Origin: Methanomethylovorans sp.
Lineage (GTDB): Archaea; Halobacteriota; Methanosarcinia; Methanosarcinales; Methanosarcinaceae
DNA: 42,445 bases
Direction: 5' to 3'
Assembly: GCA_014361205.1 (NCBI GenBank)
Contig: JACIVZ010000005.1
Coordinates: 1 to 42,445, forward strand
Shown: positions 1 through 42,445 of the stretch, in pieces
Numbering within the stretch: the first letter of the stretch is position 1
Layout of the letters: each line of letters begins with the position of its first letter
Position numbers and translations under genes: made by a program
The notes under the pieces: generated by a model
The model's input: the letters and a program-made list of their open reading frames with translations, nothing else
What the model was told of the DNA's origin: nothing
The model's database searches: none

Positions 1-578
1 GTAAGTATTGCTCCTGATTCAGAAGTAATTGTTGGATTGAAATTGTCTATTTCTATAAAGAAGAATACTTCTGCTAAAAATATTGCTAAAATCGTTAATA
101 AAAGAAATATTATTATATTCTGGAGTGAACCACTGCTCTTTGCTCCTCCATAATTAACTGTCAAAAGTAATAAACCTGAAACTGTAGCTATAAAATAGAT
201 TGATATTGGATATAATTGTTGAAAATATTCTGCCAAACCTATAAGTGCAAATGATCCTTTGAATATCAAAGCAATCCATGAACCAAGACCAATAATAGAT
301 CCAAAAGCAGCACCCATTGTTCTGCTAATATAATAGTAACTTCCACCCGCCATAGGCATACCTGTTGCCAGTTCAGCCATACTTATAGCTGTAGCTATAG
401 ATATAATGCCTCCAATTAAAAAAGAGAATATTGCTCCTGATCCTGCATTTGTGTAAGCTATTCCGGGAAGAATAAATATGCCGGCTCCAATCATAGTCCC
501 TACACCAATTGCAAAAGTTGAAAAAAAACCCAGACTACGTCCTAATCTCTCTTTTGTTTCTATTGTAGCCTTTGTCAG
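1..578 (-). CDS. APC-family amino acid permease, N-terminal part (cut by window start)
   Basis: About 192 codons of an integral membrane transporter are visible, open to the left edge. The reading begins near TKATIETKERLGRSLGF and has the first-helix motif of the APC superfamily, GTMIGAGIFILPG, followed by MAELATGMPMAGGSYYYISR, which is the usual loop and third-helix region of amino acid permeases. At least five hydrophobic segments are present. Family knowledge makes it a proton- or sodium-coupled amino acid importer; the substrate cannot be told from this part. No ATG, GTG or TTG fits the start: an in-frame TAA lies upstream and the only candidates after a GGGGGA ribosome site are ATA or CTG (CTG at 578 is used here). 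An unusual start or a sequence error near 580 are both possible. Confidence 0.8.
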   Translation of the reverse strand, partial: MTKATIETKERLGRSLGFFSTFAIGVGTMIGAGIFILPGIAYTNAGSGAIFSFLIGGIISIATAISMAELATGMPMAGGSYYYISRTMGAAFGSIIGLGSWIALIFKGSFALIGLAEYFQQLYPISIYFIATVSGLLLLTVNYGGAKSSGSLQNIIIFLLLTILAIFLAEVFFFIEIDNFNPTITSESGAIL

Positions 579-647
579 TATAATCCCCCAACAAATTATT
601 ATAAATTAGTTAGTTTTGAGAAAAAATATTAAAGATATACGAAAATC

Positions 648-779
648 GGCTCTGTAGAAAACCTCATTAACCATACAATTTTCTATGCCCTGAATATTTT
701 CAAATGTACTCCTATAAATTGGTTGTATTTGCGGAATTAAACTGAATGATAGTGATTTTACGAGCATTTCTACAGAGCC
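648..779. mobile_element. 132-bp MITE with IS6-like ends
   Basis: Perfect 13-bp terminal inverted repeats GGCTCTGTAGAAA (648-660) and TTTCTACAGAGCC (767-779) enclose about 106 bp. The element is flanked on both sides by the 8-bp direct repeat CGAAAATC (640-647 and 780-787), a textbook target site duplication. The end sequence resembles the GGCTCTGTTGCAAA ends of the IS6/IS26 group, which also duplicates 8 bp. No transposase remains: the minus-strand reading frame across it is only 74 codons and runs out into the flanks. The insertion is in the space between the permease gene and a decayed gene. Confidence 0.75.
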
Positions 780-970
780 CGAAAATCTGCAAATCATATT
801 ATAAAATAGTCCAGGGACACATGTAGTCATTTATTAGCACTTAAGCAACAATCAGATTTTAATGTTTCGATGTTTTACACTTTGAAAATAGAAGATACCA
901 TGACCGAAGTATGGCAGATTTAACTCCCTAGTGAATATCCTGTCTTCTTTTATTCATTTGGAGGATCTAT

Positions 971-1168
971 ATGGCAGATGTGTCATATACGTTTGATTAA
1001 AGTTATGTTGAAGACAATGCCAAAAAATACAAGAAGGAAGCGGCATAAAAGATTGAGGGAGCTATGGAGGGTTCATTACAATTATCAAAAGTTGTGGAAT
1101 TTCATGAGGAAAGAAAATTTAATAATTTCAGTACATCTCCCACTGAAGAAGCTATATTGAGGCTTTAG
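971..1168 (+). pseudogene. decayed short gene of unknown function
   Basis: A good ribosome site (GGAGGATCTAT) stands before ATG 971, and the frame reads MADVSYTFD, then TAA, SYVEDNAKKYKKEAA, TAA, then a 40-codon stretch with KIEGAMEGSLQLSKVVEFHE up to TAG at 1166. The same frame continues after TAG and TAA with IGEEWDHWKQIFKYGRLRIN to a TGA near 1250. Protein-like composition on both sides of several stops suggests an inactivated gene. The stops include TAA, so pyrrolysine readthrough cannot explain it. I do not recognise the family. An overlapping open frame (978-1160) in another phase looks like a shadow. Confidence 0.4.
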
Positions 1169-1365
1169 GTCTAAATACTGATCTATATCGGTGAAGAGTG
1201 GGATCACTGGAAACAGATATTTAAATATGGAAGATTAAGAATAAACTGAGGTACAGGAAAATTTACAGCAAAATAAGGATACTACCTGCAAAAACAAATT
1301 TAAGAGAAATATTCATTATTGTACATACAGTAATTAAGCAACGATAAATAAATAAGGTGATGGAA

Positions 1366-2289
1366 ATGACTTTGATCAAAACTTCTGATATTAAAGTGCC
1401 GTTAGACGTACCCATTGAGGCTCATGAAACGTATATTAGGAACTATATGGAAATTACAAAAAACACTGGTAGACTTATGCTCTTTGCAGGTGACCAGAAA
1501 GTAGAACATCTCAATGATGACTTTTTCGGGGAAGGAATTGCAGAAGATGATAATGATCCAGAACATTTGTTCAGAATAGCGAAACTTGGAAAAATAGGGG
1601 TTTTCGCCACACAGTTGGGTCTCATTGCAAGATATGGGATGGACTATGCAGACGTACCATACCTCGTGAAAATCAATTCAAAGAGCCATCTTATTCCTAC
1701 AAAACAAATGGATCCCTTTAGTAATCAGTGGTATGAAGTATCTCAGGTAGCAGATTTTAGGGATAACAGCAAATTGAAGATACTGGGAGTTGGTTATACA
1801 ATTTATTTGGGTAGCGAATATGAAGCTGATATGCTTGCTCAGGCTGCGCAAGTTGTTTACGATGCACATCAATATGGTATGATTACTGTACTCTGGATAT
1901 ACCCAAGAGGAGCCGCAGTAACTGATGAGAAGGATCCACATCTTATTGCCGGGGCTACTGGTGTGGGTGCTTGCCTGAATGCTGATTTCGTGAAGGTTAA
2001 TTATCCAAAGAAGGAAGGTTGTCTTTCTGCAGAGATATTCAAGGAAGCAGTACGGGCAGCCGGCAGGACAAAAGTAGTATGTGCCGGGGGATCAAGTGAT
2101 GAACCAAAGACTTTCCTGAAGAAACTCCACGACCAAATACATGTAAGTGGAGCTATGGGGAATGCTACTGGTCGAAATATCCATCAGAAACCACTTGATG
2201 AAGCTGTTAGAATGTGCAACGCAATTTATGCCATCACAATTGAGGATGCTACTGTAGAAGAAGCTTTTAAGATATACAAAGGGGAATAA
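1366..2289 (+). CDS. class I fructose-bisphosphate aldolase (DhnA/archaeal type)
   Basis: The 307-aa product belongs to the archaeal class I aldolase family (DeoC/LacD-like TIM barrel). Visible landmarks are LMLFAGDQKVEHLNDDF near the N terminus, DFVKVNYPKKEG with the lysine expected to form the Schiff base, VVCAGGSSDEPKTFL, and GAMGNATGRNIHQK, the phosphate-binding end of the barrel. The likely reaction is reversible cleavage of fructose-1,6-bisphosphate, used in gluconeogenesis and glycolysis in methanogens. The related methanogen enzyme for aromatic biosynthesis (ADH synthase) is usually shorter, about 270 aa, so aldolase is favoured but not proven. I chose ATG 1366 because AAGGTG ends 6 nt before it; GTG 1357 and ATG 1360 overlap that ribosome site. 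A hairpin follows the stop. Confidence 0.8.
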   Translation: MTLIKTSDIKVPLDVPIEAHETYIRNYMEITKNTGRLMLFAGDQKVEHLNDDFFGEGIAEDDNDPEHLFRIAKLGKIGVFATQLGLIARYGMDYADVPYLVKINSKSHLIPTKQMDPFSNQWYEVSQVADFRDNSKLKILGVGYTIYLGSEYEADMLAQAAQVVYDAHQYGMITVLWIYPRGAAVTDEKDPHLIAGATGVGACLNADFVKVNYPKKEGCLSAEIFKEAVRAAGRTKVVCAGGSSDEPKTFLKKLHDQIHVSGAMGNATGRNIHQKPLDEAVRMCNAIYAITIEDATVEEAFKIYKGE

Positions 2290-2314
2290 AGGCTTTAATT
2301 AAGCCTTTATTTTA
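2288..2314 (+). terminator. hairpin terminator after the aldolase gene
   Basis: The 8-bp inverted repeat AAAGGCTT (2288-2295) and AAGCCTTT (2301-2308) with a 5-nt loop is followed by ATTTTA. It overlaps the stop codon of the aldolase gene, and the opposite gene ends about 40 bp away, so it could serve convergent transcripts. Confidence 0.55.
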
Positions 2315-2351
2315 GTGAACCCTAAAATTTGCTGAGTTTCACACTGTTTTT

Positions 2352-2930
2352 TTAATGCTCAAAGTCAAAACCTAAGAGGAAGGTACCTGTGCCATGCGTT
2401 TGAGGCTGTCCCATCTTTTGTTTAAGATATTCATCTGTAGGAGGAGATGGCGATGCAAGAACAACATTACATATATATGGCAATTCCTCTACCTCAGCAC
2501 AAGGTTTGGGTGGTAATACCACAATAAGGGGATCATTCTTAGGATCAATTGACCTGAGAAGATCCTTGTCATATATTACAATGTTACCGATGACCAGGTT
2601 ATCCTTGCAGCTTTTAAGCTCATTCAGTTTACATTCATCATCCACATCTTCTCCAACCACACGATCATGATGCATTAGCACTACATTGGGACAACTTGGC
2701 CATACATACTCCATATTAGTTGTAAAGGGGATCACTACATCTCTCTTGAGTACTTCTTTAATACCCCGGTTATCTCCACGCCCAAGACCCATAAGGGTCA
2801 TGTCGTCTGCTTTTTTTTCAAGTTCCTTAATAATTTCCCTGTCCTCTTCACAAAGTACGTAAGTTTCTCCCACCCCTTTTATTTCTTTGAGACGCTGTTG
2901 AACCTTATCAATAATTTCTTCGTGCTGCAT
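2352..2930 (-). CDS. conserved hypothetical protein, soluble, cysteine-containing
   Basis: A 192-aa protein I do not recognise. It has no signal peptide or membrane segment. The N terminus (MQHEEIIDKVQQRLKEIKGV) looks like an amphipathic helix; the middle has the conserved-looking piece MTLMGLGRGDNRGI and a run of hydrophobic strands, and the C terminus is TGTFLLGFDFEH. Six to eight cysteines are scattered (CEED, SCPN, CKLNELKSC, CAEVEELPYIC) without a clear metal motif. The start at 2930 is set by the strong site AAGGAGGT seven nt upstream; an in-frame start nine codons earlier would place that site inside the gene. It is convergent with the aldolase gene and divergent from the small cysteine protein gene at 3082. 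Confidence 0.7.
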   Translation of the reverse strand: MQHEEIIDKVQQRLKEIKGVGETYVLCEEDREIIKELEKKADDMTLMGLGRGDNRGIKEVLKRDVVIPFTTNMEYVWPSCPNVVLMHHDRVVGEDVDDECKLNELKSCKDNLVIGNIVIYDKDLLRSIDPKNDPLIVVLPPKPCAEVEELPYICNVVLASPSPPTDEYLKQKMGQPQTHGTGTFLLGFDFEH

Positions 2931-3081
2931 CGTAGTACCTCCTTTTAAAATTGTCATCTTACAATGAATGTTATGTCAATGTTTCATTATTTAAGCATAC
3001 CGCAATATTTCATTTCATATCAACTTGAAAACCAGTAAAAAGGTATATAAGATGATATTCGAGATTATATCTGGTATAATT

Positions 3082-3402
3082 ATGACCGACGTTAAAGTAA
3101 ACTCAAGAATATGTGGCTTTGTCCACAGAATCAGTGGCAAGCTTGATGGCAAGAACATTATAATAGATATTGATACACCATGCAAGAAAGTTGCATTGCT
3201 TTCACACATGGAGATTCCTATAAAAGAGCTTTATGAACCTTTTTATAATGACAATCAAATATTTGATAAAATCAAGGAGGCAAAATGGTGCTCTACATGT
3301 CTTGTACCCTGTGGTATAATGCACGTATGTAGAATGGATATAGGTACTATTTCCAAAACACTTGCAAAGAGTTCCGGCAGTATCAGCATTGAGTTTGAAT
3401 AA
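3082..3402 (+). CDS. small cysteine-rich conserved protein (DUF6951-like)
   Basis: A 106-aa protein starting MTDVKVNSRICGFVHRISG. It has an alternating strand pattern, then DIDTPCKKV, and near the C terminus the cluster CSTCLVPCGIMHVC. The arrangement of one early Cys, a Pro-Cys and the late CxxC...C...C group resembles a small family common in Methanosarcinales that I recall as DUF6951; this assignment is from memory and may be wrong. The cysteines could bind a metal or an Fe-S cluster. The start is uncertain: ATG 3082 has only a weak GGT upstream, and in-frame TTG 3025 and ATG 3052 are alternatives. It converges on the RPA-partner gene with a 6-bp gap. Confidence 0.6.
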   Translation: MTDVKVNSRICGFVHRISGKLDGKNIIIDIDTPCKKVALLSHMEIPIKELYEPFYNDNQIFDKIKEAKWCSTCLVPCGIMHVCRMDIGTISKTLAKSSGSISIEFE

Positions 3403-3408
3403 GGATGA

Positions 3409-4287
3409 TCATTTGATCAATTTTAACAAGCCCACTTTAGGTTCATAGCAATCTCCTTTATCAAGTAGAGATCTGAGTCCAGTGTCTGATATCTCTTCCG
3501 GTATACCCCTTAATTTTGCTTCTTCAATCAAAAAAGTGTACTGTACACCTTTACCCTTATCAAATTCTTCTAAAATTTGAAGAATTACATTTTCAGCATC
3601 AGACGTTTTTTTAATTTTGTTATATGAATTTTCTTTTATTGAAAGCAGACTTTCATGTATACTTTTTTTAAAGTCTGAAATGTATTTTTGATCTGTACCA
3701 TAGAATTCAATAGCTTTAAGAGCATCTTCCCTTAACTTAGAATCAATTTCCTTTATTTCCCTTGATTCTATCAGATTTTTTCCACATTTATCAATCGATA
3801 AGAATTCATTTAATAAATCAAGTCTTTTCAGTGTAAATTCAGCTGTATCAATTACCCATCTATCCCTTATGGTACTATCGATGATGTTTATCTCCTCCGG
3901 TCTTATGGAGATAAAACCCGAACCTTTTTCAGGTTCATATATCTTAACTTTGCCCACCACAGCAACATAAGATGGAACTTCAATAGCTGAGAGAAATATA
4001 GAGGCTTCGGGCTGATATTGACCTGCATAGACTATAAAAACACCAGTTGGGTCGGCTATGCGAGCTTTCCACAGTTCACGCTCTTTCCCAACTTCTGAAA
4101 TCAGATTCTCAACTTCTGTAATCACGCCTGTCACAAAAACCCTATTGATACGCAAACCAGTTGGAGATATCAACAGATTTGGATAATTGATGCCAGAAAC
4201 ATCATCATTTGAAGCGGTTGCAAAGCTCAATATAGAATCATTTAATTCTTTTGCGAACAACCTCTGGGCTACTTCTCTCTCAGCCAT
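3409..4287 (-). CDS. RPA-associated OB-fold protein (COG3390 type)
   Basis: The 292-aa product starts MAEREVAQRLFAKELNDS and contains an OB-fold region with NRVFVTGVITEVENLI and WKARIADPTGVFIVYAG, typical of the protein encoded next to RPA in euryarchaea and counted as an RPA complex subunit in Pyrococcus. The C-terminal part (DTGLRSLLDKGDCYEPKVG) looks like a winged-helix segment. ATG 4287 overlaps the end of the RPA gene by 8 nt (ATGGCTGA), and the ribosome site GAGGAAGG lies within the upstream gene, so the two are translationally coupled. The longer frame to 4407 has no ribosome site and only overlaps RPA. It should act with RPA at single-stranded DNA during replication and repair. Confidence 0.85.
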   Translation of the reverse strand: MAEREVAQRLFAKELNDSILSFATASNDDVSGINYPNLLISPTGLRINRVFVTGVITEVENLISEVGKERELWKARIADPTGVFIVYAGQYQPEASIFLSAIEVPSYVAVVGKVKIYEPEKGSGFISIRPEEINIIDSTIRDRWVIDTAEFTLKRLDLLNEFLSIDKCGKNLIESREIKEIDSKLREDALKAIEFYGTDQKYISDFKKSIHESLLSIKENSYNKIKKTSDAENVILQILEEFDKGKGVQYTFLIEEAKLRGIPEEISDTGLRSLLDKGDCYEPKVGLLKLIK

Positions 4288-5581
4288 TATTGCAACCTTC
4301 CTCTGTAAATTTTGATAATAGACTTTCAAGGCGCGAAAAAGAATCATCTTCTGGTATCCAGGCTGACCTTGCAACAATGGTTGTTCCAAATTCATTCTTT
4401 GATGCATTACCTCTCACAGTTAGATACGTGCCTATAAGAGATCGCTTCATACTTTCATAAACTACGTCTTTTGAAAGAGATATTTTCATTATATCTTCAG
4501 CCTCAGCCATGGATTTCCCGAAGATTATCTCTGAGAGTTCTCTGTTCAACACTATATATACAGCTCCTGTACCATCATCAAGTATTGCTTTAATACGCAT
4601 ATCCTTGATTCCCGATACAGTACCATGTGCTCTACAAACACTATTCTGAATAACACGGCTACATATCGGACATCTCTCAATTAATCCCGAACCTGGGCGC
4701 ACAGAAATGATATTTCCTGTTACTGTCACATCAAAGATGCCGTCTTTCTTCACAACAGAGGAAAGAGGGATGATGCTTGGCTCATTGCGTATAAGATCCA
4801 TGTCAAAAATATTTTCCATAATTTCCCATGATGTATCATAAGAAAAATTCAAAGATGGTATCCCTCTTAAGAGTCTTACATGTGCAGCCTTGAAACTAAT
4901 TGCAGTACCAATATCCACACCTTCCATTGATATCCAGGAAGTAAAAGGAAGTTTACCGGTTTCATCTGCAATGACTCCTTCGACAATTATAGTATCCTTG
5001 CCTTTGATACTTAAATTTCTATGATACATCTCAGTTATTATACCCTGTGAGCTTACAAGCATATCTGAAGAGTTTATTTCGATAATCTTTTTAAATTGAG
5101 TAAAAACTTGTTCATTTCTGGGAATAGATGAGTCTTCAGGAAGCTTTTCCACATATGAATGCTGTCCAAAATTAATTTCTATACGATTATTCCATCTTTT
5201 AGTAAAGGCATTGTGCACCCTGATGATATCTCCTTCTTTTAAACAAAAATCATGCCATGCAGTAAAAAAACAAACACCTGTTTCGTCTATGATTTTACCT
5301 GTGTGTAAGTTAAAGTTCTCACCTTTAATAACAACGTTTTTGTCCTCTATTGAAACAACCCTGCCTTTCAAGATAAAACATTTAGGTGCTTGAGAAATGT
5401 CCTTTATTTTAATTTCAACACCCTTTTTTGAATTAAATTTGTTGAAAACAATTCTCTTTGCTTCTTGAAGAGGTACACGGAACTTAAGAAGTTTATCAAG
5501 TTCATTTCTTATGTCGTCTTGATCTATTCCATCAAGCGTCTTTGCCATTTCTTCGATAAAAGACGCATATATATCATTCAT
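4280..5581 (-). CDS. rpa: replication protein A, zinc-finger type
   Basis: A 433-aa single-stranded-DNA binding protein. After a helical N terminus, OB folds can be placed at about 66-145 (FILKGRVVSIEDKNVV), 172-250 (GIITEMYHRNLSIKGKD) and 283-408. The third is interrupted by a zinc finger with C304, C307, C316 and H319 (CPICSRVIQNSVCRAH). That C-X2-C-X8-C-X2-H pattern is the one described for the RPA2/RPA3 type of Methanosarcina. It coats single-stranded DNA in replication and repair, together with the COG3390-type protein encoded directly downstream. The gene diverges from the flavodoxin gene over a 178-bp gap that holds both promoters. Confidence 0.9.
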   Translation of the reverse strand: MNDIYASFIEEMAKTLDGIDQDDIRNELDKLLKFRVPLQEAKRIVFNKFNSKKGVEIKIKDISQAPKCFILKGRVVSIEDKNVVIKGENFNLHTGKIIDETGVCFFTAWHDFCLKEGDIIRVHNAFTKRWNNRIEINFGQHSYVEKLPEDSSIPRNEQVFTQFKKIIEINSSDMLVSSQGIITEMYHRNLSIKGKDTIIVEGVIADETGKLPFTSWISMEGVDIGTAISFKAAHVRLLRGIPSLNFSYDTSWEIMENIFDMDLIRNEPSIIPLSSVVKKDGIFDVTVTGNIISVRPGSGLIERCPICSRVIQNSVCRAHGTVSGIKDMRIKAILDDGTGAVYIVLNRELSEIIFGKSMAEAEDIMKISLSKDVVYESMKRSLIGTYLTVRGNASKNEFGTTIVARSAWIPEDDSFSRLESLLSKFTEEGCNNG

Positions 5582-5759
5582 CCATAATCTCCTTTCACTG
5601 AGGCTTTAAGATGCATGATACACTTGATAGGCAATAAACATATCCAGATTATATTCTGCTGGAAAGTTTTATCAGATAATAACAGCCATTTTAATAAAGG
5701 ACTTGTGTGGATGTTGTTTTCTATCATAAGTCTTTATGAGAAAACAGGGGATAATCAAA

Positions 5760-6206
5760 ATGTCAAAACTTGCAGTAGTTTATCTTAGCACCCAGGGAAG
5801 TACTCGGATGATGGCAGAAGCTATAGCTGAAGGGGCGAGGGAGAAACATATAGAAGTAAGAGTAGATAATTTCTACGAATGGGACCCAAAAGATGCTGCC
5901 ACCTATGATGGCATAGCAGTTGGTTCGTCTACTTTCTATTATAAAATGCTTGAGCCTATATCCAAGTTCCTTGATCAACTGATAGCTGAAGGAGTGGAAG
6001 GAAAAATAGGTGCTGCATTTGGTTCTTATGGATGGAGTGGTGAAGCACCTATCATGATTGCAGAAAGAATGCGTGAATCTGGGATGAAAGTGATTGATCC
6101 TGTCCTCAGGGTACAATATGTCCCAAATGAAAAGGATTTAAAAGAATGTCTGCGTCTGGGGAAAGATATTGCCATAAACATTAAAAAAATGACTAAAAAA
6201 ACATAA
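5760..6206 (+). CDS. flavodoxin family protein
   Basis: The 148-aa product has the flavodoxin fold throughout: the FMN phosphate loop STQGSTRMMAEAI after the first strand, GIAVGSSTFYYKM for the second flavin loop, and GAAFGSYGWSGEAP for the third. This is the domain length of free flavodoxins and of the C-terminal part of F420H2 oxidases (FprA) without its beta-lactamase part. It probably carries electrons; the partner is unknown. ATG 5760 is chosen because AGGGGA precedes it at about 9 nt, while ATG 5736 has no such site. It is a single-gene unit upstream of the histone gene. Confidence 0.85.
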   Translation: MSKLAVVYLSTQGSTRMMAEAIAEGAREKHIEVRVDNFYEWDPKDAATYDGIAVGSSTFYYKMLEPISKFLDQLIAEGVEGKIGAAFGSYGWSGEAPIMIAERMRESGMKVIDPVLRVQYVPNEKDLKECLRLGKDIAINIKKMTKKT

Positions 6207-6387
6207 TTTATTATTTAATTTCTTGAACAACAAAATATGGTTTATTAAACCAATCTTAGAAGACTATTTATACTATATTTGCCAAATTTTTCCTTTGTTT
6301 AAGACTTAAAGACAATAAAACAGTAATAATGCGTGAAGATAACTATTTATAATTTATTTTTCTAATTAAGTACTGATACCAATCTAA

Positions 6388-6396
6388 TTATATAAG
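6388..6396 (+). promoter_or_regulatory. TATA box of the histone gene
   Basis: TTATATAAG stands 38 nt before the histone start codon, in an AT-rich 230-bp spacer. The transcript would start near 6415-6420 and carry a short leader with the ribosome site GGAGG at 6423-6427. Confidence 0.5.
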
Positions 6397-6433
6397 TATA
6401 TGCTAAGATACGTATATGCTAAGGAGGATAAAA

Positions 6434-6649
6434 ATGACTATAATACCACTTGCACCAATTGAAAGACTGATAAGAAGTGCCGGGTCTCAAAGAGTTAGTG
6501 AGTCTGCAGCAATTGCTCTTTCTGAAATACTCGAAGAATATGGACTAAATATTTCAAAAGAAGCAATAAAGCTGGCTGAACATGCCGGAAGAAAAACAGT
6601 AAAATCTGAAGATATCGCCTTGGCAAAAGATATGCTTTCCAAGAAATAA
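6434..6649 (+). CDS. archaeal histone (HMf-like)
   Basis: The 71-aa protein is a single histone fold of the normal archaeal length. It reads TIIPLAPIERLIRSAGSQRVSE for the first helix and loop, a long central helix ending LAEHAGRKTVKSEDIALA, and a short last helix DMLSKK. The RVSE and GRKTVK pieces are the two DNA-contacting loops of this family. It forms dimers and longer multimers that wrap DNA. ATG 6434 follows GGAGG with 6-nt spacing; an in-frame ATG at 6416 is upstream of that site and is rejected. The gene is transcribed alone. Confidence 0.95.
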   Translation: MTIIPLAPIERLIRSAGSQRVSESAAIALSEILEEYGLNISKEAIKLAEHAGRKTVKSEDIALAKDMLSKK

Positions 6650-6667
6650 CATATAAGAGATTGCTCT

Positions 6668-7174
6668 TCATACAAATAGGTTGAAGAGGTTTATTCCACC
6701 CAGCGTGACTGTTGTTACAATCAAACCTGCAATGAGCACACCTATGGTAATGGCAAAAAGTGCATGTCTGAAGCCAATACCAAAAACAAAGGCTGCAGCA
6801 CACCCTGACCAGGCACCTGTTGCAGGGAGTGGAATAGCAACGAAAATTGCCAAGCCAAGAGTACCATACTTTTCAAAAGTTGCTGAATGGTTACGATGGG
6901 TACGATTAAATAACCAATTGAAAAATTTATCCCAAAACTTAAACCTTCGCAAATAGTTGGACACTGGCTCAAGATATAACAGAAGAGGTATTACCGGTAT
7001 CATATTACCTATAACTGCCAGAATATAAGCTTGTGCAGGATGCATTTGATATTGGAGTATTGCAATGGGTATTGCACCTCTGAGTTCTGATACAGGTATG
7101 GAACTTAGCAGAATTGTAGCCAGCCAGTGAGGGAAGTCACTGAAAAAACTTATCAACATTTGTAGAATTGCCAT
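6668..7174 (-). CDS. small multi-drug export family membrane protein (COG2426)
   Basis: A 168-aa integral membrane protein with about five hydrophobic segments. Family landmarks are SSIPVSELRGAIPIAI near residue 25, the loop NRTHRNHSATFEKYGTLGLA, and AIPLPATGAWSGCAAAFVFG. This matches the family annotated as putative small multi-drug export proteins; that name rests on thin evidence and the true cargo is unknown. The start ATG 7174 lies 1 bp after the rfcS stop, so it is the second gene of an rfcS transcript. It converges on the histone gene. Confidence 0.8.
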   Translation of the reverse strand: MAILQMLISFFSDFPHWLATILLSSIPVSELRGAIPIAILQYQMHPAQAYILAVIGNMIPVIPLLLYLEPVSNYLRRFKFWDKFFNWLFNRTHRNHSATFEKYGTLGLAIFVAIPLPATGAWSGCAAAFVFGIGFRHALFAITIGVLIAGLIVTTVTLGGINLFNLFV

Positions 7175-7175
7175 T

Positions 7176-8132
7176 TTAATTTCTTCCCCTCAGTGTGAAA
7201 TGCGCAATCAATGCTTCAAGTTGAATTCTTTCATTTGCACCTTCTGCTATCCTGTAATCTACTTCCCCTATAATATCAATCAGTTCTACCATTTTTTCCT
7301 GAGGTATAGAAAGATTAAACATAGCTCTATATATCTGACCAACTATATCTTCTCCTGAAAGCCCCTGATCGAGGAGAAGTTCGTCCAGATACTTACGTGC
7401 AGATATAAAATTACCACTAAGGGCTGTGTTTATGAGATCTGTAATTTGCTCTGGACGTGCAGTAGCAGTAATCTTATATACAGTATCTTTCTGTACGACT
7501 GTATCAACCAGAGAAGCTGCCTGTAATGCATTAATAGCCTTACGCATATCTCCCTGCGCTACATATTTTATAGCTTCTATTCCTTCTTTTGTAATTTCAA
7601 GCCCTTCATTTTTGGCAATATGAAGCACGCGTTCTGTTACTGCATCATCTGAAAGAGGACGAAATCTATAAACAGCACACCGTGACTGTATGGGTTCAAT
7701 TATCTTTGAAGAATAATTGCAGGAAAGGATGAAACGGCAGTTGTTTGTATAACGTTCCATGGTTCTTCGCAGAGCAGCCTGAGCATCTGAAGTCAGTGCG
7801 TCGGCTTCATCAAGAAATATTATTTTGAAGTCTGAACCACCGATTGGAGATGTTTTTGCAAAGTTCTTAATCTTTGTACGTACTACATCAATTCCTCTTT
7901 CATCAGAAGCATTTAACTCGGTGAAGTTTTCTTTCCATAATTCACCAAACAATTCCCTGGCAATTGATACAGCTGTAGCTGTTTTTCCTACGCCTGGAGG
8001 GCCTGAGAAAAGTAAATGTGGAAGGTTTCGACTCTTCACATAGGATTTGAGTCTTTCTATGGCCTCTTTTTGACCGACGACATCATCAAGTCTCATAGGC
8101 CTGTATTTTTCAATCCAAATCTCTTCTTTAAT
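7176..8132 (-). CDS. rfcS: replication factor C small subunit, apparent ATT start
   Basis: AAA+ clamp-loader subunit that opens and loads PCNA on primed DNA. Visible are the N-terminal RFC box [17 protein letters not shown], Walker [10 protein letters not shown], Walker B FLDEADAL, sensor SCNYSSKI with the following SRC, and the C-terminal collar. The first ATG (8096) would remove the conserved WIEKYRP box. The frame extends upstream only to TAG 8136-8138, leaving ATC 8133-8135 and ATT 8130-8132 as possible starts. GGAGG lies 7 nt before ATT, so I use ATT, giving 318 aa, the normal family length. A large subunit is not in the window. Confidence 0.9.
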
Positions 8133-8220
8133 GATCTACCCTCCCTATAAGAAAATGTGTAGTGCATAAATAGCAATATATATTATTTAAACTTTCGAAG
8201 CAATGAAAACAAAGGACTAA

Positions 8221-8234
8221 AATAAAAAAGTAAA
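8221..8234 (-). terminator. oligo-T tract after the rnf operon
   Basis: On the minus strand, about 25 bp after the DUF4870 gene stop, the sequence reads ACTTTTTTATTTTAG. Oligo-T tracts of this kind end transcription in archaea; no strong hairpin is present. Confidence 0.35.
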
Positions 8235-8257
8235 TGATATAACTACAGCAAATGTTT

Positions 8258-8596
8258 TCACTGTTCGTTATATACAGCTTCATAGGCATATTTGCCTACA
8301 AGAGGTACCTTAAACTTTGCTCCTTTGTATGCCATGATTACAAAGAACAACAGCATAAACAAAGATAAAAATCCTGCAAAGTCTGCAAGCAGCCATCCAA
8401 AATATGGAATCCATCCTATTAAGAATACAATGAGAGCTAAAGGTATAAAAACCAATACCGACTGCATAGCATGGAAACGAACAAACTTATTATGTCTCTC
8501 TATCAAGAGGAAAAAAATGCCTGTGAACCAGAATCCCACATAACATAATGCTGCAACGGCGTTCTCATTTAGTCCGATAGATGTTTTATATGTCAT
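8258..8596 (-). CDS. DUF4870 family membrane protein, last gene of the rnf operon
   Basis: A 112-aa protein with three to four hydrophobic segments. The early sequence LNENAVAALCYVGFWFTGI and RHNKFVRFHAMQSVL is characteristic of DUF4870 proteins. ATG 8596 overlaps the rnfB stop as ATGA, and AGGTGT lies upstream inside rnfB, so it is co-translated with rnfB. M. acetivorans also has a small membrane protein gene at the end of its rnf operon (MA0665); I infer these are equivalent from position and type, not from alignment. Its role is unknown; assembly or stabilisation of the Rnf membrane complex is a reasonable guess. Confidence 0.8.
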   Translation of the reverse strand: MTYKTSIGLNENAVAALCYVGFWFTGIFFLLIERHNKFVRFHAMQSVLVFIPLALIVFLIGWIPYFGWLLADFAGFLSLFMLLFFVIMAYKGAKFKVPLVGKYAYEAVYNEQ

Positions 8597-9402
8597 ACTG
8601 CAACACCTCTTAAATCTATAGTGTGCTGTGGACATTTTTCAACACATATTCCACAGGCAGTACATTTATTCTGATCAATTTCAGCCAAGAAATCAGTGAC
8701 TTTTATTGCCTGTACAGGACAGTTCTTTTCACATATTTTACATGCTATGCATCCCACAGTACATACGGCTTTTACATCTTTTCCTTTATCATGAGAACGA
8801 CATTTTACATGAACCTTTTCAGATTCCTTTGCAAAGACAAGAATACCGTTAGGACATGATGATATGCAAAGTCCACAGCTTGTACATATATTTTTATTTA
8901 TGTGGGGAAGTTTATCTTCGCCTATCGATATAGCACCAAAAGGACAGGCACGTACACATGTACCACGACCCATACAACCGAAATTGCATCCTTTTTCACC
9001 ATCCGACAGCATCATTACAGCTTTACAGTCCTCTATACCTATATAGTCGAATCTGTTAATGCAGTTTATACCTCCCTTACATAATACAATTGGATATTCT
9101 TTTTCTCCTTCTGAGACCTCCTGCCCCATAATACCCCCTATCTTTTTTGCAACATCAAATCCACCTACTGGACAGCCATTGATGGGGGCATTTTCATTCA
9201 CTACGCGCTGTGCAAAGTCAGAGCATCCGGCATAGCCACATGCTCCACAATTGGCTCCGGGAAGAACATTCAAGATATCATCTACTAAAGGATTGGTTTC
9301 CACTTTGAACTTACGGGAAGCTATTATCAGCATAGTCCCTATGGCAATCCCCAGTCCGCCCAGAAGAGCTACGGATTGTATGATTAAGGTAGTAGGATTC
9401 AT
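8593..9402 (-). CDS. rnfB: Rnf electron transport complex subunit B
   Basis: A 269-aa Fe-S protein anchored by one N-terminal membrane helix (LIIQSVALLGGLGIAIG). It has the 4Fe-4S group NCGACGYAGC plus a later Cys, as in all RnfB. It then has a region with CNFGCMGRGTCVRACPFGA, and ferredoxin-type motifs CTSCGLCISSCPNG, CIACKICEKNCP and CTACGICVEKCPQH, enough cysteines for about six clusters. RnfB receives electrons from ferredoxin in the Rnf pathway. ATG 9402 overlaps the rnfA stop by 4 nt and GGGTGATT precedes it; the upstream in-frame TTG at 9417 is rejected. It is the sixth rnf gene in the order C-D-G-E-A-B. Confidence 0.95.
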   Translation of the reverse strand: MNPTTLIIQSVALLGGLGIAIGTMLIIASRKFKVETNPLVDDILNVLPGANCGACGYAGCSDFAQRVVNENAPINGCPVGGFDVAKKIGGIMGQEVSEGEKEYPIVLCKGGINCINRFDYIGIEDCKAVMMLSDGEKGCNFGCMGRGTCVRACPFGAISIGEDKLPHINKNICTSCGLCISSCPNGILVFAKESEKVHVKCRSHDKGKDVKAVCTVGCIACKICEKNCPVQAIKVTDFLAEIDQNKCTACGICVEKCPQHTIDLRGVAV

Positions 9403-9986
9403 ATTGGAATCACCCAAAAGTAATTAACAAAAGCCATGGATAGCATCAAAGCAAGTAGAAAAGCCTGTGGAAGTCCCCTCATTGAAGAGGGTATACTTAC
9501 AAGTGTTGATCTTTCCCTGATAGCTGACATCATCAACATCACGATAGTGTACCCAATACCAGCGGCGATACCGAACGTCACGCTTTGTGCAAATCCATAA
9601 TCTGAACGTACATTCAAGAGGACCGCACCCAGCACTGCACAATTTGTAGTAATCAGCGGAAGGTATATTCCAAGGGAACGATAAAGGGCTGGAACGTTTT
9701 TTCTCACAACAAACTCAACAAGCTGAACAAGTGCTGCGATAACTACAATGAAACTTATTAGAGAGAGAAACTCCATTTTCAATGGGACTAATATGTAAGT
9801 GTATAGCAGATAAGAAGCCGTAGATGCCATAGTCATGACAAAAACGACAGCACCAGACATACCTGCAGCACTTTTGACATCTTTAGTCACACCTACGAAA
9901 GAGCACAAACCGAGGAACTGTATGAGAAGGAAGTTCTTAATAAACACACCTTCCATGAAAATAGTGAAAAGAGATGTTTCTGACAT
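9399..9986 (-). CDS. rnfA: Rnf electron transport complex subunit A
   Basis: A 195-aa membrane protein with six predicted helices, one of the two homologous membrane subunits that share an intramembrane iron site. Conserved pieces are NFLLIQFLGLCSFVGVT, with the cysteine expected to bind iron, and LITTNCAVLGAVLL with the second NC motif. ATG 9986 follows GAGGTGA at 5-nt spacing and lies 1 bp after the rnfE stop; GTG 9995 is part of that ribosome site. It works with RnfE to pass electrons across the membrane and couple this to sodium transport. Confidence 0.95.
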   Translation of the reverse strand: MSETSLFTIFMEGVFIKNFLLIQFLGLCSFVGVTKDVKSAAGMSGAVVFVMTMASTASYLLYTYILVPLKMEFLSLISFIVVIAALVQLVEFVVRKNVPALYRSLGIYLPLITTNCAVLGAVLLNVRSDYGFAQSVTFGIAAGIGYTIVMLMMSAIRERSTLVSIPSSMRGLPQAFLLALMLSMAFVNYFWVIPI

Positions 9987-9987
9987 T

Positions 9988-10602
9988 TTATTCACCTCTC
10001 ATGCGCTTTTTCTCTTTCTGGTAATTTATTACAGCCATCAAAATGCCTATAGTAAGAAAAGCTCCTGGAGGAAGTATCATTGTAGTAACAGATGGATTTA
10101 CCGGCAGGCTGATCAAAGTGTGACCAAACGTAACTATCTGACCTGTTCCCAGGATCTCCCTTATTCCTCCTATGAGCATTAAAACCAGCAAGAAACCAGT
10201 GGATATCCCAAGTGCATCAATAACTGAATAGAATGGTCCATTTCTATTTGCATAAGCTTCTGCACGACCAATAATAATGCAATTCACTACAATAAGAGGT
10301 ATGAATACTCCCAAAGCTGCATACATAGAAGGTGAATAAGCTTCCATAATCATATCCACAATGGACACAAATGTAGCTATAATTATGATGAATATTGGAA
10401 GTCTTACGGTTGATGGAATCTGTTTTCTCAAGAGAGATATAAAGAGATTAGAAAAAAATAACACAAAAGCAGTGCCTGCGGACATACCTATCGCATTTTC
10501 TACCGATGTTGTAACTGCCAATGTGGGACATAGACCCAGTACCAGACCGAATATAGGGTTATCCCTTGTAACACCTCTTATAAATTCACTTAAAGGGTTC
10601 AT
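9988..10602 (-). CDS. rnfE: Rnf electron transport complex subunit E
   Basis: A 204-aa membrane protein, homologous to RnfA with opposite topology. NPIFGLVLGLCPTLAVT carries the first conserved cysteine and LIVVNCIIIGRAEAYA the second, placed as in other RnfE. A GGIREILGTGQIVTFG segment near residue 145 is also typical. The start ATG 10602 is preceded by AGGTGA and lies a few bases after the rnfG stop at 10607. With RnfA it forms the intramembrane electron path of the complex. Confidence 0.95.
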   Translation of the reverse strand: MNPLSEFIRGVTRDNPIFGLVLGLCPTLAVTTSVENAIGMSAGTAFVLFFSNLFISLLRKQIPSTVRLPIFIIIIATFVSIVDMIMEAYSPSMYAALGVFIPLIVVNCIIIGRAEAYANRNGPFYSVIDALGISTGFLLVLMLIGGIREILGTGQIVTFGHTLISLPVNPSVTTMILPPGAFLTIGILMAVINYQKEKKRMRGE

Positions 10603-10606
10603 TTTT

Positions 10607-11185
10607 TCACCTACCCCCTTCTAACTGTTTTATTGATTCTACCTTTGAACTCAAAGCATCTACAACTGCCTGTGAGGAAATTGTTGCACCTGTAATAGAA
10701 TCTACTTTACCACCTGAACTTGAAAGTTTAAGTTCGTTTAATGAAAGTTCTTTGAATTGATCCTTAAAAGCCGGTTCAACTATTTTGGCTCCCATTCCAG
10801 GAGTTTCAGAATGGGATAGTACACTCATACCTGTTATCCTACTAAAATCCGAAGTAACACCACCTGCAACCTCAATAATATCCTGGGCACCAGGCTGTCG
10901 TTTAAAGAATGCATAACCAATAACATTTCCTGATTCGTCTTTTGCAAGATAATAAAGTATTTCCTTATCACCATCTTCATTGATTATTTTATCACCATAT
11001 ACCGGCTCAAAGTTTGTTGCCTGTGGCATTACTTCAAATAATTTTTCCTCTCTTGCCTTTGCAATATTTTCTTTAAGCTGAGCCTGAGTGGGAATATAAG
11101 TAATACTAAGAAGTGCTGCCGCGACTGCAGATATTATTACAAGTTTTCCGACAATAATAAGAAAATCTCTGTTACCATTGGTCAT
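10607..11185 (-). CDS. rnfG: Rnf electron transport complex subunit G, covalent FMN carrier
   Basis: A 192-aa subunit with one N-terminal membrane helix (residues 8-30) and an extracytoplasmic FMN-binding domain. The flavinylation motif is DSITGATISS, with T168 the expected attachment residue; the corresponding threonine in M. acetivorans RnfG carries FMN. SETPGMGAKI is the second conserved stretch. ATG 11185 follows GGGAGGTG and overlaps the rnfD end by 14 nt. The FMN would be attached by the ApbE encoded at 15636-16655. RnfG should pass electrons between the membrane subunits and the external cytochrome MmcA. Confidence 0.95.
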   Translation of the reverse strand: MTNGNRDFLIIVGKLVIISAVAAALLSITYIPTQAQLKENIAKAREEKLFEVMPQATNFEPVYGDKIINEDGDKEILYYLAKDESGNVIGYAFFKRQPGAQDIIEVAGGVTSDFSRITGMSVLSHSETPGMGAKIVEPAFKDQFKELSLNELKLSSSGGKVDSITGATISSQAVVDALSSKVESIKQLEGGR

Positions 11186-12194
11186 CAAATAACACCTCCC
11201 TCTTTACACTGGAAGGAAATTTTTCTATGAAACGCCTATAAAATTTTCCAAGTTTACCTTCACTGCCAAAAGAAGCAGGAAGGGTATTAGATTCAATAAA
11301 TGAAGAGAGGCAGTTTGCCAAGAACAATCCATAGAATGTTCCAGCCACGTAATTTCCAAAATAACCGTATATTGATACTAAAAGGCCACATATTACACCA
11401 TACACAAGACGACCTTTTTTAGTGACAGGTGATGTTGGATTGTCAGTGGAAATGAAAAGGATTCCAAAGAAAACTGTTCCTATCATGGAATAAGGTAATT
11501 CAGGACTTATTTCCAGGAATTTAAATATTAAAGACATATATTTTAATGGGTTCAGAACACCTGAGCTTATAAGCCCAACAGCTTCGAAAACAACATTTAA
11601 CGTCTGCGGGAATAGAACCATTGTGATAAAAAATGCTAATGGAACTCGCCATTCCACATATTTCTTATAAATTAAGTATACGCCACCTATAAGAGCCAGC
11701 GGAGATACATCTACAAGCAGACCTGCACCATTTTCTAGTAAGAAGTCAGATAGTTGACCCACATGAGGTATGGAAATCGGAGTCATGAACCTGGGCCATG
11801 CACTACTGATAAATATCCAGGCCGCAAGTACCGGATTAAAGACATAAGAACCAATACCTCCAAAGGCATGTTTGCCAATTGCAATAGCAAAGAAAGAACC
11901 TACTACAGGTAACCAGAGAGGAGCTTCGGGTGGCATTATCAGAGAAAGCATTAATCCTATCAGAACTGCATGTCCGTCTTTTATAGTAAGCTTATGATTG
12001 AAAATTTTCTGGATAGCAGTCTCTGTAGCAACTGCAGATAGGACACCTGCAAGTATTATGCTAAGGGCAGGGATACCGAAGAAATATATGGATATAAGGC
12101 TAACCGGCAGAAGAGCCAGTATTTTGCTCCACATAATATATCTGAAGTTGATCCTAGACTTTCTATGAGGAGGAGCAGATATAGTAAATGTCAT
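11172..12194 (-). CDS. rnfD: Rnf electron transport complex subunit D
   Basis: A 340-aa membrane protein with about nine hydrophobic segments, related to NqrB. Recognisable parts are KDGHAVLIGLMLSLIMPPEAP, GKHAFGGIGSYVFNPVLAA and FISTDNPTSPVTKKGR. In many RnfD proteins a covalent FMN sits on the threonine of an S-G-A-T motif after the FNP region; here that stretch reads WPRFMTPISIPHVGQLSDFL and no such motif is visible, so the covalent flavin may be absent. ATG 12194 begins directly after the rnfC stop, with GGAGGTGA just upstream. Confidence 0.93.
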   Translation of the reverse strand: MTFTISAPPHRKSRINFRYIMWSKILALLPVSLISIYFFGIPALSIILAGVLSAVATETAIQKIFNHKLTIKDGHAVLIGLMLSLIMPPEAPLWLPVVGSFFAIAIGKHAFGGIGSYVFNPVLAAWIFISSAWPRFMTPISIPHVGQLSDFLLENGAGLLVDVSPLALIGGVYLIYKKYVEWRVPLAFFITMVLFPQTLNVVFEAVGLISSGVLNPLKYMSLIFKFLEISPELPYSMIGTVFFGILFISTDNPTSPVTKKGRLVYGVICGLLVSIYGYFGNYVAGTFYGLFLANCLSSFIESNTLPASFGSEGKLGKFYRRFIEKFPSSVKREVLFDDQW

Positions 12195-13547
12195 TTATTC
12201 ACCTCCACATGCACATCCAAGCTTGAGATTAGAAGATTCTTTTTGGGGCAGATCCTCATAAGCCTTCTCAATGGCATTCTTAGCATACCTGATTAATTGC
12301 AGTATATGAATCTTTGAAGGACATATTACTGCACATTCTCCACATTCTATACAATTATCTATATGCATTTTCCGGCATTCATCAAACCTTCCCTGATCAG
12401 AAAGGACTGCAAGTCTACTGGGAATCAATTCCACTGGACATGCATCTACACACATTGCACAATGCGTACAAGCAATCGCTTCATCCCTTTGTACATCTTC
12501 TGGTTTTTGGAAAGATATTCTTGTGGTTGTTTTTGTTACTGGAACCTCATCGGTATACTGAGCAACTCCTGTTCTCATTCCATTGGCAATAAGTTTACCT
12601 GATTCAGCCGGATAACCACCACATGCCTCGATAACATCCTTAAATGGCGTTCCTATTCTAACAAGCACCTGAGAAGGGCAGTTTGCAAGACCTTCCAGTG
12701 AAATAACTGTTTCATAGTAGGGTTTTCCCTCATTTACAGCATCATATACAGCTTTTGCCGATTTCACACTGCATATTGCAACTCCTACATCTGCAGGAAC
12801 GCAACCAGGAGGAACTTTCCTACCTGTTACATTATAGGTGAAAAAGTTCAGAATACTTTTACCATATATCCTTTTCTGGGACACTACAACGATATCTGAG
12901 TTCTGATCCTTAAAATAATAGCCTATTTTACGATTACCTATAAGGGGAGATACTTGGAGTTGTTTCCCTTCGAATTTCACTCTTTCAAATGCTGATATGG
13001 ACTCTGCATCGTCAGACCTCAGAACAATCGCGCCTTTAGACGCTCCAGCTGCCTTCATCAGAAGTTTAAGTGCATCTATCATCTGCATGCCATATTCTTC
13101 TGGTGTACTGAATTTCCCGCCAACCCATTCAGAAGATGTGGCATTTATCAGTACTATATCTATCTTTTTACCCGCTGGTTTAAGCACACTTTGTGTTGGA
13201 ACACCATAATGTTCTACAATGCCTGAATTTTTTATAATTTCTATGAGTTCCTGCTGAGAAGGATTCTTTTTAGGAGAGAATTGTACTGTTTCAGTGCTGT
13301 CATTAGTTTTAATGATAACACTCAGAACTTTATTTCCATCAGGATGAGGAGCCATCTCTATGGATTGCACCTCACCACAAACACTGGAATGAACAGATGA
13401 GTCGTTATCATCCTTACAATCTCCTATTTTTTGACCAATGATCACCTTATCTCCCTTTTTGACAAGAGGAACACATGGAGTTCCTTTGTGTTGCTTAAGA
13501 GGAATTATTACTTTCTCAGGTAATTTACTTAAACGCTTACTTTCCAT
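12195..13547 (-). CDS. rnfC: Rnf electron transport complex subunit C
   Basis: A 450-aa peripheral subunit. The N-terminal part (IPLKQHKGTPCVPLVKKGDKV) is the RnfC barrel-sandwich domain, the middle is a Rossmann-like and SLBB-type region, and the C-terminal third has two 4Fe-4S motifs, CTHCAMCVDACP (360-371) and CIECGECAVICP (399-410). It ends in LGCACGGE, three residues from the end carrying a CxC pair that could be a further metal site. Bacterial RnfC meets NADH; methanosarcinal Rnf does not use NAD, so its partner role differs. GGAGTGA precedes ATG 13547. It lies 13 bp after mmcA. Confidence 0.95.
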   Translation of the reverse strand: MESKRLSKLPEKVIIPLKQHKGTPCVPLVKKGDKVIIGQKIGDCKDDNDSSVHSSVCGEVQSIEMAPHPDGNKVLSVIIKTNDSTETVQFSPKKNPSQQELIEIIKNSGIVEHYGVPTQSVLKPAGKKIDIVLINATSSEWVGGKFSTPEEYGMQMIDALKLLMKAAGASKGAIVLRSDDAESISAFERVKFEGKQLQVSPLIGNRKIGYYFKDQNSDIVVVSQKRIYGKSILNFFTYNVTGRKVPPGCVPADVGVAICSVKSAKAVYDAVNEGKPYYETVISLEGLANCPSQVLVRIGTPFKDVIEACGGYPAESGKLIANGMRTGVAQYTDEVPVTKTTTRISFQKPEDVQRDEAIACTHCAMCVDACPVELIPSRLAVLSDQGRFDECRKMHIDNCIECGECAVICPSKIHILQLIRYAKNAIEKAYEDLPQKESSNLKLGCACGGE

Positions 13548-13560
13548 TATAATTCACTCC

Positions 13561-15096
13561 TCAAAGTGCCGGCTCTCTCTTTATTTCAACAGGCTTTTGC
13601 CTTGGTATAATCACTTCAATCGGTTGGGAAGGAACAGTTGTCCCAGCCGGATCCTTATCATAACCAAGCAACTTCCAGTTAATTGCTGGAGTGATATTAT
13701 GGCACTGCATACAATCTGTTTGTTCCTGTGCAAAGTGAATATTCTGAAGTTCTTCTGAAGCTGATGCACCATGGCAATCATTACATTTTAGAGGATCAGC
13801 CATACCAACATTGATACTTGCAATGTTGTGACTTACTTGATAGAGCAGGTCAACATTCCTTAGAACGGCATTCGGATAATCAGGCATCCCGTCAGAGTTT
13901 CCGTCATAAGAACGCATTTCTGCAGACGTTACTTTTCCATCACCATCAGAATCTGCTGCCTTTACCACAGATGGTGGAATTGGATTACCCAGTGATGAAC
14001 TTGTATTGGGGTTGTTCAGGACTTCTTTATCCAGACCTTCATCCCACCATACACCTTTTATTAAACTGAATGTATTGAGTTTAACACCTTCTTCATCCTT
14101 GCCAGCCATCATCGGAAGTTTTTTATTGTATATACCTTTTGACCAAGCAAGAATGGGTGTGAAGTTTGATTCATGATATGTTTTTTCAAGAACCCCATTC
14201 TCCCAGCTGAATCCTTTTACAGGAGTTACACCTTTAATATTGCCTCCTGGTAACAGGGGTATGTGACATGTTTGACATTCGATGGTCTGAAGGTGAGCAT
14301 CAACAATGCCACCATGAGAAATGCCTTCATGGCAACCCTGTGAATCACAGCTTTTTACTTCCACATAATCAGAATTATCAGAATCAAGAGGAATTCTTCG
14401 GCCAATCTGATGTTTAGCAGTCTCATGACATTCTATACAATTTACATTTGCATGAACATCATAATGCGAAGAAAAGTTGAAAGCCATCCATGTTACAGCA
14501 CCAGTGGATACTTCATTTTGATGACAGGTATTACTACATTGTTCTTTTCTGGGACCGCCATTAACCTTATCATGAATTTCAGTAACAATTGGCAGAGGAG
14601 TAAGAATATTCAAAGCATAACTTGCTACATATAATGGATCTTTTTGAGCCTTCATTTTTGCTTCTTCAATTGCAGCTTCTTTTGCACCTGTGATGTTTCC
14701 GGAAGAGATACTTGCAACACGCGTCTGATAATCATATAAACCGTTCTGCTCATGACATATCATGCAGTCCACATCTGCCCCATATTCAGCCAATTGTCCT
14801 CCACCAGGATGCATTGGACCATAGACATTTAACCAAGTGTCTTTGTCCATGCCACTTAGGAGGATTCCATGTTCCATAAGTGCGCTCCATTCAGCAAGAT
14901 CTTGATTCACATGGAAGGAATCTGTTACTTCACTCAGAGTATTTAGGTGACAGCCCAAGCAGACTCTATCGGACCATTTTTGATCAGTCATATAATGAGA
15001 TGAAAGGATTTCATTTCCGTTATATCCTATATAGGCATAAACACCTGATATAAAAAACATTAAAATAGCAATAACAAAAAGAAAATTAGCTTTCAT
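13561..15096 (-). CDS. mmcA: multiheme c-type cytochrome MmcA
   Basis: A 511-aa secreted or anchored cytochrome with an N-terminal hydrophobic signal or anchor (residues 4-21). Heme attachment motifs are CLGCH (46), CMICH (111), CSNTCH (187, CX3CH), CIECH (220), CDSQGCH (250, CX4CH), CQTCH (274), CNDCH (438) and CMQCH (462), so eight candidates. M. acetivorans MmcA is described as a seven-heme protein that takes electrons from Rnf and can reduce external acceptors. Residues 382-393 form a perfect EF-hand loop (DSDGDGKVTSAE). The tail (490-511) is rich in proline and charge. ATG 15096 is preferred; an in-frame GTG at 15105 overlaps the upstream stop. It is the second gene of the operon. Confidence 0.93.
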   Translation of the reverse strand: MKANFLFVIAILMFFISGVYAYIGYNGNEILSSHYMTDQKWSDRVCLGCHLNTLSEVTDSFHVNQDLAEWSALMEHGILLSGMDKDTWLNVYGPMHPGGGQLAEYGADVDCMICHEQNGLYDYQTRVASISSGNITGAKEAAIEEAKMKAQKDPLYVASYALNILTPLPIVTEIHDKVNGGPRKEQCSNTCHQNEVSTGAVTWMAFNFSSHYDVHANVNCIECHETAKHQIGRRIPLDSDNSDYVEVKSCDSQGCHEGISHGGIVDAHLQTIECQTCHIPLLPGGNIKGVTPVKGFSWENGVLEKTYHESNFTPILAWSKGIYNKKLPMMAGKDEEGVKLNTFSLIKGVWWDEGLDKEVLNNPNTSSSLGNPIPPSVVKAADSDGDGKVTSAEMRSYDGNSDGMPDYPNAVLRNVDLLYQVSHNIASINVGMADPLKCNDCHGASASEELQNIHFAQEQTDCMQCHNITPAINWKLLGYDKDPAGTTVPSQPIEVIIPRQKPVEIKREPAL

Positions 15097-15101
15097 AATT
15101 A

Positions 15102-15536
15102 TCACACTTTTTTATCTGAAACGTCTTCAGGCACTTTAGAAGCAACAGCCTCAAGTTGCTTTATGGCAATAATAACAGTGTTTCTCAGGCTCTGTTCGTT
15201 GATAATTTTCAAGTCATCTGTGACATATTTGTCAATTTCAAAAGTCTTGCGCACTACACGTACATTGAAATCAAAAACCTTATCAAGAATTCCTTTTTCA
15301 GGAGTTATACCAAAAAAATCAACATCCATGTGGTTGCCGACTATATTAGACTTGATTTCTATTTTCTCAAGAGGGGAATCGGGTTTAACATAAATGATAT
15401 GGTGTTTTACAACACCAAATTGTTTTTCGATTCCTCTCCATCCATACTCTTCCATTATCTGATGGATTGCCACCATAAGATATTTATCCTTACTGGAATG
15501 GGAGCCTGTAGATGAAGCTCTACTGTGAACATTCAT
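15102..15536 (-). CDS. uncharacterised protein, first gene of the mmcA-rnf operon
   Basis: A 144-aa soluble protein that I do not recognise. It begins MNVHSRASSTGSHSSKDKYL, an Ser/Thr-rich flexible start, then has IMEEYGWRGIEKQFGVV, a strand-rich middle and a helical end with NTVIIAIKQLEAVASKV. There is no signal peptide, cysteine or metal motif. It ends 6 bp before the mmcA start and shares its promoter, so it is expressed with the Rnf complex. A role in regulation or maturation of MmcA or Rnf is possible but not shown. ATG 15536 follows GGAAGTG; the in-frame TTG at 15557 is upstream of that site. Confidence 0.75.
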   Translation of the reverse strand: MNVHSRASSTGSHSSKDKYLMVAIHQIMEEYGWRGIEKQFGVVKHHIIYVKPDSPLEKIEIKSNIVGNHMDVDFFGITPEKGILDKVFDFNVRVVRKTFEIDKYVTDDLKIINEQSLRNTVIIAIKQLEAVASKVPEDVSDKKV

Positions 15537-15559
15537 GATTACACTTCCTTCGACCAATG

Positions 15560-15596
15560 ATTGCCATTAGCAATTAATAAGAAAACAATTGCCATT
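15560..15596. promoter_or_regulatory. paired ATTGCCATT repeats in the rnf/apbE divergent promoter
   Basis: The 9-bp sequence ATTGCCATT occurs twice in the same orientation, at 15560-15568 and 15588-15596, 28 bp apart. Both lie in the 99-bp space between the first rnf-operon gene and apbE. Such paired sites could be an operator shared by both directions; the binding protein is unknown. Confidence 0.35.
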
Positions 15597-15635
15597 CTGA
15601 TTAAGTTTAAGATTGATTATGTCATTCCATTAACT

Positions 15636-16655
15636 ATGGAGTATAAAACTGTTACCATTGTCTTGATATTGATTTTATCAGTATCATTCATGATGAATTG
15701 CACTGAAAAAGAAAACTCCAGTCAGGAGATCATACCTCAAAGATATAACATCAGCCAAGTAATAATGGATACAATAGTAACAATTGAAGTAATTGACACT
15801 AACAGCACACATGCTATGAAAGCAATAAATAATGCTTTTGAAAAAGTGTACTACGTTGATTCTACAATGGACTATTTTGATAACACCACTGAATTAAGCA
15901 AACTTAACAGTAATTCACAACTTTTGAATGCCAGCAATGATCTCACGTATGTAATCAATAAATCTATATATTATCACCATATCACAGATGGGGCTTTTGA
16001 TGTCACAGTTTTACCTCTGCTAGAGCTATGGAAGAGCAAGTTTGCTCCAGGAGGCACACAGCAACCGCCTACAGAGGATGAACTGGCTGTGACACTAAAA
16101 CTTGTAAATGCGAGCAATATAACAATCGTTGAAAATAATATCTCCATGCAAGAGGGAATGAAGATAACACTGGGAGGAATAGCTAAAGGATATGCTCTTG
16201 ACCTTGCCGTAGATTCACTTCGGAAAGATGGAATAAGCTCTGGTTTTGTGGATGCTGGCGGAAATGGACTTTATATAGGTCACAAACCTGATGGTACATC
16301 ATGGAAAGTAGGATTACAGAATCCTGACATGAAAGGACAGGCAATAACTATTATTGAGGTTACCGATTTGGCTGTAGCTACCAGTGGAAATTATGAAAGA
16401 TATTTTAGCGAAGAGGCGAAAGTCTCACACATTGTAGATCCTCGTACAGGATATCCTTCACAGAACCTGATCAGTGCTACAGTCATTGCTCCTACAGGTA
16501 TAGATTCAGATGCTTTATCAACTTCTGTATTTGTTTTAGGAGAGAAGGAAGGTCTTGAATTGATAGAAAAAATTGAAGGTGTGGAATGTCTTCTGATAAC
16601 AAATGACAAAAGGATAGTGAAATCAAGCGGTTTTCATAAATATGAGGCTGTTTAA
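15636..16655 (+). CDS. apbE: FAD:protein FMN transferase (ApbE)
   Basis: The 339-aa protein starts with a hydrophobic signal (TVTIVLILILSVSFMMNC) ending at a cysteine, so it is probably a lipid-anchored external protein. Family motifs are DGAFDVTVLPLLELW, GGIAKGYALDLA, VDAGGNGLYIG, ATSGNYERYF, HIVDPRTGYPS and DSDALSTSVFVLG, the last with the metal-binding acidic residue. ApbE moves FMN from FAD to threonine in flavoproteins; here the evident substrate is RnfG, encoded in the divergent operon. ATG 16636 is not meant: the start is ATG 15636, which lacks a clear ribosome site, and the frame open to TTG 15561 gives a less likely longer form. Confidence 0.92.
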   Translation: MEYKTVTIVLILILSVSFMMNCTEKENSSQEIIPQRYNISQVIMDTIVTIEVIDTNSTHAMKAINNAFEKVYYVDSTMDYFDNTTELSKLNSNSQLLNASNDLTYVINKSIYYHHITDGAFDVTVLPLLELWKSKFAPGGTQQPPTEDELAVTLKLVNASNITIVENNISMQEGMKITLGGIAKGYALDLAVDSLRKDGISSGFVDAGGNGLYIGHKPDGTSWKVGLQNPDMKGQAITIIEVTDLAVATSGNYERYFSEEAKVSHIVDPRTGYPSQNLISATVIAPTGIDSDALSTSVFVLGEKEGLELIEKIEGVECLLITNDKRIVKSSGFHKYEAV

Positions 16656-16680
16656 ACTTGAAAGAGACAGTCTCATTGGT

Positions 16681-17226
16681 TTATAGGAGTTTTACCTCAT
16701 GCAGAGTTTCGTAGATGGGACCATGCGGAGTAAGAGTGCTTTTCTTAAATTTGATGGTATCCACAGTCATTTTCCCCACTTCAAAATCTTTGAGAGATTC
16801 CAACGCAGTGATGAGTTCTTTCTTTCTGGAGCCAGAAAGATGTGTGATCCTTGCGAGAGTTGCATGGGGAATGAACTTTCGTGGCTCTTTTTTGAAACCC
16901 AGGTCAGACAATAATACTTCGACTTGCCTGTGAAGATACGAAAAGTCACCATCTGCACCCAGCCATACAATTCTTGGATTTTTCATAGATGGGAAAGCAC
17001 CTACTCCTGAAATGTTAGAAATAAATGACTTGCATTTCAGCTTATCGAGATTTTGAGTGATTTGTGCTATTTGTGTTTCATTGACTTCTCCCAAAAATTT
17101 CAGAGTAATATGTACAAGAGGTGGATCAACAGCTCTTAATCCAGATCCCATTAACTTTGACTGTATTGAAGAGATCTTTTCATGAAATTCTTCAGGCAGG
17201 TCCACTGCCACAAATGTCCTGGTCAC
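16681..17226 (-). CDS. thpR: RNA 2',3'-cyclic phosphodiesterase (ThpR/LigT, 2H family)
   Basis: A 181-aa protein of the normal family length. The two catalytic HxT motifs are H39-I-T41 (PPLVHITLKFLGEV) and H121-A-T123 (FIPHATLARITH). The enzyme opens 2',3'-cyclic phosphate ends of RNA and is thought to act in tRNA or other RNA end processing in archaea. The GTG start at 17226 is chosen because AAGGTG lies 5 nt upstream and the protein then begins MTRTFVAVDLPEEF, as in relatives; the frame open to 17325 adds an unrelated hydrophobic piece. In many archaea this gene neighbours cca; here cca is 16 kb away. Confidence 0.92.
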   Translation of the reverse strand: MTRTFVAVDLPEEFHEKISSIQSKLMGSGLRAVDPPLVHITLKFLGEVNETQIAQITQNLDKLKCKSFISNISGVGAFPSMKNPRIVWLGADGDFSYLHRQVEVLLSDLGFKKEPRKFIPHATLARITHLSGSRKKELITALESLKDFEVGKMTVDTIKFKKSTLTPHGPIYETLHEVKLL

Positions 17227-17342
17227 AAAAACACCTTTATAGAAGTGTAACTGAAAGCATAAAATAATGGCGCTGCAACTTACATAGGTACCTTTAATAA
17301 AGATTAGTATATATATAAATACCACGAGCCAAGAGGGAAAAA

Positions 17343-18275
17343 ATGGAGCAAAAGGGAATCATCGGTGGTTTTTACAGTGAACCAGAGGCTGCAGGTGAAA
17401 AAGAAAATTGTGTGGAAAAAAACCAGATTTTTATCCAAACTGCAGTGAAGCTAGCCGAAGAACTTGGCTCTTCCGCTATAATTCTGGCTGGAGATTTTTG
17501 TTTTGAAGATGTCAATACAAATATTCCTGTATACCATGCCTTCAGCGATCAAAAAGAACTCATTGACCATCTTATATATTCCTATGGTGGAAAAGGAATA
17601 CGCGATTTTACTGATAAGATGATTAACCAATCTTATCGCAAATTAGAAGATTTTGAAAACATAGCTGCTATTGAACATGTTCTTGGAAATATTTCTGATG
17701 GAACTGTTGTTGGAATTATTGGTAGCATAGACTCCTGTGCCATAGTTGTTCATGACCTAAAGGAAAATGAGATGGTAAAAAAGATACGAGAATGTGAAGA
17801 ACGTGTATCTTCTGAGGTTGTACGTGCTGTGCTGACAATTTGCTTTGATGTTGCTACAAAAGGACGTGAAGGCAAAAAAGTGGGTACAGCACTTATTGTA
17901 GGTGATGTTGATGAAGTCATGCAAAGATCACACCCCTTGATAATTAACCCTTACCTTGGACAGACACCTGAAGATAGCAACATTCTTGAAGAGCATAACT
18001 GGGAATCAGTCAAAGAACTTGCACAACTGGATGGAGTATTCGTTATTTCAGAGGAGGGTCGGATACATGCCGCTGGCAGATATCTTGATGTGGATGCCAG
18101 AGGTATCAATATTGACAAGGGTTTGGGCGGAAGACATGTGTCAGCAGCGGCAATTACAAGAGATACTGTTGCAGTGGCTTTCACGGTTTCAGAATCTGGC
18201 GGAGTGGTTAGAATATATATAGATGGAAAAGAATTAATCTGCATCGATAAACCACAAAGGTGTATTCCTGCATAA
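17343..18275 (+). CDS. dacZ: diadenylate cyclase, archaeal DacZ type
   Basis: A 310-aa protein that makes cyclic di-AMP from two ATP. The N-terminal half is an alpha/beta domain with pyruvate-kinase-like ILAGDF. The C-terminal half is the DisA_N (DAC) domain with the DGA-like motif as D230-G-V and the second motif GLGGRHVSAAAIT (R264, H265), in the form seen in archaeal DacZ, where bacterial enzymes have GTRH. c-di-AMP in archaea is linked to salt and potassium balance. ATG 17343 follows GAGGG closely. It diverges from thpR across a 116-bp gap and is convergent with the acetate transporter, separated by a two-way terminator. Confidence 0.88.
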   Translation: MEQKGIIGGFYSEPEAAGEKENCVEKNQIFIQTAVKLAEELGSSAIILAGDFCFEDVNTNIPVYHAFSDQKELIDHLIYSYGGKGIRDFTDKMINQSYRKLEDFENIAAIEHVLGNISDGTVVGIIGSIDSCAIVVHDLKENEMVKKIRECEERVSSEVVRAVLTICFDVATKGREGKKVGTALIVGDVDEVMQRSHPLIINPYLGQTPEDSNILEEHNWESVKELAQLDGVFVISEEGRIHAAGRYLDVDARGINIDKGLGGRHVSAAAITRDTVAVAFTVSESGGVVRIYIDGKELICIDKPQRCIPA

Positions 18276-18307
18276 TAGTCTATAAAAAGATAATACTAAA
18301 AAAGGAA

Positions 18308-18334
18308 GACCGGTCAGAACCGGTCATATATTTT
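18308..18334. terminator. bidirectional hairpin terminator
   Basis: GACCGGT (18308-18314) pairs with ACCGGTC (18319-18325) around a CAGA loop. It is followed by ATATATTTT on the plus strand and by TTCCTTTTTT on the minus strand, between the convergent dacZ and acetate transporter genes. Confidence 0.65.
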
Positions 18335-18344
18335 GGGATCTGGT

Positions 18345-18917
18345 TTACATCGGCATTTTCATTCCAACTGCGTTCAGGACCAGTGCAGTGCCAAGGTAAA
18401 GTGCAGCAAGACCGGTGATAAGGGTTGTTGCTCCTGCGATTCCCAATGGCAGTATTCCAAAGAAGAAAGCTGCAAGGCTGAGGAAAGTTAGGTCAAGCAC
18501 TATAAAGACCACGGTTAGCATCTTTAGACCGATTTTTAATGTACCCAGTGTGAGCAAAATTGCTATGATTCCCCATACAAGTGTGAAAAATCCCATAGAT
18601 GTAGCACTTGCTGCATCCCATGTTGCATTGAAAAGTCCAAGTGGAGCGAGGTTTATGTATGAAAAACCGAGCCACCACAGACCAAATATGGTGAATGCTG
18701 ATGCACCGAATGTGTCTCCTTTCTTCCATAACTGCCAACCAGCAATTACTTCTGCAATGCCACCAAGCATAATAGCCATTGCGATTACCATAAGCGCGTC
18801 TGGCAGGATTCCCATGTTTAAAAGTCCTGCGAATGTAGCTGCAAACCCAAGGCCATAGAAACCTACTGCCGCCGGGCTTCCGGCTGTTGTATCTTTAATT
18901 GTTACTTCTCCTTCCAT
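18345..18917 (-). CDS. acetate uptake transporter (GPR1/FUN34/YaaH family)
   Basis: A 190-aa membrane protein with six hydrophobic segments. The family signature appears as SPAAVGFYGLGFAATFAGLLN just before and into the first helix (the classic form is NPxPxGL), and GGIAEVIAGWQLWKKGDTFG is the typical loop between helices 2 and 3. Members carry acetate or succinate with protons; in Methanosarcina the related AceP protein is an acetate transporter. The start follows GGAAGTGACA. Upstream at 18971-19003 is a pair of 15-bp repeats next to the TATA box, suggesting controlled expression. Confidence 0.85.
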   Translation of the reverse strand: MEGEVTIKDTTAGSPAAVGFYGLGFAATFAGLLNMGILPDALMVIAMAIMLGGIAEVIAGWQLWKKGDTFGASAFTIFGLWWLGFSYINLAPLGLFNATWDAASATSMGFFTLVWGIIAILLTLGTLKIGLKMLTVVFIVLDLTFLSLAAFFFGILPLGIAGATTLITGLAALYLGTALVLNAVGMKMPM

Positions 18918-19419
18918 AGTTTGTCACTTCCCATAATTTATATAATGATTATTACAATCACAAATTATACCGATTTAATTTTGTATATCGATTTAATTTT
19001 GTACGGCCCTTAAAAAATCCGGCCTGTATAAAGATTAATTCAAAGTTATATATGCACCGTAAACTATCCCAATGTATCCAAACTTAGCCAAACACCTCCT
19101 ACAAAAGACACTTTCTAATAGCAGTATATATGCTTTTTGTTTCTTTTAAAAGAGTAAAAAGATTAAAAGAAACAGCATAATTAATATCAGCTTTATAGAG
19201 CTTTGTAATGTATTCAAGAGATTTAATCTGTTTTTTTTAGTAAATAAATGCAATATATGGCATTTTTATCATTAAAAAAGATTAAAAATAACCTGTCAGT
19301 CCAAATTAAAATACATATTCATTATATATACTATGTTTTAGTAATTGTGATTGCGATAATTTTAAATACAATAAACAATATTTTACGTTTTTTTCTACGG
19401 AAAAAAAGTAAAACCACTT
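18918..19419. other. 500-bp AT-rich intergenic region
   Basis: Between the acetate transporter gene and the end of pelA. It holds the transporter promoter with its tandem repeats, and a 9-bp inverted repeat GTTTCTTTT (19139-19147) / AAAAGAAAC (19165-19173) with a 17-nt spacer. A 60-codon frame at 19248-19430 has no ribosome site and extreme AT bias, and I do not call it a gene. Nothing else is evident. Confidence 0.5.
18971..19003 (-). promoter_or_regulatory. tandem 15-bp repeats upstream of the acetate transporter TATA box
   Basis: CGATTTAATTTTGTA is repeated exactly at 18971-18985 and 18989-19003 (period 18 bp). On the minus strand, the direction of the transporter gene, they read TACAAAATTAAATCG and sit immediately upstream of GTATAATTTG (about 18962-18971), a plausible TATA box 45-50 bp before the start codon. 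This is where an activator would bind. Confidence 0.45.
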
Positions 19420-20460
19420 TTATATCTTAAATCTCAAAAGCGATGCAATTCCTCCAAGAGCCAGCAATTTCTGTCCCGGCTCAAAAGCAGTACTGAATAC
19501 AACTATAGACCCTTGGGACTGTTCCACTGCCTGCAAAAAAGTGTCAATTTCACCTTTTTCTCTTTCTTCTCTTAAAAGCTCATCACAGATCAAAAGTATC
19601 TCTATTGCACCATAATCAAGAGCCATTTTTACTTCTGATAGACCATAGGCCACCTTACCATCAATTGCTATCTCTTTTAAAAGCTCATCAATAAGTTTAG
19701 CCTCACGTGCGATCCTCGATTGCTCCATAATCCGATCAACAGCTCCCCTTCGCAACACTTCCTGAAAGCCGGACATACCTATGGATGCGGTATCTTCAAA
19801 AACTATTTTTGAAGCAAGATCCGGCTCTTTTTGCTGAACAAACTTAAAAAAATCCTCTTTTGTAAAACCAGGCCCTGAAAGAACGATTGACTCTGAACCG
19901 GAAATTGCATGCATCAGTTGCTCAAGAACTTCTTGGAAAAAAATATTCCTTAAATTCCCTTCCCTTTTGCCAGAAGATTGTGTAATGTGGGAGTAAATCT
20001 CAACGCCATAGTGTCTGACAAGACCGATATCTGCATCTCCCTCTTCCATTGCTACAATAATAACCGAGGGTCTTTTAGAAGCAATTTCCGCCTCTTCTAT
20101 CCTTTCAAGCTGGTCTTTTTTCCATGATTTGATAATGGATAGTTCAGTCCCTTCCTCAATATTAAAAGTATGATGATATCCAACATCAATTCCATGCTCT
20201 ATGACACCATGTACCCTAAGCCTATTGGAAAATTTGTGAAATTCCAGATTTTCAACACGTACTCCTAACCTAACTGTTTTCTTTTCTGCTTTTTCAGGTC
20301 TTAATTTATCAGTTGCAATATCAGCTTTTCTTTTGGTCACAGTAAAAACAAGGTCACCCTTTTCTATTATATATTTAAGATGCCATAGATCATCCAGCGT
20401 TTCAGCTAATAAAGATATTTCTCCCTCCATCCCTCGAAGGCTCCTTTTTATAACTCTCAT
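19420..20460 (-). CDS. pelA: mRNA surveillance protein Pelota
   Basis: A 346-aa archaeal Pelota/Dom34, full length. It begins MRVIKRSLRGMEGEISL with the Sm-like N domain (EDLDDLWHLKY-type piece LAETLDDLWHLKYIIEKGD). The central domain has VRHYGVEIYSHI and VLSGPGFTKEDFFKF, and the C domain starts near GAVDRIMEQSRIA and includes LLICDELLREERE. Pelota with aEF1A or ABCE1 frees ribosomes stalled on damaged or truncated mRNA. AGGTGATAGGTA precedes the start. It lies 76 bp downstream of rqcH on the same strand, so the two ribosome-rescue genes are probably one transcript. Confidence 0.95.
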   Translation of the reverse strand: MRVIKRSLRGMEGEISLLAETLDDLWHLKYIIEKGDLVFTVTKRKADIATDKLRPEKAEKKTVRLGVRVENLEFHKFSNRLRVHGVIEHGIDVGYHHTFNIEEGTELSIIKSWKKDQLERIEEAEIASKRPSVIIVAMEEGDADIGLVRHYGVEIYSHITQSSGKREGNLRNIFFQEVLEQLMHAISGSESIVLSGPGFTKEDFFKFVQQKEPDLASKIVFEDTASIGMSGFQEVLRRGAVDRIMEQSRIAREAKLIDELLKEIAIDGKVAYGLSEVKMALDYGAIEILLICDELLREEREKGEIDTFLQAVEQSQGSIVVFSTAFEPGQKLLALGGIASLLRFKI

Positions 20461-20536
20461 TACCTATCACCTGTATAAAAAAGTTAATTGTCAGGATATA
20501 ATATTTATTATTGTGGTACTACGCTCCTAAAGATTT

Positions 20537-22528
20537 TCATGTCTTTAAATCAGATTCACCTGGAGGTAGCATCATAGCTATTTTATCCGGAGAAGCTATT
20601 TGTTTTACAAGAGAAGGATCTCCTATTGTCTCCACATACTTCCTGTATATTTTTTTTGCAATATCATTCTGATTAAATTTACCTGGCACCAGCTCTAAAA
20701 CATAGCTGCCTGTTTTACTTATTGCAGACACAGGACCCCCTATAACTCTGGTCTCTTCTCCCATCTCAATTCCAATTGCAACTCCTACTGGTACATCTCT
20801 TAGATAGTTTCTTTCACCCCTAATAATAAAAGATCCTTTCTTTATATATTCGCCTGACTCAGGAGTTTTCGACACCTGATCAGGATTAACCCAGTAACAA
20901 TCTGCACTAAACTGGCCCGATTTCCAGATACTGGAATAGGATACTACAAAACGCGCCGCCTCTTCAATAGTATTTGGTGGTACCTCTTCACCACCAGTCT
21001 TGATTACTGTCAGTGGCGCACCTGGTGTTTGGGTGTGCAAAACTATATCTCTCTTTTCCATATATTTCACAAATATCTCCTCGTTTGTGTCAGCATCCCT
21101 TCCACCTATAACCAGGAAACCATCTGATGACACGAACCATCTGAACTTGTCATACCAGTGTTTTTTTATGCGAATAGCACCCTTTTTAGCAACAGGCTTT
21201 TCTTTTTTTTGCATCGCTAATTTTGTCTCTTCTATGGACCTTAGAGCTCCTTCCTGTTTCTTTGTTAGTTTTTTGGACTTTTCATAATAAACCTGGGCAT
21301 TTTGTGGGACTGTTTTGGTGACATCAATATTTATTTTCATGCCCATCAGTTCAAGAGTCAAAATACCAGTAGCTGAATCTATGCCCAATATTGATTTAGC
21401 CGCCGGAACAGAATCTTTTGCAGCCTTGATAATTGATTTTATTTGATCCCATGAATAACCTTTCTCTCTTGCACTGGAAAGTATTTTCAGAAGATCTTCA
21501 ATCATCTGATAATTTGCATAAATTGTTTCTGCTATTGCAGTTTGTTTCGCAGCTTCCTTCCCATATTTATCCACTGCCTCTTCCTGCTGCTTTAACCTAC
21601 GTTCCAAAAGGTTCACTTTTTCCTTTCTTACCGCACCTATCTGTTCGTTAATGGCTGCTGCTTCACGCTTGCCGAAATATTCGTCAAGAGCCTGGTTAAA
21701 AGATGGGAAATGCACTTTTGGAAAATCACGATAAACTTCCATTTCGATAGGAACAACATCTATTGACTTGGATGAATCACCCTCTGTTTTTTTGATGATA
21801 TATGGATCTAATTTTCCTGTGCGCAAAGGAAGAAAAGTCTCTTTCATAGCTCTAAGAAGCAAACTTATTTCTTCCGAACCTACCTCAAAAACCGGTAAAT
21901 TCTTGTTTATTCCGGCTCTATAGCATACTTCTTCTGAAAGAAGACCACCCAGATTGAATCTTGTTGCAATTGTACGGACTACATCCGAATCAGATGACTT
22001 GAAAACAGAAAGCATTTGTTCTTCAGTTACATCTAGAGGACTTATCTGAGCTTCAGGATAACTATACACTTCACCACTTCTTATCCTGCGCCCTTTGAAT
22101 GTAACTGGGTTCATGGGTAGAATTATACGTCTCTGTTTATCGATAAGCACGATGTTGCCTCTGGCAAAAAGCTCAGCCACGAGGACGGTTTCCACACCAC
22201 CCCTTATAAAACCAATCTCAATTATCCTGTCAAAATCATATTGCTTGATAGACACTATTCTGCTACTCATTATATGTTTGCGCAGTAACATGGGAAATGA
22301 CTGCGGTATTTTTGGGTTCTGAGATTTATATTGACTCAAATGGGCACGCTTTCCAGCTTGTATGACAAAATCCATTCTACCTTTACCAAAGACAAAGAGA
22401 TTTAAACGTATTTCATCTTCAAGTGGCTGATATATTTTCCCAACTTTGGCATCAATTATGGAAAGTTCTCCACAACTTAGTTCTGCCACTAGTGCTGCAA
22501 CATCTGCACTTGTCATTTCCTCTTTCAT
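20537..22528 (-). CDS. rqcH: ribosome quality control protein RqcH (NEMF/Rqc2, NFACT domains)
   Basis: A 663-aa protein with the full NFACT order. The NFACT-N domain starts MTSADVAALVAELS and includes RIVSIKQYDFDRIIEIGF, with the conserved D-R. Then come helix-hairpin-helix and coiled-coil parts at about 290-340 (NLLERRLKQQEEAVDKYGKE), a lysine-rich stretch, and the NFACT-R (DUF814) domain near 455-560 (KKHWYDKFRWFVSSDGFLVI, VLHTQTPGAPLTVIK). In other organisms it binds split large ribosomal subunits with stuck peptidyl-tRNA and recruits tRNA-Ala for tailing. Two ATGs (first and fifth codons) are possible; no good ribosome site favours either. The 106-bp gap upstream is shared with divergent priS. 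Confidence 0.92.
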   Translation of the reverse strand: MKEEMTSADVAALVAELSCGELSIIDAKVGKIYQPLEDEIRLNLFVFGKGRMDFVIQAGKRAHLSQYKSQNPKIPQSFPMLLRKHIMSSRIVSIKQYDFDRIIEIGFIRGGVETVLVAELFARGNIVLIDKQRRIILPMNPVTFKGRRIRSGEVYSYPEAQISPLDVTEEQMLSVFKSSDSDVVRTIATRFNLGGLLSEEVCYRAGINKNLPVFEVGSEEISLLLRAMKETFLPLRTGKLDPYIIKKTEGDSSKSIDVVPIEMEVYRDFPKVHFPSFNQALDEYFGKREAAAINEQIGAVRKEKVNLLERRLKQQEEAVDKYGKEAAKQTAIAETIYANYQMIEDLLKILSSAREKGYSWDQIKSIIKAAKDSVPAAKSILGIDSATGILTLELMGMKINIDVTKTVPQNAQVYYEKSKKLTKKQEGALRSIEETKLAMQKKEKPVAKKGAIRIKKHWYDKFRWFVSSDGFLVIGGRDADTNEEIFVKYMEKRDIVLHTQTPGAPLTVIKTGGEEVPPNTIEEAARFVVSYSSIWKSGQFSADCYWVNPDQVSKTPESGEYIKKGSFIIRGERNYLRDVPVGVAIGIEMGEETRVIGGPVSAISKTGSYVLELVPGKFNQNDIAKKIYRKYVETIGDPSLVKQIASPDKIAMMLPPGESDLKT

Positions 22529-22634
22529 AGAGCGAGTATAATGCAGGTGTTGACTATAAGGTTTATGACAAGAAAGTTATTATTAGTAATTGAGAAATTG
22601 AACTAACAAATAAACGAAACAATGCGATATAAAG

Positions 22635-23804
22635 ATGAATGAGAGAACACGAAATTTTCTTGTGAACAAATTTCAAGCTTATTACTCTCAAGCTGAAATA
22701 CGCCTTCCTCCTGAATATACCTCTCGTGAATGGGGATTTATTCCTTTTAGCGATAGCTCTGAAACTTTCATGAAAAGACACATCTCCTTCGGCTCTAAAG
22801 GAGAAATACTGGACTATCTTAAAGGAATTGCTCCAGCTCATGCTTATTACTCTGTTGCATACTATGAGTATCCCAGTGCACCAAAGATGAAAGAGAAAAA
22901 CTGGCAAAAGGCAGATCTTATATTTGATATTGACTCTGACCACTTACCAGGAAAAGTTACTTCTTATGCTGATATGCTGGAAAAAGGTAAAAAAGAGACT
23001 TTTAAATTAATGGATTTCTTGCTTAATGATTTTGGATTCGATGAAAAGAACATACATATTGTATTCTCAGGAGGAAGAGGTTATCACTGCCATATAACAG
23101 ATCCATCTGTATTACAGCTGGAGAGTCCACAAAGGCGTGAAATAGTTGACTATGTAAGTGCCAAAGGAATCAAACTCGAAAAAATACTTGACATAAAAGA
23201 AGTAATTGGAGATGCCGGAAGAGAAAGTGCAAAGACCATGGTATTTCCTTCAGAAGAAGAAGGTGGATGGAAAGGAAGAATAAACAGATATTTTGTTTCA
23301 TATCTGCAGGAAATAGTTGCCAGAGATGATGCCGAAAAAATTCTTATGGGATTTGAAAGTGTTGGTAAAAAAACTGCTCAGCAGATAGTAGAGGTTTTCA
23401 GAGACAAAACACAAGTAGATGTAGTTAAAAAAGGAAATATTGATGTTTTGTCAAAGGTGAACAAAAAAGTGATTAATAAACTTATAGAAGAAGGCATAAA
23501 ACAGATGTCAGCAGTTATTGACGAACCCGTCACAGGTGACATTAAAAGATTGATCAGGCTTCCCGGATCCCTGCATGGAGGTTCTGCTCTGAAGGTAATG
23601 TCCTTAAGTATTGATGAACTTGAAAAATTCGAACCTCTAAGAGATGCTGTAGTATTCAGTGAAAGGGCGGTAAGGTTAAAAGTTAACAAGCCTTTTGCAG
23701 TTCAGATGAAGGGAAAGGATTTTGATGTGGAAGCTGGCGAGCAGGAACTTCCTGAACATGTGGCAATACATCTGATGTGTAGAGGGGTTGCAGAATATGG
23801 ATAG
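22635..23804 (+). CDS. priS: DNA primase small (catalytic) subunit PriS
   Basis: A 389-aa archaeo-eukaryotic primase. The catalytic acids are in D98-I-D100-S-D-H103 and the triphosphate-binding motif is SGGRGYH (145-151); RLPGSLHGGSALKVM near residue 310 is the third conserved piece. It makes the RNA or DNA primers for replication with PriL, which is not in the window. There is no clear ribosome site before ATG 22635, and the message may be leaderless. The 3' end overlaps the GINS gene by 8 nt, so replication genes are coupled here. Confidence 0.95.
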   Translation: MNERTRNFLVNKFQAYYSQAEIRLPPEYTSREWGFIPFSDSSETFMKRHISFGSKGEILDYLKGIAPAHAYYSVAYYEYPSAPKMKEKNWQKADLIFDIDSDHLPGKVTSYADMLEKGKKETFKLMDFLLNDFGFDEKNIHIVFSGGRGYHCHITDPSVLQLESPQRREIVDYVSAKGIKLEKILDIKEVIGDAGRESAKTMVFPSEEEGGWKGRINRYFVSYLQEIVARDDAEKILMGFESVGKKTAQQIVEVFRDKTQVDVVKKGNIDVLSKVNKKVINKLIEEGIKQMSAVIDEPVTGDIKRLIRLPGSLHGGSALKVMSLSIDELEKFEPLRDAVVFSERAVRLKVNKPFAVQMKGKDFDVEAGEQELPEHVAIHLMCRGVAEYG

Positions 23805-24537
23805 AACAGAATTGAAAGATGTTCTGCGAAGTGAGAGCAGTTCTTCTCTTAAGCCTTTGAGTCATGATTTCTACGAAAGTGTGGCAAAATATATACGAGA
23901 ACTGGAAGAAGAAATCAGACAAATTAACAATCCTAGATCAGTTGAATCCAGAATGCTTGAAGACGAGCTTCAGAGTGCTATTACAGATGTTGAAGTAATA
24001 TTTTTGCGCAGGATTAAAAAAATCACTACGCGGGCAACTTCCAACGCTTTTTCCAAGAAATCACCGAATCAGGATATGGATAAATTATTACCTGCTGAAA
24101 AAAAAATCTATGATTCTGTATTATCTGCTATTAACGCTGCAAGAGGAGAACTACTTGAACCTATCTTAAATCCGGAATCAATTCCACCTCTTCTGAAAAT
24201 AACAGATTCTGGAGAAGATGTCTTGAAAAATGCCGATTTACTGGAATATGATCAAAACATAAATTCCTCAGAAAATCCAAAAGTTCATGGCAGGTCCGAA
24301 ACTGGAAAAGAGGAAAATATTTCCTCTGGAAACTTTTTAGGAATGAGAGGCAAAAGTAATATAAATGAAGAGTTCGTTGTTGTGCGAATACTGAAGGACA
24401 TACCTACCTTTAAGGCTTTAGATAATCGTAATTATACACTAAGTGCAGAAGATGTTGTTGTTTTGCCAACCCTTAATGCGCAGGGTCTTGTAAAACGCAA
24501 CGTTGCACATATCATCACGAAATATGGTTTAGATTAA
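23797..24537 (+). CDS. gins51: GINS complex subunit Gins51
   Basis: The 246-aa product begins MDRTELKDVLRSESSSSLKP and has the Gins51 order. A helical A domain includes ESVAKYIRELEEEIRQI and VEVIFLRRIKKITTRA. A variable linker (about 125-190, acidic and Ser/Asn-rich) follows. The small beta B domain at the C terminus has VVVRILKDIPTFKALDNRNY and LSAEDVVVLPTLNAQGLV. The GINS complex joins MCM and Cdc45/RecJ-like protein in the replicative helicase. ATG 23797 overlaps the priS stop; the TTG three codons earlier is rejected. It is followed 14 bp later by rpl44e. Confidence 0.9.
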   Translation: MDRTELKDVLRSESSSSLKPLSHDFYESVAKYIRELEEEIRQINNPRSVESRMLEDELQSAITDVEVIFLRRIKKITTRATSNAFSKKSPNQDMDKLLPAEKKIYDSVLSAINAARGELLEPILNPESIPPLLKITDSGEDVLKNADLLEYDQNINSSENPKVHGRSETGKEENISSGNFLGMRGKSNINEEFVVVRILKDIPTFKALDNRNYTLSAEDVVVLPTLNAQGLVKRNVAHIITKYGLD

Positions 24538-24551
24538 TAAAGGTGTAGATA

Positions 24552-24830
24552 ATGAAGATTCCAAAAAGATTCAGAACGCACTGCCCTTTCTGTAAAAAGC
24601 ACACAGAACATGTTGCAGAGAGGGTAAAGAAAGGAAAAGCTTCCACATTAACACATATAGAGAGACAGAAAAAACGTCAGATTGGTATTGGAAATAGCGG
24701 AAAGTTCTCCAAGGTGCCTGGTGGAGATAAACCAACAAAAAGGATATATCTCAGATACCGCTGTTCTGAGTGTAATAAATCACATCAAAGACCTTGCTTC
24801 GGGGCAAAAAAGTTTGAATTTGTGGAGTGA
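24552..24830 (+). CDS. rpl44e: large ribosomal subunit protein eL42 (L44e)
   Basis: A 92-aa zinc-ribbon ribosomal protein. [20 protein letters not shown] carries the first CxxC and [23 protein letters not shown] the second. The central basic segment [20 protein letters not shown] is typical. It binds near the E site of the large subunit. AGGTG lies 6 nt before ATG. It is part of the conserved archaeal order L44e, S27e, aIF2-alpha, Nop10. Confidence 0.97.
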
Positions 24831-24836
24831 TAATAC

Positions 24837-25013
24837 ATGACGAAACCAAAAAGCAGGTTCTTGCGTGTAAAGTGTAATGATTGCGAGAACGAACAGGTTA
24901 TTTTCGGTAGCTCAAGCACTAAGGTAACGTGTCTGGTCTGTGGAAGAACTCTCGCAGAGCCAACAGGCGGTAAATCTAACATAACGACACATATCTTGGA
25001 AGTCCTAGAATAA
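24837..25013 (+). CDS. rps27e: small ribosomal subunit protein eS27
   Basis: A 58-aa zinc-ribbon protein: [20 protein letters not shown] with the first CxxC, then [19 protein letters not shown] with the second, and [15 protein letters not shown] at the end. Length and order are as in other archaeal S27e. It starts 7 bp after rpl44e, with GTGGAGTGAT as ribosome site inside the preceding gene, and is followed by aif2a. Confidence 0.96.
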
Positions 25014-25032
25014 AAATACATAAAGTGATCAG

Positions 25033-25830
25033 ATGGATATCAATGAATGGCCAGATGTCGGCGATTTTGTAGTATGTACAGTAAAGGAAGTAGTGGACTT
25101 TGGTGCATATACTACACTTGAGGAATATGGTGGAAAAGAAGGATTTATTCATATTTCTGAAATCAAAGCTGGCTGGGTAAAGTACGTACGTGACTATGTA
25201 CGTGAGGGTCAGAAAATCGTATGCAAAGTCCTTAAAGTCGATCCTAGTCGTAGACATATTGACCTTTCTCTAAAAGATGTCAATGAGCACCAGAAACGCG
25301 CCAAGATTCAGGATTGGAAAAATGAGCAAAAGGCTTCCAAATGGTTGCAGTTTGTAGCTGAGGAAACTAAAATAAAAGATGAAGAATTTGATAAGCTCAA
25401 AGTAAAACTTCATGAAAGTTTTGGAAGTCTCCATGCAGCTTTTGAAGAAGCTGCAATCAATGGAGAAGCTGCTTTCGTTGAAGTCAAACTTAAAAAGAAT
25501 ATAGTAAAAAGTATCATCAGGATAGCCCAGGAAAATATCAAACTACCGTTTGTTGATATTGCAGGTTTTGTTGACCTGACATGCTATCTGCCTGATGGAG
25601 TGGAAGTAATAAAAAAAGCGTTGATGGCTGCTAATGAGATAAAGAAAGATGGAGTGAAGGTGGAGATTACATATACTGGCGCCCCGAGATACAGAATAAA
25701 GGTGATAGCACCTGACTACAAAACTGCAGAGTCTGTACTGAAAAATTGTTCTAATGCTGTTATAAGCACAATACACAAACTGGGCGGTCAGGGAGTGTAT
25801 CATCGTCATAATGAAAGTATGAAGGCGTGA
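25033..25830 (+). CDS. translation initiation factor aIF2 alpha subunit
   Basis: A 265-aa protein with the S1 RNA-binding domain first (GDFVVCTVKEVVDFGAYTTL, EGFIHISEIKAGW, then HIDLSLKDV near residue 80), a helical middle domain (about 90-175), and an alpha/beta C-terminal domain (VKVEITYTGAPRYRIKVIAP) that binds the gamma subunit. It is the alpha part of the heterotrimer that brings initiator tRNA to the ribosome. AGTGATC precedes ATG 25033. The family length is matched. Confidence 0.96.
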   Translation: MDINEWPDVGDFVVCTVKEVVDFGAYTTLEEYGGKEGFIHISEIKAGWVKYVRDYVREGQKIVCKVLKVDPSRRHIDLSLKDVNEHQKRAKIQDWKNEQKASKWLQFVAEETKIKDEEFDKLKVKLHESFGSLHAAFEEAAINGEAAFVEVKLKKNIVKSIIRIAQENIKLPFVDIAGFVDLTCYLPDGVEVIKKALMAANEIKKDGVKVEITYTGAPRYRIKVIAPDYKTAESVLKNCSNAVISTIHKLGGQGVYHRHNESMKA

Positions 25831-25837
25831 TATACTG

Positions 25838-26038
25838 GTGGGTTCCAGGATAAAAAAATGCGTCCGATGTGGACAGTACACTTTAAAAGAAATATGTACC
25901 CATTGCGGAGGAAAAACTGGTAACCCCTTACCACCACGTTTTTCACCGCTTGACCCATATGGAAAATATCGCAGGATTGCAAGGACAAGGGATACCAATG
26001 CGCGAGAACAGGGTAATTCATACAGCAAAGAATATTAA
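25838..26038 (+). CDS. nop10: H/ACA RNP protein Nop10
   Basis: A 66-aa protein. It has the zinc ribbon CVRCGQYTL and CTHCGGKT, then PLPPRFSPLDPYGKYRR, the linear part that runs along the Cbf5 surface. It is a core part of the box H/ACA pseudouridylation complex. The GTG start at 25838 is used: GGCGTGAT lies 6 nt before it at the end of aif2a and the next codons (GSRIKKCVRC) lead into the family sequence. It lies 7 bp after aif2a and overlaps the next gene by 41 nt. Confidence 0.95.
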   Translation: MGSRIKKCVRCGQYTLKEICTHCGGKTGNPLPPRFSPLDPYGKYRRIARTRDTNAREQGNSYSKEY

Positions 26039-26777
26039 GATAAAAGACCCAATACTAATTGTAGGGCTTCCGGGTGTTGGTCATGTAGGAAAACTTGTTG
26101 CTGAACATCTTGTAGAAGAACTTGAATCTACAAAAATAATTGAGATATATTCTCCTCATTTTCCTCCTCAAGTTCTCGTTGATGAGAACAGTGTGACAAG
26201 AATGGTAAATAATGAGATTCATGCTTGTAAGGCAGGAACTCATGATCTCCTTGTGCTTATTGGCGACCATCAAAGTAATACAACAAACGGACATTATGAA
26301 CTCTGTGGACTGTATCTTGATCTTGCTGAAGAATTTGGTGTGAAAAGGGTATATACTCTTGGCGGATTTCCAACCGGCCAACTAACTCACATTGATGAAG
26401 TGCTCGGTGCAGTGAACAAATTTGAATTAAAAACTGAGCTTGAAGAAATTGGTGTCAAGTTTAAATCCAATGAGCCTGGAGGAGGCATAGTAGGTGCCTC
26501 TGGCCTTATGCTGGGACTGTGTAAACTAAGAGGTATTGATGCAGCATGTTTGATGGGTATGACCTCAGGTTATATCGTCGATCCGAAAAGTGCTCAGTCA
26601 TTGCTGAAAATTGTTTGTAAGATATTAAATGTAGAGATAGACGCAAGCCCACTTGAGGAGAGAGCTAAGGAAATGGAAAAAATAGTTGCCAGGCTGAAAG
26701 AATACGAACAGCAGCAACAAACACAGGTAATACAGGAAATCGGATCTGGAGAAGAAGATTTAAGATACATAGGGTAA
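25998..26777 (+). CDS. PAC2 family protein (proteasome assembly chaperone-like)
   Basis: A 259-aa protein starting MRENRVIHTAKNIKIKDPIL. It has the PAC2 family features GLPGVGHVGKLVAEHLVEEL, VLIGDHQSNTTNGHYELCG, TLGGFPTG, and GGGIVGASGLMLGLCKLRGI. Archaeal members are homologues of proteasome assembly chaperones, but their exact job in methanogens is not settled. The C terminus has a glutamine-rich helical end. ATG 25998 inside nop10 follows AAGGGAT; the longer frame from 25950 only overlaps nop10. Neighbour order nop10-PAC2 is conserved in euryarchaea. Confidence 0.88.
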   Translation: MRENRVIHTAKNIKIKDPILIVGLPGVGHVGKLVAEHLVEELESTKIIEIYSPHFPPQVLVDENSVTRMVNNEIHACKAGTHDLLVLIGDHQSNTTNGHYELCGLYLDLAEEFGVKRVYTLGGFPTGQLTHIDEVLGAVNKFELKTELEEIGVKFKSNEPGGGIVGASGLMLGLCKLRGIDAACLMGMTSGYIVDPKSAQSLLKIVCKILNVEIDASPLEERAKEMEKIVARLKEYEQQQQTQVIQEIGSGEEDLRYIG

Positions 26778-26781
26778 ACCC

Positions 26782-28026
26782 ATGAAGATTAATGCAGACC
26801 TGCATCTGCACTCTAAATATTCAATGGCGTGTTCTGATCGGATGGAACTGCCGACTATGGCTACAGAAGCTTCAAAAAAAGGAATAAATCTTATAGCTAC
26901 TGGCGATTGTATTCATCCAAAATGGCTTGAAGAAATAAAAAGGATAGCCATTGATGATGAAACCATCAGAATCAATGAAACTGATTTTATACTCACTACT
27001 GAAATAGAAGATAAATTTCGAGTACACCATCTACTTATTTTATCTTGTATATCCAAAGCAGAAGAACTTGCCTCTGAAATGGAAAAACATGGGGATTTAA
27101 AAAGTGATGGTAGGCCCACTGTTCAGCTAAATGGTTGCGAAATTGCTGAGATAGCAAAAGACGTCGGCGCATTGATAGGTCCCTGCCATGCATTCACACC
27201 ATGGACATCACTGTATGCAGCGCATGATTCTCTTCAACAATGTTATGGGGATATGACGGGATACATATCTTTTGTGGAACTTGGGTTAAGTGCAGATAGT
27301 GACTACGCAGACCTTATTAGTGAACTGCATCGATTTACCTTTCTTACTAATTCTGATGCTCATTCACCAACTGTCAATAAGCTTGCAAGAGAATTCACAC
27401 AGTTTGAAGTACCAGAAGTTAGTTTTGATGGGATTCAAAAGGCTATACTGAGAAAAGATGGTTACAGTCCGACCCTAAATGTGGGATTTTATCCTCAGGA
27501 AGGCAAATATAACGAATCTGCCTGCATTAAATGCTTTACTCACTACTCTTTGGAGGAAGCAATAATTCTTAATTGGAAATGCAGCAAATGCAGGGGTCAG
27601 ATAAAAAAGGGTGTCAAGGACAGGGTAAAAGAACTTGCAGACCTTGATAAACCCTTCCATCCTGAACACCGACCTCCTTATGTTCATCTTGCCCCTCTTT
27701 CGGAAGTGATAATGATGGCCTTGGGACATTCCAGCATTCATACTAAAGGTGTGCAAACGGTATGGGAAGCGCTGGTAGAAAGGTTTGGCAGTGAAGTGGC
27801 TGTATTGCTGCAGGTTCCTCCTGAAAATATGGATTTTGTTGACAAAAAAATAGTTGATGCAATCATGGCTTTCAGGAACGAAAAGATCATCATTCATCCC
27901 GGCGGCGGAGGACAATATGGCTGGCTGGAATTGCCTTCAAACCGAAACGAAAGTTCCTCTTCACAATTGATCAGGACAAAATACCAGGATAAGAAAGATA
28001 AACAGAAATCCCTCTTCGACTTCTGA
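26782..28026 (+). CDS. DNA endonuclease Q (EndoQ, TIGR00375 PHP family)
   Basis: A 414-aa repair enzyme. The PHP metal site begins ADLHLHSKYSMACS with H8 and H10, and continues with ATGDCIHPKW, LTTEIE, GPCHAFTPW and TNSDAHSP. A zinc-binding insertion (CIKC and CSKC) follows near residue 255-275, then helix-hairpin-helix-like and HPGGGGQYG regions. The last residues Q408-K-S-L-F-D-F414 form a PCNA-interacting peptide. EndoQ of Pyrococcus cuts 5' of deaminated bases such as hypoxanthine, uracil and xanthine and is helped by PCNA. It sits 4 bp after the PAC2 gene, and the tRNA-Ser promoter starts right after its stop. Confidence 0.88.
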   Translation: MKINADLHLHSKYSMACSDRMELPTMATEASKKGINLIATGDCIHPKWLEEIKRIAIDDETIRINETDFILTTEIEDKFRVHHLLILSCISKAEELASEMEKHGDLKSDGRPTVQLNGCEIAEIAKDVGALIGPCHAFTPWTSLYAAHDSLQQCYGDMTGYISFVELGLSADSDYADLISELHRFTFLTNSDAHSPTVNKLAREFTQFEVPEVSFDGIQKAILRKDGYSPTLNVGFYPQEGKYNESACIKCFTHYSLEEAIILNWKCSKCRGQIKKGVKDRVKELADLDKPFHPEHRPPYVHLAPLSEVIMMALGHSSIHTKGVQTVWEALVERFGSEVAVLLQVPPENMDFVDKKIVDAIMAFRNEKIIIHPGGGGQYGWLELPSNRNESSSSQLIRTKYQDKKDKQKSLFDF

Positions 28027-28038
28027 GAGCCACGATAT

Positions 28039-28049
28039 CTATATAAAAG
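28039..28049 (+). promoter_or_regulatory. TATA box of the tRNA-Ser gene
   Basis: CTATATAAAAG is centred about 31 nt before the first tRNA base, the expected distance for an archaeal tRNA promoter, and directly follows the EndoQ stop. A small inverted repeat (ATGCC at 28054-28058, GGCAT at 28066-28070) lies between it and the tRNA. Confidence 0.65.
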
Positions 28050-28074
28050 ATAAATGCCTTCAATTGGCATCAGT

Positions 28075-28190
28075 GCCGAGGTGGCAGAGCGGACCAATCC
28101 AACGGAGTAAATGCCTAGGAGTCTATATGCGATCGGCTCGAGACCGGTTGCCCCTGAAGGGGTGCTTGGGTTCGAATCCCAACCTCGGCG
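28075..28190 (+). tRNA. tRNA-Ser(CGA) with a probable 30-nt D-arm intron
   Basis: Acceptor stem GCCGAGG (28075-28081) pairs with CCTCGGC (28183-28189), with discriminator G. Anticodon stem ATCGG/CCGGT encloses CTCGAGA, anticodon CGA (28139-28141). The long variable arm GCCCC-TGAA-GGGGT and the T arm TTGGG-TTCGAAT-CCCAA identify a class II serine tRNA. The gene is 116 nt, 30 longer than expected. Removing 28097-28126 gives an 86-nt tRNA with A14, G15, G18, G19 and A21 in place and the D stem GCA/TGC restored. At the junctions GGAC (28091-28094) pairs with GTCT (28121-28124), with 3-nt bulges CAA and ATA and an inner TCC/GGA helix, a bulge-helix-bulge-like arrangement. Intron phase is ambiguous by one or two bases. 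Confidence 0.85.
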
Positions 28191-28269
28191 TGACCATCAC
28201 AGTCATAAGCCCAACACTTTCACCCTGCTTATTTTCATAATATATGCAGGGAAAAAGGATGTATTGGAT

Positions 28270-28412
28270 ATGGGACTGTATGACTATAAGAGAAACATCG
28301 CGGCTGCTGAAAAAAAGATAATTGAGGCAGCTTATTCACAAAAAATAAGTATACTATTTTTGCCTTCATCAATGTGTTGTATGCTGAAGGTCTGTCTGAT
28401 GTGAGTGCCTGA
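28270..28412 (+). pseudogene. tyrosine integrase N-terminal fragment, frameshifted
   Basis: ATG 28270 opens MGLYDYKRNIAAAEKKIIEA and the frame is lost within a run of A near 28342. In the next frame it goes on as KYTIFAFINVLYAEGLSDV until TGA 28410-28412. Joined, these give the start of the core-binding domain of archaeal tyrosine recombinases (pattern of N-x-x-T-I-x-x-F ... L-x-x-x-G-L-S). The catalytic domain is missing. It lies 80 bp past the 3' end of tRNA-Ser, the normal place for an integrase of an element that used that tRNA as attachment site. The identification rests on pattern recognition only. Confidence 0.5.
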
Positions 28413-28584
28413 GCCAGACCACCCAGATGTGATATGGGGAATATTCAACGATTTAGCCATTGAAATGATTAGGGCATCCGAATTGATTACGGGAGACTTA
28501 GTGGATTGTATTTTAGTCAAGATATGTTCTTGTATGAAGACAATAAGCCATTTTTTAAGATGCTTCAGGAATCAAATAGAATGA
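28405..28584 (+). pseudogene. protein fragment of unknown origin in the provirus remnant
   Basis: A 59-codon open stretch starts with VPEPDHPDVIWGIFNDLAIE and continues ASELITGDLVDCI to TGA at 28582. It has no ribosome site, begins directly after a stop in the integrase frame, and has protein-like composition. I do not recognise it; its place between an integrase piece and a phage-head-like piece suggests another broken viral gene. Confidence 0.3.
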
Positions 28585-28601
28585 TGCTAATGAAGCATTA
28601 G

Positions 28602-28865
28602 CAACATGGAATCACCAAGGTGGAAATTCCCTCACACGACTATTCATGCGAAGCGTGCCGCAACAATGGCGGTAAGATCATCACCGTTAATCAGACGCTC
28701 AAGGAAATGCCTATACTCCGAAAAGAATGCACCCATGAACTCGAAAAGGGTAAACCTGGGTGGTGCAGGTGCAATTATATGTATGCTGGGTAACAGAAAG
28801 AGAAGCTTAAGTCCGGCTCGCCGGTTGCTGTGTCCAATGATATCATCATCGTAGACCACGTGTGA
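28602..28865 (+). pseudogene. C-terminal fragment resembling a phage head morphogenesis protein
   Basis: The frame after TAG 28599-28601 reads ITKVEIPSHDYSCEACRNNG, then GKIITVNQTLKEMPILRKEC and ending GKPGWCRCNYMYAG before TAA 28791. It resumes with QKEKLKSGSPVAVSNDIIIV to TGA 28863. The pattern of CxxC, N-G-x-I/V, and a late C-x-C after a run with prolines and charges resembles the end of Mu gpF/SPP1 gp7-type minor head proteins. That is a resemblance only. A perfect 8-bp hairpin with a 3-nt loop (28585-28603) sits at its left end. Confidence 0.35.
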
Positions 28866-29076
28866 GAGACTTCGTTACTGTTAAAGGTATTATATGTAAC
28901 TCTTAATTGATAAGCTAAAAATGTATTTTTAGTCACTGTTACTTTACAATATAATTTATAGTATCCACAAACTTTATATTGAAACCACTCATTTTTTAAA
29001 CTATTTACATTATTGATGCAATATTCACAAAAATAAGGAGTGGAACAAACAAACATATTGGTGGATGGTGAAATAA

Positions 29077-30543
29077 TTGGGTAAAATATTGAAAATTATA
29101 CTGTTAGGTTTCGGGGTTTTGATATTAATCGGTATGCTTGCACCCCAATCGGAACAACCTTCTGAGAAACAAAACGATTCTACGAGTCAAATACAATCAA
29201 CTGTACATGACGATGCTCAGCAGATAACTGTAACAACAGCAAAAGAGAACTATTCCGATAAGAAATATTCTTTACCTGAACAAGCTCTATCGCAGAATAC
29301 TCAAACAGACCACGCAGCTGCAGAAAAAACTACCACTGAGCAAACATCTTCAGTCTATCAGAACGGTAACCTTACAGTTCACTTTATAGATGTTGGCCAG
29401 GGAGATTCCATTCTTGTTGAATATGCCGGAAAGACCATGCTCATCGATGCAGGTGAAAAGAACATGGGGTCCACAGTCTCTTCATACCTCAAAAGACAGG
29501 GAATATCCAGCCTTGATTATGTGGTTGCAACCCATCCTCACGCAGATCATATCGGTGGTCTTATAACAATTCTGAACGGATATAATGTAAACAACTTCAT
29601 CGATTCCGGTGTTCCACACACCTCGCAGACATACGAAGACATGCTGACAATAATAGACTCAAAGAACATTCCCTTTCACGTAGCTCAAAGAGGAGAGTAC
29701 ATTAATTTTGCTCCGGGAGTAACTGTCCATATACTTAATCCAGGAAAAGAGCAGTCAGATGATCTTAATGAAAATTCGGTGGTACTCAAGATAACATATG
29801 AAGATATGTCGTTCCTGCTAATGGGAGATGCAGGTATTGAAGCAGAAACAAGCATTATGAACGAAGGTTACGATGTGAATGCGGACATCCTTAAAGTAGG
29901 TCACCACGGCAGTACATCAGCTTCAGGACAAAAGTTCATTTCAGCTGTTAGTCCGGATATTAGTGTTATACAAGTAGGCGCAGGTAATAACTATGGACAT
30001 CCCCACACAGAAATCCTCCAAAGGCTTCAAAGTATATCAGCATTATATAGAACTGATTACCACGGTACAATCAGCGTCACAACAGACGGATCAACATATA
30101 CAGTGACAACTGAAAACATTACTCCTAATAAAAACAGTGCGTATACAACAGATATGTCTGCATCAAGTACTTACACAGCAACCGCGTTCACATCAGAAAG
30201 TGAAAATACCACATATTATTCAACGCCTACTTCAACTTCAGATGAAGGAGTGTATATCACCGGCCTGGACCTTAAGAACGAATGGGTCAAGATTAAAAAT
30301 TTGGGTTCTTCTTCCGTGGATCTCAAGGGCTGGCAGATCAGAGACGAAGGCGATAAACACACTTATACTTTCCCTTCATTCCAGCTGGAAGGGGGTGCAA
30401 CAGTGACTCTATACACCGGAAAGGGAACGAACACCGAAACAGAACTCTATTGGGGTAGTGGTAATCATATCTGGAACAACGACGGAGATACAGCTTATCT
30501 CTATGATAGCAGTGGTAATCTTGTTAGTTCATTAAAGGGATGA
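29077..30543 (+). CDS. ComEC/Rec2-like metallo-beta-lactamase-fold protein with lamin-tail domain
   Basis: A 488-aa exported protein. An N-terminal hydrophobic segment (about 3-22) is followed by a polar Ser/Thr/Gln-rich linker. The MBL domain (about 100-350) begins VHFIDVGQGDSILVEYAGKT and has the metal site THPHADHIGG, MGDAG and KVGHHGSTSAS, as in the C-terminal domain of ComEC. A second Ser/Thr-rich linker leads to a lamin-tail domain (about 390-488) with WVKIKNLGSSSVDLKGWQI and GDTAYLYDSSG. ComEC-type domains degrade DNA outside the cell in competence; free secreted versions have unknown roles. TTG 29077 follows GGTGA. It overlaps the DUF3006 gene by 4 nt. Confidence 0.85.
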   Translation: MGKILKIILLGFGVLILIGMLAPQSEQPSEKQNDSTSQIQSTVHDDAQQITVTTAKENYSDKKYSLPEQALSQNTQTDHAAAEKTTTEQTSSVYQNGNLTVHFIDVGQGDSILVEYAGKTMLIDAGEKNMGSTVSSYLKRQGISSLDYVVATHPHADHIGGLITILNGYNVNNFIDSGVPHTSQTYEDMLTIIDSKNIPFHVAQRGEYINFAPGVTVHILNPGKEQSDDLNENSVVLKITYEDMSFLLMGDAGIEAETSIMNEGYDVNADILKVGHHGSTSASGQKFISAVSPDISVIQVGAGNNYGHPHTEILQRLQSISALYRTDYHGTISVTTDGSTYTVTTENITPNKNSAYTTDMSASSTYTATAFTSESENTTYYSTPTSTSDEGVYITGLDLKNEWVKIKNLGSSSVDLKGWQIRDEGDKHTYTFPSFQLEGGATVTLYTGKGTNTETELYWGSGNHIWNNDGDTAYLYDSSGNLVSSLKG

Positions 30544-30767
30544 GTATGATCTTCAAAGCCACCTTAGACAGGTTAGAAAATAATATAGCCGTATTGCTTA
30601 TAAGGCCTGAAGAAACCACTAATATCAGCATTCCTATTTCTTTGTTGCCAGAAGGAAGTAAGGAGGGAGATATCCTGAACATCGATATTACAAAAGACAT
30701 TCAGGAAACGGAACAGGCCAAAGTAAGAGTATCGTCTTTACTTGAAAAGCTAAAGAACAAAAAGTGA
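30540..30767 (+). CDS. DUF3006 domain protein
   Basis: A 75-aa protein (MIFKATLDRLENNIAVLLI, then ISIPISLLPEGSKEGDILNI) matching the small DUF3006 family, whose members are short beta-rich proteins often encoded right after secreted ComEC-like MBL proteins. ATG 30540 overlaps the upstream stop as ATGA; a second ATG two codons later is also possible. Translational coupling says the two products work together. No membrane segment or catalytic motif is visible; it may be an intracellular partner or inhibitor, which is a guess. Confidence 0.85.
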   Translation: MSMIFKATLDRLENNIAVLLIRPEETTNISIPISLLPEGSKEGDILNIDITKDIQETEQAKVRVSSLLEKLKNKK

Positions 30768-31127
30768 ACATGAACAATCCGGCTCCGCTAGCAGCATCAA
30801 AAATAAAGGGGCGGTTTTGTTTTAAAAAGGAAAATTTATACACTTCAAACTCTCATAAAATTGTGGAGCGATGCTCTAATGCATAGAAAGAATTATGATT
30901 TATGGGATTTAGTATTAGATTTTTTTTCAAAAAAAAATTATATTGTTATTTATATCTATTTATATTGCGTATCTAAAAATATCATCATTGTAATTTTTTC
31001 AGACTGAACAGCAACCTATTATCTTTATTTTGACCTCGTGTATTTTTTTATTTCTTCTTACACATTTGATTTATCTGTTAAAACGTTTACTAAAAGAACT
31101 CCCCTCTTTCATTATTAGTTTCTTTAG
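30768..31127. other. 360-bp AT-rich spacer
   Basis: No gene is supported here. A T-rich stretch (GCGGTTTTGTTTT, about 30812-30824) soon after DUF3006 may end that transcript. The rest is very AT-rich and stops abruptly at the HsdS fragment. Confidence 0.4.
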
Positions 31128-31526
31128 ATGAGAGTGATGATATATATTTGCCCATGTTGGCTTTTTATTAATCCTGTATTTTTAAGTTTCTTTTTCAATA
31201 CTCCAGACTACAGATCACAGATATCTCAAAATGTATCTGGAATAGCACAACCAAAATGTAATGCCACTAAATTGAAGGAATTAGTTCTGCCTTTTCTTCT
31301 TCTCCCTGAACAGCAAGAAATTGTCCGTCGTGTTGATGCGCTCTTTGCTTTTGCTGATTCCATTGAAGCGAAGGTGGCGGTGGCAAGGGAGAAGATGGAG
31401 AGATTGAGGCAGTCCATTCTTGCAAAGGCATTTTCGGGGGAACTTGTGCCTACGGAGGCTGAGCTTGCCATGAAGAGCGAAGCGGTAAATCAGGTTAAAG
31501 GGTCGAGTTCTTCGGAGGTGTCATAG
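31128..31526 (+). pseudogene. hsdS: type I restriction specificity subunit HsdS, C-terminal fragment
   Basis: The frame holds the end of an HsdS: FLSFFFNTPDYRSQISQNVS, GIAQPKCNATKLKELVLP, LPEQQEIVRRVDALFAFADS, and the conserved helix EKMERLRQSILAKAFSGELV. Only the second target-recognition domain edge and the last helical spacer remain, about one quarter of a normal subunit. The first 15 codons look unrelated. No hsdM or hsdR is present. From about 31290 the base composition turns clearly GC-richer than the surroundings, which points to a different origin. Confidence 0.8.
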
Positions 31527-31835
31527 AGGTCCAGAACCTGCGAGACATCAAAGAAGTAGGATTGGGGCAGGAAATTATAGAAGCCCCATTTATCCTTGGT
31601 GATGGCCTGGACTTCAAGAAAGAGGGGTTTGCCGGAGAGGTCTTGTTTTTGGATTTGGGGGATGAGGATAGCCTGCATCCTGTCCCTGAACCGGGAGTCA
31701 AGCAGGTCCATGGACTGCATGTTAAGGTAGGCGTTCATGCTGCGTTTTGCAAGTTTAGAGAGGATGTAGGAGCCGAGCATGTTGGTCTTTGAGGAGAAGG
31801 AGCCGGAGATCGCGAAGATATTGAGGGAGAGTGTT
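31490..31835 (-). pseudogene. 5'-truncated orphan gene fragment
   Basis: An open frame of about 114 codons begins directly after a TAA and lacks a start with a ribosome site; the first ATG is at 31780 (MLGSYILSKLAKRSMNAYLN). It continues LLDSRFRDRMQAILIPQIQK and WGFYNFLPQSYFFDV to TGA 31490. Its tail overlaps the end of the HsdS fragment on the other strand by 37 bp, and it shares the GC-rich composition. The sequence looks like real protein, but I do not recognise the family. Confidence 0.4.
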
Positions 31836-31856
31836 TAAGCATTCTCTCTACTTTCA

Positions 31857-32993
31857 TTAATCGTCAGCTGCATTAAAGTATTCTGCAAGTTCATCTAAAA
31901 AACTTGGATTTAAATAAGAGGCTATACCCAAGTCCTGTATCTTTGATACTTTATCTTCCAGCTCGTAGAAAGAAATGTATCCACATACAGTTGAAAGGGG
32001 TTTTGCTAAACATTCAAAAGTGGGCCTGAGTATTTCTTTTTTAACTTTGTCACTTCTCTGTTCTGGTGCCACTAAATAAAGGTTGATCTCGAGATTAGGT
32101 TGAAGGGCTATTAAGTCGCTCATTCTCAAAAGACCAGAGTAAATAGAGGTTGTGGATTCGATCTCAAAGGCGGCAATAATTGAATTTCCTTTAAGCCATA
32201 ATACATCTATCAATTCAATTGTCTTTTGGGTTGCCTCGTTGAATTGTGTTGGCAGTTCGTTTATCATTCTTGGTATAGACTCAAAAGAATTGTTCTGAAA
32301 GGACTTAGAACGGTCGTTTTTTGCCACCCATACGTTAAGCCCCATCTTTGAGCCTAGATCCAAAAGATAATACTGTATTCTAGTGTGATCAGTATAATCA
32401 ATATTCTTGCTGTTCTTGTTTTCGTCGCTTGTTATTTCACCTTCATCACCTGGGACAGTAACAGCCTTTTTTTTCCCACCGGATTTTATCATATAACGGG
32501 GAATTCTTTTTAATTTACCAGGATCAATCTTTTTTGCAATGGGATTATTCTCAGCTTCACGTATAAATTCGTAAATGAGTTTTCCATCATCTTCTTTTAA
32601 TTTATTGGGACTGCCTCTTAAAAACCCCTTAAAACCACGTCTATCAGAAGGCTCCATGTAGAAACTAATTTTTCCCTCTAAGTCTTTCATTTGAACCCCA
32701 AATTCAGGATCTAGCAGAATTATAGGTTTGACTTCTAACCGAATGGGAAACTGAAGGGATTCTGAGCTATTATCCGCTTGCCATATTTTTCTAACATCAT
32801 TAGAAGGTCCAACTACTTCGAGTGCTCCTACCCAATGCATGATGCCAGTAATATAGCATAAGAGAATGTCTCCTTTTGCTATTTTAGCCACGGTATTTTT
32901 TCTACTCTCTCTAAAACCAGTAACATTTGCACCTGCATTTCTAAATTCATCCCAAGTAGTGCCTGTGAACAAGTCCAGCCAATAATTTACCAT
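31857..32993 (-). CDS. EVE domain fused to PD-(D/E)XK nuclease-like domain
   Basis: A 378-aa protein with two parts. Residues 1-150 form an EVE (PUA/ASCH-like) domain: NYWLDLFTGTTWDEF, GFRESRKNTVAKIAKGDILL, CYITGIMHWVGALEV. After a charged linker (150-200) comes a nuclease-like domain: HTRIQYYLLDLGSKMGLNVW, then D263 in ELIDVLWLKG and E277-I-E279 in AAFEIESTTSIYSGLLRMSD, the D...ExE core. EVE domains read modified bases, and fusions to nucleases are known as restriction systems, so this is probably a modification-dependent restriction enzyme. ATG 32993 is used because the EVE domain begins there; ATG 33074 would add 27 unlike residues. Neither has a good ribosome site. Confidence 0.75.
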   Translation of the reverse strand: MVNYWLDLFTGTTWDEFRNAGANVTGFRESRKNTVAKIAKGDILLCYITGIMHWVGALEVVGPSNDVRKIWQADNSSESLQFPIRLEVKPIILLDPEFGVQMKDLEGKISFYMEPSDRRGFKGFLRGSPNKLKEDDGKLIYEFIREAENNPIAKKIDPGKLKRIPRYMIKSGGKKKAVTVPGDEGEITSDENKNSKNIDYTDHTRIQYYLLDLGSKMGLNVWVAKNDRSKSFQNNSFESIPRMINELPTQFNEATQKTIELIDVLWLKGNSIIAAFEIESTTSIYSGLLRMSDLIALQPNLEINLYLVAPEQRSDKVKKEILRPTFECLAKPLSTVCGYISFYELEDKVSKIQDLGIASYLNPSFLDELAEYFNAADD

Positions 32994-33054
32994 TAATTTT
33001 TCAAATAAAGTACAGATTAAAATAATTTTCGTATAATCCCCTATAATAGTTTTT

Positions 33055-33290
33055 CTATTTGATTTTGAGTTCATTAGGAGTTAAGAGATATTGACCGATG
33101 TAAGGATCGATAAAGATATAGAACCCATTCTTAACTATCGCTTTAATAATAGGTGACTCTGTTTGTTCGGGTTTGATGGCTCCGACCCTGAACTTAACCA
33201 CAATGCAGCATTTCAGAAGGGTATGGTAAAAAAGTAAGTCCATGAAGAGACATTCGGTCACTTTGGCATTCCAACCAAGATGTCTTTAAC
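33055..33290 (-). pseudogene. DUF1016/YhcG nuclease fragment
   Basis: A short frame reads TECLFMDLLFYHTLLKCCIV and VKFRVGAIKPEQ, matching the core of DUF1016 (YhcG) PD-(D/E)XK proteins, where the usual form is F-x-I-D-L-L-F-Y-H followed by C-x-V-V-x-x-L-K-x-G-x-F-K-P-E. The sequence then departs from the family and ends in NELKIK. Just upstream, KDILVGMPK in another frame suggests a frameshift. Only this fragment is left, overlapping the possible long start of the EVE gene. Confidence 0.55.
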
Positions 33291-33312
33291 GATTTAGGAT
33301 CTTTAAAATATA

Positions 33313-34674
33313 TCAGACCTTTGGCCAATTCATTAGGAATAATTTAAAGTCTCTTTCGGAAATGCTGCAGATTTCCCCATCTTTTAATACTTCAAATCCT
33401 TTTTTTACAGCACAACTAACATGTTTACCCATGGAGCATGAATTAAGTTTTTCTTTTAAAAGTGAAGATGCTTCAGAGTATTTGCGTGGAACTTCTGCAA
33501 TATAAGTGCCATTTTCGATATAAAATGCAAAAACGTCCTTTGAAGTCCCATATTTAGCTTTGAAGCTATCTGCATGTTTGTAAATCCATACAGGTGGTCC
33601 CCTGTGTTTGCGTAATTGTGGCAGGGTGGCAGACATGAGTTCCAATAATATTATTGTTTTTTCCCCTGACCATGATCCTTTATTGAGAACCTTAAATTCG
33701 TGTGTTTCAAGTAATGAAACAACAGCCTGTTCCATCTTGTGTAACTGTGGATACAGTACATCTTCCACGACATCAGGAGTGTTGAATAGGATAGCAATAA
33801 AAGCAGTTCCACGAGATTTCATTTTCTGAAGCAATTCTGTATCGCTCATTAGGGTCACAGGTTTAGGGAAAAAGAAGTCCATTGTAGGACAAACCCTAAA
33901 TTGTCTGCAAGCATCAATAAAAAAGCAGAATTTATCGAGTGAAAGGGCTGCTGCAACATTACGTTTCGGATCAGTTGGGTCAATCACAACAAGTGGATCT
34001 GTATGCTGTATAGTTCCGTGGGATTTAAGGTCTATATATGTGCCGGGTTGCCATTCGCAGGCAGAGTTGATTACTTCTTCAAAGGAGCCGTATTTTATTA
34101 TTAGCAGTTCTGTCAGGTATCCCGAAAATCCCTGTGTCCGTAGTTCTGATCCATAGACACCTATACCTTTCATGAACTGCTTCAACAGTAAAACTTCCGA
34201 CTCAAGTCCATAAATATTCTTTTTTACAAATTCATTATGAAAGGGAGTTCTGTCAACTGCAGACCTGATGCAGGAAGCAGATTTCACTCTGAAACAAGGA
34301 ACAATGTCCACATCAAATCCTCTGTAGATCATGTTTATGTAAGGGTGTTCTGCATAACGCTCTTCGAAACTTTCCGCTTCTTTTGCTATCTTTCTTGCAA
34401 TTTCCATTCCATTTTTTTCAAGTTCTTCGTTACTGGTCTCGCTTGGAAACATTATAAATAAGTCAAGATCATGTGTACCTGATATCCACGTATTTCTGGC
34501 AGCTGAGCCAACAAGGGTAACAGAAACATCTTTAAGATTCATCCCATGAGCTATGTGTTCAATCTTTTTTCTAAGCAGTTCTGCAGTTTCTTCAAGATAA
34601 GCTCTTTCTTCATGTGTGGGGCTTATCTTTTTCAGGACATCATTTTTCAATTCTTTAAGTTCATTAGTTTCCAT
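33313..34674 (-). CDS. cca: CCA-adding tRNA nucleotidyltransferase, archaeal class I
   Basis: A 453-aa enzyme of normal length. The nucleotidyltransferase signature is VTLVGSAARNTWISGTHDLD with the DxD catalytic pair, and the third carboxylate is in GFDVDIVPCFRV. Central and tail domains include GVYGSELRTQGFSGYLTELL and FFFPKPVTL. It builds or repairs the CCA end of tRNAs. ATG 34674 (METNELKELKND) is chosen; ATG 34683 adds three residues, and neither has a ribosome site. It is the first core gene to the right of the accessory stretch. Confidence 0.95.
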   Translation of the reverse strand: METNELKELKNDVLKKISPTHEERAYLEETAELLRKKIEHIAHGMNLKDVSVTLVGSAARNTWISGTHDLDLFIMFPSETSNEELEKNGMEIARKIAKEAESFEERYAEHPYINMIYRGFDVDIVPCFRVKSASCIRSAVDRTPFHNEFVKKNIYGLESEVLLLKQFMKGIGVYGSELRTQGFSGYLTELLIIKYGSFEEVINSACEWQPGTYIDLKSHGTIQHTDPLVVIDPTDPKRNVAAALSLDKFCFFIDACRQFRVCPTMDFFFPKPVTLMSDTELLQKMKSRGTAFIAILFNTPDVVEDVLYPQLHKMEQAVVSLLETHEFKVLNKGSWSGEKTIILLELMSATLPQLRKHRGPPVWIYKHADSFKAKYGTSKDVFAFYIENGTYIAEVPRKYSEASSLLKEKLNSCSMGKHVSCAVKKGFEVLKDGEICSISERDFKLFLMNWPKV

Positions 34675-34683
34675 AAAAATCAT

Positions 34684-35084
34684 TTTGAATTTTCTGTTGC
34701 TGCTTATGTTGTGCCTGAAATGTTGTTCTTGAAGTTATAATTTATGGAGTTTTCCTCATTTTTGATAAATCATATATTGCCTGACGATCAAAGTTTACAT
34801 TATCTTTTTTTTCAATAACTATTTATTTTAGCCTAAAATCGAATATATTCTACAATGAATTTGTTCTTGCAATATATCCAACCTTTTAGTTGTAAATTCA
34901 ATACAAGGATATATATAAATATTTATATACAGGTAAAAATTAAGATATATAAATGATATGTATATTCCAAAGAATGATAGGTCGTATGTTCCTAATATAC
35001 TTATTTAAATGATTGTTTTTCAAATTGTCCGCAAATTTACTTGAGAACAAAAATCATAGCTTTATTTGAAACTGGTGGCGAAAT
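34684..35084. other. 400-bp AT-rich promoter region before the glycan cluster
   Basis: It holds the cca promoter on one side and that of the glycosyltransferase genes on the other. ATATATATAAATATTTATAT near 34908-34928 includes several possible TATA boxes. No open frame of interest is present. Confidence 0.45.
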
Positions 35085-36197
35085 ATGAAAATTTGTTTCA
35101 TTGCTGATGCAACTTCCATACATACAATAAGGTGGGTTGAATTTTTTTTAAAAAAAGGGCATGAAATTCATTTAATTACATATGAACCACCTGAAATCCC
35201 TGTCGAAGGTGTGAATATATATGTTGTAGATTCAGTGTTTAATAACCTGTATCTTGCTTTTCCTTTTCGTCACATAAAGATTATGAGGATTATAAAACAA
35301 ATAAAGCCTGATATAGTTCATGCGCATTTCATAACAAAATTCGGATTTCATGGTGCTTTGCTTGATTTCCATCCTTTTGTTATAAGTGCATGGGGAAGTG
35401 ATGTGCTGGTTCTTCCCCAAACCTCTAAATTATTGTTTTATTTTACTAAATTCAGCCTTAACAGGGCAGATTTGATCCACGCAGTTTCTGAATACATGGC
35501 AGAAGAAATCACCTCTTCTTTTTGTCTTTCAAAGCACAATATTAAGGTAATACCATTTGGAATCAACTCTAAACAATTCAATCCAGATGTAAAGGCAATT
35601 CAAACAAGAAAAATATTAGCAGAGGAAAATGATCCTATAGTTATAAGCGTGAGGAATTTTGAGCCAATATATAATATTGAATGCTTGATTAATGCAATTC
35701 CTCTTGTTCTTGCAAAAATTCCTAATACAAAGTTTCTGTTGCTTGGCAAAGGTACGCTTAGAAACAGATTACAAGAAATGACTGAAAATTTGGGAGTTTC
35801 AGGCAATGTCAAAATTCTTGGATTCGTCTCACATAGTGAACTTCAAAAATACTTTTCTTGTGCAAATGTTTATGTATCAACTTCATTGTCCGATAGTTTA
35901 GGTGTTTCAAATCTTGAAGCAATGGCTTGTGGATTGCCAGCTATTTTAACTGATATTTCTATAAACAAAGAGTTTATTAAAAAAGGGTTAAATTTTCATT
36001 TATTTCCTCCCGGCAATTCCAGGGTTCTTGCAGAAAAAATTGTTGAATTAATCCAACAAAATGATAGAACAAATTATATAAAGAATTATGAATTGATTTC
36101 AACTCAGTATGACTGGGAAGAAAATATGAATAAAATGGATAGTCTGTATTTTAAAATAGTTAATTGCAGAAAAAATCCTCTCGACTTAAAAGGATGA
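35085..36197 (+). CDS. glycosyltransferase family 4 protein
   Basis: A 370-aa GT-B enzyme. The N domain begins MKICFIADATSIHTIRWVEF with a glycosyltransferase 4-like acceptor domain (KPDIVHAHFITKFG, SAWGSDVLVLP). The C domain has VIPFGINSKQF, LLLGKGTLRNRL, and the donor-binding LSDSLGVSNLEAMACGLPAI, which includes the E-x7-E-like region of GT4. It adds a sugar from a nucleotide sugar to a lipid- or glycan-linked acceptor; the sugar is unknown. GGTGGCGA precedes ATG. It is the first gene of the glycan cluster and is followed 4 bp later by a second GT4. Confidence 0.88.
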   Translation: MKICFIADATSIHTIRWVEFFLKKGHEIHLITYEPPEIPVEGVNIYVVDSVFNNLYLAFPFRHIKIMRIIKQIKPDIVHAHFITKFGFHGALLDFHPFVISAWGSDVLVLPQTSKLLFYFTKFSLNRADLIHAVSEYMAEEITSSFCLSKHNIKVIPFGINSKQFNPDVKAIQTRKILAEENDPIVISVRNFEPIYNIECLINAIPLVLAKIPNTKFLLLGKGTLRNRLQEMTENLGVSGNVKILGFVSHSELQKYFSCANVYVSTSLSDSLGVSNLEAMACGLPAILTDISINKEFIKKGLNFHLFPPGNSRVLAEKIVELIQQNDRTNYIKNYELISTQYDWEENMNKMDSLYFKIVNCRKNPLDLKG

Positions 36198-36201
36198 AAA
36201 T

Positions 36202-37416
36202 ATGAATATACTGTTCATTGGAGAAATAAATAAAAACGATGGCGGCAGCAAAAGGATGATTCCTTTATTATCTCATGTGGTTAATAAAGGACATAATATT
36301 GCGTTGATTGTATATTCAGACGATTATGTTTACTTGAGTGATTCTATTAAAGGTGCAAAAATCTATCCATTTGACGCAAAATATCCTTCATTTTTATCCA
36401 AGATACATAAAATGAGTGGACCAGAAAAAGAATTAATCTTGTCAGTAAAGTCATTCTTGTCATCAATAAAAGTACTGAATCAATTTAATTCCGATATTAT
36501 CTACAGTTTTAATCCTCATCTTTACAGTGGAGGCGTGGGGTTAGTATGCTCAAAAATATTCAAAAAACCATTTGTTCTTGAATTTAGTGATATGTCATGG
36601 GAATGGAATAAATATGTACCCAAATCAAGCACAAGTAATTCTTTAATAAAACTATACGGTTTCCTTCAAAAGAAGATTTTAAAAAATGCAGATATGATTA
36701 TCACCACTCCTTATTTAAAAGAATATTGCATAGAAAATGGTATAAATCCTGCTAAAATACATATAATACCGTGCGGTGCAGACTTCAGTTTTTTCAATAA
36801 AAATGTAAATTTCAGAGATATCGTTAAAAAATACGAATTAGAAGGATTTAATGTAATTATGTATACAGGGGCTTTGTATAAGGCCTTTGGGATATCAGAT
36901 TTACTTGATGCACTTTGCATAGTTGTAAAAAAACACAGCAATACAAAACTTGTTTTAGTTGGCAGATATATCGAAAAAGAAATGAAAGAGTTCACTGAAA
37001 AGATTAAAACATATGGTCTTACAGATAATGTCGTTTTTGTTGAACTCCAACCCTATAGTGAAATTCCAAAATTCATAAATTCTGCAGATATTTGTGTAAA
37101 TCCTTTTCCCGGAAATCCCATATGCAGAGCGGGAAGTCCGGTGAAAGTTTTCGAATACATGATTTGCGGGAAACCTGTGGTTCACAGCGATCTCGAATGT
37201 GTTGAAGGTGTTATTATTGATGGATCAACCGGTTTATTGTACAAGGCAGATAACATTGAGGATCTGGCAGATAAAATCAATACTCTGATTGAAAATCCTC
37301 AATTACGCAAACAGCTTGGAGATGCTGCAGAAAAATTAATCTTAGAAAAATACACTTGGGATAAATTAGGAGACAAATTAATTGAATGTTTTATATCTTA
37401 TAAGAAATGTCTATAA
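36202..37416 (+). CDS. glycosyltransferase family 4 protein
   Basis: A 404-aa GT-B enzyme, different from its neighbour. N-terminal INKNDGGSKRMIPLLSHVV is the acceptor-domain start; PFVLEFSDMSWEWNKYVP and IITTPYLKEYCIENGI are in the cleft region. The donor domain has IPCGADFSFF, MYTGALYKAFGISDLLDALC, LVLVGRYIEKEM and AGSPVKVFEYMICGKPVVHS, with the conserved glutamate of GT4. AAAAGGATGA precedes the start. The last 10 bp overlap the methyltransferase gene, so the genes are one operon. Confidence 0.88.
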   Translation: MNILFIGEINKNDGGSKRMIPLLSHVVNKGHNIALIVYSDDYVYLSDSIKGAKIYPFDAKYPSFLSKIHKMSGPEKELILSVKSFLSSIKVLNQFNSDIIYSFNPHLYSGGVGLVCSKIFKKPFVLEFSDMSWEWNKYVPKSSTSNSLIKLYGFLQKKILKNADMIITTPYLKEYCIENGINPAKIHIIPCGADFSFFNKNVNFRDIVKKYELEGFNVIMYTGALYKAFGISDLLDALCIVVKKHSNTKLVLVGRYIEKEMKEFTEKIKTYGLTDNVVFVELQPYSEIPKFINSADICVNPFPGNPICRAGSPVKVFEYMICGKPVVHSDLECVEGVIIDGSTGLLYKADNIEDLADKINTLIENPQLRKQLGDAAEKLILEKYTWDKLGDKLIECFISYKKCL

Positions 37417-37844
37417 AACAGATATATATGAATGATAAAATATATGACAAAGAATTCTATGAGAACTGGTTTAGAAAATCAGATGCTGAAGATGATATTG
37501 GTTATCAAAATAATGCAAAGTATTTGTATTCAGTTATACCAGCTGAGTATTTAGATAAAATCAATAAAGTTGCTGAAGTTGGTGGCTGCACCGGTGGCAA
37601 TCTTTTTTATTTCGGCAAGTATAAAAACTTCCAAACACTTGATAATTATGAACTTTCTGAAGATGCAATAAATCATGGTAAACAGAGATATGTGAATGTA
37701 AATCAAATACATATGAACTTTTTAGAAGAATCTGTTCAGAAAAAATATGATTTGCTACTATTGTCAGATATCGTAGAGCATTTTAAGGACGATAATGGTT
37801 TTTTAGAAAAAATAAAAAAAAAAAACGGAATATATCGCTCTTAA
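37407..37844 (+). CDS. class I SAM-dependent methyltransferase, N-terminal part (frameshifted gene)
   Basis: 145 codons with the methyltransferase fold: motif I KVAEVGGCTGGNLFYFG, DNYELSEDAINHG after the second strand, and LLLLSDIVEHFKDDNGFLEK for motif III. The frame ends soon after a run of 12 A (37814-37825), reading KKKNGIYRS and stop. Shifting by one base at the run gives KKKTEYIALKMPIEKAIYTQ, which continues into the next frame as normal family sequence. So this and the following entry are one gene of about 280 codons. It begins inside the end of the upstream GT4 gene; a second ATG at 37428 is also possible. Confidence 0.75.
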   Translation: MSIKQIYMNDKIYDKEFYENWFRKSDAEDDIGYQNNAKYLYSVIPAEYLDKINKVAEVGGCTGGNLFYFGKYKNFQTLDNYELSEDAINHGKQRYVNVNQIHMNFLEESVQKKYDLLLLSDIVEHFKDDNGFLEKIKKKNGIYRS

Positions 37845-37845
37845 A

Positions 37846-38247
37846 ATGCCAATAGAAAAAGCGATTTACACTCAGTTGAAACGATATTTTTCAAGGAATC
37901 CAGTAGTTGTGGGAGAGAACCATCCAAGCGGCCATTATCATGAGTATACAGTTAAGGAAACATTATCTCTTATTAATAAACATTTTGAAATTTTATCATT
38001 TTTTCTGTATAGTATACAACAGGATAAAGAAGTTCTTGAATATAACAATGCGCGGTTTCATCAGAACAAAAAAATTAAAAAAATGTTTTACATGATGCAG
38101 AGGTTATTTTATAAATGTGTGCCCCTATCGGTATTTATCACTATTTTTGGAGGCAATGTATTTTTATTTGCAAAAACAAAAAATGATATAAATACGCGGA
38201 ATGAGAATTCTTATGAAAGTAATAACGATTGTCGGAACACGGCCTGA
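37846..38247 (+). CDS. class I SAM-dependent methyltransferase, C-terminal part (frameshifted gene)
   Basis: The remainder of the methyltransferase: MPIEKAIYTQLKRYFSRNPV, GENHPSGHYHEYTVKETLSL and LSVFITIFGGNVFLFAKTKN, typical of the second half of Methyltransf_23-like proteins in glycan clusters. The ATG at 37846 is an internal methionine of the full protein and has no ribosome site, so the piece is unlikely to be made on its own. The 3' end overlaps the epimerase gene by 35 nt. Confidence 0.65.
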   Translation: MPIEKAIYTQLKRYFSRNPVVVGENHPSGHYHEYTVKETLSLINKHFEILSFFLYSIQQDKEVLEYNNARFHQNKKIKKMFYMMQRLFYKCVPLSVFITIFGGNVFLFAKTKNDINTRNENSYESNNDCRNTA

Positions 38248-39292
38248 ACTTATCAGGTTATCAGAAATAATAAAGAAACTAGATAGGTATATGGATCATA
38301 TATTAGTCCATACGGGCCAAAACTTTGATTATGAGTTGAATGAGATATTTTTTGAGGAATTATCTATCCGAAAACCTGATTATTTTATGAACTCTAAAGC
38401 TGAGACACCTTTCAAACAGATTTCTCATATTTTAGAAAAAACAGAAGAAATACTATTGAAAGAAAAACCAGATGCTGTATTAATATTGGGTGATACTAAT
38501 TCAGGTTTGAGTGCAATAGTTGCCAAACGTTTAGGAATTCCTGTATTTCACATGGAAGCAGGTAATAGATGCTATTCTGATAAGGTTCCTGAAGAGATTA
38601 ATAGGAGAATTATTGATTCTTGTTCTGACATTTTGCTACCATATACACAAAGAAGCAGGGAACAGCTCTTGATGGAAGGATATCATCCCAGCAGAATATT
38701 TGTTACTGGAAATCCTATTGCTGAAATTATTAGAAAGAACATTGAAAAAGTAAACCATAGTAAAATACATGAAAATTTAGGTATAGAAAAAGATGAAAAA
38801 TATGTTTTAGTGACAGTGCACAGGGAAGAAAATGTTGATGATCCGAAATTGTTAGCAGGGATTTGTGATACTTTGTTATGTATTGCACATAAACACAAAG
38901 TGATTGTAAGTACTCATCCCCGTACAAGAAAAAGGCTTGAAAGAATTGAAATTGATTCCAATGATAATCTTGTCTTTATGAAACCATTTGGGTTTATAGA
39001 TTTTTTGAAATTGGAAATGAATGCATTTTGCATCATTACAGATTCAGGAACTGTTCAGGAAGAAGCTACCATTCTTTCAGTGCCATGTATTTTAATGAGG
39101 ACATCCACAGAACGACCCGAATTATTAGAATGTGGCGGAGTCTTCATGGCTGGGGTAAACAAAGATGATATACTGGACAGTTTTAATGTGATAGCAAATT
39201 CAACTGAACGCAATGAATGTATTCCATATGATTATCAGGACGATGTTTCTAATAAAATTGTTAAGATTCTTATGAGGTATAAGAATGTTTAA
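38213..39292 (+). CDS. UDP-N-acetylglucosamine 2-epimerase, non-hydrolysing (WbjD/CapG-like)
   Basis: A 359-aa enzyme starting MKVITIVGTRPELIRLSEII. Motifs are LVHTGQNFDYELNEIFFEEL, LILGDTNSGLSAIVAKRLG, FHMEAGNRCYSDKVPEEINR, VTVHREENVDD and DSGTVQEEATILSVPCILMR. The HTGQNFDYELNE and AGNRC-x-D-K-VPEEINR forms fit the WbjD/FnlC/CapG branch, which makes the last step to UDP-L-FucNAc, better than plain WecB. With the dehydratase that follows it suggests an N-acetyl-fucosamine-like sugar. ATG 38213 is chosen; ATG 38201 four codons earlier is possible. The end overlaps the next gene by 8 nt. Confidence 0.85.
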   Translation: MKVITIVGTRPELIRLSEIIKKLDRYMDHILVHTGQNFDYELNEIFFEELSIRKPDYFMNSKAETPFKQISHILEKTEEILLKEKPDAVLILGDTNSGLSAIVAKRLGIPVFHMEAGNRCYSDKVPEEINRRIIDSCSDILLPYTQRSREQLLMEGYHPSRIFVTGNPIAEIIRKNIEKVNHSKIHENLGIEKDEKYVLVTVHREENVDDPKLLAGICDTLLCIAHKHKVIVSTHPRTRKRLERIEIDSNDNLVFMKPFGFIDFLKLEMNAFCIITDSGTVQEEATILSVPCILMRTSTERPELLECGGVFMAGVNKDDILDSFNVIANSTERNECIPYDYQDDVSNKIVKILMRYKNV

Positions 39293-40271
39293 TAATCAAC
39301 GGATATTGATTACCGGGGGGAGTGGTTCATGGGGTAATGAGCTTACAAAACAATTGTTTGAAAAATATGACCCCAAAGAAATTATTATTTATTCTCGCAG
39401 TGAATTGCCGCAGGTTGAAATGCAGAGGCGGTTTAATGGCAATCAAAAATTGAAGTTTCTTATAGGTGATGTAAGAAACTTCCATACATTAACAGAATCC
39501 ATGAGAAATGTGGATTATGTATTCCATCTGGCTGCGCTTAAACATGTTCCAATATGTGAAAGCAATCCATGGCAATCTGTTGATACCAATATACTCGGAA
39601 CTGAAAATGTCATACGGGCTGCGATAATTAATAAAGTAAAACTGGTAATTGATGTTTCAACTGATAAGGCATGTGCTCCCATAAACATGTATGGTGTTTG
39701 TAAGTCTGTTGGAGAAAAGCTGATTATCCACGCCAACGAAAGAAGAAAAGACACAAGGTTTGTATGTATCAGAGCAGGTAATGTTATGGGAACCAGAGGT
39801 AGTATAATACCTTTTTTCAGAGACCTTATTAAAGCAGGAAAAGATGTGCCAATAACAGATTATCGCATGACCCGTTATTTTATGACATTAAAAGAAGCCA
39901 TAGGACTCTTGTTCAAGGCAGTAGAACACTGTCATGGCGGAGAGATATTTGTTATGAAGATGCCTGCCTGCAAAATCGTTGATCTTGCAGAGGTAATGAT
40001 CGAAGAATTGGGTGGAAAAAGCAAGCTTTATGAAATAGGTATACGCCCTGGAGAGAAACTTCATGAAGTTTTAATTTCTGAGTATGAAGCAAATGATACA
40101 ATAGTTTTTGATGATTCATATTATGTTATATTACCTTCCTTAAATGTGAATGGTGTTAGAGAACAATACCATCAATTCGAAAAGTTTTCCGGTAACAGCT
40201 ATTCATCTAATGATAAGTTAATGAGTAAAAGGGAAATTAGAGATAAATTGAAAAATGGAGGCTTTATTTAA
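39285..40271 (+). CDS. UDP-sugar 4,6-dehydratase (WbjB/CapE/FlaA1-like)
   Basis: A 328-aa short-chain dehydrogenase-type enzyme. NAD binding: RILITGGSGSWGNELTKQLF; then SRSELPQVEMQRRF, FLIGDVRNF, VFHLAALKHVPICESNPWQS, and the active-site region STDKACAPINMYGVCKSVGE, where M-Y-G-x-x-K replaces the usual YxxxK. That is the mark of the FlaA1/CapE inverting 4,6-dehydratases. It should convert UDP-GlcNAc to the 4-keto-6-deoxy sugar. The partner reductase (CapF/WbjC) is not in the window. The start overlaps the epimerase gene by 8 nt. Confidence 0.88.
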   Translation: MFNNQRILITGGSGSWGNELTKQLFEKYDPKEIIIYSRSELPQVEMQRRFNGNQKLKFLIGDVRNFHTLTESMRNVDYVFHLAALKHVPICESNPWQSVDTNILGTENVIRAAIINKVKLVIDVSTDKACAPINMYGVCKSVGEKLIIHANERRKDTRFVCIRAGNVMGTRGSIIPFFRDLIKAGKDVPITDYRMTRYFMTLKEAIGLLFKAVEHCHGGEIFVMKMPACKIVDLAEVMIEELGGKSKLYEIGIRPGEKLHEVLISEYEANDTIVFDDSYYVILPSLNVNGVREQYHQFEKFSGNSYSSNDKLMSKREIRDKLKNGGFI

Positions 40272-40272
40272 A

Positions 40273-41127
40273 ATGGTTTCTAGAATATCGGGTCTTAGTA
40301 AAAAAATTGCTGACCAAGTACTTCCACCTATCATTTATTTAAATATGAAAAAACATTATATGAAACATAAATATAAACCGACATGGCATATAATTAAGGG
40401 TGGTAACTTAAAAGGAAGAGAGATATTTGTAGATCAAAAGGATGGTTACTGGCAAAAAGAAATCGTAGAGGGCACTCAAGATCAATACTTTTTCAATTAT
40501 TTAAATAAATTAGACTTAGAGGGAAAAGTAATATTGGATATTGGTGCACATGTTGGTTATCACTCTATGAATTTTGCTCAACTTGTAGGTCAAAATGGTT
40601 TTGTCTACGCTTTTGAACCTAACATCTTTAATATCAAAAGATTTCATCTAAATTTAGAGAAAAACGAAGATTTAGCAAAGCGTATTAAAATATATGATTT
40701 TGCAATTTCAGACCATGCAGGATTTATTGAGTTTAATTTTAGTTCAAATGTTGATGATGGAAAAAGCAGTGGCAGTTTTATTTCGGGTGCGCACACTCCT
40801 TATCAAAGCCAAGTTTATGAAAAGATTGGCTTCTCTAAAATGTCAGTAAAAACAATATCCTTAGATGAGTTCTTATTATCAAATGAAATTACTATCATTC
40901 CATATTTACTAAAAATTGATGTTGAAGGAGCTGAAAATCTTGTACTTGAAGGTGGTTATAATATGATTAAAAAATACAAGCCTATGATACTCATGGAGAT
41001 ACACTCCATTTTTAATATGTTCAAAACATTTGAATTCTTCATGCCATTAGGTTATAAAATAGAACTTTTGCATGAAGAGTTTGATGGACGTTGTTTTATT
41101 GTAGCAACTTCAGAATTAGGGATATAA
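40273..41127 (+). CDS. FkbM family methyltransferase
   Basis: A 284-aa protein. A basic N-terminal region of about 75 residues is followed by a Rossmann methyltransferase: GKVILDIGAHVGYHSMNFAQ (SAM-binding motif I), GFVYAFEPNIFNIKRFHLNL, then LLKIDVEGAENLVLEGG, the FkbM signature, and KPMILMEIHSIF. FkbM enzymes O-methylate hydroxyls, often on sugars, in line with the cluster. ATG 40273 lies 1 bp after the dehydratase stop with GGAGG 11 nt upstream; ATG 40255 has no ribosome site but is possible. It is followed 4 bp later by the last glycosyltransferase. Confidence 0.85.
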   Translation: MVSRISGLSKKIADQVLPPIIYLNMKKHYMKHKYKPTWHIIKGGNLKGREIFVDQKDGYWQKEIVEGTQDQYFFNYLNKLDLEGKVILDIGAHVGYHSMNFAQLVGQNGFVYAFEPNIFNIKRFHLNLEKNEDLAKRIKIYDFAISDHAGFIEFNFSSNVDDGKSSGSFISGAHTPYQSQVYEKIGFSKMSVKTISLDEFLLSNEITIIPYLLKIDVEGAENLVLEGGYNMIKKYKPMILMEIHSIFNMFKTFEFFMPLGYKIELLHEEFDGRCFIVATSELGI

Positions 41128-41131
41128 TAAT

Positions 41132-42358
41132 ATGAAAACTTTGCAAATAGGCAATATTGATACAGCAGGTGGAAGATTTAACGGTGCAGATTTACATAGA
41201 CAATTACGTGAAAGGGGTATAAAATCGAAGTTATGTGTACGTACTAAAAAAACAAATGATAATGACACATGGGAGTTAGGTTTCTTTTTTGGAATGAGAG
41301 CAATTAATTTTGTCATTAAACAGATTGAAAAATTATTATCGATTCAATCAATTTTGTATCCATCTTCTTTGCAGCTGTATTTCGATAAACGTTTTCTTGA
41401 TGCAGATATTGTTCATTATCACCTTATACATACCGGTTTTTTTAGCCTACTTACTTTTCCAAAATTGTCACAATTAAAACCAAGTGTATGGACTTTGCAT
41501 GATCCTTGGGCAATGACAGGTCACTGTATACATCCATTTGAATGCACAAGATGGAAAACAGGGTGTGGAAAATGTCCAAGTTTAAACACACACATTCCAA
41601 TGTTAATTGATAATACTAAATTAATGTGGAAAATAAAAAAATGGGTGTATTCTCATTCAAATATTGATATTGTGGTAGCTTCTAAATGGATGTTGAATAT
41701 GGCGAAACAGAGTCCATTGCTTTCTAAATGTCGTATCCATTATATACCTTTTGGAATTGATCTAAATTTATTTCGTCCAATGAACTCAAAAGAAGCAAAA
41801 AAATCACTTGGTATTGATCCGAATAGTACGGTTCTTGCATTTAGGACAACAAGCAGTGAGTTTAAAGGTTTACCTTATATAAAGGAATGCATTCAAAAAT
41901 TGAGATGTGATGAACATATTTGTCTTTTGACTGTAGGTGAAAAAAATTTAATTGATGAATTTAATGAAAAGTATGAAATAGTCGATTTAGGGTGGATTGA
42001 AGAAAGTCAATTAGCTGTATTCTATAATGCATGTGATATTTTTCTTATGCCCTCTACAGCAGAAGCATTTGGTTTGATGGCAATAGAAGCAATGGCTTGT
42101 GGAAAGCCAGTGATTGTTTTTGAGGGCACTGCTCTGCCGGAAGTAATTTTTGCACCAAAGGGCGGGATTGCTGTCCCACAAGGAGATGTTGATGCCTTAG
42201 TATTTGTTATTGAAGATTTAGTTATCAATCCAAAAAAACGTCAAGAAATTGGTAATTTAGCATATAATATAGCAAAAGAAAATTATGATCGAGATATTTT
42301 TATTGACAGAATAATTGCATTATATCGCCAAATAATAGAAAGTAGAATAGAACACTAG
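41132..42358 (+). CDS. glycosyltransferase family 4 protein
   Basis: A 408-aa GT-B enzyme of the subgroup with a cysteine-containing acceptor domain: LHDPWAMTGHCIHPFECTRW and TGCGKCPSLN, usual in capsule and O-antigen transferases. The start is NIDTAGGRFNGADLHRQLRE. The donor domain has HYIPFGIDLNLF, EFKGLPYIKECIQKL, and STAEAFGLMAIEAMACGKPV with the GT4 glutamates. AGGGATATAATA precedes the ATG. It is the last complete gene; 87 bp of AT-rich DNA follow to the window end, and the cluster probably continues. Confidence 0.88.
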   Translation: MKTLQIGNIDTAGGRFNGADLHRQLRERGIKSKLCVRTKKTNDNDTWELGFFFGMRAINFVIKQIEKLLSIQSILYPSSLQLYFDKRFLDADIVHYHLIHTGFFSLLTFPKLSQLKPSVWTLHDPWAMTGHCIHPFECTRWKTGCGKCPSLNTHIPMLIDNTKLMWKIKKWVYSHSNIDIVVASKWMLNMAKQSPLLSKCRIHYIPFGIDLNLFRPMNSKEAKKSLGIDPNSTVLAFRTTSSEFKGLPYIKECIQKLRCDEHICLLTVGEKNLIDEFNEKYEIVDLGWIEESQLAVFYNACDIFLMPSTAEAFGLMAIEAMACGKPVIVFEGTALPEVIFAPKGGIAVPQGDVDALVFVIEDLVINPKKRQEIGNLAYNIAKENYDRDIFIDRIIALYRQIIESRIEH

Positions 42359-42445
42359 CATTCAATATTTAAGAAGCATATCTCTACACACTATACATAT
42401 TATCTCTCTCAATGAGCAAAATTATTATAAAAAAAGATTTTGTGT

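Follow-up and report, generated by a model that had tools for sequence, protein, structure and literature searches.

We analysed a 42,445-nt stretch of the Methanomethylovorans sp. genome (the window), in which positions 28075–28190 carry a class II serine tRNA gene. Base-by-base reading found all arms present: the acceptor stem GCCGAGG/CCTCGGC, the D-stem GCA/TGC (28084–28086/28128–28130), the anticodon loop CTCGAGA with CGA at 28139–28141, a long variable arm GCCCC/GGGGT and the T-loop TTCGAAT. The preliminary description of this DNA, a 116-nt gene with normal tRNA arms that becomes an 86-nt serine tRNA when positions 28097–28126 are removed, was borne out on both points, as ARAGORN called the shortened 86-mer as tRNA-Ser(CGA). 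It had placed the intron at about 21/22 or 22/23; the A21|A22 junction and the intronless orthologues fix it at 21/22 in standard numbering and not at 22/23, which sets it apart from introns at the canonical position 37/38. The features of the locus are as follows.

28040–28049, + strand: TATA-box-like TATATAAAAG, about 35 nt upstream of the tRNA; identical in 5/5 other genomes of the genus
28075–28190, + strand: tRNA-Ser(CGA) gene, 116 nt including the discriminator base; sole Ser(CGA) gene in the genome
28075–28096, + strand: 5′ exon, G1 to A21; junction from the BHB rule and intronless orthologues
28087–28090, + strand: GAGC, exon strand left unpaired across from the 3′ bulge, forming a 4 × 3 internal loop (sequence and fold)
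28091–28094, + strand: exon strand GGAC of the central 4-bp helix H, pairing with GTCT at 28121–28124; paired in 76/76 distinct homologues
28095–28097, + strand: 5′ 3-nt bulge CAA, predicted cut after 28096; length 3 in homologues
28097–28126, + strand: 30-nt intron at position 21/22, from intronless orthologues and 76 homologous inserts
28098–28120, + strand: inner helix h′ (TCC/GGA) and variable intron apex; at least 3 bp in 76/76, with two-sided changes
28121–28124, + strand: intron strand GTCT of helix H, from homologue comparison
28125–28127, + strand: 3′ 3-nt side ATA, predicted cut after 28126, from homologue comparison
28127–28190, + strand: 3′ exon, A22 to G73, from intronless orthologues and the ARAGORN call after intron removal
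28139–28141, + strand: anticodon CGA, from sequence reading and ARAGORN

The insert has the hallmarks of the bulge–helix–bulge (BHB) class, namely a 4-bp exon–intron helix, two 3-nt single-stranded stretches and a normal tRNA upon removal. The minimum-energy fold of the 116-mer was a cloverleaf whose D-arm bears the insert as a hairpin, and it reproduced exactly the helices and bulges described beforehand (GGAC/GTCT, CAA and ATA, and the inner TCC/GGA helix at 28098–28100/28118–28120). When the 30-mer was shuffled by mononucleotides, the whole geometry survived in only 0.034% of cases (3.4 in 10,000). The exon-side helix does not lie flush against the 3′ bulge as it does in the strict hBHBh′ motif: because GAGC at 28087–28090 is unpaired opposite ATA, the motif is relaxed and HBh′/BHL-like, in agreement with the earlier reading of the exon side. 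The predicted fold, with its stable hairpin on the D-arm, would also suit a tRNA that keeps the extra 30 nt in its mature form as an enlarged D-arm, a reading to which we return with the homologous inserts.

ARAGORN in default mode found no tRNA in the window and, when introns were allowed, found the unspliced Ser(CGA) with its intron placed elsewhere. Rfam at the gathering threshold missed the gene, the best partial match (to the 3′ part) scoring 21 bits against a 29-bit cut-off. A tRNA that looks essential can therefore escape standard gene finders in these genomes, as happened here with ARAGORN and Rfam. Such misses by automatic finders might be taken to indicate a pseudogene, that is, a tRNA gene broken by an insertion. 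This explanation has a practically negligible probability, given that more than 90 species keep the gene with all arms intact, that the promoter is conserved and that the search proposed earlier for a second intact Ser(CGA) gene revealed none in this genome. The assembly (2.15 Mb, 99.85% complete) holds the Ser(CGA) gene once, the remaining serine tRNAs being GCU, GGA and UGA. Introns at the usual place occur in its tRNA-Tyr, a CAU tRNA and tRNA-Trp, indicating that tRNA splicing is in use. The long intron of a tRNA-Trp (L298, C89 of the same genome) contains apparent C/D-box guide RNA motifs; tRNA-Trp introns of this kind are known in other euryarchaea.

Just downstream of the tRNA, window positions 28270–28420 contain a frame-broken remnant (DYKRNIAAAEKKI... 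/ NKYTIFAFINVLYAEGLSD). Inspected by eye, it is similar to the N-terminal part of archaeal tyrosine integrases; a Pfam scan of one piece of this remnant gave no match. Further on, positions 29077–30543 join a metallo-beta-lactamase domain to a C-terminal lamin tail domain.

The alignment of Ser(CGA) genes from relatives that had been suggested as a check strengthened the splicing interpretation. We compared 76 distinct inserts, which were cut out by their exon sequences rather than by the motif, many of the loci having originally been fetched with the motif. All 76 had 4/4 base pairs in H, 3-nt bulges on both sides and an h′ of 3–6 bp, at lengths of 17–47 nt, and loci fetched by similarity instead of by the motif had the same geometry. 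Sliding the pairing partner by one base lowered pairing across the 76 inserts from 1.00 to 0.70–0.71 for h′ and to 0.29–0.50 for H. Pairs 1–3 of h′ showed two-sided changes (T-A/C-G and C-G/T-A), with a further G-C at pair 3 in L303, and pairs 1 and 2 of H varied between G-U and G-C. Much of this covariation comes from Methanothrix, since H and h′ vary little within Methanosarcinaceae; in one insert of the Methanothrix family (L302) the inner helix is imperfect. Both junctions are fixed and the apex is not conserved. With insert lengths of 16–47 nt across the relatives, this combination argues against an enlarged D-arm kept in the mature tRNA.

Searching by similarity detected the gene, in some cases without the intron, in 47 of 60 relatives. 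Of 186 genomes in the order, 81 had the interrupted form by the motif pattern, and a slightly loosened strict pattern recovered it from 92 of 238 genomes in the class; a reversed control pattern gave no match in these pattern searches. Scanning 84,980 species genomes with the pattern yielded 67 stretches, all but one archaeal. The exception, in a Granulosicoccaceae bacterium (L219), was rejected as a chance match, its surroundings being devoid of a tRNA. The intron-bearing named groups are Methanosarcinaceae (Methanolobus, Methanohalophilus, Methanococcoides, Methanosalsum, Methanohalobium, Methanomethylovorans and others), ANME-2, GoM-Arc1/Argoarchaeum and Methanothrix, in addition to one unclassified euryarchaeote; Methanothrix genomes missed by the pattern also carry the D-loop intron. 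What had been expected to be an unusual, isolated case in the Methanosarcinales, the order to which this genome does belong, is instead an old intron spread across much of the class.

Intronless relatives match the predicted splice product. In families f3 and f5 an uninterrupted Ser(CGA) reads GGACTAACGC across the junction, exactly the spliced sequence, and the spliced gene of family f4 differs from these intronless genes by 0–1 base over the first 43 nt. An insert retained in the mature tRNA would not account for sister families that lack it and read precisely this sequence. Family f6 has no D-loop intron in Ser(CGA) and carries an insert at the usual anticodon-loop place. The Methanosarcina-like genera with large genomes (g8, g12 and g2; L121, L123, L126, L115 and L124) have a very different intronless Ser(CGA), beginning GCCCAGG, which suggests that the intron-bearing gene was replaced in these genera and did not lose its intron precisely. 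As to an origin of the Methanosarcina gene from another serine tRNA, its identities to the four of the window's genome, all about 58–66%, do not discriminate. The simplest history would be one old gain before the Methanothrix/Methanosarcinales split, followed by losses.

In most Methanothrix this Ser(CGA) gene is interrupted a second time, by an intron in the T-loop. In the Methanothrix-type family f7 (L275, L277, L280, L284, L296, L301, L303 and L304), the T-loop insert is about 30 nt long, lies at about 59/60 and follows the pattern TTCA-AAA-TGG...CCA-(T/G)GAA-AAT, with a flush T-stem and a central helix of 3–4 bp. If kept, this BHB-type insert would abolish the T-loop. Together with the fixed junctions and the uninterrupted sister genes, it leaves the enlarged D-arm very improbable, and removal of the D-loop insert by splicing is the reading we follow below.

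Other irregularities of Ser(CGA) genes were seen among the relatives. The shortest D-loop intron, 16 nt, is found in Euryarchaeota archaeon OWC_0036 (L218), which also has an oversized variable arm; the sequence of this arm allows one more BHB intron (GATG-CCTT-GAA...GAGG-ATG-CATC). In ANME-2 genomes of family f2 (L030, L046, L097, L299 and L300), broken tandem Ser(CGA) copies lie beside a whole gene and contain an insert of about 62 nt, TCGAAAATCG...CGATTTTCTTATCTTCGGC...GCCTCAG, in the anticodon stem or T arm. This insert resembles a small element, either mobile or related to integration.

We then turned to the splicing endonuclease, EndA. The window's genome encodes it (L050, 1459–2535) as one 358-aa chain with two PF01974 endonuclease domains. 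The best solved-structure match is Archaeoglobus fulgidus EndA (2gjw, 1r0v), to which the FRVY, PHSaYLV and VRKRM motifs correspond and with which the catalytic Tyr, His and Lys regions are conserved; the protein is thus a fused homodimer of the alpha′2 type. All 25 aligned EndA proteins, from the window's genome and 24 sampled relatives outside the Methanothrix family, were of this type, and none of them had a CSL/ASL insert by the active site. The spacing from FYG to LSL is 9 residues, close to the 8 of A. fulgidus and half the 18 of the A. fulgidus+CSL chimera 3p1y, which led us to reject a CSL/ASL-like insert as the explanation for the relaxed substrate. This site is alike in intron-bearing and intronless lineages, and by-eye alignment of the 25 proteins revealed no feature separating the two sets of families. 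The N-terminal, supposedly non-catalytic half is longer than in A. fulgidus EndA, and nearly all members keep a catalytic-like FRVY in it. One genome of genus g11 (G015) gave no EndA match; loss of the enzyme in g11 was rejected, and an assembly gap is most likely because other g11 genomes have EndA.

The enzyme's reach over relaxed motifs is a matter on which reviews contradict each other. Euryarchaeal alpha′2 homodimers are described as restricted to canonical BHB motifs (PMC4033280, PMC12397907) and alpha′2 enzymes are listed as narrow (PMC6379350, Table 1), which, with an EndA devoid of the CSL/ASL insert, would favour a true intron that EndA does not cut alone, for example one for which an unknown factor compensates for the relaxed exon side. 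However, the alpha′2 EndA of A. fulgidus excises a BHL intron located at 37/38 in a full-length pre-tRNA (PMC6379350), and homodimers are stated to cleave BHL-like motifs (PMC8707768). No extra factor is needed, and we consider the involvement of one unlikely.

The conserved junctions, variable apex, intronless sister product, single gene and EndA type all support the non-canonical relaxed BHB intron in the D arm that was originally proposed. In the cloverleaf of the pre-tRNA, G18-G19-A20-C20a would pair with GUCU at the 3′ end of the intron, forming a 4-bp helix flanked by two 3-nt bulges and closed by the intron's own short hairpin. The alpha′2 EndA would cleave between the second and third bases of both bulges (28096/28097 and 28126/28127), leaving a tRNA ligase to join the halves into the 86-nt tRNA. 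EndA would have to accept the relaxed exon side, probably with the substrate held in position by the tRNA body or by the D-stem on the far side of the internal loop. Together, these results allow us to propose with high confidence that 28075–28190 holds a tRNA-Ser(CGA) gene, present once and expressed, whose BHB-class D-loop intron at 21/22 is removed by EndA; expression, cleavage and ligation are inferred.

We favour, with moderate confidence, the broader proposal that throughout a methanogen class relaxed D-loop introns, and in Methanothrix the additional T-loop intron of the same tRNA, are routinely handled by loop-less alpha′2 endonucleases. The accepted picture links non-canonical tRNA introns to endonuclease architecture; if the proposal is true, it contradicts the rule that reserves relaxed motifs for (alpha-beta)2 and epsilon2 enzymes, and tRNA-Ser(CGA) would be a place outside Thermoproteota where introns have long been gained and lost. 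The relaxed-motif question is open to direct test, since about ninety natural substrates exist, sister lineages without the intron share the enzyme type, and the hosts Methanolobus, Methanohalophilus, Methanococcoides and Methanothrix can be cultured.

The class of intron is already known. Within the literature covered, the new elements are its breadth in one methanogen class, the relaxed D-loop form alongside a loop-less alpha′2 enzyme and the two-intron form of Methanothrix; some of these introns may already be listed in databases, because a published BHB model used euryarchaeal examples (PMC8450103). A 2011 paper placed non-canonical introns almost exclusively in Crenarchaeota, with a small number of other lineages, three thermophilic methanogens of the Euryarchaeota among them (PMC3218864). 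The intron shares with strict hBHBh′ introns at 37/38 the 4-bp central helix, the 3-nt bulges, the short intron-side helix and, by prediction, cleavage after the second bulge base; it differs in lying at 21/22 in the D-loop and in having an exon-side 4 × 3 internal loop instead of a flush bulge. Like the relaxed HBh′/BHL introns of Crenarchaeota, D-arm introns among them, it has a relaxed exon side and lies outside the anticodon loop, but those introns go with an (alpha-beta)2 EndA bearing the CSL loop, whereas here the enzyme is alpha′2 without CSL and the host belongs to a euryarchaeal methanogen class. Methanopyrus kandleri and Methanothermobacter thermautotrophicus also have non-canonical tRNA introns and are euryarchaeal methanogens, yet of a different lineage, and the M. 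kandleri enzyme is (alpha-beta)2 (PMC6379350). For euryarchaeal tRNAs with several introns, a review table has only these two species (PMC4033280), whereas most Methanothrix have two introns in Ser(CGA).
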